Source: Agathobacter sp. (lineage in GTDB: Bacteria > Bacillota > Clostridia > Lachnospirales > Lachnospiraceae). Taken from it: a stretch of DNA of 64,000 bases. The notes below the pieces were generated by a model. That model was not told the DNA's origin and did no database searches. It saw only the letters and a program-made list of their open reading frames with translations. The stretch lies in the NCBI GenBank assembly GCA_022772675.1, contig JALEZW010000071.1:1-64000 (forward strand), read 5' to 3'. The translations under genes and the position numbers were made by a program. Shown piece by piece: positions 1 to 64,000 of this stretch (position 1 is the first letter of the stretch; each line of letters begins with the position of its first letter).

Positions 1-193
1 TCAAAAGGTATTTTGCCCCTCATTTGATACACGAATTGCTCCGTTGCTACGCAACTCCCGCAATTCTACACACATTCGGAATCCGTTGATTTTCCAAGGA
101 AAATCACTACTTCCTCATGTGTGTGCGGGTCAACAAGTCAGAGCTCTTATCCTGCAAGCAGGAACGAGTTCTGACCTTTTGACCCTTGTATCA
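1..193. repeat. Structured intergenic repeat element (left edge cut by window)
   Basis: Non-coding element built from nested inverted repeats. Bases 1-9 pair with 174-182, and 25-30 with 188-193. Bases 34-39/60-65 enclose the stem 43-47/51-55. Bases 68-75/117-124 (8 bp, perfect) enclose the 20-base perfect palindrome 87-106. Bases 127-133/179-185 enclose 137-146/166-175 (one G-U) and the stem 151-155/158-162. Bases 1-25 recur exactly at 22025-22049. The several independent stems argue for a mobile non-autonomous element (MITE- or REP-like) or a structured RNA rather than random AT-rich spacer. No open frame of interest lies inside. The true outer boundary cannot be seen because the window starts within the element. 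Confidence 0.7.
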
Positions 194-375
194 TATCATT
201 ACTTTATGTAAAGTTTTTATCTGCCATTACATGTAGTTTTAATTACTATATCATACCTATATTAGCATTCTTTTTCTTTTTTGAAAAGAGGTAACCTGAT
301 TATTTTATATATTTTTTATGACTTCCCTGTTGTCCACAGGTTTTGTACCCTGCTATTTTGAAACCTGATATCACA
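194..375. other. Intergenic stretch without a recognisable gene
   Basis: AT-rich spacer between the repeat element and the 3' end of the M18 peptidase. A weak inverted repeat (337-343 with 361-367) lies just beyond the peptidase stop, but it lacks a good T-run on the minus strand and is not called as a terminator. Nothing else is seen. Confidence 0.5.
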
Positions 376-1659
376 CTATAAGGTAAAAAAATGCGTCACC
401 AAATCCACCAGTGCTCCAAAATCATTCCTTCCCATCAGTTCCCTTGCCGAATGCATGGCAAGTAGCGGAATGCCGATATCTACCGTTTTTACCGGGATCA
501 AAGTAGAAGCCACGGCTCCAAGGGTTCCACCGCCCCGGACATCGGAGCGGTTTACAAACCGCTGGTATGCAATATTATGTTCCTCACAGATCTGACAGAC
601 AATGGCCACTGCCTCTGCATCTGTTGCATAGGACTGGGAACATGCCTCCTTGATACAGAATCCTTTCCCCAGCACCGGATGATTGGTGATATCCATCTTT
701 TCCTTATGATTGGGGTGCAGTGCATGGGCCACATCCACGGAAAGAAGCATAGCTGAATAAAGAGCCCGTTCCGTTTCCTCCATACTACAGTCCAGAAGCC
801 CGTAAATCCGCTTTACCATGTCATGCAGCAGTATAGATGCCGCCCCCTGCTTACTGGTATTTCCAATTTCCTCATGATCAAAAAGGGCAATCAGATTCAC
901 TCCATCTCTCCGCTCCGCCTCCATAATGGAAATCAAAAGTGCAGCAACCGATGTCTGATTGTCCAGTCTCGGTGAAGAGAGCATGGTTTCCTGTACACCC
1001 ACAAAAGCCGGTTCCTCCACACAATAGGTATTCAACTCAAAATCCAGAATATCCTTCTTATCAACCTGTAATTCATCCGCCAGAAAATTCAAAAAATACT
1101 CCGTATCCTTTTGTTCTTCTGAAAGCATATCTGCAATAGGCATCAGATCCACCTGATTGTGAATCTCCACTCCCTTATTGACATCCCGGTTCATATGGAT
1201 GGCAAGATTCGGAATGATAAGGACCGGTCTCTTGGACTGATACAGCACCGTCCTGGGATGAAATACATCCCCGCTTCGCAAAACCACACGACCTGCTACC
1301 CCCAGTGGACGATCAAACCAGGTATTTAAAACCGGTCCCCCGTATACTTCCACATTTACCTGGGCATATCCCTCTGTCTGAAAATCTGCATTGGGTTTGA
1401 TCCTAAGATACGGATAGTCCGTGTGTGCTGCTGCCAAGCGAAGCATCCCATCGGAAGAAAACTTTTCCCCCACGGTAAAGGCAAACAGTGCCGTGCCATG
1501 GTGATTCATGACGTATTTTTTCCCTTTTTCCAGTTTCCACGGCTGGTCATAGGAAAGAGAAAGAAAGCCCGCATCCTTTAATTTCCGTTCTGCAAACGCC
1601 ACACTGTGAAAGGGAGAAATTCCCTCCTTTAACTGTTCTATTAAAAATTGTTCACTCAT
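376..1659 (-). CDS. M18 family aminopeptidase
   Basis: Cytosolic zinc exopeptidase that releases N-terminal residues from peptides, with a preference in this family for acidic or neutral ones. The 427 residues match the family length. Metal-ligand and catalytic motifs are visible in order: AAHTDYPYLRIKP near residue 77, SPRLDNQTSVAALL near 231, LFDHEEIGNTSKQGAAS near 259, SVDVAHALHPNH near 308 and VNRSDVRGGGTLG near the C-terminus. The start is preceded by AAAGGAG about ten bases upstream. There is no signal peptide. The gene stands alone: the repeat element lies downstream and the next gene upstream is on the opposite strand. Family assignment is firm; substrate preference is inferred. Confidence 0.93.
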   Translation of the reverse strand: MSEQFLIEQLKEGISPFHSVAFAERKLKDAGFLSLSYDQPWKLEKGKKYVMNHHGTALFAFTVGEKFSSDGMLRLAAAHTDYPYLRIKPNADFQTEGYAQVNVEVYGGPVLNTWFDRPLGVAGRVVLRSGDVFHPRTVLYQSKRPVLIIPNLAIHMNRDVNKGVEIHNQVDLMPIADMLSEEQKDTEYFLNFLADELQVDKKDILDFELNTYCVEEPAFVGVQETMLSSPRLDNQTSVAALLISIMEAERRDGVNLIALFDHEEIGNTSKQGAASILLHDMVKRIYGLLDCSMEETERALYSAMLLSVDVAHALHPNHKEKMDITNHPVLGKGFCIKEACSQSYATDAEAVAIVCQICEEHNIAYQRFVNRSDVRGGGTLGAVASTLIPVKTVDIGIPLLAMHSARELMGRNDFGALVDLVTHFFTL

Positions 1660-1868
1660 GATTACAATATCTCCTTTGTCAATTGTTCATTCTGAAACTA
1701 TCCCCCATCATCCCCTTTTCACTTACAAAACTGAGCCCAGGAAGGCAATGCAATGGAAACGGACATACATTCCGGGAAGATTTCTTTTATTTATATTAGC
1801 ACAAACTGGGCAATTCGTGTTAAAATGTAACTATATTTTTTGTGTATGTATTCCATAAGGAGATTCCC

Positions 1869-2372
1869 ATGCTGGCACTTAAGCTTACCGATAATAAAGA
1901 TTTTATGAACAAATTTTTAAGAAGTGATATTTTTGACCATTTTCTGCTTCAGGAGGGTTCGATTGTTACCGCCTCCACCTATGTCATTGACGGCCGGATC
2001 ACAGAGAATTTTTACAGCAGTGAGGAAATGGAGGAACTGGGCATTAGCGGATACGCTTTCCTTCCCTTTTCCATGCAGCGGAGTCATCTCTTTGACCTGA
2101 TCAAGGGAAAACGCACCCCCGCTTCCTTTCAGTTTGTACTGATGCTTTCTCCTGAAAATCTGGCAAAAACCCTGCAAAGTATTCACTCCCCCTTTACTGA
2201 ATCGGATATTTCCAGTGTCTGCCTGAACATCCGGTTCCAGAACGGGATGCTGACTTTGACAACCGGCATCTCCTACCGGATTTTCTCGCCGGATAAATCC
2301 CTGGATCATGAGTGGGACCGACTTGTCAGACAATTTCTCTTAAAACATGACATTGCCTATGAGGAGCTGTAA
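1869..2372 (+). CDS. DUF5721 family protein
   Basis: Small protein of 167 residues with no signal peptide or membrane segment. The opening MLALKLTDNKDFMNKFL and the TASTYVIDGRI segment resemble the DUF5721 family, which I associate with Lachnospiraceae and whose function is unknown. I chose the ATG at 1869 because AAGGAG at 1857-1862 sits six bases upstream; a longer frame from 1842 has no such site and adds nine unlikely residues. It lies 91 bases ahead of the cold-shock gene, which has its own plausible promoter. The family call comes from recognised sequence pattern, not from a search. Confidence 0.75.
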   Translation: MLALKLTDNKDFMNKFLRSDIFDHFLLQEGSIVTASTYVIDGRITENFYSSEEMEELGISGYAFLPFSMQRSHLFDLIKGKRTPASFQFVLMLSPENLAKTLQSIHSPFTESDISSVCLNIRFQNGMLTLTTGISYRIFSPDKSLDHEWDRLVRQFLLKHDIAYEEL

Positions 2373-2390
2373 AATTTACCAAGATTTTTC

Positions 2391-2419
2391 TTTACTTTTT
2401 AAAGATGTTATGCTATTCT
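2391..2419 (+). promoter_or_regulatory. Probable promoter of the cold-shock gene
   Basis: TTTACT at 2391-2396 and TATTCT at 2414-2419, with a 17-base spacer. Transcription would start near 2426, giving a leader of about 38 bases that holds a small GTTGC/GCAAC hairpin just before the GGAGG site. Each hexamer matches consensus at four of six positions. Confidence 0.4.
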
Positions 2420-2463
2420 TAACATAGTTGCAAGGCAACATTATTATTTTGGAGGTACTTTCG

Positions 2464-2667
2464 ATGAACAAAGGTACAGTAAAGTGGTTCAACAACCAGA
2501 AGGGTTACGGATTCATCACTGCAGAAGATGGTCATGATGTATTCGTACATTACTCCGGACTGAACATGGAGGGCTTTAAGTCTCTCGAGGAGGGTGCAGC
2601 AGTTGAGTTCGATATCACTGATGGCGCTAAGGGTCCACAGGCAGTTAACGTTACCGTTGTAAAATAA
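2464..2667 (+). CDS. Cold-shock protein (CspA family)
   Basis: Single-domain RNA/single-stranded-DNA chaperone of 67 residues, the usual CspA size. The nucleic-acid-binding motifs RNP1 (KGYGFI) and RNP2 (VFVHY) are both present, as is the opening [11 protein letters not shown]. The ATG at 2464 follows GGAGG at 2451-2455; an upstream in-frame ATG at 2428 lacks support. Codon use is biased toward a few codons, as expected for an abundant protein. The gene is monocistronic, with a strong hairpin terminator about 70 bases downstream. Confidence 0.97.
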
Positions 2668-2732
2668 TTGCCATTAATCTAGTTTCTATGTACCTTTTTC
2701 TTTTTAGAATAAGATATTGGATACAACGATTG

Positions 2733-2768
2733 AAAAAAGGAATGCTGCATTGCAGCATTCCTTTTTTT
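2733..2768. terminator. Intrinsic terminator after the cold-shock gene (bidirectional)
   Basis: A ten-base-pair GC-containing stem (arms from 2739 and to 2761) with a three-base loop is flanked by an A-run on the left and a T-run on the right, so it can stop transcripts from either side. It ends the cold-shock transcript and may also stop the Nudix gene that converges from the right. Confidence 0.9.
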
Positions 2769-2874
2769 GTTGAAATTACTTAAACATCTTCCCCATACAT
2801 GCGAAAAACCGCTCGTTTCACTCGCTCTCCGCTGCTATTGTCCAAATCCGTTTGTTCAGTCCACCAGAAACTTT

Positions 2875-3387
2875 TTATTCGGTGTAGTTTCCGAAAGCCT
2901 GCTTAATACTGTCATAATGCAGGAAAATTCCTTTATCTGCCAGTTCTTTAATCTCCTCCGCTGTTGCAAAGCGAAATCCGTCTGTTTCTTCCTCCTGTAA
3001 ATGAATATCGCTCTCGTTAACATCCATCACATAACGGTAAACATCCACAAAGTAATTATCGCCCTCTCCCGGATTTTCCCTGTGATAGGTAAACAGAAAT
3101 CCTCCCTCTGCATTTGACACATCAAGTCCTGTCTCTTCCTTTACTTCCCTTAGGACAGCCTCCTCCGATTCCTCTCCTGCCTGGGCTGCTCCTCCGGATA
3201 CTTCCCACCAGCCCGGTGCCCAGGCTTTTGTCTTGACACGCTTTGTAATTAAGAAACGTCCATCCGGCCGCATGATCACCCCCAGCACCGTCAGATGATA
3301 CTCATCATCTGCAAGGTTAAAATGATTCCGTTCCATGGTCCGTCCGGTTCTTACTTTGTTTTTATCATAAATATCCCAAAGTTCCAT
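2875..3387 (-). CDS. Nudix hydrolase, IPP-isomerase-like
   Basis: Hydrolase of nucleoside-diphosphate-linked substrates, 170 residues, cytosolic. The full Nudix box is visible around residues 66-88 (Gly-x5-Glu-x7-REVKEETGL), giving the Mg-binding helix. The N-terminal MELWDIYDKNK and the HLTVLGVIM strand resemble the isopentenyl-diphosphate-isomerase-like Nudix branch often found in Firmicutes. Such proteins are generally not true isomerases; the substrate cannot be read from sequence. Good ribosome binding site (TGGAGG). It stands alone between terminator-like sequences. Confidence 0.88.
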   Translation of the reverse strand: MELWDIYDKNKVRTGRTMERNHFNLADDEYHLTVLGVIMRPDGRFLITKRVKTKAWAPGWWEVSGGAAQAGEESEEAVLREVKEETGLDVSNAEGGFLFTYHRENPGEGDNYFVDVYRYVMDVNESDIHLQEEETDGFRFATAEEIKELADKGIFLHYDSIKQAFGNYTE

Positions 3388-3481
3388 CTGTTTTCCTCCA
3401 TAATTTCATCCTGCTCATAACCACATTCTAAAAAAGTCCGCAGTCATTATAATTGTTTTCTTATCAATTTTCAAGTAACTT

Positions 3482-5143
3482 TTATGCGGTCCCGTTATGC
3501 AGCATCCACGGATAAATCAAAAATACCGCAAACCCGATTCCTGCGGAGCAGACACTTGTAATAAGCAGTGCCACTGTCACTCCGCCAAGCAGGTATCCTG
3601 CCACCATGAAAACTGTCAGCACCAGAATCATAAATAATCTTAAGAACATCTGTATCATACTTTTCACCACATCCATGGAAGAAGCCGGTACCAGATATTC
3701 TAACAGCACCCCGATTCCGGAGAGCATAAAGTCCACTACAAGAAATGTGATGTACCAAAGCAGCATCAGCCCGACATTTTCCTGCAGGATAAAAACGGAT
3801 ACCACCATTCCCGGAAGCAGGTCCACTCCACAGCTGCAGGTACCTGCAAGCATTGCAAAAAATACCTTTTTATATGGATTATCCGGTACTAAAAACAACC
3901 AGTTACGGGCAGTCTCCTGTCCAATGGGATTTCCAAAATTCCGGAAAAACAAAATGGCAAGTATCATACAGCCGGTGAACATAAAACTATGGGTTTCAAA
4001 TACCTTTACCGAAAAAACGGAAAGCGCTGCACAGCTTAGCAGGTAAAATAACATCGTATTGGTCAGAAAACCAAATTTTGCCATTCTCTGTCTTACAAAT
4101 ACTTCCTTTGTAAAAAATACCGATGCACCGGAGCCTCCGAAGTTTCCGGTTCTTTTTAAATGTTTCGAGCGTTCCTTAACAGAAACGGACCGCCCCTCCT
4201 TTGCAGCCGCCTGAATCTCCGCCATTTTTCCGGCGGTGGAGAGCGCATCTTCGTAAAAATCTGCCTTAATATGCCAGATTAGATAGATGAATACGGCAAC
4301 ACAAACCAGCAGCAAAAACAGATAGATGAGGGATAAAACAGGCTCTCCATCCACCGCACTCATGATCATTCCCTTGTACCAGCCAATGACCGGAATATAC
4401 CTTGACCATCCGCCTCCAAGAGTCAGTTCCACGGTTTTAAACAGGTCCCGTCCTGTGCTTAGGAATACGATCACAATTATCCCAATCAATGCTGCCGCTG
4501 CCGTCCAGATAAAGGGGATCACGTACTGTTTTAATCTCTCATGGGTGGAACAGACCGTATAGGTCAAAACCACCATCAGACGCTGGAAAATAATAAGCAG
4601 GATCCAGCCCGCTGAGATTGCAAGCACCGCCGGTATTCCCAGCCCCAGATTCACCATGAGATTCGGAATCTGAAACACCATATACACAGAAGCCGCAAGG
4701 GCTGCAACCATCTGAAAGCTCAGCCGGAACATGAGCACCGACTGGGGCTTCATGGGTGCCGTAAAGAGCAGATTCACATCCGCCATCATAAAAATATCCG
4801 TTCCGTTTTTCGAGCCCGTATACATTCCCCAGAGCAGAATTGCTAGAAATACCAGTGCCACCACACCCTCGATACAGGTTTTGACCAGTGCTGCATCCTC
4901 CGGTGACATATGTTCCTCCTGACCCTGCTCATCCTCTTTAAAATCTCCATTTTCATCTGTTATTGCCTCAGTGGAAACTTCCGTAGAATTCTGTTCCACC
5001 ACAGAACCTACAATTCCTCCCACCAGCCCGAATATGACACCGAATCCAACGCAGGCGAGAATCACAATCAGAAAGGTACTGCGAAACATTTTCTTAATGG
5101 TATTAAGGAATGTATGCAGAGCATAATAACCCCATAATTTCAT
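3482..5143 (-). CDS. ABC exporter membrane protein
   Basis: Polytopic membrane protein of 553 residues with about ten hydrophobic segments: one near residues 20-48, a set at 90-300, a charged cytosolic stretch (about 300-345), then another set to the end. It resembles the putative ABC exporter permease family of Firmicutes (ABC-2-like). It lies three bases downstream of an ABC ATPase, so the two almost certainly form one transporter. A short acidic Glu/Asp-rich external loop follows the first membrane segment (about residues 52-82). The cargo is unknown; such pairs often carry peptides, drugs or envelope material. Confidence 0.8.
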   Translation of the reverse strand: MKLWGYYALHTFLNTIKKMFRSTFLIVILACVGFGVIFGLVGGIVGSVVEQNSTEVSTEAITDENGDFKEDEQGQEEHMSPEDAALVKTCIEGVVALVFLAILLWGMYTGSKNGTDIFMMADVNLLFTAPMKPQSVLMFRLSFQMVAALAASVYMVFQIPNLMVNLGLGIPAVLAISAGWILLIIFQRLMVVLTYTVCSTHERLKQYVIPFIWTAAAALIGIIVIVFLSTGRDLFKTVELTLGGGWSRYIPVIGWYKGMIMSAVDGEPVLSLIYLFLLLVCVAVFIYLIWHIKADFYEDALSTAGKMAEIQAAAKEGRSVSVKERSKHLKRTGNFGGSGASVFFTKEVFVRQRMAKFGFLTNTMLFYLLSCAALSVFSVKVFETHSFMFTGCMILAILFFRNFGNPIGQETARNWLFLVPDNPYKKVFFAMLAGTCSCGVDLLPGMVVSVFILQENVGLMLLWYITFLVVDFMLSGIGVLLEYLVPASSMDVVKSMIQMFLRLFMILVLTVFMVAGYLLGGVTVALLITSVCSAGIGFAVFLIYPWMLHNGTA

Positions 5144-5146
5144 TGG

Positions 5147-5860
5147 TTACACCCCGCTTTCCGGAACTGTGCCTTCTGTGATCTCAAAAAAGATATCTTC
5201 CAGACTCTTTGTTCCCTGCTGTGCATTTTTTTCCACCACCGCTGCCACACGTCCCTGTTTCATGATATAAGTGGTATCCCAGAGTTCCTCTATACTGTCG
5301 ATCATATGGGTACTGACCACTACCACACAGCCTTTGTCCCGCAGTTCCTGAAACAACAGCTTTAACTCCTTAATGGCATGGGGATCCAGACCAATCATGG
5401 GCTCATCAAAAAGAACCAGTTTGGGCTGCGGCAGCAGGCCACAGCAGATAGACAGCTTCTGCTGCATTCCCTTTGACAGTTCATCTCCGAATTTCTTTCG
5501 TTTATCGGCAAGGTCAAACCGTTCCAGCAGGGAATCCTTATAAGCCTGATAGTCCTTTAACTTATAAGCTCTGGCAATAAATTCCAGGTGCTCATCCACC
5601 GTCAGATTCGGATAAAGGGATGGAATCTCCGGCACATAGCCCATTATTTTCTTCGCTTCCACCGATTTATTGTCCAGACCATCTACCCGTACCTGTCCCT
5701 GATATTTCAAGAAGCCCATAATGCACTTGATGATGGTACTCTTTCCCGCTCCATTTGGTCCCAGCAGAATTCCAATCTGTCCATCCGGAATCACGAAATT
5801 AATGTCATCATTTGCCAACACCTTATGGTACTTTTTCGTTACATGCATAACTTCCAACAT
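5147..5860 (-). CDS. ABC transporter ATP-binding protein
   Basis: Nucleotide-binding subunit of the exporter encoded just downstream, 237 residues. Walker A GPNGAGKST (about residues 34-42), signature LSKGMQQK, Walker B LVLFDEPMIGLDP and the switch histidine in STHMID are all intact. A GAGGAG site precedes the ATG. It is the promoter-proximal gene of a two-gene operon. The size and signature are typical of the ABC-2/CcmA-like class of exporter ATPases; substrate unknown. Confidence 0.93.
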   Translation of the reverse strand: MLEVMHVTKKYHKVLANDDINFVIPDGQIGILLGPNGAGKSTIIKCIMGFLKYQGQVRVDGLDNKSVEAKKIMGYVPEIPSLYPNLTVDEHLEFIARAYKLKDYQAYKDSLLERFDLADKRKKFGDELSKGMQQKLSICCGLLPQPKLVLFDEPMIGLDPHAIKELKLLFQELRDKGCVVVVSTHMIDSIEELWDTTYIMKQGRVAAVVEKNAQQGTKSLEDIFFEITEGTVPESGV

Positions 5861-5977
5861 AACTGATTATCTCCTCTTCCCTTTATTTGTAATCTGCATT
5901 TTCCATTATACATAAACACTGTCATTTCTTCTATTCCTGCTTCCTTAATTTTCCTTAAGTAAACCTTAAAATCCCTT

Positions 5978-7183
5978 TTATTGGGTTCTGATCACATCAT
6001 CCAGCACATAATGAAAGGTCGGTGCCGAGCTCCTCTCATTTTCCCTGTATCCATCCTTAAGGTCAATGGTATCGGATGCATCGGAGGGATCTCTTCCTGT
6101 ATAATTTCCCTGAAAAACCAAAACCCTGTTCCTTTTAAACTCCCCAATCAGTTTTTCCACTGTCTCCTCCGTTCCTTTAGCCACGGTAAACTCATTGATT
6201 TCCAGCATCTGTACCCAGTCATCTTCAATTCCGGCTCCTGCATCATTGCCGTTAATATTCCCCCGGACGCAGTCCTCAATATCCTTATCGGAAAGCACCG
6301 CTTTCACCGCCTGCATCATATAGGGCTCCCAATTAATCCTGCAGCCTGTAAGATATGTGGTGGGCGCAAGGTCTCTCATACTTTCATTATAGCTGACATA
6401 GAATACATTTTCTCCACGCTTTGTCTCCTCACATGCCACCGCCGGTCCTGCCGTGTCGGAATGCTGGGAAATGATCACACAGCCCTCACTGATCAGTTCC
6501 TCCGCACACTTTTTTTCCAGATGGTAATCCCCCCAGGTATTGGTATATTTAACTGTCATGACTGCCTGGGGCACAATGGAACGGATTCCCAGAAAAAAGG
6601 CGGTATAGCCGGAGATAACCTCCGCATAGGGATAGGCTCCCACATATCCGACCTTTGCCTGATCCTCCGTAATCTTTTTTCCCTCTATCAGTTCCTTAAG
6701 CTTCATGCCTGCAACCACACCGGAAATGTATCTTCCCTCATAGATACTTCCCATAAAGGTATGGTAATTCCCTGATTTCGGCTCCTGGTTTGCATTACTG
6801 CAGGTTGCCTGACAGAACTGAATCTCAGGATGCTTTTGGGCAAATTCTTTTGTCTTTTCTCCATATCCGTAGCTGGATGTAAAAATAATATCACATTTCT
6901 CTTCCGCCAGCTCCTCCAGTGCTCCTTCTACCTGCTCCTCCGGCACATTGAACTTGGATATCGTTTTGACACGTCCGTCAAATTCTTTTTCTATGTCATC
7001 CGCTGCTTTCACAAAATTGTTGGTATAGCCGGTACTTGTATCCCCCACATAGACAAACCCCGCCGTGATGGTTTTCTCCTGTTTATGCCCAATAGCGAAA
7101 TAGTTCAGGGCAAACACAACTGTAATCACAAGAACGGCACTTAAAACAGTCATTATACAAATTCGTTTTCTCTCAGTCATCAT
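5978..7183 (-). CDS. BMP-family substrate-binding protein, membrane-anchored
   Basis: Periplasmic-binding-protein fold of the basic-membrane-protein family (PF02608), whose characterised members bind purine nucleosides or related ligands. The 401 residues begin with an N-terminal membrane helix (about residues 9-28) but no lipobox cysteine, so the protein is probably tethered by an uncleaved helix rather than lipid-anchored. Family-like segments include FVYVGDTSTGYTNNF, the IIFTSSYGYG region and GYVGAYPYAEVISGY. No permease or ATPase genes of a BMP transporter are adjacent. Instead it follows the large HD-GYP sensor by 12 bases on the same strand, suggesting that it feeds ligand information to that sensor. 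Ligand and partnership are inferred. Confidence 0.82.
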   Translation of the reverse strand: MMTERKRICIMTVLSAVLVITVVFALNYFAIGHKQEKTITAGFVYVGDTSTGYTNNFVKAADDIEKEFDGRVKTISKFNVPEEQVEGALEELAEEKCDIIFTSSYGYGEKTKEFAQKHPEIQFCQATCSNANQEPKSGNYHTFMGSIYEGRYISGVVAGMKLKELIEGKKITEDQAKVGYVGAYPYAEVISGYTAFFLGIRSIVPQAVMTVKYTNTWGDYHLEKKCAEELISEGCVIISQHSDTAGPAVACEETKRGENVFYVSYNESMRDLAPTTYLTGCRINWEPYMMQAVKAVLSDKDIEDCVRGNINGNDAGAGIEDDWVQMLEINEFTVAKGTEETVEKLIGEFKRNRVLVFQGNYTGRDPSDASDTIDLKDGYRENERSSAPTFHYVLDDVIRTQ

Positions 7184-7195
7184 GAATGCCCCCTA

Positions 7196-10100
7196 TCAAT
7201 CCATTTCTCTGGAACTGCAGTCTTCTATATCACCGTCCTCCGCAGGATAAAGCTTTTCCACATCTATCGTCCCGTCACTTATAAGTTCCAGCAGGATATC
7301 CACAAGCTTTGGATCAAACTGGGTTCCTCTTCCTTTTTTCAGTTCTTCCAGTACATGTCCCATATCCAGTTTCTTTCGGTATACACGGTTAGCCGTCATG
7401 GCATCAAAGGCATCTGCGATTCCTATAATTCTCGCATTTAACGGAATTTCTTCTCCCTTTAAGCCATTCACATAACCTCTTCCGTCATACCTCTCATGGT
7501 GATAAAGTGCCCCATCTGCCACATGGTCGATGAGGGTGAAATTCCTTAGGATTTCCGCGCCGATTTTTACATGGCACTTCATAATATCGTATTCCTCATC
7601 CGTAAGCTTTCCCGGCTTATTTAACACCCGGTCCGGAATACCAATCTTGCCAATATCATGGAGCATGGCAATCTTACGAAGCTCCTCACATTGTTCCTCG
7701 CTGTATCCCAGCTTCTCCGCAATCAGAACCGAGTAATCCGAAACCCTGAGGGAATGTTTACTGGTATTTTCATCCTTGGCATCCACAGCCTGTGCAATGG
7801 TAAGAATGGACTCATTTCCCATCTGCAGCTGCTTTTTGGTCCACTCCAGCTCCATTTTCTGCATGCGGAGAGTCTTTTGCATCTGCGTCCGGAAGAAAAA
7901 CCACGTCAGAAATGCAATCACTGCTGCCGCAACAAGCCCGGCATAGAGCCGGAACCACCAGTTATCATAGATTCCCTTTTCCTTTACAATTCTGTAAGTA
8001 TTTTCCACTATCATCCCGTCCGTCCGGCTGTCAAGAACAGCAAAATGAAGGGTATATTCCCCGGAAGGCATATTCGTGTATACAAGGGTTGACATTTTAC
8101 TCTGGGGCATGATCTTTGCGCTCTGGTCCACCCCTTCCAGATAAATCCGAATTTCGGGATCATTCACGGAATAATTTACGATTTCAGGGTTTATTTCAAT
8201 CTCCGCTGCCTCTCTCCCAATCCGGATAGGTTCCCCTTTTTCCACAGGCATAGACTTCCCGTCCACAATAATCTCCTGCAGCAGCATACGGTAGGAACGC
8301 TCCGTAATATCATACTGATTCAGGTTAAAACAGACTGCACCTCTGTCTCCGGACAAATACAGGTTATCCTTCTCATCCAGATAATTCCATGAATTTGGCG
8401 TAAGCCCCATACGAAGTCCTTTCCCGGAATCCAAAAGCTCATACCTTACATTTTCTCCCTGTAAAAGGGCAGCTTTATCCACAATATAAATTCCGGCTGA
8501 CCCCAGTACGAAAAGCTTTCCACCGGGGCCCTCCACAACATCAAAATTGTTATAGTAAGGAAATTGATTCAAAAACCGAATTTTCCCGTTTTTCTCCATA
8601 TAACAAAGTCCATTTCCGGTTACGATAAAATATCCCTTTCCGGAGGATTCCGGCACGATTCTTAAAATGATATCCGAACTTAACCCCTCCTCCTGCCGAA
8701 GGGTCTTTACAACCCTGCCATCCTCAATTACGGCAATTCCGTTTCCGTCTGTTCCCGCAAAAAACCTGCCATCTTTATCCTCACACATGGATAATACTTT
8801 CGGATTGGTCAGCCCCTCCGTGTAACCGATGGTATCCACCACTTTTCCGTCTTTTATAAAGGTGAGACCCGAATCCCCGGCGATAACTACTGTTTTATCT
8901 TTAAGTTCAATGGCGGAACGGAATTTTTCACCCAGAGCCCCCTCTGCACTGCTGTATGTTTTAATCTTTCCCTTCTCTGACACCCGCCAGATTCCGCTGT
9001 CCGAAGTACAGATCCATAAAGCATCCTCCGAATCTGTAAGAAAGCAGCGGATTCTAACTCCTGCAAGCTTCTTAGAAAGAGCTTCCGATTTCTTTTTTCC
9101 TGTTTCCGCATCTAAAACATCCAGTCCGCTGTCTGTCCCGAAATACAGGCATCCTTTCCATTCTGTCACAGCATTTACCACCTGCTCTGACAGATTTGCC
9201 CGCCCGTAAAGCTCCGTAAAAACAGACGGACAGAGCCGGAGGAGTCCCAGTCTTGAGGATGTAAACCATAAATTTCCCTGATAATCCACCAGCATCCTTT
9301 CAATGGAACTGTTGTATTTTCCGCAGTCAAGTATCCTAAAGTCCTTTTCCCTATTGAAATATCCAATTCCGTTTTCCGCACAGATAAATATATTTTCTTC
9401 CTCTACAAAATTAATGGAATTAATCCCCACAAGATTTCCACAGGATACTTCGTCTGTCTTGTGTAACTGCTGCTCTGATACCTCATATATTTCTATCTGT
9501 CCCGAAGTGGTACCCACATATAATCTGCCCTCCTCATCAAAGGCGCAGCAGTTATAAGCGGCTCCTTCCGTTTTCAGTGTCCTGTGTCCTGTCACCTTTG
9601 TGCCGTGAATCAGGTACAGTTCCCCCTCATTGGTGACCACTGCGGCATTTGCATCTGCATCGGTACAGACACAATCCGCATAAACAATCTCGTGAAGGGT
9701 CTCGCACACCTGCAGCCCCCGGGAAAGTGACATGACGACCATGCTGTCCGTAGTTCCCACATAATAGTCCCCCTCCGAGCTTTCCGCAATACAGCGGACA
9801 GAATTCGAGGGAAGTCCGTTCTGCCTGTCCACTACATTGGAAATTTTCTGGTCAATACAGATGGACAATCCATTGTCATTGGTTCCAATCCAGAGTCTGC
9901 CGGCCTCATCTGTGTATAAACAATTCACGGACTTAACAGAATCATATGTATTCATCCACTGAAAGGTATTTCCGGTATAGCGGTACAGACCTCCATAATT
10001 TCCAATCCATAGAACCCCATCCTTTGTCTGGGCTATGGTATTTGCCTCCCCGCTAGGCAGACCATTATCCCCGTTATAGATGGTCTGCACGTAGTTCCTT

Positions 10101-10795
10101 AAATCATCCCCTGTTTTTCCGTCAGCCCTCTTTGCCTCTGCTGCATTTACCGGCTGGCAGACCATAAGCAGGATAAGAACCACCGCCATAGTCCCTGCAG
10201 TAAGCGGACCGGCATTTCCTTTTTTCTTTCTTTTCCGGTTTTTGAAACAGAGTGCCGCAAATAGAAGCAGCATCGTAAGAACCTTATCCACAAATTCCAG
10301 ATAAAACTGCCCGATCACATTGCTGATAAGCCGGTTCCATCCCATTGTCTGCAGCCACTCTGACATACCATCCCCCCAGATATTTCCAATTGCTCCGCCT
10401 GAAAGGATATAATTAAGGGGAGTAGAGATAAGGACAGCCAGAAATGTCACAAGAAAGGCTGTGGACAACGTACCGAACAATGTTTTAAAGAAGCCACGCC
10501 TTGCACAAATGCCAGCTGTAATGCCAACCATAATATTTGTCAGTGCATAAAATACCGCTGTCCGGGAATGTATACTGTAGATAAAATTGACCGCTGAGCC
10601 AACCACCGCGCCACTGAAGGGTCCGAAGAGATATGCCGCAAACACCGTACCCACAGAATCCAGCCAGAGCGGCAGGGCTAAGGTATCTGCCAGTAATTTT
10701 CCTGTATAATTGAGAGAGATGCATGCTGCGGTAAGGAAACAAATTTCATAGTTTTTCTTTATTTTCATACTATGTACCCCATTATTTGTTTTCAT
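7196..10795 (-). CDS. Large membrane sensor: ECF-S-like domain, beta-propeller, HD-GYP
   Basis: Predicted c-di-GMP phosphodiesterase sensor of 1199 residues. About residues 15-183 form five or six membrane helices resembling an ECF-transporter S component. A further hydrophobic segment lies at 201-217. A long extracytoplasmic part (about 230-860) carries repeated LWIGT/LWFTS-type propeller blades (two-component regulator propeller), followed by a Y_Y_Y-like beta domain, a membrane helix (about 946-970), a coiled coil and HD-GYP. The HD pair is at 1046-1047 (MLHDIGKIGIPD) and HHERYDGRGY at 1099-1108; the canonical GYP reads GYV. The first ATG lacks a clear ribosome site, so the ATG nine codons on (10768) is an alternative. 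It precedes the BMP binding protein, probably in one transcript. Confidence 0.85.
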   Translation of the reverse strand: MKTNNGVHSMKIKKNYEICFLTAACISLNYTGKLLADTLALPLWLDSVGTVFAAYLFGPFSGAVVGSAVNFIYSIHSRTAVFYALTNIMVGITAGICARRGFFKTLFGTLSTAFLVTFLAVLISTPLNYILSGGAIGNIWGDGMSEWLQTMGWNRLISNVIGQFYLEFVDKVLTMLLLFAALCFKNRKRKKKGNAGPLTAGTMAVVLILLMVCQPVNAAEAKRADGKTGDDLRNYVQTIYNGDNGLPSGEANTIAQTKDGVLWIGNYGGLYRYTGNTFQWMNTYDSVKSVNCLYTDEAGRLWIGTNDNGLSICIDQKISNVVDRQNGLPSNSVRCIAESSEGDYYVGTTDSMVVMSLSRGLQVCETLHEIVYADCVCTDADANAAVVTNEGELYLIHGTKVTGHRTLKTEGAAYNCCAFDEEGRLYVGTTSGQIEIYEVSEQQLHKTDEVSCGNLVGINSINFVEEENIFICAENGIGYFNREKDFRILDCGKYNSSIERMLVDYQGNLWFTSSRLGLLRLCPSVFTELYGRANLSEQVVNAVTEWKGCLYFGTDSGLDVLDAETGKKKSEALSKKLAGVRIRCFLTDSEDALWICTSDSGIWRVSEKGKIKTYSSAEGALGEKFRSAIELKDKTVVIAGDSGLTFIKDGKVVDTIGYTEGLTNPKVLSMCEDKDGRFFAGTDGNGIAVIEDGRVVKTLRQEEGLSSDIILRIVPESSGKGYFIVTGNGLCYMEKNGKIRFLNQFPYYNNFDVVEGPGGKLFVLGSAGIYIVDKAALLQGENVRYELLDSGKGLRMGLTPNSWNYLDEKDNLYLSGDRGAVCFNLNQYDITERSYRMLLQEIIVDGKSMPVEKGEPIRIGREAAEIEINPEIVNYSVNDPEIRIYLEGVDQSAKIMPQSKMSTLVYTNMPSGEYTLHFAVLDSRTDGMIVENTYRIVKEKGIYDNWWFRLYAGLVAAAVIAFLTWFFFRTQMQKTLRMQKMELEWTKKQLQMGNESILTIAQAVDAKDENTSKHSLRVSDYSVLIAEKLGYSEEQCEELRKIAMLHDIGKIGIPDRVLNKPGKLTDEEYDIMKCHVKIGAEILRNFTLIDHVADGALYHHERYDGRGYVNGLKGEEIPLNARIIGIADAFDAMTANRVYRKKLDMGHVLEELKKGRGTQFDPKLVDILLELISDGTIDVEKLYPAEDGDIEDCSSREMD

Positions 10796-10927
10796 TGGTT
10801 ACGTATCTATATAATTTTATCAAATGTGACGGTATTTTACAACTATGCAAACGAACCCCATGTTTCCTACCTCCTAAAATCCTTGCTTGAATGGGAAATG
10901 CGGGCAGAATTTCCTATTATAGATAAT

Positions 10928-10970
10928 AAAATCCGCTGTACCAATGAATATCATTAGTATAGCGGATTTT
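10928..10970 (-). terminator. Terminator after the hydrogenase-like gene
   Basis: Long hairpin whose outer ten-base arms (10928-10937 and 10961-10970) pair perfectly and whose minus-strand 3' side runs into T-rich sequence. It lies 23 bases past the stop of the [FeFe]-hydrogenase-like gene. Both arms recur at 49291-49334. Confidence 0.8.
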
Positions 10971-10992
10971 TATGAAAATTAGAATTACGTTT

Positions 10993-12459
10993 CTATTCCT
11001 GCTCCGGCTTCTCTTCCCTGTGCATGGAGAAGGTCTCCAGATGATAGTTCTTTAAGTTCTCCAGAATCTCTCTGTCATCTGCTTTGTCTAACAGATCATC
11101 CCGGAACTTCTTGGTAACAACCATATCATTAAAGGAACTTGGCCCGCCGACACAGCCGCCCTCACAGGCCATACCTTCGATGAAGTCATCCGGAAGTTTT
11201 CCTGCCTTCATGAGCATTAAGAACTTGCGGCACTCTGCGGCACCGTTTGCCTTACATACCTTTGGCTCGATTCCTGCTTCCATCTCCTTCATGCTCTGAA
11301 GAACTGCTGCCGTAACTCCGCCGGAATTACCGAAACGTTTGCCATAGATGGAAGATTCCTGATAAGAGGTATCTGCCGGCTGGAGTTCCACGCCCTTGGC
11401 ACTCATGATGGCACGCATCTCACTGTAGGTAAGTACATAGTCTGCATTGCCCTCGATTTTCTGGTCCACCACCTCAGACTTCTTTGCCACACAGGGTCCC
11501 ACAAATACGGTAACTGCATCCGGATCCTGTGCTTTAATCAGACGGGATACTGCACACATGGGGGAAACGGTTGTGGAAATCTTATCTGCCATATCCGGGA
11601 AATGACGGCGGACAAGATTGACAAATCCGGGACAGCAGGAAGTAACCTTCTTCTCTCCTGCCTTATAGGCCTCAACCCACTCTTCCGCCTCGGAAGCAGC
11701 TGTTAAGTCTCCACCAAGTCCAACCTCGATAAAGCCGTTAAAGCCTACCTCCTGCATAGCTTTCTTCCAGCTGCCCATGGTAATATTCGGTCCGAACTGT
11801 CCCTCCGTAGCCGGAGCTGCCATCACATATACCTTCTTATCAGACTTCAGTGCATTGATTACATCTACGATAAAGGTCTTGGAACCAATTGCACCAAAAG
11901 GACAGCTATGGATACATTTACCGCAGCGGATACACTTAGAATCGTCAATGACGGAAATCCCATATTCGTTATATGTAATCGCATTGACCGGGCAGGCGAA
12001 CTTACAGGGTCTCTTTAAGTGGGCAATAGCGTTGTAAGGACAGGCCGCAGCACAGCGTCCGCACTCCTTACACTTCTGGGCATCAATATGGGAACGGTGG
12101 CGTCCTGCCTCGATGGCACCAAACTTACAGGCATTGATACATGCCTTACCCATACAGTTCTGACAGTTCTCTGTAACGGTATAGCTGGAAATCGGACAGT
12201 CCTCGCAGGCTGCACTGATGACCTGAATGACATTTCCATCATCCTCCGGTCCCGGAGCCTTGCCCTCTGCAAGGCGAACACGCTGGCGGATAATCTCTCT
12301 CTCCTTATAGATACAGCAGCGGAACTGTGGTGTCGGTCCCGGAATCAGATGAACCGCAATGTGGTCCCTCTCTGAGTCCAGTGTGCCTTCAAATGCCAGC
12401 TTTGCGACCTCGCGCAGTACGGCATGCTTAATTTTGATTACATTTTCATCAGCGTACAT
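10993..12459 (-). CDS. [FeFe]-hydrogenase-like protein, probable group B
   Basis: Iron-sulfur protein of 488 residues with a ferredoxin-like N-terminal half and an H-cluster domain. Cysteine clusters at about 99-111, 130-140, 152-156 (incomplete) and 176-186 should hold [4Fe-4S] centres. H-cluster motifs are L1 TSCCPGF at 273-279, L2 GPCVAKK at 321-327 and L3 EGMACEGGC at 428-436, so the cluster-binding cysteines are retained. L1 and L2 differ from the TSCCPxW and MPCxxKxxE of classical group A enzymes and fit the group B clade, whose role (H2 evolution or redox sensing) is not settled. AAGGAG precedes the ATG. Monocistronic, with its own terminator; divergent from the protease. No maturase gene is in the window. 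Confidence 0.85.
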   Translation of the reverse strand: MYADENVIKIKHAVLREVAKLAFEGTLDSERDHIAVHLIPGPTPQFRCCIYKEREIIRQRVRLAEGKAPGPEDDGNVIQVISAACEDCPISSYTVTENCQNCMGKACINACKFGAIEAGRHRSHIDAQKCKECGRCAAACPYNAIAHLKRPCKFACPVNAITYNEYGISVIDDSKCIRCGKCIHSCPFGAIGSKTFIVDVINALKSDKKVYVMAAPATEGQFGPNITMGSWKKAMQEVGFNGFIEVGLGGDLTAASEAEEWVEAYKAGEKKVTSCCPGFVNLVRRHFPDMADKISTTVSPMCAVSRLIKAQDPDAVTVFVGPCVAKKSEVVDQKIEGNADYVLTYSEMRAIMSAKGVELQPADTSYQESSIYGKRFGNSGGVTAAVLQSMKEMEAGIEPKVCKANGAAECRKFLMLMKAGKLPDDFIEGMACEGGCVGGPSSFNDMVVTKKFRDDLLDKADDREILENLKNYHLETFSMHREEKPEQE

Positions 12460-12561
12460 AAAATCTCCTTATTCAATCCAATTATTGTGCAAGAAACACT
12501 CTATACATTTGCATAATACATTTTTATTGTACATAAATTTTCTTAAAAAAGCTAGCGTTGT

Positions 12562-14364
12562 ATGATGATAAATACAACAAAACAGGAAAATATGGCTTCA
12601 AACAATTTCAGTCAGAAAATGGATACCTCTCTCCGTGCGGCATTAGAGGCGACTCCCACCGAGCGGAACCTGTCCGATGACCTGGATTCTGGCATCTCAG
12701 AAGATGGTTTATGGGAAATTATTTTTCTTTACAGTGGAACCCCGGAAACAATACAGGCAGCATTCCCTATGTATTCCTTTGTCTTTCTTCTGGGAAATTA
12801 CTGCATAGCAAAGGTTCCGGAGGCTGTTATAACAGAACTTGCAGCATTTCCACAGGTCATTTATATGGAGCGTCCCAGACAGTTTTTCTTTGAGGATTTA
12901 TCCGCCCGCCAGGCTTCGTGCCTCACTGCCCTACAGGAAAGCAGTTCTTTGAACTTAACCGGGCAGGGAGTTTTAATATCGGTCATTGATTCCGGGATTG
13001 ACTATGCCCATCCCGATTTCTGCAAGCCGGATGGCAGTACCAGAATCCTTGCCCTGTGGGATCAGACCATTACGCCGGATCCTGCCCTGGGGCAGTCCTC
13101 TCCACTGCCTTACAACATGGGCACCCTTTTTTCGCCGGAGCAGATTAACGCTGCCATTGCCGCCGATACTCTGGAGGAACGTTTTCTCATCTGTCCCAGC
13201 GTGGACCGTTCCGGTCACGGAACCCACGTGGCAGGCATTGCCGCCGGAAACGGACGGGCATCCGATGGGCTCTACCGTGGGGTTGCCTACGAATCGTCTC
13301 TTTTAATCATAAAGCTGGGTTCTCCCGAGCCAAGGGGTTTTCCCAACACAACGGAGCTGATGTCTGCCATCGACTTTTCCGTGCGCTTTGCCATTTCCCA
13401 TGCCATGCCTCTCTCCATCAATCTAAGCTTCGGAAATACCTACGGCTCCCACAGTGGAACCTCCCTCCTGGAAACATACCTTGACTATGTCTCCAATCTC
13501 GGGCAGATCTGTATTTGTACCGGAAGCGGAAATGAAGGGAACAATGGCGGGCACGCAGCCGGTGTCCTGACCTCCGGCACATCTTCCCAGGTGGAATTTG
13601 CCGTGGGAAGCTACGAACCTTCCCTGTCGATACAGATCTGGAAAAATTACTGGGATGATATCCGCTTCAAACTGGCACCCCCCTCCGGCACGATTACTTT
13701 TGACATTCCGCCTGTTCCCGGAAGTTTACGCTATGACCTGGGCAGCACACAGATTCTTGTCTACTATGGAAGCCCCTCTCCCTACAGCCCCTTTCAGGAA
13801 ATTGCCATTGACCTGCTTCCAACGGAAAATTATATTGAGGAGGGGGTCTGGAAATTTACCATCACTGCCGGAACCGTCACGGATGGTATCTACGATATGT
13901 GGATGCCTGCAGCCGCTGTACGGGGCACTGCCACACAGTTTCTGACCCCCACAGCAGATACCACTCTTACCATTCCCTCCACCGCAGGCAATGTGATCAC
14001 GGTTGGTGCCTATGATTCCAATAACAACGCCATTGCTCCCTTTTCCGGCAGGGGATATACCTGGAACTTAAACCAGGTGAAACCGGATTTTGTTGCACCC
14101 GGGGTGGATATTATAAGTACAGCTGCCGGGGGCGGCTATGAATCCCGCAGCGGAACCTCCATGGCCACGCCCTTTGCTGCCGGAAGCTGCGCAATCCTCA
14201 TGCAGTGGGGCATCTTAAAGGGCAATGACCCCTATCTCTATGGGGAAAAAATGAAAGCCTATCTGATCCGTGGGGCAAGAAAACTTCCCTTTTCCGATGT
14301 ATATCCCAATCCCCGGAGCGGGTACGGAGCCCTCTGTGTAGCAGACAGCATAAAAAAAAGTTGA
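12562..14364 (+). CDS. Subtilisin-like (S8) serine protease
   Basis: S8 peptidase of about 600 residues with an intact triad: Asp143 in VIDSGIDYAHPDF, His219 in SGHGTHVAG and Ser533 in SGTSMATP, plus the oxyanion-hole region SGNEGNNGG. The first 130 residues look like a prodomain. An insert of about 150 residues between the oxyanion-hole segment and the Ser motif gives it the size of clostridial CspB-type proteases, which process germination enzymes in some clostridia. No signal peptide is visible. Neither the ATG at 12562 nor the one at 12592 (after AGGAAA) has an ideal ribosome site, so the start is uncertain by ten codons. A germination role is a family-based guess. Confidence 0.88.
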   Translation: MMINTTKQENMASNNFSQKMDTSLRAALEATPTERNLSDDLDSGISEDGLWEIIFLYSGTPETIQAAFPMYSFVFLLGNYCIAKVPEAVITELAAFPQVIYMERPRQFFFEDLSARQASCLTALQESSSLNLTGQGVLISVIDSGIDYAHPDFCKPDGSTRILALWDQTITPDPALGQSSPLPYNMGTLFSPEQINAAIAADTLEERFLICPSVDRSGHGTHVAGIAAGNGRASDGLYRGVAYESSLLIIKLGSPEPRGFPNTTELMSAIDFSVRFAISHAMPLSINLSFGNTYGSHSGTSLLETYLDYVSNLGQICICTGSGNEGNNGGHAAGVLTSGTSSQVEFAVGSYEPSLSIQIWKNYWDDIRFKLAPPSGTITFDIPPVPGSLRYDLGSTQILVYYGSPSPYSPFQEIAIDLLPTENYIEEGVWKFTITAGTVTDGIYDMWMPAAAVRGTATQFLTPTADTTLTIPSTAGNVITVGAYDSNNNAIAPFSGRGYTWNLNQVKPDFVAPGVDIISTAAGGGYESRSGTSMATPFAAGSCAILMQWGILKGNDPYLYGEKMKAYLIRGARKLPFSDVYPNPRSGYGALCVADSIKKS

Positions 14365-14493
14365 AATTATGTTTAAAATCACTACTGTTTTTTTTATCGA
14401 AATATGATACTATTAACCTAATTATGTGCAATGTGTAAAAATTTGATTATCCTTAAGTAATCAATTTAAACAGGAAGATATGGGGGAACCAGG

Positions 14494-15852
14494 GTGCAGC
14501 AGACAAATAACACACACCGGAAGGTAGAACTGAACCGCTCAGACATTTTAGCAGCGACCAATCTTGGCCTGTGGATGATATTGATGGATGAAAAATCCAA
14601 CCTGTATGAAATGTATGCAGATGAAACCATGTACCGGGTAATGGAGGCTGCCCCCTCACTTTCCCCGGAGGAATGCTATGAACACTGGTTCAGCCGCATC
14701 AATCCCAACTATATTACCTATGTCAATCGTGCGGTCTCCAGCATGGTCACATCCGGCAAAGTAGTTCAGCTCCATTATTTATGGACCCATCCCACTCTGG
14801 GTAATGTGCAGGTGCGCTGTGTGGGTGTCCGCCGTGAGGACAAAGACGGCATGATCTGTCTGGAGGGCTACCACCGGATGATCAACAGTCTTGACCATCA
14901 GCATAATCTGGTACAGATGCATGCTGATGAAGAGGACCGCAGCGTTGAGCTGGAGAACCTCCGCATCCGGGATTTCTACCGGGCAAGTCTCTCCGATTCC
15001 ATTGCCTATGCGGAGCTTGATATGGAAAGTGACCAGATTCAGAATACCGGCGGTATCTGGGCTGACTGTGAACAGGATTTTGATGGAAAAGTAGAAAATT
15101 TTCTGCAGTACCTCATCGACCGCCAGCACGAATACACCTCCCATAAATATAACGAAAAGAGGCTCATCTGCGCTGACACGAAGGAACTTCGTGCCATGAT
15201 GGAAAGTGGAAAGCAGACACAGCGTTTCATCTACAAGTGTCTGGTGGATAATGAGTGGCGCTGGGTAGAGCTGGTGATACATACATTCAGGGATCAGATT
15301 TTTCAGAATCTGTATGCCCTTTTATACTTAAAGGATGTGGATTCCCAGAAAAAGCATGAACTGGCCCAGCAGGAGGCTGCTGAGACAGATCCCCTCACCA
15401 AAGTCTATAACCGGAAAACCTTTGAGCGGGAAGTACGCCTGTTTCTTAAAGATGAAACCCACTCCGGACAGGGTTCTCTCATTCTTTTAGATATCGATGA
15501 TTTCAAATCCATCAATGACAATTTCGGTCACCTCACAGGGGATGCTGCCTTAAAGCAGGTTGCCTATGGTCTGGAATCGGTTTTCTATAAAAAAGGAATC
15601 ATCGGCCGATTCGGCGGGGATGAGTTTCTGGTGTTTGTAAGGGATGAAACAGAAAAAGAGAAAATAGAAGCCTATATGAACAAACTGTTTTCCGTACTGG
15701 AGAAGAACAAGACAACACCAATTCAGTATAGCGCCGGAATCATCCATGTTTCAGCAGACAACTTCATCTATACAGAAGCACTTCGCCTGGCGGATGAAGC
15801 TCTCTATACCAGTAAAAAGAAAGGAAAAAACCAATTTACATGGAGTGAATAA
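14494..15852 (+). CDS. Diguanylate cyclase (sensor region plus GGDEF)
   Basis: Makes c-di-GMP from two GTP. The 452 residues have no membrane segment, so signals would be cytosolic. Two PAS-like stretches (about 15-140 and 155-290) precede a coiled linker and a GGDEF domain starting at ETDPLTKVYNRKTF. The active-site loop reads GRFGGDEFLVF, fully canonical. The RxxD inhibitory site five residues before GGDEF is absent, so product inhibition there is unlikely. Translation probably starts at GTG 14494 behind GGGGG; the ATG at 14480 is in another frame. It converges with the EAL-type protein across a shared terminator. Confidence 0.92.
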   Translation: MQQTNNTHRKVELNRSDILAATNLGLWMILMDEKSNLYEMYADETMYRVMEAAPSLSPEECYEHWFSRINPNYITYVNRAVSSMVTSGKVVQLHYLWTHPTLGNVQVRCVGVRREDKDGMICLEGYHRMINSLDHQHNLVQMHADEEDRSVELENLRIRDFYRASLSDSIAYAELDMESDQIQNTGGIWADCEQDFDGKVENFLQYLIDRQHEYTSHKYNEKRLICADTKELRAMMESGKQTQRFIYKCLVDNEWRWVELVIHTFRDQIFQNLYALLYLKDVDSQKKHELAQQEAAETDPLTKVYNRKTFEREVRLFLKDETHSGQGSLILLDIDDFKSINDNFGHLTGDAALKQVAYGLESVFYKKGIIGRFGGDEFLVFVRDETEKEKIEAYMNKLFSVLEKNKTTPIQYSAGIIHVSADNFIYTEALRLADEALYTSKKKGKNQFTWSE

Positions 15853-15854
15853 AA

Positions 15855-15881
15855 GAGGACGGATACCCGTCCTCCTTTTTT
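15855..15881. terminator. Intrinsic terminator between convergent c-di-GMP genes
   Basis: Eight-base-pair GC-rich stem (15855-15862 with 15867-15874) followed by a seven-base T-run on the plus strand; an A-run on the left allows weaker function for the minus-strand gene. It ends the diguanylate cyclase transcript. Confidence 0.88.
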
Positions 15882-15912
15882 ATGTTTGCTTTACTTTATG
15901 TTTGCTTTACTT
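15881..15912. repeat. 16-base tandem duplication at the 3' end of the EAL gene
   Basis: The 16 bases at 15881-15896 are repeated exactly at 15897-15912. The second copy contains the stop codon of the EAL-type gene (15907-15909). It looks like a recent slippage duplication rather than a functional site. Confidence 0.8.
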
Positions 15913-17697
15913 TTTGTCATTTAGAATGAAAAGCTCATAAAACTTATCCATAGGAACCGGTTTTCCGAAATAGAATCCCTGAATCATCTCTGCCTTGGTC
16001 TCTTTTAAAATATCCACCTGTTCCTTAGTCTCAATCCCCTCAACGATACAGTGAATTCCCAGATCATTGATCATGGATGTCATATAGTCAAGAAGAATCC
16101 TGCTCTTTTTGTTCTTCGTAATCTCTGTCACCATGGAACGGTCAATTTTTGCCGAGTCAAAGTCATACTGAATCAGCACGGCAAGATTGGAATAATGGCT
16201 TCCGAAATCATCCATGGAGAGCCTGAATCCCAGTCTTTTGAGGCAGTCTGCCACACGCTCCAGCAGTGCATGATCCATATCCCCCACGGTTTCCGTCACC
16301 TCGATATGAATCAGACCAACCGGGATATCATACTTCTTTACCATGGCTGTAACCTTTTCCACCAGCTCCGGATATATAATCGTCATCTTGGAAAAATTAA
16401 CGGAAATCGGAACCACCCTGTGTCCCTCATCCATCTGCTGCTTCTGATAGCGGAAAGTCTCCTCCAGAACGAACAGGTCAATCATGTGAACCAGATTATA
16501 ATGCTCCAAAACCGGAATAAACATTCCCGGTCCCACAATTCCCAGCTCATCATCCACCTGACGGATCAGTGCTTCCGCACCTTCTGTCCTTCCGGTGTGA
16601 ATATCCACTTTCGGCTGCAGGTAAACCAAAAACTTTCCCCGCTCCATCAGGTCATTGACCTCATCAATAACCCTCTGCTCCATCCGCTGCATCACAGTGG
16701 TTCCATGAAGAAACTTCGTCTTATCATTTCCCATTATGACTTCCGACTCTGCAATCTGGCTTCGGAGATTCGGATGCATACTCCAGCTGTACCCCATGGC
16801 CACGGCAAAACCAAGGTCTTCTAATTTCTCCCGTACCCGGTCTGCCAATACCTCCATCTCTTCTTTTTCGATATCCGGGCAGAGTACCAGCATTTCATCC
16901 TCGTCATAACGGTAAATCTTATAGGCAGGAAACATCTTTTTAAGGAAAGCTGCAATCTCTTTCAGCTTCCGGTTTCCACTGATATACCCCAGCTTTTTGT
17001 TAATTTCAGAAAGATGAATCACATCTGTGGTAACAATCCCCAGAGACTGATATGTCATCTCTTCTCCGGAACGGCAGAATTCAGAAAAAGAATCCCGGTT
17101 CCAGAGTCCTGTCAAAGTATCATGGGACTCTATAAACTGTTCCTTTTCTTTTAAACTGCATAACTCCATCCGGGAAATAATCGGTGATTCCAGAACCGTA
17201 AGCAGCCCTGCTTCCTCCCGGTGCACACACGGATTTACCACAGAAAGCATTCCCACCTGCTGCCCTTTATTCCGAAGAGGGACAGAAATAACGGATTCTG
17301 CCTGTACTTTCTGCATTCCGTCACAGATGTCCGGACGATACTCACGTAATGTTTCCGTATCTGAAATAATAACATCTCCGAAACCATCCATTTTTTGAAG
17401 AAACGGTATGGCTGCAGGACCTGTAAGTTCTTTCAACACCATCTGTGCTACTTTCTCATCTGCATCCCTGTGACACTCCTTCACATACGTAAGCTGCCCC
17501 TCTTTAATAAAAGTAAGCACTACAAATGCCGCATCAAAATAGTTTCGAAGGCTGGCCAGTAATTCAGAAAACCCGGCTTCCTTTTCTTCCTGTTTCAATG
17601 CATCAAGGCAAACCCTGATTTCCTCAAGTACGGATTTATAATCCCTTACCGGTGGAATCCCTTTCACCGGATCTGACAACAATTTCTGCTCCTGCAT
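15907..17697 (-). CDS. GAF-like / degenerate GGDEF / EAL domain protein
   Basis: Predicted c-di-GMP phosphodiesterase of 596 residues, cytosolic. A GAF-like region (about 15-185) leads to a GGDEF domain whose active loop is replaced by YRYDEDEMLVL, so cyclase activity is unlikely. The C-terminal EAL domain keeps GAEALIR, VNFSKM, IEVTET, MDDFGSHYSNL, AKIDRS, IVEGIET and IQGFYFGKP, so hydrolysis is plausible. The usual DFGTGYSS loop reads DFGSHYSN. I start at ATG 17697, five bases after GAGAGGG; a TTG at 17718 would overlap the HAD gene. It is the last gene of the purD-HAD run, an unusual place for a c-di-GMP enzyme. Confidence 0.9.
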   Translation of the reverse strand: MQEQKLLSDPVKGIPPVRDYKSVLEEIRVCLDALKQEEKEAGFSELLASLRNYFDAAFVVLTFIKEGQLTYVKECHRDADEKVAQMVLKELTGPAAIPFLQKMDGFGDVIISDTETLREYRPDICDGMQKVQAESVISVPLRNKGQQVGMLSVVNPCVHREEAGLLTVLESPIISRMELCSLKEKEQFIESHDTLTGLWNRDSFSEFCRSGEEMTYQSLGIVTTDVIHLSEINKKLGYISGNRKLKEIAAFLKKMFPAYKIYRYDEDEMLVLCPDIEKEEMEVLADRVREKLEDLGFAVAMGYSWSMHPNLRSQIAESEVIMGNDKTKFLHGTTVMQRMEQRVIDEVNDLMERGKFLVYLQPKVDIHTGRTEGAEALIRQVDDELGIVGPGMFIPVLEHYNLVHMIDLFVLEETFRYQKQQMDEGHRVVPISVNFSKMTIIYPELVEKVTAMVKKYDIPVGLIHIEVTETVGDMDHALLERVADCLKRLGFRLSMDDFGSHYSNLAVLIQYDFDSAKIDRSMVTEITKNKKSRILLDYMTSMINDLGIHCIVEGIETKEQVDILKETKAEMIQGFYFGKPVPMDKFYELFILNDKK

Positions 17698-17710
17698 AGT
17701 AACCCTCTCA

Positions 17711-18346
17711 TTATCCAAGAACCTGATCTGCTACATTGATAAGCTCTGCAAACGTTTTAATCTCCGGCACCGGCTCATCTATCTTTCCAAACCCGTATGC
17801 CGCATGAATGAATTTAACCCCTGCCTCTTTACTGGAGATATAATCGCCTTCAATATCTCCAACATATACGGCATCATCCAGCTCATTTCTGCGATAAAGA
17901 AGGGAAATATTCTCCCCCTTCGTTTTCTTATTATTTCCATAACACTCAATATCTTCAATCAGGTCATGGAATTTGTAATAATCCAGAAATGCCTCTATAT
18001 AACCGGACTGACAATTGCTGACAATGTAGAGATGATATTTCTTTTTCAACGTCTCCATAGTTGTCCGGATGTCCGGATATAACCTGCCGCCATGCTGACG
18101 CAGATATTCGTTTTCATCCTTTCCACAACGGTCTAACAGTGCATACCGTTCTTCCTCAGAAAACATGGGAAACAGAATATCCGCAAGCTTATCCATGGTT
18201 TTCCCCATAACACTCTGCATATCCGAAGCGGTAATCGGTGCTCTATCATATCCCGCGGCTTTTACAGACTGATTCCATGAAGTTACAACTTCTTCTGCAG
18301 AATCCCAGAGTGTACCATCCATGTCAAAAATAATACCTTTTTTCAT
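17711..18346 (-). CDS. HAD-superfamily phosphatase, phosphoglycolate-phosphatase-like
   Basis: Cytosolic phosphatase of 211 residues. The nucleophile motif DMDGTLWDS sits at the N-terminus, VSN follows in the second motif, and VGDIEGDY forms the acidic third/fourth motif. The helical cap insert (about 15-85) is that of the phosphoglycolate phosphatase/Gph class. Its ATG overlaps the purD stop as ATGA, and its stop lies 13 bases before the EAL gene start, so it is translationally coupled to purD. The substrate is unknown; a sugar phosphate or nucleotide is possible from the context. Confidence 0.88.
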   Translation of the reverse strand: MKKGIIFDMDGTLWDSAEEVVTSWNQSVKAAGYDRAPITASDMQSVMGKTMDKLADILFPMFSEEERYALLDRCGKDENEYLRQHGGRLYPDIRTTMETLKKKYHLYIVSNCQSGYIEAFLDYYKFHDLIEDIECYGNNKKTKGENISLLYRRNELDDAVYVGDIEGDYISSKEAGVKFIHAAYGFGKIDEPVPEIKTFAELINVADQVLG

Positions 18347-19617
18347 ACCTCGTCAATAGCCTTTCCGATGTCATGACGCATATACTTATTGTCAAAGGTA
18401 ACCCACTCGGTTGCCTCGTAGGCTTTCTTTCTTGCTTCCTTTAAATCCTTCCCGGTTGCAGTAATACCAAGGACACGGCCGCCATTTGTCACAATGCGTC
18501 CCTCACTGTCAAATGCCGTTCCTGCATGGAAACAGTAATAATCATCTTTTCCCTCAAAGTTTTCCAGTCCCTCAATGGGAAATCCTTTCTCATACTTAAC
18601 AGGATATCCGTCAGATGCCAGTACCACGCAGACGGCTGCATTATCCTCAAACTGAAGGTCAATGGTATCAAGTTTCCCATCCACACAAGCCGTCATCACA
18701 TCAATAATATCATTTTTCATGCGGGGAAGTACCACCTGTGCCTCCGGATCTCCAAAGCGTGCATTGTACTCAAGCACCTTCGGTCCATCCTCTGTAAGCA
18801 TGAGTCCAAAGAAAATAACTCCGGTAAAAGGTCTTCCCTCTGCAGCCATAGCATCTACCGTTGGCTGATAAATATACTTCTGACAGAAATCATCCACTTC
18901 TTTTGTATAGAAAGGACTTGGGGAGAAGTTTCCCATACCGCCGGTATTTAAACCCTTATCTCCGTCCTTGGCCCGTTTATGATCCTGGGCAGAGGACATA
19001 ATTTTAATGGTTTTTCCATCCACAAAGGAGAGAACGGAAACCTCCCGGCCGGTCATAAATTCTTCAATCACTATCGTATTTCCGGCATCTCCGAATTTCT
19101 TATCCTCCATAAGTGTACGGACTCCGTCTTCTGCCTCTTCAAGAGTATTGCAGATCAATACACCCTTTCCCAGTGCCAGTCCGTCTGCCTTCAGTACGAT
19201 AGGCATTCTGGCAGTCTTTAAATATTCCAGTGCATCCTTTGAATCCGTAAATTTCTCATAGGCTGCAGTGGGAATATGATATTTTTTCATCAGATCCTTG
19301 GAAAAGGCTTTGGAGCCTTCCAGAATCGCTGCATTCTTACGGGGTCCAAATACCTTTAAGCCCGCTTCCTCAAATACGTCTACGATTCCTCCCACTAAGG
19401 GATCGTCCATACCCACAATGGTAAAATCAATGGCCTGCTCTCTGGCAAATGCCACCAGCTTATCAAATTCCATGGCACCGATGGGTACACACTCTGCCAG
19501 AGCTGCGATGCCGGCGTTGCCCGGTGCACAATATATTTTATCTACTTTCGGACTCTTTGCCACGCTTGTTACGATGGCGTGCTCACGTCCGCCGCTTCCA
19601 ATTACTAAAACTTTCAT
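18343..19617 (-). CDS. purD: Phosphoribosylamine-glycine ligase
   Basis: Second step of purine synthesis: ATP-dependent joining of glycine to phosphoribosylamine. The 424 residues match PurD throughout: VIGSGGREHAI at the start, then the ATP-grasp core with LKADGLALGKGV, TGREVSVLSFVDG and the metal site EYNARFGDPEAQ. AAGGAGG precedes the ATG. It is the fourth gene of purE-purM-purN-purD; a gap of 118 bases separates it from purN. Assignment is firm. Confidence 0.97.
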   Translation of the reverse strand: MKVLVIGSGGREHAIVTSVAKSPKVDKIYCAPGNAGIAALAECVPIGAMEFDKLVAFAREQAIDFTIVGMDDPLVGGIVDVFEEAGLKVFGPRKNAAILEGSKAFSKDLMKKYHIPTAAYEKFTDSKDALEYLKTARMPIVLKADGLALGKGVLICNTLEEAEDGVRTLMEDKKFGDAGNTIVIEEFMTGREVSVLSFVDGKTIKIMSSAQDHKRAKDGDKGLNTGGMGNFSPSPFYTKEVDDFCQKYIYQPTVDAMAAEGRPFTGVIFFGLMLTEDGPKVLEYNARFGDPEAQVVLPRMKNDIIDVMTACVDGKLDTIDLQFEDNAAVCVVLASDGYPVKYEKGFPIEGLENFEGKDDYYCFHAGTAFDSEGRIVTNGGRVLGITATGKDLKEARKKAYEATEWVTFDNKYMRHDIGKAIDEV

Positions 19618-19735
19618 GTCTGCTTGTCCTCCTTAGATGTTTTCCCGGCAGGCACATCTGTTGCACTGCCGGTTTGATTTTCTAATTTACGCCAGTGCAC
19701 AGCATATTCTTCTCAAGTCAGGGGCAAATTAATGC

Positions 19736-20365
19736 CTATCTTGCAGCTATGGTGACCCTGCCATCATTTACGCTCACTCTGCCGTTTGCGATAAGGTCGA
19801 TGGCATGGGGCAGAATCTTCCACTCCGCCTGCTCCATGACGCGGCGCTGCAGTACCTCCGGGGTATCGTCCTCCTGAACTTCTACGGCTTTCTGTAAAAT
19901 AATCGGACCGGTATCGGTTCCCTCGTCTACAAAATGAACGGTGGCTCCGGTTACACGAACCCCCCGGGCTAAGGCTGCCTCATGCACTTTAAGCCCGTAA
20001 TAGCCGGTTCCACAGAAAGACGGAATCAGCGATGGATGGATATTGATGATACGGTTTCTGTATTTTTCTATCATCTGCTCCGGAATGACCACAAGAAAAC
20101 CTGCCAGAACTACCAGATCCACCTCATAGGAATCCAGTCTGCGCAAAAAGTCCTCGTTAAAAGCGGCACGGCTCCCATAATCCTTCGGGCTGATGCAGAT
20201 GGCTTCCACACCGTGTTTTTTTGCCCGTTCCAGTGCATAGGCTCCCGGATTATTGCTTATTACAACGGCAATTTCGGTATTGGTAATGGTTCCGTTGTCA
20301 ATAGCATCCATAATTGCCTGGAGATTTGTTCCGCCTCCGGATACACATACCGCAATTTTTAGCAT
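19736..20365 (-). CDS. purN: Phosphoribosylglycinamide formyltransferase
   Basis: Third step of purine synthesis: transfers a formyl group from 10-formyl-tetrahydrofolate to GAR. The 209 residues carry [12 protein letters not shown] at the N-terminus, the catalytic region [11 protein letters not shown] with the following Gly-rich turn, and [16 protein letters not shown] containing the catalytic Asp. The start overlaps the 3' end of purM by seven bases, so the two are coupled. Formyl-folate demand ties it to the glycine cleavage genes elsewhere in the window, but that is a metabolic rather than a genetic link. Confidence 0.97.
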
Positions 20366-21384
20366 AATGTTACACCTTTCTCTCCATCTGTAATCTTTCC
20401 GACTACATATGGGGTATCTCCGGCTGCCCGGATGGCTTCCATAGTCTTATCCACATCGAGAGGATCTACCGCCAGAACCATTCCCAGTCCCATGTTATAG
20501 GTATTGTACATCATGTGTTCTTCCACATTTCCCTCTTTTGCCATAAGCTTAAAAATCGGAGGTACCGGATAGCTGTTCTTCTCAATAACCGCATGCTTTC
20601 CTTCCGGAAGCATACGAGGCACGTTCTCATAAAAACCACCGCCGGTAATATGGCTGCAGGCCTTTATCCGGACTCCGGCATCCTTAATGCTCTTTAAGGC
20701 TTTTACGTAAATACGGGTTGGTGCAAGAAGCGCCTCCCCAAGGGTCTTTCCCAGCTCATCCACATATGTATTTAAAGTTTCCACATCCATCTTAAAAATC
20801 TTGCGGACCAGAGAAAATCCATTGGAATGCACACCGGAGCTTGCCATACCGATAAGCACATCATCTGCATTAAGGTCAGCACCTGTAATGATATCCTTTT
20901 CATCCACAATACCAACTGCAAAGCCTGCCAGGTCGTACTCGTCCTCCGGCATCAGTCCCGGATGTTCTGCAGTCTCACCGCCGATTAAAGCACAGCAGGA
21001 CTGCTTACAGCCTTCTGCCACACCTTTTACGATTTCCGCAATCTTCTCCGGATAGTTTTTGCCACATGCAATATAGTCCAGGAAAAATAAAGGTTCACCG
21101 CCTGCGCATGCGATATCGTTGACACACATTGCAACACAGTCAATTCCAATGGTATCATGCTTGTCCAAAAGGAATGCCAGCTTAATCTTGGTTCCTACTC
21201 CGTCTGTTCCGGATACCAGGGTCGGTTTCTCCATGTTCTTAAAGGACTCCATGGAAAATGCACCGGAAAATCCGCCAAGACCGGTCAATACTTCCGGGCG
21301 CATTGTACCCTGTACATGCTTCTTCATAAGCTCCACTGACTTGTATCCCGCCTCAATATCCACACCGGAATTCTTGTAATCCAT
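20359..21384 (-). CDS. purM: Phosphoribosylformylglycinamidine cyclo-ligase
   Basis: Fifth step of purine synthesis, closing the imidazole ring to give AIR. At 341 residues it is of normal length. Recognised segments are the opening [63 protein letters not shown] and [19 protein letters not shown] precedes the ATG, 98 bases from purE. It overlaps purN by seven bases. Confidence 0.97.
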
Positions 21385-21482
21385 CTATTTTTCCTCCTAA
21401 ATCACTGTAAAATTAAGTCTGATACCTATAGTATATCTGCAAATCTGAAAAATTGCTATCACAAAATAACAATTTTTTCAAA

Positions 21483-21983
21483 TTAATAGTTTTTATAACC
21501 CACTTCCTGCAGTCTGGCATCCTTGGCTTCTACCTGCTCTTTCAGGTTCTTTGAATATTCCTTCAACCGTGCCAAAAGCTCCGGATCACTGGTTGCAAGA
21601 ATCTTTGCTGCAAGAATTCCCGCATTTGCACCTCCGTTAATTGCAACGGTTGCAACCGGGATTCCGGTAGGCATCTGTACGATACTGTACAGAGAATCTC
21701 TTCCGCCTAAGGATGTGGTGTGCATCGGGATACCGATGACCGGCATCGGAAAGATAGCTGCGCACATGCCCGGAAGATGTGCTGCCATTCCTGCCCCTGC
21801 AATGATGACCTTAAATCCCTTTTCCTCAGCAGTCTTTGCATACTCGAAAAAGACATCCGGCTCCCGATGTGCAGAGATGATGGTCATCTCATAGCTGACC
21901 CCTAACTGTTCCAAAATATCTGCGGCCTTTGCCATTACCGGCATATCTGAGTCGCTTCCCATTACTATTCCTACTTGTGCCAT
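21483..21983 (-). CDS. purE: N5-carboxyaminoimidazole ribonucleotide mutase
   Basis: Converts N5-CAIR to CAIR in purine synthesis. The 166 residues are a normal class I PurE: MGSDSDMPVM near the start, the conserved SAHREPD loop, GAGMAAHLPG and the VIGIPMHTTSLGGRDSLYS segment. AAAGGAGG precedes the ATG. It is the first purine gene on this strand here; purK is not in the window. No purine riboswitch or recognisable repressor operator was seen upstream. Confidence 0.97.
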   Translation of the reverse strand: MAQVGIVMGSDSDMPVMAKAADILEQLGVSYEMTIISAHREPDVFFEYAKTAEEKGFKVIIAGAGMAAHLPGMCAAIFPMPVIGIPMHTTSLGGRDSLYSIVQMPTGIPVATVAINGGANAGILAAKILATSDPELLARLKEYSKNLKEQVEAKDARLQEVGYKNY

Positions 21984-22024
21984 TGTATTTATCCTCCTTT
22001 ATGTTACATTTTATGATATGAGAG

Positions 22025-22049
22025 TCAAAAGGTATTTTGCCCCTCATTT
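22025..22049. repeat. Partial copy of the repeat element at 1-193
   Basis: These 25 bases are identical to bases 1-25 of the window and then diverge. The copy overlaps the stop codon of the M29-type peptidase gene (22044-22046). The left flank also resembles the reverse complement of the right flank of the full element, as expected for a solo terminus. Confidence 0.8.
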
Positions 22050-24077
22050 CTCCAGCAGCGGTTCGTTCAGGGGTTCTGTGCCCGGAACCACGAAGAGGCC
22101 GTCTTTTATGATATCTTCCGTGGAACCATCCGCACGGATTACGGTGATGGCTCCCAGTTCATCGTATGAAATGGTGATATCCGTGTGGCAGTTAAAGTAC
22201 GCCTTTGAAATATCACTCTTACGAAGTAAAGAGATTTCGTTGTCCCTTGCGATGATTGCCTTACCATCCGGATTGCAGGTCATATGATCCTCGTCGTAGC
22301 TGTAGCAGGTATCCCCCACTGCAAAATGGGGTCCGGTTTTCTCTGCAATCAGAATCGGCATTTTATCCGCAATATCGTAGGTTCTCGCCATACGATAAGC
22401 CGTGGTGTTGGTTCCGATTGCAAACTCCCCCATGGGAAGAGTTTTGTGGTGAAAGAGGATATTATCCTCGATATATTTCCTGTTTTCCTCCTCAGAATCA
22501 AAATTTGTGCAGGAGTAGGACACAATCTGTCCCTCCTCAAATTTCAGTTCCAGATTCTTGAATAAGAAGCCCTCTAAATAAACCTGTGTTACATGAAGTA
22601 CCCCTTCGGTTCCATCCAGTACCGGTGTGGTAAAGACCTCCCCCACCGGAATGTTAACATCTGCCACGCAGTTCTCAAAGGCTGTTTCTTTTTCCGGATC
22701 GGAAAGTGGATGAATTTTTACATACAGATCCGTATGGTTTCCATTGGCTCCTTTTATGTGGACTCTGTCTGCCGTGTCCAGTACATCGATCAGCTTCTGC
22801 TGCATGTCGCGGTATAGTTCGTAATCTAATGTGTTAATCCGTACCGTCTCTGCAAATATCTCTTTATATTTCTCCCCAATGGACGGAACCGGATAGGCAA
22901 TGATGGTAAAACTTCGCTCATCCCCGTGGATATACCGGTTAATCAGCTGGCTTTTTTCACTGCGCTCATATACCTCCAGCTCCCGTTGATGGTCACTGCA
23001 GACCACACGCTCCTTCTTCTGCACCGGTGAAAAGGGTGGAGTTCCAAATATATCAATTACTGCAGGACCGCCATACTTTGGAGCCGCCTCTTTCTGCTTT
23101 TCCCAGACCGTGCGGTTCACTTCCAGCCCCCGCTCCACAAGAGCCTTATCCAGCCAGAGAGCACGGTCTTCTTTGTGGTCATAGGTGTACTGTTTATTCA
23201 GAGAAATCGAATACGGCTTTAATACCGATTGTAATCCAATCTTTTCAAAGTTACGGACAGCTGCCTGCACCATTCGCTCAAATCCAACAGGGTAGCGGAT
23301 TTCCGCCACTGACTTTAAAGAAATATCCTTGCCGGTAGTCTGAAAACCGATCCGGTAACCTTCTGTGAAGGTATCTGCCATTGCCTGTATTTTTTCCTGT
23401 GGCAGTGTGGCAAAATAGCGAGCTGATTCTTTTTCATCCTTTCCCACATACAGTCCATACCGGTATAGATAAGAAAGATCCGCCAGATCAGAATCCATCA
23501 CAATATGTCCGGCATAATCATACTCCGGATGAATCAGACGTAAAATTGCATCCTCATTAAAAATTTCCGAATAGTCATGCATGAAAGAGTAAATAATCTG
23601 TCTGATTTCCTCTTCCGTCAAATCCTCTTCCTCTTCAAAGCAGTTATAGATTTCCACAAACAGCTCTGAATAAATGCAAAGATACCGGATATCCCCCTCC
23701 ATACAGAAAGGATAAATACTGTGAATTTTTGCATCCAGTGCGCACAGCAGCTGACCATATTCAGCTCCCAGCCTCTCAACTGCAAATGCCGGATTCCCAT
23801 AACTTACCTCATAATCCTCATGGATATCCAGAAACAGGCGTCTGTTCATTCGCTCCCCATCTGCCTCGGAAATCTGTTCCAGTTTTCCGGCAAGGGATGC
23901 TTCCAGCAGCTTGTACAGTACCTGAAGTTTGTCGGATATTTCAATAAACCAGTTCCGGTACCGGGCATTCACATCAGCTGCTTCTTCCTCTTCAATTTCC
24001 CTGATGCGTTCCATCACAAGATCTAGGCGTTCCCAGTATTCTTCATTTCTTTTGATATTGATTTCTTTATAGCTCAT
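22044..24077 (-). CDS. M29-type aminopeptidase with long N-terminal extension
   Basis: Predicted metal-dependent leucyl-aminopeptidase-like protein of 677 residues. The C-terminal half (about 330-670) resembles the M29/aminopeptidase T fold, with candidate ligands in VTQVYLEGF, EFAIGTNT, AEKTGPHFAVGDTCYS and NCHTDITIS. Typical M29 enzymes are about 370-410 residues, so roughly the first 300 form an extra, mainly helical, acidic domain I cannot name. I start at ATG 24077, which follows GAGGGT and avoids a 32-base overlap with the preceding gene that a start at 24125 would cause. The stop lies inside a repeat-derived sequence. Activity is likely; substrate unknown. Confidence 0.8.
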   Translation of the reverse strand: MSYKEINIKRNEEYWERLDLVMERIREIEEEEAADVNARYRNWFIEISDKLQVLYKLLEASLAGKLEQISEADGERMNRRLFLDIHEDYEVSYGNPAFAVERLGAEYGQLLCALDAKIHSIYPFCMEGDIRYLCIYSELFVEIYNCFEEEEDLTEEEIRQIIYSFMHDYSEIFNEDAILRLIHPEYDYAGHIVMDSDLADLSYLYRYGLYVGKDEKESARYFATLPQEKIQAMADTFTEGYRIGFQTTGKDISLKSVAEIRYPVGFERMVQAAVRNFEKIGLQSVLKPYSISLNKQYTYDHKEDRALWLDKALVERGLEVNRTVWEKQKEAAPKYGGPAVIDIFGTPPFSPVQKKERVVCSDHQRELEVYERSEKSQLINRYIHGDERSFTIIAYPVPSIGEKYKEIFAETVRINTLDYELYRDMQQKLIDVLDTADRVHIKGANGNHTDLYVKIHPLSDPEKETAFENCVADVNIPVGEVFTTPVLDGTEGVLHVTQVYLEGFLFKNLELKFEEGQIVSYSCTNFDSEEENRKYIEDNILFHHKTLPMGEFAIGTNTTAYRMARTYDIADKMPILIAEKTGPHFAVGDTCYSYDEDHMTCNPDGKAIIARDNEISLLRKSDISKAYFNCHTDITISYDELGAITVIRADGSTEDIIKDGLFVVPGTEPLNEPLLEK

Positions 24078-24093
24078 ATATATTACCCTCATA

Positions 24094-24420
24094 TCATAAT
24101 ATAAATCCACAGACATAGGTTCCAATCCAGCAGACCATGGCTAAGATGGAAAGCCCCAGACCAAGCCTTGGAAACAGCTGGAAGGAATCCTCCTCCCGCA
24201 AACTGCCTGCCGCCAGAAAAAGAACCCCAAAAGTTAACAGCATTGCCATAACTCCTGCACTTCCAAAATAGGCTGACAATTTACCCTCCGCCCGAAAGGA
24301 CAGTCCGATAAATGCCAGATACCACAGAAGAAGCACTGTCGCAGCGACCGTCGCGGCAATTCCCCTCTTAGAGTGTGTTTTCTCTGTAAATTTATACCCC
24401 CTGCGCCTTCTGTTTCTCAT
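24094..24420 (-). CDS. DUF6142 family small membrane protein
   Basis: Protein of 108 residues with a basic N-terminus (MRNRRRRGYKFTEKTHSKRG) and three hydrophobic segments (about 22-42, 54-71 and 86-107). The pattern matches the DUF6142 family of small clostridial membrane proteins, of unknown function. It lies six bases after the VanZ-like gene and 16 before the peptidase, so these three are probably cotranscribed. The family call rests on pattern recognition. Confidence 0.72.
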   Translation of the reverse strand: MRNRRRRGYKFTEKTHSKRGIAATVAATVLLLWYLAFIGLSFRAEGKLSAYFGSAGVMAMLLTFGVLFLAAGSLREEDSFQLFPRLGLGLSILAMVCWIGTYVCGFIL

Positions 24421-24426
24421 ACGGCT

Positions 24427-24882
24427 TTAGTCTCTCTTTCCTCTATGAAATCTATGAATTACAAGGTATATCAGATACCCGAATAAACCTCCAAGTGTAT
24501 TTAGGATCAGATCATCCACGTCACAGCAGCCCAGTCTTGTTACCAGCTGTATAATTTCAACCGCAAGACTCAGGGTAAAGCAGCAGAGAACTACAAAAAA
24601 ACCGTTTACCCTCCTTTGCAAAAGACCCGGAATAAAAAATCCCAGGGGCATGAATGCGATCACATTTCCATATATGTTAACAAAAAATGATTGAAATCCA
24701 AGAATACGTCTGTATTTCATAAACCGGATAATTTCCCTGAAGGGAACCAGATTGTAATGGTATTCCCTGCCCTCCTCCAGTCTCCCGAAACCTTCGGAAA
24801 AGAAGAGAAAATAAAAAAGCAGTATCATATATCCGATAAAAAGTACAGCCAGTATTCTCTTATATTTTTTATCTGCAGCCAT
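24427..24882 (-). CDS. VanZ-like membrane protein
   Basis: Integral membrane protein of 151 residues with about four helices. The VanZ-like core is seen in the YHYNLVPFREI segment, NVIAFMPLGFFIPGL, the VEIIQLVTRLGCCDVDD segment and NTLGGLFGYLIY. VanZ gives low-level teicoplanin resistance in enterococci, but most relatives have no proven role. The ATG at 24882 overlaps the 3' end of pyrE by 14 bases; a longer frame to 24927 adds residues that only reflect pyrE coding. It is followed closely by the DUF6142 gene. Confidence 0.82.
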   Translation of the reverse strand: MAADKKYKRILAVLFIGYMILLFYFLFFSEGFGRLEEGREYHYNLVPFREIIRFMKYRRILGFQSFFVNIYGNVIAFMPLGFFIPGLLQRRVNGFFVVLCCFTLSLAVEIIQLVTRLGCCDVDDLILNTLGGLFGYLIYLVIHRFHRGKRD

Positions 24883-25549
24883 ACTGACTGTAATAAGCAT
24901 CAATTGCCTTTTTAATCGTATCGTCAATGACTACTCTGCCCTGGCAGTTCCGATTATAAAGGTGCTCCGTCACTTCCTCCATGGTGACAATTGCCTTTCC
25001 CTCAAAGCCGTATTTTTCATGAATTTCCTCAAGAGCACTCATCTTGCCGCCCTGTCCCACTTCCATGCGGTTTAAGCTTACCATAAGTCCAAGGATGGTT
25101 ACATCCGCTGCCCCACGCACCTTCGGAACCGTCTCTTCCATGGATTTGCCGGAAGTTGTAACGTCCTCTATCATAATAACCCGGTCGCCATCCTTAAGGC
25201 TGCTTCCCAAAAAGCCGCCCTTATCTGCACCATGATCCTTTGCCTCTTTCCGGTCGGAACAGTAACGAACCTCTTTTCCGTAAAGCTCGCTGTATGCTAT
25301 TGCCGTAACTACAGCAAGGGGAATCCCCTTATATGCCGGTCCAAACAGCACGTCAAAATCATCTCCGAAATTGGCATGGATGGCCTTTGCGTAATATTCT
25401 CCCAGTCTCTTCAGCTGGGAGCCGGTCACGTAGGCTCCTGCATTCATGAAAAAAGGCGATTTACGACCGCTTTTAAGGGTAAAATCGCCAAATTTTAATA
25501 CATCAGACTCCACCATAAACTCTATGAACTCTTCTTTATATGCTTCCAT
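24869..25549 (-). CDS. pyrE: Orotate phosphoribosyltransferase
   Basis: Adds phosphoribose from PRPP to orotate, giving OMP for PyrF. The 226 residues contain the substrate loop SGRKSPFFMNAG, the FGPAYKGIPLA segment, the flexible-loop lysines around KEAKDHGADKG and the PRPP motif IMIEDVTTSGKSMEE. It is separated from pyrD by about 890 bases holding a toxin-antitoxin-like pair, and has its own strong promoter at 25637-25665, so it can be expressed independently of pyrCFKD. The next gene, vanZ-like, overlaps its 3' end. Confidence 0.97.
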   Translation of the reverse strand: MEAYKEEFIEFMVESDVLKFGDFTLKSGRKSPFFMNAGAYVTGSQLKRLGEYYAKAIHANFGDDFDVLFGPAYKGIPLAVVTAIAYSELYGKEVRYCSDRKEAKDHGADKGGFLGSSLKDGDRVIMIEDVTTSGKSMEETVPKVRGAADVTILGLMVSLNRMEVGQGGKMSALEEIHEKYGFEGKAIVTMEEVTEHLYNRNCQGRVVIDDTIKKAIDAYYSQYGCR

Positions 25550-25636
25550 TTTTCAAAAATCTCCTTATTTTATGCCATTTTTATTTGCAAAGGGCAACAT
25601 GTGAAAATCAAAATAACTGGTATAGATATAGTTTTT

Positions 25637-25665
25637 AGTATATCATTTACTTTTTATTTTTTCAA
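25637..25665 (-). promoter_or_regulatory. Promoter of pyrE
   Basis: On the minus strand TTGAAA (25665-25660), 17 bases, TATACT (25642-25637). Transcription would begin near 25630, leaving a leader of about 80 bases before the pyrE ATG. No PyrR-type anti-antiterminator or attenuator hairpin was recognised in that leader. Confidence 0.7.
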
Positions 25666-25766
25666 CCAGGAAATCCGTAGACCTGACTACAAGTTTACAC
25701 AAAAACCTTGAATGACTTACTCAGGTAGAAAATAGGCATACCAGATAATTTTTATATCCGATATGC

Positions 25767-25997
25767 CTACAAACAATATTTTTTTACCAATTCTTCAATT
25801 TCTTTATTGCTTGGAATCCTATTATCTTCTTTTTTGTAGTAAATAGTAAGCAGATAAATTTCATAATCATTTTTTACTACATAATAAATCATTCGATATC
25901 CATTAGATTTACCAACCTTTGTATCTGAATTTGCGATACGAACTTTTATAGTTTCGCTATCATCAAAAACTAATCCGGGAATCGCATCACCAATCAA
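25767..25997 (-). CDS. RelE/ParE-like toxin, short form
   Basis: Protein of 76 residues whose C-terminal half (GKSNGYRMIYYV, then YLLTIYYKKE) matches the core of RelE/HigB-type mRNA-interferase toxins. The N-terminal helix pair of full-length relatives (about 100 residues) is missing: the same frame has a stop at 26019-26021 and no ATG, so the only good start is TTG 25997, overlapping the antitoxin stop as TTGA and preceded by GAGG. It could be a short functional toxin or a decayed one. Toxin activity is inferred only from fold and context. Confidence 0.65.
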   Translation of the reverse strand: MIGDAIPGLVFDDSETIKVRIANSDTKVGKSNGYRMIYYVVKNDYEIYLLTIYYKKEDNRIPSNKEIEELVKKYCL

Positions 25998-26140
25998 ATT
26001 TCCTCTTTCATGTGCTTCTTAAAGTCATTCCAACTGCGCTTCGGAATCTTGCCTTCACGCATCAATTTCACTTCTTGACATGATTTTTCTATTGATTCTA
26101 ATATAGTATACGGTCTTTCAGCATTCATAGTTGCGTTCAT
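25994..26140 (-). CDS. Putative antitoxin of the RelE-like pair
   Basis: Small protein of 48 residues without a clear DNA-binding motif: a central ESIEKSCQEVKLMREGKIP helix and a basic C-terminus. It lies directly before the RelE-like gene and overlaps it by four bases. The ATG at 26140 is chosen because AGAGGAGG ends eight bases upstream and the promoter's start point (near 26167) lies downstream of the ATGs at 26188 and 26173. The antitoxin role is inferred from gene order only. Confidence 0.6.
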   Translation of the reverse strand: MNATMNAERPYTILESIEKSCQEVKLMREGKIPKRSWNDFKKHMKEEI

Positions 26141-26173
26141 ATCAGATTCCTCCTCTTTATTTTTCCTACTCAT

Positions 26174-26202
26174 ATTATAACACCTCAATCGTCCAAATTC
26201 AA
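26174..26202 (-). promoter_or_regulatory. Promoter of the toxin-antitoxin-like pair
   Basis: On the minus strand TTGAAT (26202-26197), 17 bases, consensus TATAAT (26179-26174). The predicted start near 26167 gives a 27-base leader to the antitoxin ATG. Confidence 0.75.
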
Positions 26203-26347
26203 CAACTGAGCATATAGTTAATCCATCATATATATCTTCTTATGATGTAGTCTATCACATACTCAATCTTAAATCAAACCATTTTTATATATTATGTTTA
26301 TACCAAAGATAAATATTCTTTATCATGTATATGTATTAACCAGAAAC

Positions 26348-26373
26348 GCCAGCTGAGTCAAAATTCAGCTGGC
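26348..26373 (-). terminator. Hairpin downstream of pyrD (possible terminator)
   Basis: Perfect nine-base-pair stem (26348-26356 with 26365-26373), eight-base loop, about 65 bases past the pyrD stop. The minus-strand continuation has only an interrupted T-run, so termination efficiency is uncertain. The bases from here to the toxin-antitoxin promoter (26203-26347) hold no recognisable gene. Confidence 0.45.
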
Positions 26374-26439
26374 ATTTGAGGAATGATAAGATTAAATTTT
26401 ATAATGACCTGTACACCACTGATAACAGGCTGCTCTTTT

Positions 26440-27342
26440 TCAGGGAACAGCACCAATCAATTCCCGGATATCAGAAACATGATACTGCTCCATATACTGC
26501 TCAATCCCCTTAATGATTTCCATGGTAACCTGGGGATTTATAAAATTAGCCGTTCCCACTGATACTGCGGTGGCACCTGCCAGAATCATCTCGATGGCAT
26601 CCTCTGCATTCATGATACCACCCATTCCGATAATTGGAATCTTCACTGCCCGGGCTGCCTGATAAACCATGCGGACTGCAATGGGATGAATTGCAGGTCC
26701 CGACATACCTCCGGTTTTATTGGCAAGCACAAAACTTCTTTTATGGATATCAATTTTCATTCCCGTCAGGGTATTGATGAGGGAAAGGGCATCTGCCCCG
26801 CCTGCCTCTGCTGCCCTTGCCATCTCCGCAATATCTGTCACATTCGGACTTAATTTCATGATGACCGGCTGCTTTGCATGTCGTTTCATTTCTTTCGTGA
26901 TAGCTTCAACTGCCTTCGGATCCTGGCCAAAAGCAATTCCACCTTCTTTTACATTGGGGCAGGAAATGTTGATTTCCAGCATATCCACCGGCTCCTCAGA
27001 AAGGCGTTTCACAACCTCCACATACTCCTCGGTGGAATGCCCGCAGACATTCACAATAATCTTCGTATCATATTGTTTCAGGAACGGGATGTCACGTCTG
27101 CAGAACAGGTCAATTCCCGGATTCTGCAGTCCCACGGCATTTAACATGCCCCCATAGACCTCTGCCACGCGGGGAGTGGGATTTCCCTCCCACGGAACAT
27201 TTGCCACTCCTTTTGTCACAACGGCTCCCAGTTTGTTTAAATCCACAAACTCACTGTATTCCGCTCCCGAGCCAAAGGTGCCGGAAGCTGTCATCACCGG
27301 ATTTTTCAAGGTAACATTACATAAATCAACACTGGTATTCAT
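26440..27342 (-). CDS. pyrD: Dihydroorotate dehydrogenase, catalytic subunit (class 1B)
   Basis: Oxidises dihydroorotate to orotate with FMN; in class 1B enzymes electrons pass to NAD through PyrK. The 300 residues show TASGTFGSG near residue 19, NVPWEGNPTPR, the active-site segment EINISCPNVKEGG with the catalytic Cys, VIMKLSPNVTDI and the FMN site GMGGIMNAEDAIEMI. The ATG overlaps the pyrK stop as TAATG, so the subunits are translationally coupled. It is the last gene of pyrC-pyrF-pyrK-pyrD. Confidence 0.97.
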   Translation of the reverse strand: MNTSVDLCNVTLKNPVMTASGTFGSGAEYSEFVDLNKLGAVVTKGVANVPWEGNPTPRVAEVYGGMLNAVGLQNPGIDLFCRRDIPFLKQYDTKIIVNVCGHSTEEYVEVVKRLSEEPVDMLEINISCPNVKEGGIAFGQDPKAVEAITKEMKRHAKQPVIMKLSPNVTDIAEMARAAEAGGADALSLINTLTGMKIDIHKRSFVLANKTGGMSGPAIHPIAVRMVYQAARAVKIPIIGMGGIMNAEDAIEMILAGATAVSVGTANFINPQVTMEIIKGIEQYMEQYHVSDIRELIGAVP

Positions 27343-28133
27343 TACAGCTCCACCTCCTCTGCCAGAAAGACCGGTCCATCCTTACAGATTCTTTTGTTCT
27401 TCACATTGGAATGGGCATCCTTCTCTGTGGACCTGCACACGCAGGCAAGACAGGCTCCGATACCGCAGGCCATGCGTTCTTCCATGGAGATATAGCAGGT
27501 CATTCCCTGCTCCTTTGCGTAAGCCTTTAAAGCCCGGAGCATGGGCGTTGGTCCGCATGCGTAGATAACCTCTGCCTTTAAATGATTTTCCCGGATAGCA
27601 TCTAAAACATTTCCTCTGGTCCCTACACTTCCATCCTCCGTTGCCACATAGCTTATCCCCTGTTCCTGAAACTCATCCAACAGGAACGTATCCGAATTTC
27701 GGTATCCCATCACCACGGTAAAATCGGCTTCATTAGACTTCTTCATGCTCTTTGCCAGTTCCAGCATAGGCGGTACACCGATTCCTCCACCGATTAAGAA
27801 AGCCCGTTTTCCCGGTTCCACAGTAAAGCCGTTTCCCAGAGGTCCTAAGAGGGAAATCCTATCCCCTTTCTTAAGCTTTGAAAACTCCTCTGTTCCGGTT
27901 CCTGCGCCGGTCACACGGTAAACCAGACGAATCGTTTTCTTTTCTTTATCAATCCCGCACAGGCTGATGGGGCGCGGCAGAATCTTATCTGCCTGATTGC
28001 TGTAAACGGATACAAACTGCCCCGGACGGGCATGCTCTGCAATATTTTCTGTCAGAAGCGTCAGATCATAGATGTCTGCTGCTATGCATTTCTGCTCCAC
28101 CACCGTTACTGTTTCTTTAAATTTATCACTCAT
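27342..28133 (-). CDS. pyrK: Dihydroorotate dehydrogenase electron transfer subunit
   Basis: FAD and [2Fe-2S] subunit that carries electrons from PyrD to NAD. The 263 residues contain a ferredoxin-reductase-like FAD motif (RPISLCG), the NAD-binding LIGGGIGVPPML, and a cysteine cluster for the iron-sulfur centre in ACGIGACLACVCRS with a later CKDGPVF. I start at ATG 28133 behind GGGTGG; the longer frame to 28220 would overlap pyrF. The stop overlaps the pyrD start. Confidence 0.95.
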   Translation of the reverse strand: MSDKFKETVTVVEQKCIAADIYDLTLLTENIAEHARPGQFVSVYSNQADKILPRPISLCGIDKEKKTIRLVYRVTGAGTGTEEFSKLKKGDRISLLGPLGNGFTVEPGKRAFLIGGGIGVPPMLELAKSMKKSNEADFTVVMGYRNSDTFLLDEFQEQGISYVATEDGSVGTRGNVLDAIRENHLKAEVIYACGPTPMLRALKAYAKEQGMTCYISMEERMACGIGACLACVCRSTEKDAHSNVKNKRICKDGPVFLAEEVEL

Positions 28134-28191
28134 TTTTCCACCCTGTTTTTGTAACTGATTTTCCGCAGTTCCTTTGTTAAACACGCTGAAA

Positions 28192-29118
28192 CTACTGTAA
28201 TGCTCCTGTGATATCCGCAATCATATCCTCTACCGCAAGACGGGAAGCATCCGCAAAATTCTCCGGTGCAATTCCCTTTTCCTTATACTTATCCTGCTTA
28301 TAGGCACAGATAATTCCACGGGAAGAATTGACGATGGCACCCAGTCCGTCCTGATTGAAAAAGTGCACCAGATCCTTTCCCTGTCCCCCCTGTGCCCCGT
28401 ATCCCGGAACCAGAATAAATGCGTTGGGCATGATTTTCCGTAAGATTTTTCCCTGCTCAGGGTAGGTGGCACCCACAACGGCACCCACATAACTGTAGGA
28501 ATCTCCCATGCAGTCACTGCCCCACTCTGCCACCTTCTCGCCAACCAGCTCGTAAAGTGCTCTTCCGTCAATCAGACGGTCCTGAAATTCCCCGCTGGAT
28601 GGATTTGAAGTCTTTACCAGAATAAAAATTCCCTTCTTTTCCTCTTTGCAGACATCGATAAAAGGCTTGATTCCGTCGGTTCCCAGATACGGATTTACCG
28701 TTGCAAAATCCTCATCGAATCCGGAAAAGTTTTTGCTTCCAACGGTAACCTTTCCCAGATGTCCCGTGGCATAAGCCGCTGATGTGGAACCGATATCGCC
28801 ACGCTTCACATCTCCAATCACCACCAGATCCTTCTCATGGCAGTAATCTACTGTCTTTTTAAATGCCATAAGTCCCGGAATACCAAACTGCTCATACATG
28901 GCAATCTGAGGCTTTACTGCCGGAATCAGGTCATAGACTGCATCCACAATCGCCTTATTGTACTGCCAGATGGCTTCCGCTGCTCCTTCCAGAGTCTCCC
29001 CAAACTGCTCATATGCCGCCTTTGTAATATGCTCCGGCACATAGGAGAGCATCGGGTCTAACCCTACTACGATTGGTGCATTGGTTTTTTTTATCTTTTC
29101 TACTAATTTGTTAATCAT
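28192..29118 (-). CDS. pyrF: Orotidine 5'-phosphate decarboxylase (type 2)
   Basis: Final step to UMP. The 308 residues are typical of the longer type 2 PyrF. IVVGLDPML is near the N-terminus, and the catalytic core VIGDVKRGDIGSTSAAY contains the Asp-Lys-Asp set. The FILVPGYGAQGGQGKD phosphate-binding segment lies in the C-terminal half. It sits between pyrC and pyrK with short gaps (12 and 58 bases) in one apparent operon. Confidence 0.96.
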   Translation of the reverse strand: MINKLVEKIKKTNAPIVVGLDPMLSYVPEHITKAAYEQFGETLEGAAEAIWQYNKAIVDAVYDLIPAVKPQIAMYEQFGIPGLMAFKKTVDYCHEKDLVVIGDVKRGDIGSTSAAYATGHLGKVTVGSKNFSGFDEDFATVNPYLGTDGIKPFIDVCKEEKKGIFILVKTSNPSSGEFQDRLIDGRALYELVGEKVAEWGSDCMGDSYSYVGAVVGATYPEQGKILRKIMPNAFILVPGYGAQGGQGKDLVHFFNQDGLGAIVNSSRGIICAYKQDKYKEKGIAPENFADASRLAVEDMIADITGALQ

Positions 29119-29130
29119 TTTTTTCCCTTT

Positions 29131-30432
29131 CTAATCTTCATCTTGATCTTCATCTTCATCCATATAGACAACTTCTCCGTCACAGATGGTACATTTCACA
29201 CGGCCGGTTACCTCTCTGCCGTCAAAGGGAGTATTCTTTCCCTTGGAAGCAAAGGTATTCTTATCAATCCGGTAGGTCTTCTTCGGATCAAAAATCACAA
29301 TATCCGCAGGCTTTCCCTCACTGATATCCCCTTTGTCAATTCCGATGATCCCGGCAGGATTATAGCTCATACAGGCAGCCATTTTCATAGGTGTCAGATA
29401 TCCTCCCAGCACCAGCTCCGTATAGGTTAAGCTGGCCGCCGTCTCCAGTCCCACAATGCCGAATGGAGCCTCCTGCATAGAGCAGTTTTTATCATCAAAG
29501 GTATGGGGCGCATGATCTGTTGAGATAACTTCCATAATGCCATCCCTAAGCCCCTCCTTTAACGCCTGAACATCCTCTTTGGTACGAAGGGGCGGGTTCA
29601 TCTTATAATTTGGATCCGGTTCCTTCATATCATCCGTGGAAAGAGTAAAATGGTGGGGACATACCTCTGCGGACACCTTTACTCCAACTTCTTTTGCCGA
29701 TTTCACCATCCATACGGAATTTTTGGTGGAACAGTGGCATAGATGAAGCTGTGCACCGGTCTCCTTTGCGAGAATGATATCCCTTGCAATAATCAGATCC
29801 TCCACCGTATTCTTAATTCCCGGCAGACCGAATTCCTTAGACTTTTCTCCTTCATTTATCACACCTTTCTGAACCATGTTGCGATCCTCACAGTGTGCTA
29901 AAACCGGAATGTGAAGCCTTGCGGCTTCCGCCATGGCATCCATACAGAGGGAAGCATCCATTACGGTTTTTCCGTCCTCGCTGATGGCAGGACATCCGGC
30001 TTCCACCAGGCTTTCTATATCTGCCAGTTCCTCTCCTTTTTGTCCCTTCGTGATGGCTCCAACCTGCAGCACATGAATGCACTGTCCGGCTTTTGCCTTA
30101 TTGTGAACATAGTGAATGACGTCCGGATTATCTGCAGCCGGTCTGGTATTCGGCATAGTAAGAACAGTGGTGTAACCGCCATGGGCCGCTGCCTGCATTC
30201 CACTGAAAATATCTTCTTTCTGCTCATACCCCGGATCCCGGAAATGCACATGCATATCAATAAATCCCGGCATCACATAACAGTCTTTTGCGGAAATGAC
30301 ACGGTCTGCCTCACTCTCTGAAATATCCCTGTCTATTTTTTTTACTTTTCCATTCTCAATCAGGACATCCGCTGTCTCATCCCGGTTTTCTGCCGGATTG
30401 ATCACACGTCCGCCTTTTAATAAAATTGTCAT
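29131..30432 (-). CDS. pyrC: Dihydroorotase
   Basis: Zinc amidohydrolase that closes carbamoyl aspartate to dihydroorotate. The 433 residues fit type I dihydroorotase: metal motif GFIDMHVHFRDPGYE near residue 54, further His in LHLCHCSTK and EVCPHHFTL, and the metal Asp in ISTDHAPH. The last residues are an unusual acidic tail (MDEDEDQDED) added after the normal end of the fold. It is the first pyrimidine gene in this run, 46 bases after the secreted protease gene and with no obvious terminator between. pyrB/pyrI are not in the window. Confidence 0.95.
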   Translation of the reverse strand: MTILLKGGRVINPAENRDETADVLIENGKVKKIDRDISESEADRVISAKDCYVMPGFIDMHVHFRDPGYEQKEDIFSGMQAAAHGGYTTVLTMPNTRPAADNPDVIHYVHNKAKAGQCIHVLQVGAITKGQKGEELADIESLVEAGCPAISEDGKTVMDASLCMDAMAEAARLHIPVLAHCEDRNMVQKGVINEGEKSKEFGLPGIKNTVEDLIIARDIILAKETGAQLHLCHCSTKNSVWMVKSAKEVGVKVSAEVCPHHFTLSTDDMKEPDPNYKMNPPLRTKEDVQALKEGLRDGIMEVISTDHAPHTFDDKNCSMQEAPFGIVGLETAASLTYTELVLGGYLTPMKMAACMSYNPAGIIGIDKGDISEGKPADIVIFDPKKTYRIDKNTFASKGKNTPFDGREVTGRVKCTICDGEVVYMDEDEDQDED

Positions 30433-30478
30433 AAAACTGTTCCTTTCTATCCTTTATCCCTTTGTTCTTTTTAAGAAC

Positions 30479-32248
30479 TTATTTCGTTCCGCTTACTGCT
30501 GCCCGGGAAGAAAACGCCCCATACACTTTCGTTTTCCCTTTCATTTTATAAGCCCGCACTCTGTAATAGCAGGTCTTTCCGGAAGTCCCGTTTACCTTGT
30601 AACTGTTTGCTTTGGTAGAGGCTATCTTTTTATAGGTGCCGTTTTTTGAGGCTGCCTGATAGATTTCATATTCCTTCGCCCCATCGGTTTTATTCCAGGA
30701 AAGCTTTGCAGTGTTCTTTGCAGTCTGGGAGACTTTGATATTCTTTACCTGTCCCATGGCAGTTCCGGTTTTATCCGTAAAGGCTTTCAGGCATACATTT
30801 CCAAGTTTTCCACCATTTTCCTCGCTGATATCAGCCATATCCTGCCATTTTCCATTGGCATAAAGGAAGCTCTGATTTCGTCCGCAAAAAACCTGTGCAT
30901 TGATTTCATTGCTCCAATCTGTATAATTGGCTTCTATATCAACAGCTGCATTTTTCTTTCCCAGCGAAACCACAACGGAATAATAGGTTCCCTTTGGCAC
31001 GGATACCGCCTGGGGAAGCTTGATTGTATGGGTGCCGGCATACACAGTCTTTCCTGATACCTCTGCCGAAAGTACCCCGCTTTTGGGGTTCGACGGGCTG
31101 GACAGATTTGTATACACGCTGATGGTATAAGGCACCTGCTGGTCCTTTGACATACTGATGGAAACGGCCCTCAGCAGTTCATTGGATGCCCCTTTCACTT
31201 TAAAAACGTTTGCAGCAACGGGAACCTGTACATATTTTCCCACATTTACGCCACCGTCATACTGATAATTAAAATCATAATTGTCCGCAGGCTCAAAATC
31301 GAAAATCCAGGCTGCATCCTCAATGGACTTATCATAATAGGACAGCCAGAAATAACTGTTAATATCATGCTTCGTTTCATCCGACCAGCTGTTTCTCACA
31401 AGCCATGCACCATTTCCCTTGGGTTTAAAACGAAAGGCCGATGCCGGAAAATTGTCATCCCAGCCTACAATATTGACCGCATGGTTTGCAACTGCAGAAG
31501 AATCCGGGCAATAATAGGTATATACCTGTTCACCTGTGCTCTTATATTTCGCTGAGTTATCATAGTCCGGCAGCTCATTTAAGTAAAACCCGATTCCCGC
31601 CGAACCGTGCTTCATAATCTCCTGTTTCACCTGATAGGCATTCTTATGGATATTGATAATATAGACATTCTGCAGATGCGCCACATTTTTGTCAAAGGCA
31701 TGCTTCTTATCGATTGTACTGATCAGGGGTGCACTGGTGTAGGGAAATACATGTTCCTCTGCCGGTCCTTCCCACTGCAGCAGCGTCCGGCTGCACATAT
31801 CCAGATTCCCACTGGTAAGTAAATAACTGCTGGTACTGCTCATTACATCGCCTTTGGTACCTCCAAAAGCATCCTCTGCATTATGACAGGTAAAATAGGC
31901 AAGCTGCAATTCACTTAAGTCAATGTGGGAATCTGCTATTTTATCATCCTGAATCAGATCAAACTCTGCAAGTCCGATAGCGGAAAATGCCCAGCAGGTA
32001 TTATTCAGTCCCTGGTCCCGTGTACCCGGAAATTTGGCCGTAACATCAGACAGTCTATTCATATAGGCCGCCGGCACTGCCGATTGTCCCTTTAATCCGT
32101 TCCCGGAACCAACTACCGGTACATTCTCATTTCCGGAAGCCGCAGCATAACCTCCGGCATACACCGTATCCCGGCTGTTTCCAAAGCTTGCTGCTGTCAG
32201 AACCGCTGCAAGAAGAAGTGCCGCAAACCTTTTTCCTCTTTTTATCAT
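30479..32248 (-). CDS. Secreted papain-like (C1) protease with C-terminal FN3-like domain
   Basis: Exported cysteine protease of 589 residues. A Sec signal peptide (basic MIKRGKR then a hydrophobic run to about residue 22) is followed by a C1 peptidase domain: oxyanion Gln79 and catalytic Cys85 in RDQGLNNTCWAFS, His in NHAVNIVGWDD, Asn in WLVRNSWS. A lectin-like beta domain (about 330-500) and a fibronectin-III-like domain (about 505-589, VKNIKVSQTAKNTAKLSW onward) follow. No sortase motif is seen. I start at ATG 32248 behind AGAGGAAAGG; ATGs further upstream have weaker sites. Such proteins act on host or environmental protein or on the cell surface; the target is unknown. Confidence 0.88.
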   Translation of the reverse strand: MIKRGKRFAALLLAAVLTAASFGNSRDTVYAGGYAAASGNENVPVVGSGNGLKGQSAVPAAYMNRLSDVTAKFPGTRDQGLNNTCWAFSAIGLAEFDLIQDDKIADSHIDLSELQLAYFTCHNAEDAFGGTKGDVMSSTSSYLLTSGNLDMCSRTLLQWEGPAEEHVFPYTSAPLISTIDKKHAFDKNVAHLQNVYIINIHKNAYQVKQEIMKHGSAGIGFYLNELPDYDNSAKYKSTGEQVYTYYCPDSSAVANHAVNIVGWDDNFPASAFRFKPKGNGAWLVRNSWSDETKHDINSYFWLSYYDKSIEDAAWIFDFEPADNYDFNYQYDGGVNVGKYVQVPVAANVFKVKGASNELLRAVSISMSKDQQVPYTISVYTNLSSPSNPKSGVLSAEVSGKTVYAGTHTIKLPQAVSVPKGTYYSVVVSLGKKNAAVDIEANYTDWSNEINAQVFCGRNQSFLYANGKWQDMADISEENGGKLGNVCLKAFTDKTGTAMGQVKNIKVSQTAKNTAKLSWNKTDGAKEYEIYQAASKNGTYKKIASTKANSYKVNGTSGKTCYYRVRAYKMKGKTKVYGAFSSRAAVSGTK

Positions 32249-32354
32249 CGATACCTTTCCTCTTTCCATCATCTCTTTCTCCATTATAGATAAGAACCAT
32301 GGGAACTGTCAAACATTTTCCGCTCATTTCGGTGTACTGACATAGATAACACAA

Positions 32355-32377
32355 AGGCACTGCATTACGCAGTGCCT
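32355..32377 (-). terminator. Probable terminator of dapA-dapB
   Basis: Perfect nine-base-pair GC-rich stem (32355-32363 with 32369-32377) with a five-base loop, 22 bases past the dapB stop. On the minus strand it is followed by a broken T-run, so it is a moderate intrinsic terminator. Confidence 0.6.
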
Positions 32378-32398
32378 AATATGGATTGATTATAAAAG

Positions 32399-33160
32399 TT
32401 ATTTTGCCGCAATGACATCCGCCATATCGTAATGTCCTGCCGGCTTTCCCTTTAAAAATTTTGCAGCCTCAACGGCTCCCTTGGCAAATACTGCCTTGGA
32501 ATATGCAGTATGCTTGAACTCGATTACCTCATCCTGTCCCGCAAAAATCACTTCGTGCTCCCCGACAATATTGCCGCCGCGGACAGAAGAAATACCGATT
32601 TCATAGGGATCTCTCTTCTTTCGCTCCTGACTTCTGTCATACTTATACGTATATGCCTCGTCCAGTGCCTCGTTCATGGAATCTGCCAATGCAATTGCCG
32701 TGCCGCTGGGGGCATCCAGCTTCTGGTTATGATGTTTTTCCACAATTTCCATGTCAAAGCCTGCCGGTGCAAAGACAAGGGCAGCTTTCTTTAAAAGTTC
32801 CATTAGCGTGTTGATTCCAAGAGACATGTTTGCAGATTTTAAAATAGCTGTTTTTTCGTAAGCTTTTTCCACTTCTGAAAGCTGTTCTTCTGAAAGTCCT
32901 GTGGTACAAAGAACAATCGGAATCTGTTTTTCCACACCATATTTTAAAAGCTCATCCACTGCCTTTGCATTGGAGAAATCAATAATAACATCTGCCTCTG
33001 CCGTGCACTCCTGCAGGGAAGAAAAAACCGGATAGTCATTTTCTATTCCATCATATAAATCAATTCCTGCAACAATTTCAATATCCGGATCCTGTGCACA
33101 GATTCCTGTAATGCACTGCCCCATCTTTCCATTGCAGCCATTCATAATTGCTCTTGTCAT
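32399..33160 (-). CDS. dapB: 4-hydroxy-tetrahydrodipicolinate reductase
   Basis: Second committed step of lysine/diaminopimelate synthesis, NAD(P)H-dependent. The 253 residues have the dinucleotide-binding GCNGKMGQ at the start, VIIDFSNAKAV, CTTGLSEEQL, and the catalytic region VEKHHNQKLDAPSGTA. It lies 21 bases after dapA and shares its lysine riboswitch. Dipicolinate for spores also derives from this branch. Confidence 0.97.
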   Translation of the reverse strand: MTRAIMNGCNGKMGQCITGICAQDPDIEIVAGIDLYDGIENDYPVFSSLQECTAEADVIIDFSNAKAVDELLKYGVEKQIPIVLCTTGLSEEQLSEVEKAYEKTAILKSANMSLGINTLMELLKKAALVFAPAGFDMEIVEKHHNQKLDAPSGTAIALADSMNEALDEAYTYKYDRSQERKKRDPYEIGISSVRGGNIVGEHEVIFAGQDEVIEFKHTAYSKAVFAKGAVEAAKFLKGKPAGHYDMADVIAAK

Positions 33161-33181
33161 TTTCTTTTGTTCCCCTTTCTC

Positions 33182-34069
33182 TTATGCCAGAATACCGTAT
33201 GCTTTCATTACCTCTGCAAGCTTCTTTGCATTTTCCTCTCCCATTTCTGTCAGCGGAGCACGCAGCGGTCCTGCCCCAAGTCCCATCAGATTCAGTGCTT
33301 TCTTTACCGGAATCGGATTAACCTCTGAGAAAAGAGCATCGATTAACGGAAGTGCCTCTCTCTGAAGCTTTCCTGCAGTCTCAATATCCCCCTTAAAAAA
33401 GCTGTCACACATTGCATGAACCTTCCCCGGTGCCACATTGCTCCATACTGAAATCACTCCGATTGCTCCGATAGACATAAGTGGAACCACAAGTCCGTCC
33501 TCACCGGAATACAGATCCAGTTTTCCATCTGTAAGATACATAGTCTTAGATGCCTGGGCCATATTTCCGGTTGCCTCTTTTAATCCCACCAGATTGCTCT
33601 TGGTTTTGAAAAGCTCTGCCACGGTCTCCGGAAGAAGATTGCACCCGGTACGCCCCGGCACATTGTACATAATGATCGGACACTTGGTATTGTCCGCAAT
33701 CTGCGAATAATGGGCAATCAGTCCGGCCTGAGTAGCCTTATTATAATATGGAGTCACGATCAGCAGACCGTCTGCTCCTGCTTCCTCTGCCTCCTGGGAA
33801 AGCTGGATTGCGGTACGTGTACAGTTGGAACCTGTTCCCGCAACCACCGGTACACGATGTTTCGTAAATTCAATGGCTGCACGGATGACATCACGGTGTT
33901 CCTCCATGGTGAGGGTTGCACTTTCACCGGTTGTTCCTGCAATTACGATAGCATCTGTTCCACCGTCAATCTGACGGTTGATCATCTCCTCCAGTTTATC
34001 ATAATCCACCTCTAAATTATCCTTCATTGGTGTCACGATTGCAACACCGGCTCCCTTAAAAATTGCCAC
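33182..34069 (-). CDS. dapA: 4-hydroxy-tetrahydrodipicolinate synthase, GTG start
   Basis: Condenses pyruvate with aspartate semialdehyde. The 295 residues contain the pyruvate-binding VIAGTTGESATL, the catalytic tyrosine region TPYYNKATQAGL, the Schiff-base lysine in VGLKEATGN and the YSGEDGL segment. The start is GTG at 34069, nine bases after AAAGGAG; extending to the ATG at 34108 would translate through the riboswitch terminator hairpin. Expression is controlled by the lysine riboswitch immediately upstream; dapB follows by 21 bases. Confidence 0.97.
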   Translation of the reverse strand: MAIFKGAGVAIVTPMKDNLEVDYDKLEEMINRQIDGGTDAIVIAGTTGESATLTMEEHRDVIRAAIEFTKHRVPVVAGTGSNCTRTAIQLSQEAEEAGADGLLIVTPYYNKATQAGLIAHYSQIADNTKCPIIMYNVPGRTGCNLLPETVAELFKTKSNLVGLKEATGNMAQASKTMYLTDGKLDLYSGEDGLVVPLMSIGAIGVISVWSNVAPGKVHAMCDSFFKGDIETAGKLQREALPLIDALFSEVNPIPVKKALNLMGLGAGPLRAPLTEMGEENAKKLAEVMKAYGILA

Positions 34070-34092
34070 AGCTTTATTCTCCTTTCCTGCAT

Positions 34093-34119
34093 AAAAAAAC
34101 CAGCTCACTTTGAGCTGGT
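34093..34119 (-). terminator. Lysine riboswitch expression-platform terminator
   Basis: Eight-base-pair GC-rich stem (34099-34106 with 34112-34119), five-base loop and a seven-base T-run on the minus strand, 24 bases ahead of the dapA start codon. It should form when lysine is bound and stop transcription before dapA. Confidence 0.88.
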
Positions 34120-34137
34120 CAGTCTAACTTGTTTTAG

Positions 34138-34316
34138 ATCTGATAGCTCTCCATCCGCGCCAATACGCGTCTGACAGTCATACGGTTCTTCACCGCATGC
34201 CCAAAAACCAGACTGCAGAAATCCGGTTTTTTCGGCGTTCCTCCCTTTCTCCTGTACTCTACTGTATCTGCTACATCCTACAGGTTACTCATGAATCACG
34301 CGACCTCTACCTACTG
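34138..34316 (-). ncRNA. Lysine riboswitch (L-box)
   Basis: On the minus strand the conserved blocks appear in order: GGTAGAGGTCGCG opening (34311-34299), the GAGTAA loop, AGGAGAAAGGGAGGAACG followed by GCCGAA, several helices with GGTTTTTGG and TGGCGCGG, and the closing GGAGAGCTATC (34152-34142) that pairs with the opening strand. This order and spacing match the lysC leader of Bacillus. A terminator follows and the next gene is dapA, as expected for lysine feedback. The boundaries are approximate. Confidence 0.93.
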
Positions 34317-34386
34317 TAATTAATTTTAATCAATTGCCTGCGCATATGCTTTTGCGTAGCAAAACTCTCATGCATGTGCTTCTTTT

Positions 34387-34415
34387 ATATTAACACCCGG
34401 GAAATTATCCGTCAA
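34387..34415 (-). promoter_or_regulatory. Promoter of the lysine riboswitch-dapAB transcript
   Basis: On the minus strand TTGACG (34415-34410), 17 bases, TAATAT (34392-34387). The hexamers and spacing are the same as those of the glycine riboswitch promoter at 59828-59856. The -35 box abuts the stop codon of the upstream adenosyltransferase gene. The leader to the dapA GTG would be about 310 bases. Confidence 0.75.
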
Positions 34416-34901
34416 TCATTTTTCCGGTGCAATATTATAAATTTCATCTGCTGCCTCCCGAATCTTGTCATCCAGCACCCGTCCGGTGCAGACCAACGTC
34501 ATTTCCTCCGGTTTTGCCGCAAACAGTCCGCAGATTTCCTCCGGACTAATGACCTTTTCATCCACAATACCTAATACCTCATCCAGAATCAGCATATCGC
34601 AGGCTCCGGTGGTCACAACCTTCTTGCCATAATTAAAACCATTTCTGAGGTTCATAATCTCATCCTGCTTTGCGCTGTCGGAAAGTGCCTCAAAGCACTC
34701 ATCCGATTTCGCAAAGCGGAATATTTTGATTTCCGGCTCCAGCCGATTCAGAAAAGTAAGTTCATTCTCATTTTTCTGCTTTAAAAACTGAATGATAATA
34801 ACACTTTTTCCCTCACTGGCAACGCGGATTGCATTCCCGATTGCAGCAGTCGATTTACCATGTCCCTCACCATAATAAACCTGGATTGCCCCTCTTTCCA
34901 T
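34416..34901 (-). CDS. Corrinoid adenosyltransferase (CobA/CobO/BtuR type)
   Basis: Transfers the adenosyl group from ATP to cob(I)alamin or cobinamide, making coenzyme B12 forms. The 161 residues carry the P-loop YYGEGHGKSTAAIG at the start, the VIIIQFLKQ strand and LILDEVLGIVDEKVI, all typical of this family, and match its short Firmicute length. TAGGAGG precedes the ATG. No other cobalamin gene is adjacent; the gene stands between the SSB-like gene and the dapA leader. Confidence 0.9.
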   Translation of the reverse strand: MERGAIQVYYGEGHGKSTAAIGNAIRVASEGKSVIIIQFLKQKNENELTFLNRLEPEIKIFRFAKSDECFEALSDSAKQDEIMNLRNGFNYGKKVVTTGACDMLILDEVLGIVDEKVISPEEICGLFAAKPEEMTLVCTGRVLDDKIREAADEIYNIAPEK

Positions 34902-35016
34902 ATCTGCCTCCTACGCAATTAATCTTTATGCATAAATATCTACTGTAAGTCATCCCCTGATTAATTACCAAAAACATAATGAATCCTATGTAAGATACCA
35001 CAATCGGGCAAAATAA

Positions 35017-35649
35017 TCAAGCCTGCTGTAAAAATTCGATTTTGCTGACGGAAACCTCATAGGCTACCCTCTGCTCCACCTCCGTCTCACTCAGTTTCTT
35101 TACATACTCCCGGCTCTGGATTCTTCCCCAGATCTGTACATGGGTTCCAACCTCAAATCCTGCTGCAAATCTCGCATTTCTTCCCCAGCAGATGCACGGA
35201 ATGTAATCCGACTTTCCGTACGAGCGGTTCACTGCCACCAGCAGGTCTGCAATTTCCCTGCCCAGAGGGGTTTTCCGATAGACTGATTCCTTACAGATAA
35301 ATCCGTCCAGGAAAATCTGGTTGGTGGCACTCTCCTCTTCCACTTCCTCCACAATTTCAAATTCCCTTGCAAATACCGAAAGTACAAGCCTGTTTTTGTG
35401 TTCCTCATGCCTGTTAAAGGAACGGAACTGTCCTGTAATATAGACGTACTTTCCCTGTGCATTTTCCTTCACATCCACCAGACGCTCCGATACCATGACC
35501 GGAATATAGTCCACAAAGTTGGAAAGACGGTTCACAGATACCTGCACCATATAAAAGCCTTCCCCGTATACTTCGTGACTGAACGTAAAGTCCGATACGA
35601 TTTCTCCCATAATGGTTACCTGATTGTTTTCACACATTTTATCTGCCAT
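35017..35649 (-). CDS. SSB-like protein with two tandem OB folds
   Basis: Single-stranded-DNA-binding-like protein of 210 residues. The N-terminal half (about 8-102: QVTIMGEIVSDFTF, YIPVMVSERL, GKYVYITGQFRSF) and the C-terminal half (about 110-207: IFLDGFICKESVYRKTPLG, DYIPCICWGRNA, GTHVQIWGRIQSREYVK) each look like one SSB OB fold. Normal bacterial SSB has one fold plus an acidic DDDIPF-like tail; that tail is absent. It is probably a secondary, specialised SSB. AAGGAGG-like site before the ATG. No replication or competence gene is adjacent. Confidence 0.78.
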   Translation of the reverse strand: MADKMCENNQVTIMGEIVSDFTFSHEVYGEGFYMVQVSVNRLSNFVDYIPVMVSERLVDVKENAQGKYVYITGQFRSFNRHEEHKNRLVLSVFAREFEIVEEVEEESATNQIFLDGFICKESVYRKTPLGREIADLLVAVNRSYGKSDYIPCICWGRNARFAAGFEVGTHVQIWGRIQSREYVKKLSETEVEQRVAYEVSVSKIEFLQQA

Positions 35650-35780
35650 GAGTTCTCCTTCCTTTTGTGAAAAATTATGTTAGGTCTTTGTTTTACCATG
35701 ATTTGGTTGGTATAATTTATCAAAGCTTGTCGATAACAAAGGTGAAAACTATCTAAAACGCTTAAATAGATGAAAAAACC

Positions 35781-35808
35781 TTGCGAAAATGCAGTTTTAT
35801 GATAAAAT
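35781..35808 (+). promoter_or_regulatory. Probable promoter of typA
   Basis: TTGCGA (35781-35786), 16 bases, TAAAAT (35803-35808), giving a short leader of about 40 bases before the typA ATG. It lies in the 206-base gap between divergent genes. Confidence 0.5.
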
Positions 35809-35855
35809 GGTACAAGTGAAAAATCCAATAGTATAACAGAAAAGAAGGTTAAATC

Positions 35856-37700
35856 ATGACAACAACAAGAGATGACATTCGTAATATTGCAATTATCGCC
35901 CATGTCGATCACGGAAAAACAACACTCGTTGACGAGCTTTTAAAGCAAAGCGGTGTCTTCCGTGCCAATCAGGAAGTACAGGAACGTGTCATGGACTCCA
36001 ATGACATCGAGCGTGAGCGTGGTATTACGATTCTTTCCAAAAATACTGCTGTATTTTATAAGGGAATTAAAATCAATATTATTGACACACCCGGTCATGC
36101 CGATTTCGGCGGTGAGGTAGAGCGTGTCCTTAAAATGGTTAACGGTGTTGTTCTCGTCGTAGACGCATTTGAGGGAACCATGCCGCAGACCAAGTTTGTT
36201 CTGATGAAAGCACTGGCATTAAATCTTCCGGTCATTGTCTGCATCAACAAGATTGACCGTCCAGAGGCGAGACCGGCAGAGGTCATTGATGAGGTATTAG
36301 AGCTTTTCATGGATCTGGATGCCTCTGATGAGCAGCTGGACTGCCCGTTTATCTATGCTTCCGCAAGAGATGGCTATGCCATGTACAATCTGGAGGATGA
36401 GAAGAAGGATATGACTCCCCTCTTCGAGACCATCGTAAATTATATTCCGGCACCTACCGGCGATCCGGATGCCAACACCCAGGTACTGATCAGTACCATC
36501 GACTACAATGAATACGTAGGACGTATCGGTATTGGAAAAGTGGACAACGGTTCCCTGAAGGTCAATCAGGAAGCTGTGGTTGTGAACCACCACGACCCGG
36601 ACAAGCTGGAGAAGGTTCGTATCAGCAAATTATATGAATTTGACGGATTAAATAAAGTGGATGTGGCAGAGGCAAAGATTGGCTCTATCGTTGCCATTTC
36701 CGGTATTGCAGATATCCATATCGGAGATACCATCTGTGCCCCGGAGAATCCGGTGGCGATTCCGTTCCAGAAAATTTCCGAGCCCACCATCTCCATGAAC
36801 TTTATCGTTAATGACAGTCCCCTTGCCGGCCAGGAAGGAAAATATGTAACTTCCCGCCACATCCGTGACCGTTTATTCCGGGAGTTAAACACCGATGTTT
36901 CTCTCCGGGTGGAGGAAACCGACAGCCCGGACAGCCTTAAGGTCTCCGGCCGGGGAGAATTACATCTGTCTGTCCTGATTGAAAACATGCGCCGTGAAGG
37001 ATATGAGTTTGCAGTCAGCAAGGCAGAAGTTCTCTATAAATATGATGAAAACGGCAAGAAATTAGAGCCGATGGAAATTGCATACGTGGATGTTCCGGAT
37101 GAATTTTCCGGTGCCGTAATCTCAAAACTGCAGCAGCGTAAAGGCGAGCTTCAGAATATGGGGTCCATTGCCGGCGGCTATACCAGACTGGAGTTTAAGA
37201 TTCCGTCCCGTGGTCTTATCGGATACCGTGGCGAGTTTATGACGGACACCAAGGGAAACGGAATCATCAATACCATTTTCGACGGCTATGAGCCATTCCG
37301 CGGAGAGATTGCTTACCGTTCCACCGGTTCCCTGATTGCATTCGAGTCCGGCGAATCTGTTACCTACGGACTGTTTTCCGCCCAGGAACGTGGAACACTC
37401 TTTATCGGTCCCGGCGAAAAAGTATATTCCGGCATGGTCATCGGTCAGAGTGCAAAGGCTGAGGATATCGAGCTGAATGTCTGCAAGAAAAAGCATCTGA
37501 CCAATACCCGTTCTTCTTCCGCTGACGAGGCACTGACACTGGTTCCGCCCCGGAAACTGAGCCTGGAGCAGGCACTGGATTTCATTGATACCGACGAGCT
37601 TCTGGAAGTTACACCTACAAGCCTTCGTATCAGAAAGAGAATCCTGGATCCGACCTTAAGAAAGAGAGCTTCCATCGCAAAGAAAAATGCCATGAAATAA
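35856..37700 (+). CDS. typA: Ribosome-associated GTPase TypA/BipA
   Basis: Translational GTPase that binds 70S ribosomes and helps 50S assembly, especially in cold or stress. The 614 residues have all G motifs: AHVDHGKTTLVDEL, RERGITI, DTPGHADF and NKIDR, then domains II, III and V and the TypA-specific C-terminal domain (about 490-614) with its basic end. AGAAGG precedes the ATG. Monocistronic, with a strong terminator. Codon use suggests good expression. Confidence 0.97.
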   Translation: MTTTRDDIRNIAIIAHVDHGKTTLVDELLKQSGVFRANQEVQERVMDSNDIERERGITILSKNTAVFYKGIKINIIDTPGHADFGGEVERVLKMVNGVVLVVDAFEGTMPQTKFVLMKALALNLPVIVCINKIDRPEARPAEVIDEVLELFMDLDASDEQLDCPFIYASARDGYAMYNLEDEKKDMTPLFETIVNYIPAPTGDPDANTQVLISTIDYNEYVGRIGIGKVDNGSLKVNQEAVVVNHHDPDKLEKVRISKLYEFDGLNKVDVAEAKIGSIVAISGIADIHIGDTICAPENPVAIPFQKISEPTISMNFIVNDSPLAGQEGKYVTSRHIRDRLFRELNTDVSLRVEETDSPDSLKVSGRGELHLSVLIENMRREGYEFAVSKAEVLYKYDENGKKLEPMEIAYVDVPDEFSGAVISKLQQRKGELQNMGSIAGGYTRLEFKIPSRGLIGYRGEFMTDTKGNGIINTIFDGYEPFRGEIAYRSTGSLIAFESGESVTYGLFSAQERGTLFIGPGEKVYSGMVIGQSAKAEDIELNVCKKKHLTNTRSSSADEALTLVPPRKLSLEQALDFIDTDELLEVTPTSLRIRKRILDPTLRKRASIAKKNAMK

Positions 37701-37721
37701 ACAGACAAAAATATGCAAATA

Positions 37722-37751
37722 GAAAAACCGGCTGTGCACAGCCGGTTTTTC
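37722..37751. terminator. Intrinsic terminator after typA
   Basis: A perfect 30-base palindrome: GC-rich core with A5 on the left and T5 on the right, able to act on both strands. It closes the typA transcript. Confidence 0.92.
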
Positions 37752-37849
37752 TTACCTGTAAATTTTCCAATTCTGATTAACTGCTTCTTACATGCAGCAT
37801 GACAATTCTGATTATCTAATTCTTAGGGGCCTGAATAAAAACGCTGAAA

Positions 37850-38194
37850 TTAAAAGTTGCTGCCGTTCCATCCCCAATTGCTCACCGCCTGATATTTTAC
37901 ATAGATGTGATCTCCCGCAATGTTTAACACATCCCCGAAAATCTCACAGATTCTCCCGGTAAGCGTTGTGAAGGCATCCGGATTCTCCTGTCCGAAGACA
38001 CTTACTTCCACCATAGCCATAGGCTCGCTGTTATTCCCTCTGAAATAAAGCTTATACTCCGGCTCAAATCCTACCATCAGCCAGCTCTCTGATTTTCCGG
38101 GAATCAGCTCAATGGCTTCTCCCAGAAGTGACTTAATCTTTGTCTCCTGTTCCGGTGTAATGGCTACACTAATCTTTGAGTTAATAAATGGCAT
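37850..38194 (-). CDS. MIF/phenylpyruvate tautomerase family protein
   Basis: Small protein of 114 residues of the macrophage-migration-inhibitory-factor family. The catalytic Pro follows the initiator Met (MPFINSKISVAITPEQ), and the WLMVGFEPEYKLYFRG segment and NPDAFTTLTGRICEI helix match MIF-like tautomerases. AAGGAGG precedes the ATG. It probably forms a trimer in the cytosol. The natural substrate in bacteria is unknown; some gut bacterial homologues interact with the host, but nothing here shows export. Confidence 0.88.
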   Translation of the reverse strand: MPFINSKISVAITPEQETKIKSLLGEAIELIPGKSESWLMVGFEPEYKLYFRGNNSEPMAMVEVSVFGQENPDAFTTLTGRICEIFGDVLNIAGDHIYVKYQAVSNWGWNGSNF

Positions 38195-38310
38195 ACTTTT
38201 TTCCTCCTTCTTGACTGAACTTTTTTCCTGTGTGATTCCGGATAAATTTTCATACTTTTATTTTTATGCAGACAGGCATCACAAAAAGAAACACGGAAAT
38301 CCCACTGCAG

Positions 38311-39561
38311 TCAGTCAGAGAGCGACGGCAGTCCATACACCTCCATCGGGACATATGCCTTGATGGCAATTCCCTCCGGCACATATTCCTCTGATACCAG
38401 CTCCCCCTTCTTTCGAACCAGCTGGAGAACTCCTGCTTTATCATACGGGATCACACGCTCAATATAAATTTTATCCTCCCGCAGCATTTCCTGCAAGAGA
38501 TTTTTCACTTCTTCCAGTCCCGCATCATGGGCTGCGGAGATCTGTAAGACATGATCTGCCCGAAAATCCTGAAGCGGATCCTGGTCAGTCCTTTGATCCA
38601 TTTTATTAAAAAGTGTTACAACCTTTTTCTCTTTTACCCCAAGCCGGTCCAGGGTCTCATATACAATGTGTATCTGCTTGTCCCGCTGGGGATTGGAAGC
38701 GTCCACCACATGGAAAATATAATCGGCATATTTTGCTTCCTCCAGCGTACTTTTAAAGGCCTCAATCAGATGATGGGGAAGCTTTCTGATAAATCCCACC
38801 GTATCCGTAAGAAGCACCTGCTGATGCCCGTCCAGTTCTAAAAGTCTCGTTGTGGGATCCAGCGTTGCAAACAGCTTATCTTCCTCCAGCACCTCTGCGT
38901 TGGTCAGGTGATTTAAAAGCGTGGATTTCCCGGCATTTGTATAACCCACGATTGCCACAACCGGGACTTCGTTTTTTTCCCGCTTTGCCCTGGCAATTTC
39001 CCGGTGCTTCACCACTTCCTTTAATTCCCGGTTCAGCTGTGCAATCCTGTCGTTAATCAGACGACGGTCGATTTCCAGTTTTTTCTCGCCCGGTCCCCTG
39101 GTTCCGATACCGCCGCCCAGCCGGGACATGGAACGCCCCAGGCCGGTCAGCCGGCTCAGCCGGTACTTAAGCTGTGCCAGCTCTACCTGAATCTTTCCCT
39201 CACTGCTGGTGGCCCGGGCTGCGAAGATGTCCAGAATGATCAATGTCCGGTCCATAATCTTAACTGCAAGAAGTGATTCAAGGTTTTTGATCTGTGCGGG
39301 AGATAATTCATCATCGCAGACAATTCCTGTTGCCCCGGTTTGTTCCAGAAGCTGTGCAATCTCCTCTACTTTACCGGTTCCCACGTAGGTTCCCGGATGG
39401 ATCAGCTCCCGCTTCTGAATGACCACATCCACTACCTCAGCTCCCGCTGTCTTTACCAGCTCCGCCAGTTCTGCCAGGGAATCCTCCGCATCATCCCCAT
39501 CCTGCTCACTTACCCCCACAAGAATCACTTTTTCTTCTACCTTCTCTATTTCTTCCGTCAT
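38311..39561 (-). CDS. hflX: Ribosome-associated GTPase HflX
   Basis: GTPase that splits stalled or stress-arrested ribosomes. The 416 residues contain the HflX N-terminal domain with the helical coil GGGIGTRGPGEKKLEIDRR, then the G domain with GYTNAGKSTLLN, DTVGFIRKLPHHL and NKMD. It follows the TPR lipoprotein gene by two bases, so the pair is cotranscribed; the ribosome site GAGG lies at the end of that gene. Confidence 0.96.
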   Translation of the reverse strand: MTEEIEKVEEKVILVGVSEQDGDDAEDSLAELAELVKTAGAEVVDVVIQKRELIHPGTYVGTGKVEEIAQLLEQTGATGIVCDDELSPAQIKNLESLLAVKIMDRTLIILDIFAARATSSEGKIQVELAQLKYRLSRLTGLGRSMSRLGGGIGTRGPGEKKLEIDRRLINDRIAQLNRELKEVVKHREIARAKREKNEVPVVAIVGYTNAGKSTLLNHLTNAEVLEEDKLFATLDPTTRLLELDGHQQVLLTDTVGFIRKLPHHLIEAFKSTLEEAKYADYIFHVVDASNPQRDKQIHIVYETLDRLGVKEKKVVTLFNKMDQRTDQDPLQDFRADHVLQISAAHDAGLEEVKNLLQEMLREDKIYIERVIPYDKAGVLQLVRKKGELVSEEYVPEGIAIKAYVPMEVYGLPSLSD

Positions 39562-39563
39562 CT

Positions 39564-40520
39564 TTACCTCGTCTCCAAAAATGTACTCTCGTGCTGTGCC
39601 TCCTCATCAGAGGGATACAGTTTCAAGTATTCCTTCATCATTTCCTTTGCGGAATCAAAATCTCCGCTATATTCATATGCAGAAATCGAACTTTTCATAA
39701 GATTCTGCTTATTCGGTACCTGTTCCATGGAAAGACCTTTTTCAAAATAAGTCAGTGCTTCCTTATAATCCCCATCCTCCATCTCGGACATTCCCAGGTC
39801 ATAAAGCTCATAGGAGGTTGCAATACCGCTGTCTAAATATTCTTTGATGCATGCCTTCGCCTTCTTATCATTCCCATCTGCCTCATAGGCACACCCCAGA
39901 TAATAGGCAGCGATTTCCAGCTTGTTTTCCTTTGCCTTAGTCAGATAAGTGACCGCATCCTTGTATTCTCCCAGCAGATAACAGATTCGGCCCTTATACA
40001 GCTCATCCGCCGGCTTATCTCCTTTGATTTCAAGAGCCTGGCTTAAATATTTCTGCCCCTCCTCTTTCCTGTCATGGCGGCTTAAGGACTGATAGATTCC
40101 GATATAGATTTCGTAGTTCTTTCCATCACGGTGAATGGCTTCTTTAAAATCGGAAAGTCCCTTTTTCTCCTCCCCCATATCTAAGTATAAATCTCCACGC
40201 AGATAGTATGCCCGCGCATCCTTATTATATTTAATAATGGAATCGTAAGTCTCTAAGGCTGCCTTTTCATCTCCGCCAAGATACTGTGCTTTCGCCTTAT
40301 AGAAGCAGATGTCCAGCTCCTTTTCCCCGACCTTTCCTATGGACTGATCCAGTGCATTCTGAAATGCCTTTTCCGCCTCTTCATAGTTGCCGGCCTCCAT
40401 GCAGGTGATTCCATACTGCCGGTAGGCATCCTGCTCTTTATTCTCTTTTTTACCACATGCTGAACAGGACAGGATAAGTGATGCTGCAAGCACTGCTGCC
40501 CAAATGCGCTGTCTCTTCAT
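39564..40520 (-). CDS. TPR-repeat lipoprotein
   Basis: Predicted lipoprotein of 318 residues. A signal peptide ends in a lipobox (ILSCSAC, with Cys22 followed by GKKEN), so it should be anchored on the outer face of the membrane. The rest is six to seven tetratricopeptide-like helical pairs, such as AGNYEEAEKAFQNAL, YYLRGDLYLDMGEEKKGL and GDYKEALTYFEKGL, a scaffold for protein contacts. It is the first gene of a two-gene unit with hflX; a functional tie is not evident. Partner unknown. Confidence 0.88.
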   Translation of the reverse strand: MKRQRIWAAVLAASLILSCSACGKKENKEQDAYRQYGITCMEAGNYEEAEKAFQNALDQSIGKVGEKELDICFYKAKAQYLGGDEKAALETYDSIIKYNKDARAYYLRGDLYLDMGEEKKGLSDFKEAIHRDGKNYEIYIGIYQSLSRHDRKEEGQKYLSQALEIKGDKPADELYKGRICYLLGEYKDAVTYLTKAKENKLEIAAYYLGCAYEADGNDKKAKACIKEYLDSGIATSYELYDLGMSEMEDGDYKEALTYFEKGLSMEQVPNKQNLMKSSISAYEYSGDFDSAKEMMKEYLKLYPSDEEAQHESTFLETR

Positions 40521-40582
40521 TTGATTTTCCCTTCTTTCTGATATCTGAAATTATTGTACCAAAAAAGGCCTTCCGTTTCAAT

Positions 40583-40628
40583 GAAAAAGGGAACATCCCC
40601 TGCGGTTTTATCCGTCAGGATGTTCCCT
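40583..40628 (-). terminator. Terminator of glycogen phosphorylase
   Basis: Perfect 11-base-pair stem (40588-40598 with 40618-40628) with a loop containing a further small stem, followed on the minus strand by T5. It lies about 105 bases past the glgP stop. Confidence 0.85.
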
Positions 40629-40732
40629 GTAATTCTATTCAGGCCGCCTTGCAAATAAGATAGGTAAACTTCTTACATGCAGGAATGACATATCTGCTTC
40701 TCCTATTCCAAGGTTTTATGAATCGGTACTCT

Positions 40733-42985
40733 TTATGATAACTTCCAGATTTCCTTGTTGTACTGCTCAATGGTTCTGTCGGATGAGAAGAAACCAGCTT
40801 TACTGATGTTCACAAGCATCTTCTTTGCCCATGCTTTTCTGTCATTGTATGCAGCGTATGCTTTCTCTCTGGTCTCAATGTAATCCTCGAAATCCGGGAA
40901 TGTCATGAACCAGTCTTTGTTCAAAAGCTCATTGTACAGACGCTCTAAATTCTCGCTGCAGCCCACTGCCTTAACGGTATCGCTGACAATGAAATCTACT
41001 GCTTTCTTTAATTCCGGATCGTTGTCATAGTAGGTCTTGGACTTGTAATCGCCTCTGTCATAGCGGTCGATGACCGTCTGGGAATCCTCACCGAAAGTGA
41101 AGATATTGTCATCTCCTACAAGCTCTGCGATCTCTACATTGGCTCCGTCCATGGTTCCAAGAGTTACTGCACCATTTAACATGAACTTCATATTTCCGGT
41201 TCCGGATGCCTCCTTGGAAGCAAGGGAAATCTGCTCAGAAATATCACATGCCGGAATCATCTTCTCTGCCATGGTGACATTGTAGTTCTCAACCATGAAT
41301 ACCTTTAAGTAGGGGCTTACCTCCGGGTCATTGTTGATAATCTGCTGTAAGCAGAGAATCAGGTGAATAATATCCTTTGCGATGATGTATGCCGGTGCTG
41401 CCTTTGCTCCAAAGAATACGGTAATCGGAGTCTCCGGCTTCTTGCCTTCCTTGATTTCGAAATATTTATGGATGACATAGAGTGCATTCATCTGCTGTCT
41501 CTTATACTCATGCAGTCTCTTTACCTGGATATCGAAAATAGAGTTCTCATCGAAATCCATGCCCTGTGTCTTCTTTAAGTAGTTCTTCAAATCTTTCTTC
41601 TTGCCTGCCTTCACATCAAGAAGTTTGGTCAGAACTGCATCATCATTGACAAAGTTTCCAAGTTTTTCAAGCTCGTTGGCATCCTTCTTCCAGCCTTCTC
41701 CGATGAGTTCTGTAATAAAGGAGGACAGCTCCGGATTACATGCCATGAGCCAGCGGCGGAACGTAATACCATTTGTCTTGTTATTGAACTTCTCCGGATA
41801 GAGCTTGTAGAAGTTATTTAACTCACTGTTCTTTAAAATTTCAGTATGCAGATAAGCAACACCGTTTACACTGTATCCGTAATGGATGTCCATGTGTGCC
41901 ATGTGAACCAGGTTGTCCTTGATGATATAAGTACTCTCATCCTTTACCTTTGCACGAACTCTGTTATCCAGCTCACGGATGATTGGCATCAGCTGCGGAA
42001 CTGCCTTATCCAGGAATGCAATCGGCCATTTCTCCAGTGCCTCTGCCAGGATGGTATGGTTGGTATAAGCGCATACCTTGGATACAATCTCAATAGCCTC
42101 ATCCATTAAGATGCCTCTCTCCTGTAACAGACGGATCAGCTCCGGAATTACCATGGATGGATGGGTATCGTTAATCTGGATGGTTGCATAGTCAGCAAGG
42201 TCATGTAAATTGGAGCCCTTTGCTACTGCCTCATCAAGAATCAGTCTTGCCGCATTGCTGACCATGAAATACTGCTGGTATACACGGAGCAGACGGCCCT
42301 TATCATCCGAATCATCCGGATACAGGAATAATGTCAGGTTTTTTGCAATCTGTTCTTTATCGAAATCGATGGACTCTCCCACGATACTCTCATCAACCGT
42401 CTCAATATCAAACAGGCGAAGCTTTGTGGTACGGTTGTTATATCCCACAACATCAATATCATATAATCTTGATTTTACGTTAAATCCACCGAACTGAACC
42501 TCATAAGTAACATCGGTCTTTGTCAGCCAGCTGTCCGGAGTAATCCATGGGTTTGGTGTCTCCTTCTGCAGGTTGTGGTCAAATACCTGTTTGAACAGTC
42601 CGTAGTGATAATTTAAGCCTACACCATCTCCGTTTAATCCCAGTGTTGCAATGGAATCAACAAAGCAGGCTGCCAGACGTCCCAGTCCACCGTTTCCTAA
42701 TGACGGCTCCAGCTCGATTTCTTCAATGTCCCCGATATTCTTTCCGGAAGCTTCAAGCTCAGATTTTACACTGTCATAAATGCCAAGATTGATCAGGTTA
42801 TTGGATAAAAGCTTTCCAATCAGAAACTCTGCGGAAATATAATAGAGCTTCTTCTTTCCCTCATTGCTGACCTTCTCCTCAGCCAGCTTCTTGGTCATAT
42901 CAAGAAGTGCGTAATAAATCTCCTCGTTGGTACACTTCTCGATGGTCTTGTTATACTTCGTGGATACTGCCTTTGCTAATGTCAT
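40733..42985 (-). CDS. glgP: Glycogen/alpha-glucan phosphorylase
   Basis: Phosphorolysis of alpha-1,4-glucan to glucose-1-phosphate, PLP-dependent. At 750 residues it is slightly shorter than most family members but complete. The opening [13 protein letters not shown] region leads to [19 protein letters not shown], then [22 protein letters not shown] and the PLP lysine region [15 protein letters not shown]. Codon choice is strongly biased, suggesting high expression. It is monocistronic and divergent from an AraC-type regulator. No other glycogen gene is in the window. Confidence 0.96.
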
Positions 42986-43180
42986 TTTTACCCTCCTAAG
43001 TTTGCTGTAAGTCAGCTATGCATCAATCAATTGTTATCTACAGTATAGGGGTTTTCCCCTCAGTTTTCTTGTCATATCCGCTCATAAACTGATACTATCC
43101 TATCATTTTTCAGGGAACATAATTTGTATTCTGTGTATTATCGACAATTTTTGTATTCTTGTATTGTTACTTTTTCACAA

Positions 43181-43208
43181 TTACAAAGAGCTGATTCTCT
43201 GCTAAAAT
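43181..43208 (+). promoter_or_regulatory. Possible promoter of the AraC-type regulator gene
   Basis: TTACAA (43181-43186), 16 bases, TAAAAT (43203-43208). Transcription would start at or next to the ATG at 43215, so the mRNA could be nearly leaderless. The only ribosome-site-like bases (AAGG) are two bases before the ATG. Confidence 0.35.
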
Positions 43209-43214
43209 AAGGCT

Positions 43215-44102
43215 ATGAATATTTTGGAATATGAAAACTATCACGAAACAGTTTCACATGGGGATATTGTTTTCCCATATAATACATATCTATGCTCCAT
43301 TCCTTTGGATTTTCCCTGCGTGCCACTGCACTGGCATGATGAAATGGAGCTGATTTATATTAAAAAGGGGATTGGACGCATTACGGTGGATTTCCGCGAA
43401 TACAAGGTGACGGGTCCCTCGTTGGTACTGATTCTGCCCGGACAGCTCCACTCCATAGACCCCTTTAACGAAGAGGCCATGGAGTATGAAAACATAATTT
43501 TCAGTCCCAACATGCTGGTGTCCCGCCAGAATGATGTAACCGCCACGGATTTCCTGCTTCCCCTCATAACCGGGAAAATAACCGTTCCCACGGTGTTTAC
43601 GCCGGTGTATCCCTATTATGAGGATATTATCGCGCCGATTGACGCCTGTGATGAAATCTGCAAGACAAAACCCCAGGGCTATGAGCTCTATGTCAAAAGC
43701 CAGCTGTTTCAGTTCTTTTTTATCCTGGATAACCGGTGCCGGAATTTAACTACAACGGGGAAAAACAAAAAAACGCTGGATAAGATGAAAATTGTCTTGA
43801 AATACATTGAAAATAATTACATGCAAAAGATTACCATAGGAGATATAGCAGCTGCCGTTGGTTTCTCCGAATCCCACTTTATGCGCTATTTTAAAGAGAC
43901 CATGGGAACTTCCTTCGTGGAATATTTAAGAGATTACCGGCTGACCATTGCCTCACGGCTTCTGACTTCCTCAGATTCCTCCATTTTAAATATTGCTGCA
44001 GAGACAGGCTTTGAAAATCTTTCCTATTTTAACCGGGTCTTTAAGGAGAAATACAAAATGACGCCCCGGCAGTTCCGGAAAGAGAGCCGTCTTAACGAAT
44101 AA
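43215..44102 (+). CDS. AraC-family transcriptional regulator
   Basis: DNA-binding regulator of 295 residues. An N-terminal cupin-like sensor domain (about 20-150) contains PLHWHDEMELIYIKKG and PGQLHSIDPF; the C-terminal domain (about 190-292) has two helix-turn-helix units, IGDIAAAVGFSESHFMRYFK and ILNIAAETGFENLSYFNRVF, with the signature MTPRQFRKE. This architecture usually senses sugars. It is transcribed away from glgP, a possible target, but no binding site was identified. Its last 11 bases overlap the convergent PAP2 gene. Confidence 0.93.
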   Translation: MNILEYENYHETVSHGDIVFPYNTYLCSIPLDFPCVPLHWHDEMELIYIKKGIGRITVDFREYKVTGPSLVLILPGQLHSIDPFNEEAMEYENIIFSPNMLVSRQNDVTATDFLLPLITGKITVPTVFTPVYPYYEDIIAPIDACDEICKTKPQGYELYVKSQLFQFFFILDNRCRNLTTTGKNKKTLDKMKIVLKYIENNYMQKITIGDIAAAVGFSESHFMRYFKETMGTSFVEYLRDYRLTIASRLLTSSDSSILNIAAETGFENLSYFNRVFKEKYKMTPRQFRKESRLNE

Positions 44103-44583
44103 CAAAGTACAGGGCAAATACCATTGCAAGGGCAAAGCCTGCCAGCACATCACTGATGTAATGCACCCCGGAGAGAACACGGATCACTGCAAGGGCCGCT
44201 GCTGCAATCAGCAATACCGTTCCGGCTTCTACGGAAAACGGGAAAAATGTAAAGGCAATCACGGCTGCAGAAAATACGTGCCGGCTTGGCCAGGAATGTC
44301 CCATTGTATCCTTTGGGATTACGGGAGGAATCTGAAACTTCTCATAGGGGCGGGGTCTGTTAACCAGTATTCTTATAACAGAAACCACAATAAATCCCGC
44401 CAATGGCACACCGGCCGCTTCCAGTACTCTCCCATCCTTTCTAAAAAAAAGGACTGCCAAAAGGCATGGGTATGACGCAAATACAATAGCCGTCAATATT
44501 TTATTTACAGTATGTAAAACCCCCGCACGCTTCGGATTATCCCGAAACGGCTGGGTCATTTTACGGTAAGTCTCTTTTTTCAT
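44092..44583 (-). CDS. PAP2-family membrane phosphatase
   Basis: Membrane lipid phosphatase of 163 residues with about five helices. The three PAP2 motifs are visible: RILVNRPRP, SWPSRHVFSA and RVLSGVHYISDVLAG, carrying the catalytic His residues. Likely substrates are undecaprenyl diphosphate or phosphatidic-acid-type lipids. I start at ATG 44583; the longer frame to 44667 would run into the neighbouring lipoprotein gene. The stop overlaps the convergent AraC gene by 11 bases. Confidence 0.88.
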   Translation of the reverse strand: MKKETYRKMTQPFRDNPKRAGVLHTVNKILTAIVFASYPCLLAVLFFRKDGRVLEAAGVPLAGFIVVSVIRILVNRPRPYEKFQIPPVIPKDTMGHSWPSRHVFSAAVIAFTFFPFSVEAGTVLLIAAAALAVIRVLSGVHYISDVLAGFALAMVFALYFVIR

Positions 44584-44614
44584 AGGTATTCTCTTTTTAC
44601 CGTGAGGCATGCAG

Positions 44615-45028
44615 TTACCGGGCCGATCTGGTACTGTTGTTGTTCTTTGTACCATTATCTGCACCATTACCGGTACCGTTATCTGCTGCCGGATCTACTG
44701 CGTCCACTGCACCATCCACTGTATCCTTCACTGCATTTCCGGCATCCTCAACACCGTTTACCACATCATCTCCCACATCCTTGATGTCATTTCCCACATT
44801 GCTGCCATTCTGGGTATTGTTGTTATTTGTGGTACCATTTGTGTTGTTGTCCGTATTGGTATTGGGATTTACGTTTGTTCCGTTTCCGGTACCCTCCGTG
44901 GTGTTTCCCACATTGTTTGTGTCCTCCATGTTGGTATCCGGGTTATTATCCCTTGCACCGCATGCAGCAAACATGCAGACACCGGCAGCAAGCATGCAGC
45001 CAAGCATCATAACCTTCATTTTTTTCAT
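44615..45028 (-). CDS. Asn/Thr/Gly-rich lipoprotein
   Basis: Predicted lipoprotein of 137 residues. The signal peptide ends in FAAC (lipobox), followed by a low-complexity region rich in Asn, Thr, Gly and Asp (NNTNGTTNNNNTQNG) and an amphipathic stretch (VGDDVVNGVEDAGNAVKDTV). It probably forms an extended, flexible surface layer; no enzyme motif is seen. ATG 45028 is eight bases after AAAGGAG, with a GTG one codon earlier. Its position beside the PAP2 gene and near spoVA genes gives no clear function. Confidence 0.75.
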   Translation of the reverse strand: MKKMKVMMLGCMLAAGVCMFAACGARDNNPDTNMEDTNNVGNTTEGTGNGTNVNPNTNTDNNTNGTTNNNNTQNGSNVGNDIKDVGDDVVNGVEDAGNAVKDTVDGAVDAVDPAADNGTGNGADNGTKNNNSTRSAR

Positions 45029-45209
45029 CACACATTCTCCTTTCCATTGAACATCAGCACTGCTTATTTACCTTCGGCAAAGGTGGCTGACACTCTCCCT
45101 GTCCACGGTCATCCGCATGTAAACTTACGAATTCTGTGGTCGGTAAGGATAGTATGTGTGAAGAATCACAAAAATATACAATCTATCATACAATATCCGA
45201 CTTTGAATA

Positions 45210-45569
45210 TCAATGTTTTTTCATTTTCGGCTGGGCAATCAGGGATGCCAGATAAGAAAATACCAATGCCGCCGACAAACCTCCGGCACAGTTTTTAAAC
45301 CCTCCTAAGAAAATGCCCACAAAGCCTTTTTCATCCACCATCTCTTTGACACCCTTCCAAAGATTATTGCCGAATCCCAGTAAGGGGACATTTGCCCCCG
45401 CCTGTGCCCATTGGGAAAAAGGCTCGTAGATTCCCAGTGCCCCCAGCACTGCTCCCAAACAGACCAAAAGCACCATGATGCGCCCCGGCAGCATCTTTGT
45501 TTTTTCCATTAAAATCTGTGACAGGGCGCAGATCACGCCTCCCACAACAAATGCAATGACATAGTCCAA
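45210..45569 (-). CDS. spoVAE: Stage V sporulation protein AE, TTG start
   Basis: Membrane component of the SpoVA channel that moves Ca-dipicolinate into the forespore and out at germination. The 119 residues contain GGVICALSQILMEKTKMLPG, LGALGIYEPFSQWAQAGANV, PLLGFGNNLWKGVKEMVDEK and the Gly-rich end, all SpoVAE-like, with four or so membrane helices. The best start is TTG 45569 (reading Met-Asp-Tyr-Val), eight bases after GGGAGG; an ATG at 45593 adds eight residues not expected in the family. It follows spoVAD; spoVAC is not adjacent. Confidence 0.88.
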   Translation of the reverse strand: MDYVIAFVVGGVICALSQILMEKTKMLPGRIMVLLVCLGAVLGALGIYEPFSQWAQAGANVPLLGFGNNLWKGVKEMVDEKGFVGIFLGGFKNCAGGLSAALVFSYLASLIAQPKMKKH

Positions 45570-45636
45570 TTCCTTTTCCTCCCAACTAAACATTCACCCT
45601 ATCGTTTTCTGTTTCTTCAAACGGCTTTTCAACCGC

Positions 45637-45741
45637 CATGAATCCATGCTATCCGCAGGACTCAGGTACCATGCCATGAACCCATGCTATCCGCAGGACT
45701 CAGGTACCACACCCATAAATCCATGCTATCCGCAGGACTCA
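45637..45741. repeat. Three tandem ~38-base repeats at the spoVAD 3' end
   Basis: Near-identical units start at 45637, 45675 and 45714 (periods 38 and 39). The 21 bases at 45644-45664 recur exactly at 45682-45702 and, but for no change, at 45721-45741. The third unit contains the last codons and stop of spoVAD, so the other two are duplicated gene-end sequence in the spoVAD-spoVAE gap. Confidence 0.9.
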
Positions 45742-46757
45742 AGCACTACTCCATGGGCAATCGCCGGAATCGTCTCCCCCTCATTGAAGCTGACCGTTGA
45801 AAGCAGCGCACCGGTAGGCACAAAAAGAATCCTTTTCAGCTGCCCGGATGCCAGCTTCGGAAGAAAATGCGCACTTAAAGTTGTAGCTGCACAGCCGCAG
45901 CCGGAACCGCCGGAGCCCACTCCCTGGGTTTTTCTGTCATAGATTAACATCCCGCAGTCCTCATGCACATTTCTAATGTCATAACCCTTTTCCCCTAACA
46001 GGTCAAATAAGATTTTCTGACCAACCTCTCCCAGATCTCCGGTTATGATTCTGTCGTAATCCGAAGGTTGTCTCCCGAAATCTTTAAGGTTCTGTGCGAT
46101 TAATTCGCAGGCGGCAGGGGCCATGGCCGCTCCCATATTCATGGAATCCTTAATGCCGTAATCCACAATCTTTCCCGTTGTAATGCCCGTGATTTTCGCT
46201 AAAGGTTTTTCCTTATCCTTTTGCATTTTACCGGCTAAGATAAATGCCCCCGCACCGGTAACCGTCCAGGTGGCGGAAACCGGTCTCTGATTGGCATATT
46301 CCAGTGGAAACCGAAACTGTTTTTCCGCACTGGCAAAGTGGCTGGAGGTCACTGCCGCCACATAGTCCCCATAGCCTGCGGCAACTGTCATGGCACTGAG
46401 TGCCAAAGCCTCCCCGCAGGTGGAACAGGCGCCAAAGAGCCCGAAAAGGGGAATCTGAAAGGTTTTAAGACCAAAGGAGGAGGCAATCAACTGTCCCAGA
46501 AGATCTCCCGCAAAAAGATACCGCATATCCTCGGAATTTTTCCCGGATTTTCCCAGGGCCAGGGTCAGAGCTTCTTTTTGCAGGCTGCTCTCTGCCGCCT
46601 CCCAGGTACTCTGTCCGAATTTATCGGTTTCCCCGATGCAGTCAAACTCCTCCGCTAAGGGTCCCTCCCCTTCTTTGGTTCCCACCACAGAGGCACTTCC
46701 AATAATAAAAGGAGTCTCCGCAAAACGGAGACTCCCTGTTCCAATCTGCTGATTCAT
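45726..46757 (-). CDS. spoVAD: Stage V sporulation protein AD
   Basis: Peripheral dipicolinate-binding protein of the SpoVA channel, with a thiolase-like fold. At 343 residues it is full length; recognised segments are SLRFAETPFIIGSASVVGTKEGEGPL, shown here only by its ends SLRF and GEGPL, AGDLLGQLIASSFG, FGLFGACSTCGEAL, the Gly-rich GSGGSGCGCAATTLSAHFLP and RILFVPTGALLSTVS. AAGGGAG precedes the ATG. Its 3' end has been duplicated in tandem. The upstream gap to apt (46758-46895) holds no spoVAC. Confidence 0.95.
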   Translation of the reverse strand: MNQQIGTGSLRFAETPFIIGSASVVGTKEGEGPLAEEFDCIGETDKFGQSTWEAAESSLQKEALTLALGKSGKNSEDMRYLFAGDLLGQLIASSFGLKTFQIPLFGLFGACSTCGEALALSAMTVAAGYGDYVAAVTSSHFASAEKQFRFPLEYANQRPVSATWTVTGAGAFILAGKMQKDKEKPLAKITGITTGKIVDYGIKDSMNMGAAMAPAACELIAQNLKDFGRQPSDYDRIITGDLGEVGQKILFDLLGEKGYDIRNVHEDCGMLIYDRKTQGVGSGGSGCGCAATTLSAHFLPKLASGQLKRILFVPTGALLSTVSFNEGETIPAIAHGVVLESCG

Positions 46758-46895
46758 ACAATCTCCCTTCTGTCTGCCGGGTTTATAAGCTTATGCTAAG
46801 CCACTCCCGTATAGATATGGGATAGTATGTATCAAACAGACTATTCTTATTCACACCCAAAATCATCAGCACAAATGTAAAAAAGGGACAAAATT

Positions 46896-47420
46896 TCATG
46901 CGCCTTCAAACTGGACAACGGAATCCACGTCATAGTTTCCAAGAACCTCACGCCCTTTTAAATCCGTCAGTTCAATCAGAAACAGTGCCTTTACTACTTC
47001 ACCGCCCAGCTCCTCCACAAGCTCTGCAGCTGCTTTCATGGTTCCTCCGGTTGCAATCAGATCATCCAGAAGAACGACCCTGTCGCCTTTTTTGATGGCG
47101 TCCTTATGAATTTCAATGGTTGCCGTGCCATATTCCAGATCATAGGTTTTCTCCACGGTCTCGCAGGGAAGTTTGCCCTTCTTACGGATCGGCACAAAAG
47201 GTTTATGGAGATTGTAGGCAAGAGGCATGCCAAACAGAAATCCCCTTGACTCTGCTCCAGCAATCACGTCAAACTCCAGTCCCTCAAGCTTTTTTTCCAG
47301 TTCATCGATGGCAAGCTTTAAGGAGTCCGGATCCTGCAGGACGCTGGTAATATCCCGGAAAATAATACCTTTTTCCGGAAAATCCGGAATGTTTCGAATG
47401 TACTCTTTAAGTTCTTTCAT
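46896..47420 (-). CDS. apt: Adenine phosphoribosyltransferase
   Basis: Salvages adenine to AMP with PRPP. The 174 residues match Apt: MKELKEYIRNIPDFPEKG opening, GIIFRDITSVLQDP, AGAESRGFLFGMPLAY and the PRPP motif VVLLDDLIATGGTMKAA. ATG 47420 follows GAGGGA; upstream in-frame codons to 47492 are not conserved. It appears to be a single-gene unit. The spoVAD gene downstream on the same strand starts 139 bases later. Confidence 0.97.
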   Translation of the reverse strand: MKELKEYIRNIPDFPEKGIIFRDITSVLQDPDSLKLAIDELEKKLEGLEFDVIAGAESRGFLFGMPLAYNLHKPFVPIRKKGKLPCETVEKTYDLEYGTATIEIHKDAIKKGDRVVLLDDLIATGGTMKAAAELVEELGGEVVKALFLIELTDLKGREVLGNYDVDSVVQFEGA

Positions 47421-47574
47421 GGTATCCCTCACAATCTGAAAAGTTATTCTAACTCCGATTATATGCCATTGCGGCTGCAAGTGCAATGGCATTTTTCATA
47501 TTAGCTGCGAATCTATTCCTCTGTGAATCCTTTTGAAGTCACATACATCGAATAAAGGAAATGTTCATTTTTCT

Positions 47575-49269
47575 CTATCCGATCAGCACCTTTTTCCCTT
47601 CAAAGGCAAAGCCATACTTATGAATTCTATCAGCCGGAATCCCCCTGGCAGTCAGCTGCGCGGCATACTCTTTTTCCTCAATCTGCTTATGGGCAGCCGC
47701 CACGGTGTCTGCGAGGGTTTTCTCATCCTCAGGATCATGCACCTTAAATTCCAGAATAAAGGCATCCTTCTTAAGATTCTTCGGCTCGATCATCACATCA
47801 TACCTGCCGAGACCGCTCTCCCTGTTGGAGGTAACCACATACTCTCCGGCAAGGTCAACCACCAGCCCCAGAACGAAACCGTGATAAAAGTTCTCCGGTT
47901 CCTGTTTCTCCGACGGACTGGTGCCGGCGTCAAAATAACTGAAGGTCTTTAATGCCACATTGTTCATGTAGACATTCATTGCTTTCAGGTCATTAGTCAG
48001 CAATGCTTTGACAAAACCATTGTAATCTCTCTGAGATCTTTTAAACCAGTCCCGGACCAGTCCCCGGAACATCCGGCTCACCTCCTGATTGGTGAACGCC
48101 AATTCGTACAGGGGCTCTTCATATTCCGCCACTTCATTGACCAGCTGATACTGGATTACTTTCAGATAGCCGCTGGCAAGCAGGAGGCTCCAGATGGCAT
48201 CCGGGTCATCGTCAAGCTGGTTATACACGATCTGTTCATCAATTGGACAGCGGATATGTTCCCCATTCAGCAATACGCCAAACAGTTCTTTTATGTCTTC
48301 GTCTCCCTCCCGGATCAGCTTTTCCACCAGACTATTACTGCTGGTGTTGGCCCAGTAAGTGGCAATTTTTCCTTTATTCAGGAAATTCAGGATAGACCAG
48401 GGATTGTAAATATCGGTATGGTTTCCAAAGGTGAAACCATCATACCAACTCCTTACCTCTTCTTTCCGGTCTGAATAGCCATACTCATCCAGTGCATCAA
48501 ACACCTCCGGCTCCGTAAAACCGAAAGAGGTGGCATATTTCTCCGAGGTGGTTGTAACGACTTCCAGATTGTTCAGATCGGAGAAAATGGATTCCTTGCT
48601 GACTCTTGTAATACCTGTCATGATGCCTCTTTCGAGATACGGGTTTGTCTTAAATGTGGAGTTGAACAGGCTTCTGGTAAAGGAAACCAGTTTCTCCCAG
48701 TAACCCTGAATGTAAGCTTCTTGCAAGGGAGTATCATATTCATCCAGCAGGATGATTACTTTTTTCCCATAATACTGACACATCATTTTAGCAAGATAAT
48801 GAACCGACATTGATGCATCGACATCATCCATCTGTGGATTTACACGATAAAAATAATCCCTGTCACCATCTTTACATTGAACTGCGTCCAGTAAAAAATC
48901 ATATCTACTGTATAATTCTGAGATCAATTGGCATATCTTCTTCCTTGTGGACTGAAAATCCGTCTCCTTAATATTGGCAAAGGAAAGAAAAATCACCGGA
49001 TACGTTCCCTGCAGCTTTCTATACTTTTCCTCCTGCCAGATGGAAAGTCCCTCAAACAGGTCTGACCGGTCTGCATATTCCACGGAGAAAAAAGACTCTA
49101 TCATGCTCATGTTCAGTGTCTTTCCGAAACGGCGTGGTCTGGTGATCAGTGTCACAGCGTCCCCGCTTTCCCACCATTCCCGGATAAAATCAGTTTTATC
49201 CACATAAAAATAGTTTTCCTCTCTCAGTTTATCAAAACTCTGTACTCCGATTGCAATTGTTTTTGCCAT
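47575..49269 (-). CDS. AAA-ATPase-like / PD-(D/E)XK nuclease family protein
   Basis: Protein of 564 residues of a family (AAA-ATPase-like plus DUF1703) that is often multi-copy in gut bacteria. The N-terminal part has FDKLREENYFYVDKTDFI and a P-loop-like RPRRFGKTLNMSM; LLDEYDTPLQEAY is Walker B-like. The C-terminal part has a PD-(D/E)XK-type core: RYDVMIEP followed by FILEFKV. ATG 49269 follows GGAGG. Its function is unproven; proposed roles are in DNA handling or mobile elements. It stands alone between apt and a terminator. Confidence 0.85.
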   Translation of the reverse strand: MAKTIAIGVQSFDKLREENYFYVDKTDFIREWWESGDAVTLITRPRRFGKTLNMSMIESFFSVEYADRSDLFEGLSIWQEEKYRKLQGTYPVIFLSFANIKETDFQSTRKKICQLISELYSRYDFLLDAVQCKDGDRDYFYRVNPQMDDVDASMSVHYLAKMMCQYYGKKVIILLDEYDTPLQEAYIQGYWEKLVSFTRSLFNSTFKTNPYLERGIMTGITRVSKESIFSDLNNLEVVTTTSEKYATSFGFTEPEVFDALDEYGYSDRKEEVRSWYDGFTFGNHTDIYNPWSILNFLNKGKIATYWANTSSNSLVEKLIREGDEDIKELFGVLLNGEHIRCPIDEQIVYNQLDDDPDAIWSLLLASGYLKVIQYQLVNEVAEYEEPLYELAFTNQEVSRMFRGLVRDWFKRSQRDYNGFVKALLTNDLKAMNVYMNNVALKTFSYFDAGTSPSEKQEPENFYHGFVLGLVVDLAGEYVVTSNRESGLGRYDVMIEPKNLKKDAFILEFKVHDPEDEKTLADTVAAAHKQIEEKEYAAQLTARGIPADRIHKYGFAFEGKKVLIG

Positions 49270-49290
49270 AAAACACCTCCGGCCCATACA

Positions 49291-49334
49291 AAAATCCGCT
49301 GCACTATCTCGTTAGCAATAGTATAGCGGATTTT
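49291..49334 (-). terminator. Terminator after trmO, related to the one at 10928
   Basis: Outer arms 49291-49300 and 49325-49334 pair perfectly over ten bases, followed on the minus strand by T5. Arms and nearby loop bases match the terminator at 10928-10970, including 15 bases on the right arm. Confidence 0.82.
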
Positions 49335-49409
49335 CCTGTATAATACAATTGATATTCTGCCCTCTGCACTGGCCGTTTTCTATTGTACCCGTCCCATGGA
49401 GGATGCCTC

Positions 49410-50102
49410 CTACTTCACCTTTCTCAGTTCCCCATCCCTCTTTTTCACATCCTTTACCACCAGCTGCCCATCTGAAACTACAAAACGGATATCATAGTCA
49501 TCAAAAGCCATGCCGTACACATAATCCGGCTGTCTGTTGTATGCAGCCCTGGGATCCTGAGCCAGCACATCCATGGCGGTCTGGCGAAGTTTCTCCGGAA
49601 GTTTTATAAGCAGTTCCTCCGGGAATATGACGGGAATGCGGAAATCTTCATATTTCTCCGCAAAGCCCCCTTTTGCCTCCGGGTGGGCATCCGCATAGGG
49701 AAGATACGGTTTAATATCAACCAGTGGTGTGCCGTCCAAAAGATCCACTCCCGAGACGGTTAGAACCGGTCCCAACTTCTCATCCTGCCGCACATCCATA
49801 AGCCTTACGCAGGATAACCCGATGGAATTGGGACGAAAAGGCGAGCGTGTCGCAAAGACACCCCGCCTTTCTTTTCCTCCCAGACGGGGAGGTGCTACCG
49901 TTGCATGGAATTCCTTTTGTTTTGCCCGTGAAAATTCCCATAGAAGCCAAAGATGGGAAAATTCCTCAATTCCCTTCACCGCATCCGGATTCCGGAACTT
50001 CGGCTCAAAAACGATTTTGCCCACAGCAGGTGCCAATCCGCTCTGCCTGGGAATACCGAATTTCTCCGGAAATGGCGTGTGTATTTTTGCAATATATTCC
50101 AT
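49410..50102 (-). CDS. trmO: tRNA (t6A37) N6-methyltransferase TrmO
   Basis: Methylates N6-threonylcarbamoyladenosine at position 37 of some tRNAs, using SAM. The 230 residues match TrmO/TsaA: MEYIAKIHTPFPEKFGIPRQ opening, FSHLWLLWEFS, the conserved ERRGVFATRSPFRPNSIGLS, LLDGTPLVDIKPYLPYAD and a C-terminal YVYGMAFDDYDIRF region. It lies nine bases after the large orphan gene and is followed by a terminator, so the two form one unit. Confidence 0.93.
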   Translation of the reverse strand: MEYIAKIHTPFPEKFGIPRQSGLAPAVGKIVFEPKFRNPDAVKGIEEFSHLWLLWEFSRAKQKEFHATVAPPRLGGKERRGVFATRSPFRPNSIGLSCVRLMDVRQDEKLGPVLTVSGVDLLDGTPLVDIKPYLPYADAHPEAKGGFAEKYEDFRIPVIFPEELLIKLPEKLRQTAMDVLAQDPRAAYNRQPDYVYGMAFDDYDIRFVVSDGQLVVKDVKKRDGELRKVK

Positions 50103-50111
50103 GGTGCACCC

Positions 50112-52352
50112 CTACATCTGATAAAATCTTAAGTTTTCTTTGAGAGCCGCTGTAATGGTTCCTCCTGCCGCCTGATACTTATCATACAAAGTTGTAAACC
50201 TCTGCAGTTTTCTCTTATTCTCCGCATCCAGGCGGTTAAAGGCATTCTGATACTGGGGATTGGAAGAAAGTCCCGTACGGATTTCCTTTGCAAAAGGACA
50301 GTACCGTGCCATGATATCCCGGGAAACTTTGTTCAGACGGAAGCTTCCCTGGGATTCGTATTTCATCCATGCCTGATAATCCTTCACGAACACCTCCCGG
50401 TAGCTGTTTCTTGCCCGGGTCAGTGCAGTCTTTATCTTCTCCTTGGCCTCTGCCGAAAGGTCTGAATTCTTGCGGTAATACTGGATAAAGTCACAGTATT
50501 CGGAGGTAAGAGATTTCTCCCGGATATCATTCCAGTATACCCCCTGCACTCTGCGGCAGATTTCCCAGCGATACCGTCCAATGGTTTCTATCATCAGTTC
50601 ATCCAGATCCACTGCCGTAAAAATGGGGAATAAGAAACGGGCAGGGGTATCCACCTTTGCCCCTGCAGTCTCCTGCCACATCAGGGCACGGGTTCCGGCA
50701 TTGGGCATTAAAATCACATCCGGCAGAATTTCTTTTTTGATCCACTCCTGGTTGATTCCCCGGTCCGGATCTGAAAACATCACTTCATGGTAGAGAGCGG
50801 AATAATCCAGACGTCTGACCTTGTTGATGGCATTTTCAATCTTTTCAGCCGTCACTGCCATCTTTTCTACCACATTGATGAAGTCTTCCTCCATAATGAT
50901 CGGACAGAAAGAGCTGACTCTTCCGTAGGTGACACGGTTTCCGGACATAAACATATTCCGGATCTCAAACTCCACCTTTTTCTTCCTGCTCCTCTTATAT
51001 GCCAGCATCTGTTCTTCCGTAATATTTCCGGTACGCTTCATCTCTAAAAGATAGCCATTATAATCCTGATCAAATTCGTTGCGGGATGGCTCCTTTTTTC
51101 CCTCATAAATCTGTAAAAGCCAGTCGTAAATCGTATAGACATGGTCGGAATGAAACAGCCCTAGAGAATCCGTCAGATTATAGAGAGCATTGGTATTTTC
51201 CTCCCCCGCCATGGAGGCATCCATGAAGCCGAAATGAAGAAACATCAGAATGATTGGAGATGGCTTGACCAGATCCTCAACCGACCGCATAAATGCCTTT
51301 TCATAAACATCGTAAAATACCTTGGTAATCTCCCTGCGGAGTTGGCGCGCCTCGTTATCGGTTGCCATAACATCCGGCAGTTCCCGATACTGCTGCACAA
51401 TACTGTGGAAATCCCGGATCGTCTCATTACTGTATCCCGCATACTCTAAAATATGGGCAATACAGTCCTCTCTTGCGATATTGATTCTTCCCTCTGCGAC
51501 CTGATTAAAGTCATAATTTTCACAGAGTTCTCTTGCCTCTTCCACCTGTTTCTTTTCGTAAAACCCAAGCTGGGACATGATTTCCACGATATGTAACAGG
51601 CGTTTCCTGATATCTGAAATATCCTGCTTTTTCTTTGACAGCTGTACAGCAAGTCCGAAATACAGATGAAAAATATCATCCCTAGAGTCCGAGTACAGAA
51701 TATCCCTGTTATAAAGCTGGTAATTTACCATCTCGGCAATTCCCTGGGTCACACGGCGCATCTGGGCGGCAGCCTCCATGATTGCACCGACGCAGAGACT
51801 GTCATCCCTTATCATCAACTGCATGTAGTCCTTTAAATAGCCCTTTACCAGACTGTTACTGTTTGCAATCTCCCAGTTTTCCGCCTTATGCTGCATCTTT
51901 AAGGCCTCAAAGCTCTCAATACGTGTAAAGTCCTGCTCATCTAACAGTTTCTCCGTACAGATGGATTTGTATTCACTGTACAGAGACTCTGCCACATTGT
52001 GGAGCAGGACTGACTTTTTCTGGAGGCTGGCGTAGAGACACAGGGACTGGTGGCGCTGTTCTACCGCTGTCCGTAAAAATATGGGCCGGAAATTCTCATG
52101 CTCCGATAATATCACCCGCAAATCCTGTGCATCTTTACAGGGAATGACAATTAAAGTTGTATCCTCCCTTGCAACATAATTACAGGCAAACCACTCATTT
52201 TCCAGAATACCGATGATGGAATTCCGGTTCATCACCACTTCTGCAAAATCAAACTGCCGGACAACGGAGCCCTCCTGAATGAGATACCACTCCATCACCT
52301 TGTCCTGTTTTTTCGCCACAACCTCGCCTTTTTTTACTTTTAATGCATTCAT
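50112..52352 (-). CDS. Large orphan protein with cNMP-binding-like N-terminus
   Basis: Uncharacterised cytosolic protein of 746 residues. The first 120 or so (LKVKKGEVVAKKQDKVMEWY, LIQEGSVVRQ, NSIIGILENEWF, DTTLIVIPCKDAQDL) look like a Crp/cyclic-nucleotide-binding beta barrel, but the phosphate-binding cassette with its Arg is not evident, so another ligand or none is possible. The remainder is a long helical, charged region with no helix-turn-helix or enzyme motif that I recognise. There is no signal peptide or membrane segment. GGGGG precedes the ATG. It is cotranscribed with trmO. I do not know its function. Confidence 0.7.
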   Translation of the reverse strand: MNALKVKKGEVVAKKQDKVMEWYLIQEGSVVRQFDFAEVVMNRNSIIGILENEWFACNYVAREDTTLIVIPCKDAQDLRVILSEHENFRPIFLRTAVEQRHQSLCLYASLQKKSVLLHNVAESLYSEYKSICTEKLLDEQDFTRIESFEALKMQHKAENWEIANSNSLVKGYLKDYMQLMIRDDSLCVGAIMEAAAQMRRVTQGIAEMVNYQLYNRDILYSDSRDDIFHLYFGLAVQLSKKKQDISDIRKRLLHIVEIMSQLGFYEKKQVEEARELCENYDFNQVAEGRINIAREDCIAHILEYAGYSNETIRDFHSIVQQYRELPDVMATDNEARQLRREITKVFYDVYEKAFMRSVEDLVKPSPIILMFLHFGFMDASMAGEENTNALYNLTDSLGLFHSDHVYTIYDWLLQIYEGKKEPSRNEFDQDYNGYLLEMKRTGNITEEQMLAYKRSRKKKVEFEIRNMFMSGNRVTYGRVSSFCPIIMEEDFINVVEKMAVTAEKIENAINKVRRLDYSALYHEVMFSDPDRGINQEWIKKEILPDVILMPNAGTRALMWQETAGAKVDTPARFLFPIFTAVDLDELMIETIGRYRWEICRRVQGVYWNDIREKSLTSEYCDFIQYYRKNSDLSAEAKEKIKTALTRARNSYREVFVKDYQAWMKYESQGSFRLNKVSRDIMARYCPFAKEIRTGLSSNPQYQNAFNRLDAENKRKLQRFTTLYDKYQAAGGTITAALKENLRFYQM

Positions 52353-52453
52353 ATGATTCCCCCGAACTTTTCCTTCAAACAGTCCTAACTGCTTTTCATT
52401 TTACCACAAGAAAGACTGTTATTCAATGCCGGGAGAATGCCCTCATGCTTTGT

Positions 52454-53701
52454 TTACTGGTAAATCGGATATTTATCACAGATTTTTGCAACTTCCCCAC
52501 GAACATACTCTAACTGGTTCTCATAATCCGTGGCAATGAGATAAATCAGTTCTGCGATTTTTTCCATATCCTCCTCAACCAGGCCTCTTGAGGTAACCGC
52601 CGGGGTTCCAATTCTGACACCGGATGTAACGAAAGGACTTCTCGGGTCATTGGGTACCGTATTTTTATTTAAGGTAATACGCGCGCTATCACAGCGGTTC
52701 TGCAGCTCTTTGCCGCTGATATCCAGATTCCGTAAATCCACTAACATCAGATGGTTGTCCGTTCCACCTGTTAAGATATCAAATCCCTGTTTGATTAAAG
52801 CCTGGGATAATGCCCTGGCATTCTTAATCACCTGCTTTTGATATTCCTTAAATTCCGGCTTCAATGCCTCTCCGAGACAGACTGCCTTTCCGGCAATTAC
52901 ATGCATCAGCGGACCACCCTGGATTCCCGGGAAAATCGCTTTGTTGAAATTAAATTTCTCTGCAGCTTCTTTATTTGCAAGAATCATTCCGCCTCTCGGT
53001 CCTCTTAAAGTCTTATGTGTGGTGGTAGTCACAACATCTGCATATGGGATCGGACTTGGGTGAAGTCCTGCAGCCACAAGACCTGCAATATGGGCCATAT
53101 CCACCATCAGATAAGCCCCTACTTCATCTGCCACCTCCCGGAATTTCTTAAAATCAATGGTTCTGGCATAGGCACTGGCACCTGCAATAATCAACTTCGG
53201 CTTTGCTTCTAAGGCAATCCTTCTCATCTCATCATAATCAATGAATCCCTCGCTGTTAACACCATATGGTACAACGTTGAACCATTTTCCTGACATATTG
53301 ACCGGACTTCCATGGGTCAGATGTCCGCCGTGGTCTAAGTTCATTCCCATGATGGTATCCCCCGGCTCTAACATGGCAAAGAATACTGCCATATTTGCCT
53401 GAGCCCCGGAATGGGGCTGTACATTTGCATAATCACAGTGAAAAAGTTCTTTTGCGCGTTCAATGGCGATGTTTTCTACAATATCCACATCCTCGCAGCC
53501 GCCATAATATCTTTTTCCCGGATATCCTTCTGCATATTTGTTTGTCAGCACGGTTCCCATTGCTAACATAGAAGCCTCGGAAACGATATTCTCTGATGCA
53601 ATCAGCTCTAAGTTATTGCTCTGTCTCTCAAACTCCAGCCCGATTGCCTCCCCGACTTCTTTATCATTTTCTGTTAAAAGCTCCATGATATCTTTAACCA
53701 T
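52454..53701 (-). CDS. glyA: Serine hydroxymethyltransferase
   Basis: PLP enzyme converting serine and tetrahydrofolate to glycine and methylene-tetrahydrofolate. The 415 residues contain [11 protein letters not shown], the [15 protein letters not shown] segment, [22 protein letters not shown] and the PLP lysine in [21 protein letters not shown] precedes the ATG. It follows lpdA by 34 bases and is the last gene of the glycine cleavage cluster, so the whole glycine-serine-C1 interchange is encoded together behind one riboswitch. Confidence 0.97.
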
Positions 53702-53735
53702 TTGTCTTTCCTCCTTCTTTCTACGGTTCTCAGGC

Positions 53736-55100
53736 TTACGCGTTTACCGCCTCCGTAATTCCCTCGCTAAAGGTGGGATGGGGACGAATCACGGAACCCA
53801 TCTCCTCTAAGGTCATGCCGGCTGTTATGGCAGTTCCGAACTCACTGATCATATCGGTGGCTCTTGCACACATCATCTGCGCCCCGAGAATCTTTCCTGT
53901 TTCGGCTTCTGCAACTACTTTGATAAATCCTCTCTCCTGATTAGACAGAACCGATTTTCCATTTGCGGACATGGCATACTTATGGGTGGTAACTGTCATT
54001 CCATCCGCTTCTGCCTCTTCCCTGGAAAGTCCTACCGTTGCAATTTCCGGATTCGTATAAACACATCCCGGAATTGCCTGCATATTAATAGGAAATTTCT
54101 CATTGACCATATGTGCCACCGCATTGATTCCCTCTGCTGAAGCCACATGCGCTAACTGGATTCCACCTGTCACATCTCCAATGGCATAGATATTAGGAAT
54201 ATTCGTCTGATAATTCTTATTTACCAGTATTCTGCCCCGGTCTGTGGCAATTTCAATCCCTTCACCAAACAGACCTTCTGTATTGGCACGTCTTCCTACA
54301 GCCACAAGAATTCCATCTGCTTCCACTTCATGAAGAGTATCTTTTTCCGTATAACGGCAGAGCAGAGCTTTGTCCGCTCCTTCTGCAATTTCTTCTACCT
54401 TTGCTTTGGTATGAATCTCCACATTCCGCTTCTTTAAAATCATCTTCAGATTCTGGGCAATTTCCTTATCCATATTGGCAAGGATACGGTCCAGTGCCTC
54501 AATGACGGTCACCTGACACCCCAGTGAACTGTAAATAGACGCAAACTCCATTCCGATTACTCCGCCTCCGATAATGACCAGATGCGGATAGACTTCTTTC
54601 CTATTTAAAAGGGTGTCACTGTTTACTACATCCGGAAGATCTGCTCCCGGTATTGGAGGCATCGCAGGCACAGATCCTGTGGCAATCAATATCTTATCTG
54701 TAGACAACAGGGTCTGTTCTTCTCCCTGTACCGTCACTTCATTCGTGGAGGTGATACAGCCGGTGCCGGAATAAACCGCTATTTTATTCTTTTTCATCAG
54801 CATGGCAATTCCATCTCTGAGCTGTTTGATAACCTCGTCTTTTCTCTCCTGGATTTCTTCCATATTATAGGAAGCAGCATCTACATGGATGCCAAGCTGC
54901 TCACAGGCTTTTATCTCTGCAAACAGATCTGTGGAATGCATAATCGTTTTTGTCGGAATACAGCCACGATTTAAACAGGTTCCTCCCAGCTCACGTTTTT
55001 CCACCAGAGCGGTCTTCATTCCCTTTTTTGCACTTTCTATTGCTGCAATATATCCGCCGGGTCCGGCACCTATGACAACTAAATCAAAGCTATCTGCCAT
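53736..55100 (-). CDS. lpdA: Dihydrolipoyl dehydrogenase (L-protein)
   Basis: Flavoenzyme that reoxidises dihydrolipoyl-GcvH with NAD. The 454 residues have the FAD motif [17 protein letters not shown], redox cysteines in [13 protein letters not shown], an NAD motif [33 protein letters not shown] and the C-terminal catalytic [12 protein letters not shown]. No extra lipoyl domain is attached. ATG 55100 is eight bases after GGGAGGG; a GTG one codon earlier is possible. Placed between gcvPB and glyA, so dedicated to glycine cleavage. Confidence 0.97.
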
Positions 55101-55120
55101 CACTTACGCCCTCCCTTTTC

Positions 55121-56545
55121 CTAAAATTCATAACGAAGTACCGGTTTTCTTGCTGCCTGCACCTCATCCGGTCTTCGGATATAGGTCGTAACCGGAGCCT
55201 CATGCAATGCCTCAGGATTGGCTTTGGCTTTCTCGTAAATCTCACGGAATACAGCGATGACTTCGTCTAACGTTTCCCTGCTCTCGGTTTCTGTCGGCTC
55301 CACCATCAATGCCTCATGTACAATTAACGGGAAATACATGGTAGGCGGATGAATTCCGTAATCCAGAAGTGCTTTTGCAATATCCATGGCAGAAACCCCG
55401 ATTTCATGTTCCAATTTTTCTAAGGTCATGACAAACTCATGCATACAGGTCTCGTCATATGCCATCGGATAGATATCCTTTAATTTTTCCATCATGTAGT
55501 TGGCATTTAAAACTGCATTTTTGGATGCTGCCGGAATTCCCTCTTTTCCTAACATAAGTACATAGGTCAGCGCCTTTACCACCACAAGGAAATTTCCATA
55601 AAAAGTTCGTACACTGCCAATGGATTTTTCCGGAACCTTAAATGACAATTCTTCGGTTCCGGCTACCTGTCTGCCCGGCAGAAATTCCTGTAGAAAGGAT
55701 TTGCAGCCCACCGGGCCGCTGCCCGGGCCACCACATCCGTGAGGTGTGGAAAATGTCTTGTGCAGATTAATGTGAACCACATCAAATCCCATATCTCCCG
55801 GTCTTACCACACCCATGACTGCATTTAAATTTGCCCCGTCATAATAGGCAAGACCTCCTGCCTCATGGATAATGGATGTAATCTCCAGAATATTCTTATC
55901 AAACAGACCTACTGTGTTGGGATTGGTTAACATGAGTCCTGCAGTATCTTCCCCTGCCACCTCCCGCAGCTTATCAAGATCCACACAGCCATCCTCCCTG
56001 GAGGGAACGCTGACTACCGTAAATCCTGCCATGGCAGCACTGGCCGGATTCGTTCCATGGGCGGAATCCGGAACAATAATCTTGGTTCGTTTTTTGTCAT
56101 TTCTACTGTCGTGATAGGCCTTGATCAAAAGAAGACCTGTAAATTCTCCATGGGCACCGGCTGCCGGCTGAAATGTCATGGCATCCATACCTGTAATCTC
56201 ACATAACAGCTTCTCAGAAGTCTTAAGTACTTCCATGCAGCCCTGGACAGTATGCTCCGGCTGCAGTGGATGTATCCTTGTAAAGCCCTTTTGTGCTGCT
56301 GCCTCTTCATTTACTTTCGGATTATATTTCATGGTGCAGGAGCCCAGTGGATAAAATCCGTTATTGACACCATGTACCTCTTTTGCCAGTTCTGTATAAT
56401 GTCTGCTTAACTCATTCTCGGAAAGCTGTGGCAGATGAAGTGGTTTTTCTCTCTTTGGAGTGGAAATTTCCACCTGCGGTACATCACATTCCGGAAGTAT
56501 GGAGCACTGATTTCCTTTATTTCCTTTTTCAAATATTAATTTCAT
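55121..56545 (-). CDS. gcvPB: Glycine dehydrogenase (decarboxylating) subunit 2
   Basis: PLP-carrying subunit of the two-subunit P-protein, 474 residues. PLP lysine lies in DVVHINLHKTFSTPHGCGG, with the glycine-rich GSGPVG following; LGSCTMKYNPKVNE and QPAAGAHGEFTG are typical. The ATG at 56545 overlaps the gcvPA stop as ATGA, so the subunits are translationally coupled. The longer frame to 56617 lies within gcvPA. Confidence 0.97.
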   Translation of the reverse strand: MKLIFEKGNKGNQCSILPECDVPQVEISTPKREKPLHLPQLSENELSRHYTELAKEVHGVNNGFYPLGSCTMKYNPKVNEEAAAQKGFTRIHPLQPEHTVQGCMEVLKTSEKLLCEITGMDAMTFQPAAGAHGEFTGLLLIKAYHDSRNDKKRTKIIVPDSAHGTNPASAAMAGFTVVSVPSREDGCVDLDKLREVAGEDTAGLMLTNPNTVGLFDKNILEITSIIHEAGGLAYYDGANLNAVMGVVRPGDMGFDVVHINLHKTFSTPHGCGGPGSGPVGCKSFLQEFLPGRQVAGTEELSFKVPEKSIGSVRTFYGNFLVVVKALTYVLMLGKEGIPAASKNAVLNANYMMEKLKDIYPMAYDETCMHEFVMTLEKLEHEIGVSAMDIAKALLDYGIHPPTMYFPLIVHEALMVEPTETESRETLDEVIAVFREIYEKAKANPEALHEAPVTTYIRRPDEVQAARKPVLRYEF

Positions 56546-57858
56546 CCCTGACACACCTCCTTCACAATGGAAGCCACCTGATCCATCTCTTCTTTTGTGT
56601 TCTTTTCTGTTGCACACCAGAGAATCTCATATTCATTCAAAGGCAGTCCGCCTAAAATTCCCTTCTGTTCCAGTGCCTCTAAAATAACATCTGCTTTTAC
56701 ATCAGAAGTTGTGACAAATTCATGGAAATATGGCTGGTCATATTTGGGCTTTAAACCGGCTTTCTTTAATTCCCCCTGCAGATAATGGGCTTTGGATAAG
56801 CAAAGATTTGCAGCCTGCTTCATGCCTGCTTCCCCCATTGCTGCCATGTAAACACTGGCAGTCAGAGCGCAAAGTGCCTCATTGGAACAGATATTGCTGC
56901 TGGCTTTTTCTCTCCGGATATGCTGTTCCCTGGCCTGAAGAGTCAGTACGTAAGCACGTTTTCCTTCTTTATCTACGGTCTCTCCTACAATTCTGCCCGG
57001 AAGTTTCCGCATCATTTTCTCGGTAGATGCCATAAATCCAAGGTATGGTCCGCCAAAGGAAAGCTCCATGCCAAGGGGCTGGCCTTCTCCTACTGCAACA
57101 TCTGCTCCACATTCCGCAGGTGTTTTTAAAACCGCAAGTGCAATGGGATTGCAGCCCATAATATACTTAGCACCGGCTTCATGGGTAATCTCACCCAGAA
57201 CATCTGCGTCCTCGATATTGCCGTAATAATTGGGCTGCTGCATATAAAAGCATGCGCTGTCCTCTTTTAAAGCTGCCTTTAACGCCTCCTGATCGGTAAC
57301 CCCATCCTTTTCCGGAATCACCTCCACCTGAATGCCGTTTCCATAGCAATAGGTTTTGATCACAGTAAGGACCTGTGGATTTACAGTTTCCGATACAAAT
57401 GCCACATTTCTTTTTCTCTCCCTGCACATGGCAACTGCCTCTGCTGCCGCTGTCGCACCGTCATAGACAGAAGCGTTGGATACCGCCATACCGGTCAGTT
57501 CACAGATCATGGTCTGATATTCAAAGATAGACTGTAAAATACCCTGGCTGATTTCCGCCTGATAGGGTGTATAGGCTGTCAGAAATTCTTCTCTGTTTAC
57601 CACACTCCCTACAATTGCCGGAACATAATGGTTATATGCCCCCGCACCACGGAAGATGTGCTTAAAGATTTTATTCTTGTCTGCCAGCTCTTCCATCTTA
57701 TCCAATGCTTCCATCTCACTCAAACCGGATGGAAGATTTAATTCTTTTACCTTTACCTCCTGCGGAATATGGGAAAAAAGAGCATCAAAGCTGTCATAAC
57801 CGATTTCCGACAGCATTTCCTTTTGTACTTCCTCCGTATTACCAAGATAAGAGCCCAT
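56542..57858 (-). CDS. gcvPA: Glycine dehydrogenase (decarboxylating) subunit 1
   Basis: Partner subunit of the P-protein, 438 residues, decarboxylating glycine and passing aminomethyl to lipoyl-GcvH. The MGSYLGNTEEVQKEML opening, FRGAGAYNHYVPAIV, YTPYQAEISQGILQ and NASVYDGATAAAEA segments match GcvPA. ATG 57858 is eight bases after AAGGAGG; a GTG three codons earlier overlaps that site and is unlikely. It is 30 bases after gcvH. Confidence 0.97.
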   Translation of the reverse strand: MGSYLGNTEEVQKEMLSEIGYDSFDALFSHIPQEVKVKELNLPSGLSEMEALDKMEELADKNKIFKHIFRGAGAYNHYVPAIVGSVVNREEFLTAYTPYQAEISQGILQSIFEYQTMICELTGMAVSNASVYDGATAAAEAVAMCRERKRNVAFVSETVNPQVLTVIKTYCYGNGIQVEVIPEKDGVTDQEALKAALKEDSACFYMQQPNYYGNIEDADVLGEITHEAGAKYIMGCNPIALAVLKTPAECGADVAVGEGQPLGMELSFGGPYLGFMASTEKMMRKLPGRIVGETVDKEGKRAYVLTLQAREQHIRREKASSNICSNEALCALTASVYMAAMGEAGMKQAANLCLSKAHYLQGELKKAGLKPKYDQPYFHEFVTTSDVKADVILEALEQKGILGGLPLNEYEILWCATEKNTKEEMDQVASIVKEVCQG

Positions 57859-57888
57859 ATGTTTCACCTCCTTGTTGGATCATTTCCT

Positions 57889-58272
57889 CTACTCTTCTTC
57901 ACTCTCGGTAAATTTCTCATAAGTTTCCGCGTCCATCAGATCCTCTGTCTCAGTAATATTCTCTACCTTGATAAACCAGGAATCATATGGATTTTCATTA
58001 ATCTGTTCCGGAGCATCCAAAAGTTCTTCATTCACCTCTGCAACCACGCCGGACACCGGTGAGAAAATATCAGAAACTGCCTTAACGGACTCTACATCTG
58101 CAAATTCCTTTCCTGCAGTTACTTCATCCCCCTCCTCCGGAAGATTGACAAATACGATTCCTCCCAGAGAGTTCTGTGCGAAATCGCTGATTCCGATCAG
58201 TGCTGTGCTCTCATCTAAAAACTTTACCCATTCATGTGACTTTCTGTACTTTAATTCTGTTGGATATTTCAT
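57889..58272 (-). CDS. gcvH: Glycine cleavage system H protein
   Basis: Lipoyl carrier that shuttles the aminomethyl group between P, T and L proteins. At 127 residues it is full length; the lipoylated Lys64 lies in ADVESVKAVSDIF, and KYRKSHEWVK and GISDFAQNSLG are typical of GcvH. The C-terminus is acidic. It needs lipoate attached by the LplA/LipA enzymes encoded divergently a few kilobases away. Confidence 0.97.
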   Translation of the reverse strand: MKYPTELKYRKSHEWVKFLDESTALIGISDFAQNSLGGIVFVNLPEEGDEVTAGKEFADVESVKAVSDIFSPVSGVVAEVNEELLDAPEQINENPYDSWFIKVENITETEDLMDAETYEKFTESEEE

Positions 58273-58384
58273 AATCTTTTTCCTCTTTTCTTTCTATTTT
58301 TTATTTTAATTGTTTCTGTTTCTACCTATATTAAATATTAAAGTGTGAAGGTATCATTTCTATTTCTGCCACCCAACCTGTATC

Positions 58385-59479
58385 TTACTGTGGCTGTCCC
58401 TTCTTATAAAATGGCAGCGGTACAATCTCAGCCTCAATCCTTCTGCCTCTTACATCTGCCTCGACTTTTGTTCCAATCTCTGTGTGGTCAATATCCAAAA
58501 GAGCCATAGCAATGGGATAGCCAAGATATGGACAATGGGTTCCGGATGTGGTATGACCGATTTCTTTCCCATCACAATAAACAGTTTCATGTTCTCTGAT
58601 AATGCCCCTGCCGGTTACCTTTAATCCCACACGCTTTCTTGTGAGAGGTCCCTTTGCTTCAATGGCATCTTTTCCGATAAACTCCTCCTTGTTCATCTTC
58701 ACGAATATCCCAAGGCCTGCTTCCAATGGAGTAACCGTGTCATCCATCTCATGTCCATATAATGGCATGGCCGCTTCCAGCCTTAAGGTATCTCTGGCCC
58801 CCAGTCCGCAGGGAAACAGTCCTTCCTCTTTTCCTGCCTCTAAAAGAAGCTCCCACATCTTTGGTGCCTCCTCTGCTGCCAGATACAATTCAAATCCATT
58901 TTCTCCGGTGTATCCGGTTTTGGAAATAATACATTCCATATCATCAATCTTACGTCGGAAGGTTGCACTGTAATATTTCACCGGAATGTCCTCTTCCTTT
59001 GCAACCTTTTTTAACACTTCCAGTGCCTTAGGTCCCTGTAACGCAATCTGTGCCACCTGATCGGAAATGTCCTTAATCTCCACATCTCCAAACACATGAT
59101 TTTTGATCCATTCGTAATCTTTGTCCTTATTTGCGGCATTTACTACAATCAGATAATGTTCTTCCCGTACCTTATAGACAATCAGATCGTCTACCACGCC
59201 GCCTTCCTCGTTACACATGGGGCTGTAACGGGCCTGTCCGTCATACATGGTTGTATAGTCGTTGGTCAGCAGATGATTTAAATTCTTTACCGCATCCTTT
59301 CCGATGCAGGTAATTTCTCCCATATGGGATACATCGAACAGGCCGCAGGCTGTACGGACTGCCATATGTTCCTTAATCACTCCCGTTTCATACTGTACCG
59401 GAAGCAGATATCCTGCAAACGGCACAATCTTCCCTTTGTACTTGACATGTGTTTCATAAAGTGGTGTTTTCAGTTCCAT
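58385..59479 (-). CDS. gcvT: Glycine cleavage system aminomethyltransferase (T protein)
   Basis: Transfers the methylene group from aminomethyl-lipoyl-GcvH to tetrahydrofolate and releases ammonia. The 364 residues match GcvT: TPLYETHVKYKGKIVPFAGY, FDVSHMGEI, GYTGENGFELYL, GARDTLRLEAAMPLYGHEM and a C-terminal HTTSGTHCPYLG. ATG 59479 is eight bases after AAAGGAG; the frame extends to 59566 but the added residues are not family-like. First gene of gcvT-gcvH-gcvPA-gcvPB-lpdA-glyA, directly after the glycine riboswitch. Confidence 0.97.
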   Translation of the reverse strand: MELKTPLYETHVKYKGKIVPFAGYLLPVQYETGVIKEHMAVRTACGLFDVSHMGEITCIGKDAVKNLNHLLTNDYTTMYDGQARYSPMCNEEGGVVDDLIVYKVREEHYLIVVNAANKDKDYEWIKNHVFGDVEIKDISDQVAQIALQGPKALEVLKKVAKEEDIPVKYYSATFRRKIDDMECIISKTGYTGENGFELYLAAEEAPKMWELLLEAGKEEGLFPCGLGARDTLRLEAAMPLYGHEMDDTVTPLEAGLGIFVKMNKEEFIGKDAIEAKGPLTRKRVGLKVTGRGIIREHETVYCDGKEIGHTTSGTHCPYLGYPIAMALLDIDHTEIGTKVEADVRGRRIEAEIVPLPFYKKGQPQ

Positions 59480-59553
59480 CGCTTGTTCTCCTTTCTTTTT
59501 TTGTTTCTGTTTTTGACTCAATCCATAGTCTCTGCCATAACATTCCGTGCAAT

Positions 59554-59600
59554 AAAAAGAGCGCATAAATAAACACAGTATCTGCTTATTTATGCGCTCT
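59554..59600 (-). terminator. Glycine riboswitch expression-platform terminator
   Basis: Perfect 15-base-pair stem (59558-59572 with 59586-59600) and T5 on the minus strand. Its 5' arm shares bases with the last conserved strand of aptamer 2 (GGACAGAGC), so glycine binding should pull that strand away and allow readthrough into gcvT, as in Bacillus. Confidence 0.92.
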
Positions 59601-59785
59601 GTCCTGAAACCTGAAATATTGTTCTTCCCAACCTGCCGATTCCACAGGGCATGGAAAGTTTGATTCTTTGGTGCCCCTTTGCTCTCCAGAGTGTCGTCAA
59701 AATATGGTCCTTCTGCCTGAGAGTTTCTTGCTTTTCCCCTTCGGCGTTACAACAGCCCATGTAATCTCTCCCATATTTTTCAGTC
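59594..59785 (-). ncRNA. Tandem glycine riboswitch
   Basis: On the minus strand aptamer 1 (about 59785-59699) shows GGGAGAG, GCCGAAGGGG, ACTCTCAGGCAGAAGGAC and a P1 helix of AAAATATGG with its complement. The CTGGAGAGC block then begins aptamer 2 (to about 59594), with CACCAAAG, AAAC and TTTCAGG followed by CAGGACAGAGC. The CACCAAAG form of aptamer 2 is the same as that of the Bacillus subtilis gcvT riboswitch, so it is not degenerate. Glycine should turn on the cleavage operon. A terminator and gcvT follow. Confidence 0.95.
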
Positions 59786-59827
59786 GACCTATGAAATTGT
59801 CAAAATTCGAAAACAAATCTTGAGTGA

Positions 59828-59856
59828 ATATTAGCACAGGTTTTTTAATCCGTCAA
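59828..59856 (-). promoter_or_regulatory. Promoter of the glycine riboswitch-gcv operon
   Basis: On the minus strand TTGACG (59856-59851), 17 bases, TAATAT (59833-59828). Transcription begins near 59821, about 36 bases before aptamer 1. Confidence 0.8.
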
Positions 59857-59880
59857 CTAATTTTTTAAAATAATTTTCTG

Positions 59881-59909
59881 TTGACAAAACAAACTGCCAA
59901 TGCTATTAT
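59881..59909 (+). promoter_or_regulatory. Promoter of the membrane pair-lplA-lipA operon
   Basis: Consensus TTGACA (59881-59886), 17 bases, TATTAT (59904-59909), preceded by TGC as an extended -10. It is divergent from the gcv promoter, with the two -35 boxes only 24 bases apart. Transcription starts near 59916. Confidence 0.8.
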
Positions 59910-59922
59910 GCCAACAGGCAAA

Positions 59923-59958
59923 GGCGCTCCCCGTTCAAGGAGCGTCTTTTTTATTTTT
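59923..59958 (+). terminator. Intrinsic terminator in the operon leader (possible attenuator)
   Basis: GC-rich eight-base-pair stem (59923-59930 with 59939-59946, one G-U) followed by T6, A, T6. It lies within about ten bases of the predicted start of its own promoter, and no plus-strand gene lies upstream for it to end, so it probably attenuates this operon or makes a very short RNA. Confidence 0.75.
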
Positions 59959-59991
59959 TGGGCTGAGCAAACAAAAGAAGGAGGTACATTA

Positions 59992-60012
59992 ATGGAAACG
60001 AAAACTGCATAG
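59992..60012 (+). CDS. Six-codon mini-ORF in the operon leader
   Basis: ATG at 59992 follows a strong AGGAGG (59979-59984) by seven bases and encodes Met-Glu-Thr-Lys-Thr-Ala then TAG. It ends 54 bases before the DUF5058 gene. It may be a translated leader peptide or the remnant of a deleted gene. No codon run points to a particular amino acid, so ordinary amino-acid attenuation is unlikely. Confidence 0.4.
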   Translation: METKTA

Positions 60013-60066
60013 TAATTTTACTGTTATATCATGAAACAAAAAACAAAGAGAGAGAGGTAAAATCTT

Positions 60067-60786
60067 ATGACTACAATGAAAGACATTATTTCAAGTCCTT
60101 TACTGCTTATTCTGGTGGCAATCGGACTCATCTACATTGTGATATTTTCACTGATTCATTTAAAAAAATCCTATTCCCGATGTATCGAAATGGGAATTAC
60201 AAAAGAGGATCTTAAAAAAGTAATCAAATCCAGCATCGTATTTTCCATCGTCCCCAGCTTATCTATCGTTGTTGGATTATTTGCACTGATTTCCGTTCTG
60301 GGGGTTGTATGGTCCTGGTGGCGGCTTTCTGTAATCGGTTCCCTTTCCTATGAATCTTTAATTTCCAGCAGTGTTGCATCCGCTCTTAAATTTTCATCAG
60401 CTGCCGAAATGTTAGAGAAGGCAACCGGAAGCCAGTTCGGTGTTGTTATGATCTTAATGAGCATCGGTATGTTAAGTGGTTTCTTCATTTTAATCCCTCT
60501 GGGCAAAAAATTATCCATGAGTGTCAGCAAATCTGAAAACTCCAGCAGCTGGAAATATGTATTAAGCGGCACCTTCATGCTCTGCCTGTTTGCCGTTTAC
60601 ATTCCGGTTCTTCTAATCGGTGATACCGTCCAGGCAGCTGTTATGATCACCGGTCTTGTCATTGCCGTTGCCCTTGGCATACTGGCCTCCAAACCAAAGC
60701 TCCGGTGGTTAAGTGAATTTATTATGGCATTTTCCATGATTGGCGGTATGATCTCCTCCGTCTTCTGGGCAAAATTATTTCTGTAA
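60067..60786 (+). CDS. DUF5058 family membrane protein
   Basis: Multi-pass membrane protein of 239 residues with about seven helices; family DUF5058, function unknown. A cytosolic charged loop (LKKSYSRCIEMGITKEDLKK) follows the first helix, then SIVFSIVPSLSIVVGLFAL, VWSWWRLSVIGSLSYE and PLGKKLSMS. GAGAGAGG precedes the ATG. It is the first full gene of the operon with a membrane partner, lplA, a lipoyl protein and lipA, opposite the glycine cleavage operon. A transporter role for a small substrate such as glycine, serine or lipoate is inferred from context only. Confidence 0.8.
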   Translation: MTTMKDIISSPLLLILVAIGLIYIVIFSLIHLKKSYSRCIEMGITKEDLKKVIKSSIVFSIVPSLSIVVGLFALISVLGVVWSWWRLSVIGSLSYESLISSSVASALKFSSAAEMLEKATGSQFGVVMILMSIGMLSGFFILIPLGKKLSMSVSKSENSSSWKYVLSGTFMLCLFAVYIPVLLIGDTVQAAVMITGLVIAVALGILASKPKLRWLSEFIMAFSMIGGMISSVFWAKLFL

Positions 60787-60819
60787 ATTCTAAAACGTTT
60801 TCGAAAGGAGAATGTAATT

Positions 60820-61590
60820 ATGAGTAAAAAAAATAAACAGACAATCGTCATGGATCCCTTTCAGGCATGGTGTCACAAATGGAGCCGGATCGGTACTGTA
60901 ATTATGTTAGCTTATATGGTGGCACTGCCATTTATCGTTTTAGCTTATTATCACTGTATTCCATCCTTCGGGGAGGTTATCAATCTGTCCACCATCAGTA
61001 TTCTGATGATTTATATTCCGGTAGGAATCTCCGAGGCCTTAAGCTATACTCCAATCCTTGGTTCTTCTACATACCTGACATTCTTAACCGGTAATATCAT
61101 GAACTTAAAACTCCCGGTTGCCGTAAATGCCATGAAGCTGGCAAAAAAGGAAGCCAACACACCGGAAGGCGAAGCAATTTCCTGCGTTGCCGTATCCGTA
61201 TCTTCCATTATGACTGTCATTATCCTGGCGCTGGCAGCCCTCTTAAGCAGCTGGATCAGCCCGGTATTTGAGCTGCCGGCAGTAAAGACAGCCTCCAACT
61301 ACCTGATTCCTGCCCTGTTCGGTTCTCTTACATTAGGACTGTTCTCAAGCACAAAAGCCGGCAAAAAGGTCGTAAAAAATGGTATTGCCGGTGTTATTCC
61401 GGTACTGATCATCGTAGCCCTGCTGGCACTTTTCGTCCGTATTACAAGTGGCGGCTCCTTATTTGGAATGATTGGATTCTTAATTCTTTTCATGCTTCCG
61501 GTAGCCATCATTTCTTCCCGTATTATGTGGAAAAAGGGAATTATCAAAGTTGTTGACAATGAAGAAACTACATCGGAAGAAAAACAGTAA
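60820..61590 (+). CDS. Uncharacterised multi-pass membrane protein, DUF5058 partner
   Basis: Membrane protein of 256 residues with about seven helices and a charged cytosolic tail (VVDNEETTSEEKQ). I do not recognise the family with confidence. Conserved-looking polar spots inside helices are IYIPVGISEALSYTP and LGSSTYLTFLTGN, of the kind that could bind substrate. Thirty-three bases separate it from the DUF5058 gene and the two share size and topology, so they probably form a two-subunit carrier or a membrane complex. AAAGGAG lies before the ATG. Confidence 0.75.
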   Translation: MSKKNKQTIVMDPFQAWCHKWSRIGTVIMLAYMVALPFIVLAYYHCIPSFGEVINLSTISILMIYIPVGISEALSYTPILGSSTYLTFLTGNIMNLKLPVAVNAMKLAKKEANTPEGEAISCVAVSVSSIMTVIILALAALLSSWISPVFELPAVKTASNYLIPALFGSLTLGLFSSTKAGKKVVKNGIAGVIPVLIIVALLALFVRITSGGSLFGMIGFLILFMLPVAIISSRIMWKKGIIKVVDNEETTSEEKQ

Positions 61591-61617
61591 TCTGACACAC
61601 GTGATCTGGAGGATTTC

Positions 61618-62538
61618 ATGAAATATATTGAGTTAGACAGCCATGACATTTTTCAAAACCTTGCTGCAGAAGAATATATTTTGCATCACTTTACCGACGA
61701 TACATACCTTCTGCTGTACCGGAATGACGATGCCATTGTATTGGGCAAATACCAGAATATTTATCAGGAAATCAATGTTCCTGCTGTGGAAACCGCCGGT
61801 ATCAGAATCGCAAGACGTATTACCGGCGGGGGAACAGTTTTTCATGATAATGGGAATCTGAATTATTCCTTTATTGCAGAAAATGATAAAAACCGTTCTG
61901 TAAGCTATGATGATTTCCTTTTTCCTGTCATCGATGCCCTGCGGGCTATGGGAATCGAGGCAGAAAAACGAAACGTCTGTGACATTGCTATCGGAGATTA
62001 TAAAATTTCCGGCAATGCCCAGTGCGTTTGCGGAAACCGGGTTTTGCACCACGGAACACTGCTGTTTGATACCGATATGAAAAAACTCCATCACCTGTTA
62101 ACTCCCACAGATGCAGTCCTGGAATCAAAGGCTGTTGCCTCTGTTCCTTCTCCTGTGACAAATATCAGAGAGCATTTAGCGGATTCCTCTATGACAATGG
62201 AAGAGTTTCAATCCGCACTGCTCTCCCATATCTTTCCCTCCGGCATTACACGCCGGGAGCTGACCGGAGAAGACAAAAAACAAATTCTTCAACTGGCGGA
62301 GGAAAAATATTGTACCTGGGAGTGGAACTGTGGAAAACCCCCCCGTTTTACTCTGCACCGGGACAATATGAATCTATCGGTGGAACATGGAATCATTACA
62401 TACTGCCACATTCCTTTCCTGTCTCCGGAAGCTTCTAAGGCACTGTCCGGCCAGCGTTATGGATATCAGAATCTTCTGCATGTCCTGTCTTCATTTTATG
62501 GAAAAGATACAGAATCGATGGTAAAAAAATTATTTTAA
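61618..62538 (+). CDS. lplA: Lipoate-protein ligase
   Basis: Activates lipoate with ATP and attaches it to lysines of GcvH or other lipoyl domains. The 306 residues have LLLYRNDDAIVLGKYQN, the lipoate-binding ARRITGGGTVFHDNGNLNYS loop and the catalytic lysine in GDYKISGNAQ. A C-terminal accessory domain (about 215-306) is present. GGAGG precedes the ATG by seven bases. Fourth gene of the operon if the mini-ORF counts, 27 bases after the membrane partner. Confidence 0.93.
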   Translation: MKYIELDSHDIFQNLAAEEYILHHFTDDTYLLLYRNDDAIVLGKYQNIYQEINVPAVETAGIRIARRITGGGTVFHDNGNLNYSFIAENDKNRSVSYDDFLFPVIDALRAMGIEAEKRNVCDIAIGDYKISGNAQCVCGNRVLHHGTLLFDTDMKKLHHLLTPTDAVLESKAVASVPSPVTNIREHLADSSMTMEEFQSALLSHIFPSGITRRELTGEDKKQILQLAEEKYCTWEWNCGKPPRFTLHRDNMNLSVEHGIITYCHIPFLSPEASKALSGQRYGYQNLLHVLSSFYGKDTESMVKKLF

Positions 62539-62554
62539 GAAAGGATCCCACATT

Positions 62555-62797
62555 ATGGATAAGGTTATCACTATGCCAAAGCTGTCAGCCGATATGAAAA
62601 AAGGTGTTTTGGCAGCCTGGGCTAAGCAAAAGGGCGACAGGGTTAAAAAGGGAGATGTTCTCTATGAAGTCGAGTCTGCCAAGGTTGTCAGCGAAGTCGA
62701 ATCTACCGTAGACGGCATCCTGACAGAAGTGTATGTTGAAGAAGGCGATGAAGTAGATGCAGGCGCACCTGTTGCTGTCATCTGCTCCCCTCAGTAA
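62555..62797 (+). CDS. Free-standing lipoyl-domain protein
   Basis: Protein of 80 residues consisting only of an E2-type lipoyl/biotinyl domain. The modified lysine is Lys43 in VESAKVVSEVES, where dehydrogenase E2 domains usually have ETDKA. Opening ITMPKLSADMKKGVLAAW and end EGDEVDAGAPVAVICSPQ are typical of such domains. It has no catalytic or subunit-binding region, so it is a carrier only. Its place between lplA and lipA suggests that it is a lipoyl acceptor in its own right. It could be a relay or store of lipoyl groups, or serve an enzyme encoded elsewhere. Confidence 0.85.
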   Translation: MDKVITMPKLSADMKKGVLAAWAKQKGDRVKKGDVLYEVESAKVVSEVESTVDGILTEVYVEEGDEVDAGAPVAVICSPQ

Positions 62798-62809
62798 GGA
62801 GAATTTTTC

Positions 62810-63670
62810 ATGCAGGAACGAATGCCGGAATGGTTTAAAGTAAAGTACAATGAGGAAGCTGTAAAAGAGGTCAGTGAGCTCATGTCAAAATTAAAACTAA
62901 ATACTGTCTGCAAGGAGGCAAACTGCCCGAATCTGGGGGAATGTTTCCAGAAGCATACTGCAACCTTTATGATTCTAGGCAGCCAGTGCACCAGAAACTG
63001 CCGTTTTTGTAATGTTGTCCATGGAACTCCGGAGCCCGTGGATGAGAATGAGCCTATGCACGTTGCAGAAGCCGTAAGAGATTTAAAGCTTCGCCATGTA
63101 GTCATCACCCAGGTTACCCGGGATGATCTGCCGGACGGCGGTGCCGATCAGTTTGCAAAAGTAGTCTCTGCAATCCGAAGCCTCTGCCCGGAAGTAACCA
63201 TTGAAGTCCTGATCAGTGATATGAAAGGGGACAAAAATTCATTGGATACGGTAATCAATGCCCATCCGGAAGTCATAAACCACAATATTGAAACTGTAGC
63301 ACCTCTTTATGCTAAGGTTCGTCCGGAAGCTGATTATGAGAGAAGTCTTTCCGTCCTTCGCTATGTAAAGGAAAAAGACAGCTCTATCCTTACCAAAACC
63401 GGCATCATGCTGGGGCTGGGTGAAACGAAAGAACAGGTTTTAAAAACCATGGATGATGTCCTTGCAACAGGCTGTGACATTTTCACCATCGGTCAGTATC
63501 TTCGTCCTTCCCCCGCCCATGTGGAAATGAAAGAATATATTTCCCCGGAAATTTTTGCAGAATACAAAGAAATCGGTCTTAAAAAAGGCTTCCGCTATGT
63601 TGCCAGCTCCCCGCTGGTACGCAGCTCTTACCGTGCTGCCGAAGCTTTACAGTCAGGAGTGAAAGAATGA
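62810..63670 (+). CDS. lipA: Lipoyl synthase
   Basis: Radical SAM enzyme that inserts two sulfurs into octanoyl groups bound to carrier proteins. The 286 residues have the auxiliary cluster motif CKEANCPNLGEC, the radical SAM cluster CTRNCRFC and the C-terminal SSPLVRSSYRA serine ligand. AAGGAG precedes the ATG. It lies 12 bases after the lipoyl protein, and the following ligase-like gene overlaps its stop as ATGA. Confidence 0.96.
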   Translation: MQERMPEWFKVKYNEEAVKEVSELMSKLKLNTVCKEANCPNLGECFQKHTATFMILGSQCTRNCRFCNVVHGTPEPVDENEPMHVAEAVRDLKLRHVVITQVTRDDLPDGGADQFAKVVSAIRSLCPEVTIEVLISDMKGDKNSLDTVINAHPEVINHNIETVAPLYAKVRPEADYERSLSVLRYVKEKDSSILTKTGIMLGLGETKEQVLKTMDDVLATGCDIFTIGQYLRPSPAHVEMKEYISPEIFAEYKEIGLKKGFRYVASSPLVRSSYRAAEALQSGVKE

Positions 63671-64000
63671 TTTATATCGAAACCGGTTCTACCGATCCTT
63701 ATTTTAATTTTGGTCTGGAATATTATCTAATCACGGAAAAGAAGTTTTCAGAGCCTGTCTTTTTATTCTGGCAGACGGCTCCTACCCTGATGGTGGGGAA
63801 ATTTCAAAACACCTTAGAGGAAATCAATGCCGTCTACGCCAAAGAACATCATATCAACATTGTCCGGCGCATGTCCGGTGGCGGTACCATTTACACGGAT
63901 ATGGGGGGCTGGCAGTTCACATTTATCATTCCCGGACAAACGGAGGAAATCAGTTTCAGCGAATATATCAGTCCTGTCATTGATGCCCTGCATGCTATGG
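63667..64000 (+). CDS. Second lipoate/octanoate ligase-like protein (partial, runs off the window)
   Basis: The ATG at 63667 overlaps the lipA stop; the frame is open for 111 codons to the window end. The product opens with MIYIETGSTDPYFNFGLEYY and carries APTLMVGKFQN and VRRMSGGGTIYTDMGGWQFT, so it belongs to the lipoate ligase/octanoyltransferase fold. It differs from the first LplA and from the usual GGGAVYHDxGNLN in having Thr where His is common and Gly-Trp in place of Asn-Leu. It may be an octanoyltransferase, an amidotransferase or a ligase with another substrate. The catalytic lysine is beyond the window. Confidence 0.88.
   Translation, partial: MIYIETGSTDPYFNFGLEYYLITEKKFSEPVFLFWQTAPTLMVGKFQNTLEEINAVYAKEHHINIVRRMSGGGTIYTDMGGWQFTFIIPGQTEEISFSEYISPVIDALHAM

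Follow-up and report, generated by a model that had tools for sequence, protein, structure and literature searches.

The window, which is the whole stretch of 64,000 nucleotides of Agathobacter sp. DNA analyzed here, harbors a tight operon on the forward strand that is led by the genes of two membrane proteins, A and B. Protein A (60067-60786) is a DUF5058 membrane protein (PF16481) with six predicted transmembrane (TM) helices and a predicted outside N-terminus. Protein B (60820-61590) represents an unnamed partner family and has six predicted TM helices and a predicted inside N-terminus. Downstream on the same strand follow the gene of a lipoate-protein ligase, lplA (61618-62538, recognized by Pfam and NCBIfam), that of a free-standing lipoyl domain of 80 aa (62555-62797, PF00364), the lipoyl synthase gene lipA (62810-63670, above the TIGR00510 cut-off), and a second lplA-like gene. 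The latter, named from its own sequence, occupies 63668-64000 and continues past the window end to about position 64653 of contig G000:C36; its counterparts in two related loci, L054 and L064, are matched by the first lplA at 33-35%. The lipoyl domain is of the E2 type, and its gene separates lplA from lipA in each of the three gcv-linked operons (at 10470-10709 in L054 and 10476-10718 in L064). The domain could act as a scaffold that is loaded with octanoate, carries it during sulphuration, and then hands it to GcvH.

The A-B operon is divergent from the genes gcvT, gcvH, gcvPA, gcvPB, lpd, and glyA (52454-59566, reverse strand), which were delimited as open reading frames (ORFs). gcvT and gcvH were identified by Pfam, and the remaining four are named on the basis of their sequence and of annotated haloarchaeal genes that they match. 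A single glycine riboswitch aptamer (59695-59783, reverse strand; RF00504, 62.6 bits) was found by Rfam ahead of the gcv operon. On the strand of the A-B operon, no riboswitch was found, as no Rfam match reached the gathering threshold in this region of the window. The ORFs and the Pfam, NCBIfam, and Rfam matches confirm the layout given in a preliminary description of this DNA, in which a membrane-protein pair heads a lipoyl operon divergent from a glycine-riboswitch gcv operon.

Position 59881, at which the feature had been said to begin, is not a coding start. It marks the start of the -35 box in a site that resembles a sigma-70 promoter, TTGACA-N17-TATTAT (59881-59909, forward strand), in which a 17-base spacer precedes TATTAT at 59904. 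A comparable promoter layout is present upstream in L051, L052, L053, L054, and L064. The leader contains a terminator-like hairpin followed by a T-run (59920-59949, forward strand), which travels with the cassette. Starting about 10 bases past the -10 box, the hairpin leader accompanies the cassette despite differing neighbors (window 59881-59949, L051, L052, L053, L054, L064, L079, and L095). In an alignment of eight chosen hairpin sequences, five of the 13 pairs have at least one change on both sides, and several cells are broken. The promoter-plus-leader pattern occurs once in its own genome, and the backward-pattern control gave zero matches. No room for an aptamer was seen in the stretch before the hairpin.

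Protein A matches PF16481 with 146.9 bits against a gathering cut-off of 28.2 and is thus a member of the family. At E ≤ 1, protein B is matched by neither Pfam nor NCBIfam, and it lies outside PF16481, so that the earlier designation "DUF5058 pair" holds for A and has to be withdrawn for B. No homology between A and B is detectable (BLASTP E 0.03 over 48 residues; profile-profile probability 0.5%), and neither protein matched a PDB sequence at E ≤ 10. The two ORFs are real beyond chance, because homologues exist in an archaeon. Five stretches of viral contigs fitted a pattern, and none of them encodes relatives of the pair. We found no paper naming DUF5058, PF16481, or IPR032479 (the number that we take to be that of DUF5058), which is weak evidence of absence, as many subscription papers were outside reach. 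AlphaFold single-chain models of A and B have low confidence (pLDDT 53.6 and 56.7), and we draw no evidence from the helices in them.

Proteins A and B form a constant pair

The comparison covers 90 distinct loci, all from the phylum of the window, which are L051-L143 and the window (94 with A) after removal of four duplicates. Weak or partial A matches that fell short of the cut-off or were not extended (L020, L021, G212, and G251) lie outside this set. The gene of B directly follows that of A, on the same strand, in all 90 loci. Protein A exceeds the Pfam cut-off in 31 of 398 sampled genomes of the phylum, with two weaker matches in G212 and G251. A profile of diverse B proteins has strong matches in the same 31 genomes, 13 of which supplied a row to the profile and match by construction, and 18 of which did not. 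The sole additional strong B match, in G314, ends at the contig end, and a match in G138 is marginal (19.9 bits). In L117 (G118), the DUF5058 gene contains an in-frame stop.

The pair is also present in a plasmid collection, in which 12 records contain A. Ten of these were looked at (the remaining two are from Paracoccus pantotrophus), and B adjoins A in all ten, five haloarchaeal genera among them. L153 and L154 have a fragmentary B. In L155, a Vibrio diabolicus plasmid, the DUF5058 gene of A (8962-9690) is split, with B adjoining and transposase genes nearby. A and B constitute a constant pair. The two-protein membrane unit of the preliminary description stands as an uncharacterized pair, and its proposed role as a carrier is plausible.

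Amide hydrolases are recurring neighbors of the pair

A hydrolase of the M20 family is encoded within 1.5 kb of the pair, on the same strand, in 67 of the 90 loci. Five more loci have an adjoining amidohydrolase or peptidase outside the M20 set according to Pfam: C45 in L116, M42 in L141, Amidohydro_1 in L139, Amidohydro_3 in L135, and a divergent M20 followed by Amidohydro_3 in L140. The recurring neighbor of the pair is therefore an amide hydrolase. It is present in 37 of the 42 more distant loci, and an M20 gene is present in 35 of the 48 closer ones, window included. Two M20 profiles were built from the neighbor genes themselves, and the M20-containing loci have no further match above 60 bits to either profile elsewhere in their stretches. 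No amide hydrolase was found beside the pair in 18 of the 90 loci, among them the window, and in two of the ten plasmid records (L153 and L155). The neighbors were tested with Pfam in ten of the 23 loci that lack an M20 gene within 1.5 kb; these are the five named above and L052, L079, L091, L106, and L143, where the neighbors are not hydrolases. Four distant loci (L120, L121, L124, and L132) encode PucR-type regulators close to the cassette; these form one sequence cluster, of which the L120 member was tested with Pfam.

The M20 proteins are of two types. None of the 40 proteins of the first type has an N-terminal TM segment. An anchor is present in 17 of the 19 proteins of the second type; lysines and arginines are more numerous after the anchor than before it in 15 of them, with ties in two. 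Since the M20 proteins either lack an N-terminal TM segment or have an anchor that is mostly followed by more positive charge than precedes it, hydrolysis is probably intracellular, which favors import by the pair. The constancy of the pair while the type of hydrolase changes is more in keeping with an amide carrier than with a protein dedicated to a single enzyme.

Predicted topology of A and B

The topology of the pair was analyzed in 94 sequences of each protein, from 88 loci and six plasmid records (L147-L152). L095, which is partial, and L117, with the stop in A, are absent from this set and from the tree of A and B described below. Averaged hydropathy indicates six TM centers each in A and B and, in both, a long conserved loop that joins helix 2 to helix 3. 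Counts of lysines and arginines in the loops place the N-terminus of A outside in 94 of 94 sequences and that of B inside in 94 of 94, the same with or without the long loop after helix 2, although these sequences are homologous and not independent. With the window sequences alone, the loop-charge orientation has permutation P values of only 0.03 and 0.045. The hydropathy profiles of A and B are similar at r 0.52, a value reached by three of 29 control membrane proteins against A (mean r 0.44, maximum 0.54) and by four of 29 against B. The comparison of hydropathy shapes is thus not discriminating. Because A and B lack detectable homology and their hydropathy similarity is within that of the controls, the charge bias is the single line of evidence for an inverted pair. 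Residues R86 and E96 of A are invariant (94 of 94 sequences), and E72 of B is kept in 91 of 94. These three residues might serve carboxylate and cation binding.

Linkage to glycine cleavage and lipoyl genes

Genes of glycine cleavage (gcv) and lipoyl metabolism (lip) are located near the pair in three of the 90 loci, the window, L054, and L064, which form one clade in the tree. In all three, lplA, the lipoyl domain, lipA, and the second lplA follow B at short gaps. When the whole of L051-L143 was queried, gcv together with lip genes was found only in L054 and L064 (the latter from Roseburia hominis An869), and glyA in L069. Apart from the window, there are 89 loci, of which 48 have flanks of at least 5 kb on both sides and 28 on one side only, and because of the short flanks in many loci some linkage may go unseen. 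Among the close relatives, L052 and L061 have no gcv linkage on either side, and L051 has none upstream and L053 none downstream, their other sides being beyond the contig.

The gcv and lip queries derived from the window recognize haloarchaeal genes as well. On haloarchaeal plasmids, gcv genes lie beside the trio of A, B, and hydrolase in five of six records, in several gene orders. They are divergent in L149 and run in one direction in L150 and L151; L147 and L156 are near-identical (A 98.8% identical), and L148 has none. lipA is present in three of the six records, always together with gcv genes. A gene of the TRIC cation channel family, a domain that is presumably named a glycine transporter by Pfam, is located near DUF5058 in four of the six (L147, L148, L149, and L156). 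Genes resembling RidA and/or threonine ammonia-lyase occur near the cassette in the clostridial locus L124 (11011-11747) and in the haloarchaeal records L147 (2046-2423), L150 (5005-5382), and L151 (1483-2715).

The linkage to gcv in two domains of life, with lipoyl genes only alongside gcv, supports glycine and does not support lipoate alone. Of the two links considered in the preliminary description, that to lipoate fails in the neighborhood survey, in which the pairs occur mostly in other contexts and, with flanks that are often short, gcv or lip genes were found near the pair in only the one clade. The link to glycine does not hold as a general context and survives in a changed form, as gcv genes beside the haloarchaeal trio. 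A glycine-containing amide is a live possibility for the substrate.

The M20 gene is absent from the window

In L054 and L064, a promoter and hairpin similar to those of the window lead into the gene of an M20 protein of 408-411 aa, which is followed by A, B, and the lipoyl genes. The window lacks the M20 gene at this syntenic site and has only a six-codon ORF there (59992-60012, forward strand), with GGAGG at 59980 as its ribosome-binding site. The ORF is possibly a remnant of the M20 gene; gapped alignment gave no sign of such a derivation. The genome of the window has only one M20 homologue, which is 47% identical and located on another contig (completeness is given as 90.87%). In a tree of A and B, the M20-less loci L051-L053 and L061 cluster with the window, beside L054. 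This grouping tentatively suggests a single loss of M20, rather than a gain by the relatives.

Proposed function of the pair

We propose, giving the idea about an even chance, that A and B are subunits of one secondary carrier that imports amino-acid amides for the hydrolase of the cassette and has no detectable relation to AbgT. A, with its N-terminus outside, and B, with its N-terminus inside, would insert in opposite orientations with six helices each. The carrier would import N-acyl or aroyl amino acids, or dipeptides, and the amide hydrolase encoded in the cassette, cytosolic or tethered to the membrane, would cleave them. In the clade of the window, the M20 gene of the cassette would have been lost, and the cassette promoter would now read into lipoylation genes that adjoin the gcv operon. 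In the gcv-linked lineages, the amino acid released may be glycine. More tentatively, we speculate that the pair represents an undescribed carrier family of Clostridia, Actinomycetota, Pseudomonadota, and haloarchaea, in which two oppositely inserted, sequence-unrelated subunits supply varied amide hydrolases. In two lineages, the family might have been built into glycine-cleavage islands, feeding them N-acylglycine or glycyl peptides.

The pair might instead import a glycine-yielding compound for glycine cleavage, such as an N-acylglycine (e.g., hippurate), a glycyl dipeptide, or free glycine, serine, or threonine. This reading, which is a special case of the amide carrier where hydrolase and gcv genes both occur, draws on the adjacency of gcv genes to the cassette in two domains (the window, L054, and L064, and five of six haloarchaeal records in several orders). 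We consider it rather unlikely, as only three of 90 loci of the phylum, from one clade, have gcv nearby, close relatives lack the linkage (L052 and L061 on either side, and L051 and L053 on the upstream and the downstream side, respectively), two of the haloarchaeal records (L147 and L156) are near-identical, and the hydrolase sequences tested contain no pointer to glycine. A carrier of lipoate or octanoate would agree with the lipoyl genes close behind B in the three linked loci. However, the remaining 87 of the 90 loci, many with short flanks, gave no lipoyl gene in the vicinity of the pair, and haloarchaeal lipA occurs each time with gcv. This role is very improbable, and it was set aside as a general one.

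The salvage of folate catabolites is another alternative, in which the pair would import p-aminobenzoyl-glutamate for AbgA- or AbgB-like hydrolases and would be tied to gcv and glyA via tetrahydrofolate. All six haloarchaeal records encode AbgA-like hydrolases (37-39% over 416-427 aa), and that of L147 has the aminobenzoyl-glutamate utilization protein 3io1 as its closest PDB relative (306 bits). The hydrolases of the clostridial loci L109, L119, L120, L121, and L132 are AbgB-like (41-48%), and E. coli PGH is reported to be specific for PABA-GLU (PMC5082436), which counts for this reading. It is nevertheless improbable, since the nearest PDB relatives of the L054 M20 protein are YxeP and ILL2 rather than an aminobenzoyl-glutamate protein, the other first-type partners compared (non-AbgB) are only 26-36% identical to AbgA, hydrolases of the M42, C45, and Amidohydro types also occur beside the pair, and AbgA-like and AbgB-like genes were found together in no locus compared. 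With similarly low probability, the pair may export a hydrolysis product or a toxic analogue of an amino acid, or it may have no role in transport and serve as a membrane unit that anchors the hydrolase or senses for it. The sequence gives no direction of transport, and the pair can persist where the hydrolase gene is absent, both of which would suit such a role. The unrelated hydrolase folds beside the same pair, however, fit a shared supply of substrate better than a physical anchor.

Comparison with known systems

The reading of A and B as an amide carrier gives DUF5058 a concrete, testable role. It also brings out B as a second family, which is unrecognized by Pfam and NCBIfam even though it lies beside DUF5058 in every full-length case examined. 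The arrangement resembles that of AbgT and AbgA/AbgB, which take up and hydrolyze p-aminobenzoyl-glutamate in E. coli, in that a membrane carrier is encoded beside M20 amidohydrolases. The hydrolase beside A and B is itself AbgA-like in the six haloarchaeal records and AbgB-like in five clostridial loci, though not in the window. AbgT consists of a single chain of 508 aa, whereas A and B are separate proteins, each about 240-256 aa long. A comparison with one AbgT sequence gave a BLAST E of 0.58 for B, none reported for A, and an HH probability of 0.1% each, so that neither method found a relationship of A or B to AbgT. If the proposal is true, the pair would replace AbgT in function in gut bacteria and in archaea of salt lakes.

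YjiG/YjiH and IadA of E. coli are likewise two membrane proteins beside an amide hydrolase, which acts on isoaspartyl dipeptides. Comparison of A and B with YjiG, YjiH, and Gate-type profiles, from small and mixed reference sets, found no similarity, and there was no Pfam Gate match. Opposite loop-charge bias served as a sequence argument for antiparallel Fluc pairs (PMC3755343). A and B share with the inverted pairs of the Fluc and SMR type the adjacent genes and the opposite positive-inside bias, which is uniform in the 94 sequences of each protein. The Fluc twins are homologous (about 25%) channels with four TM helices, whereas A and B have six predicted TM helices each and are not detectably homologous. 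If the proposal is true, A and B would form a rare two-gene carrier with oppositely facing subunits.
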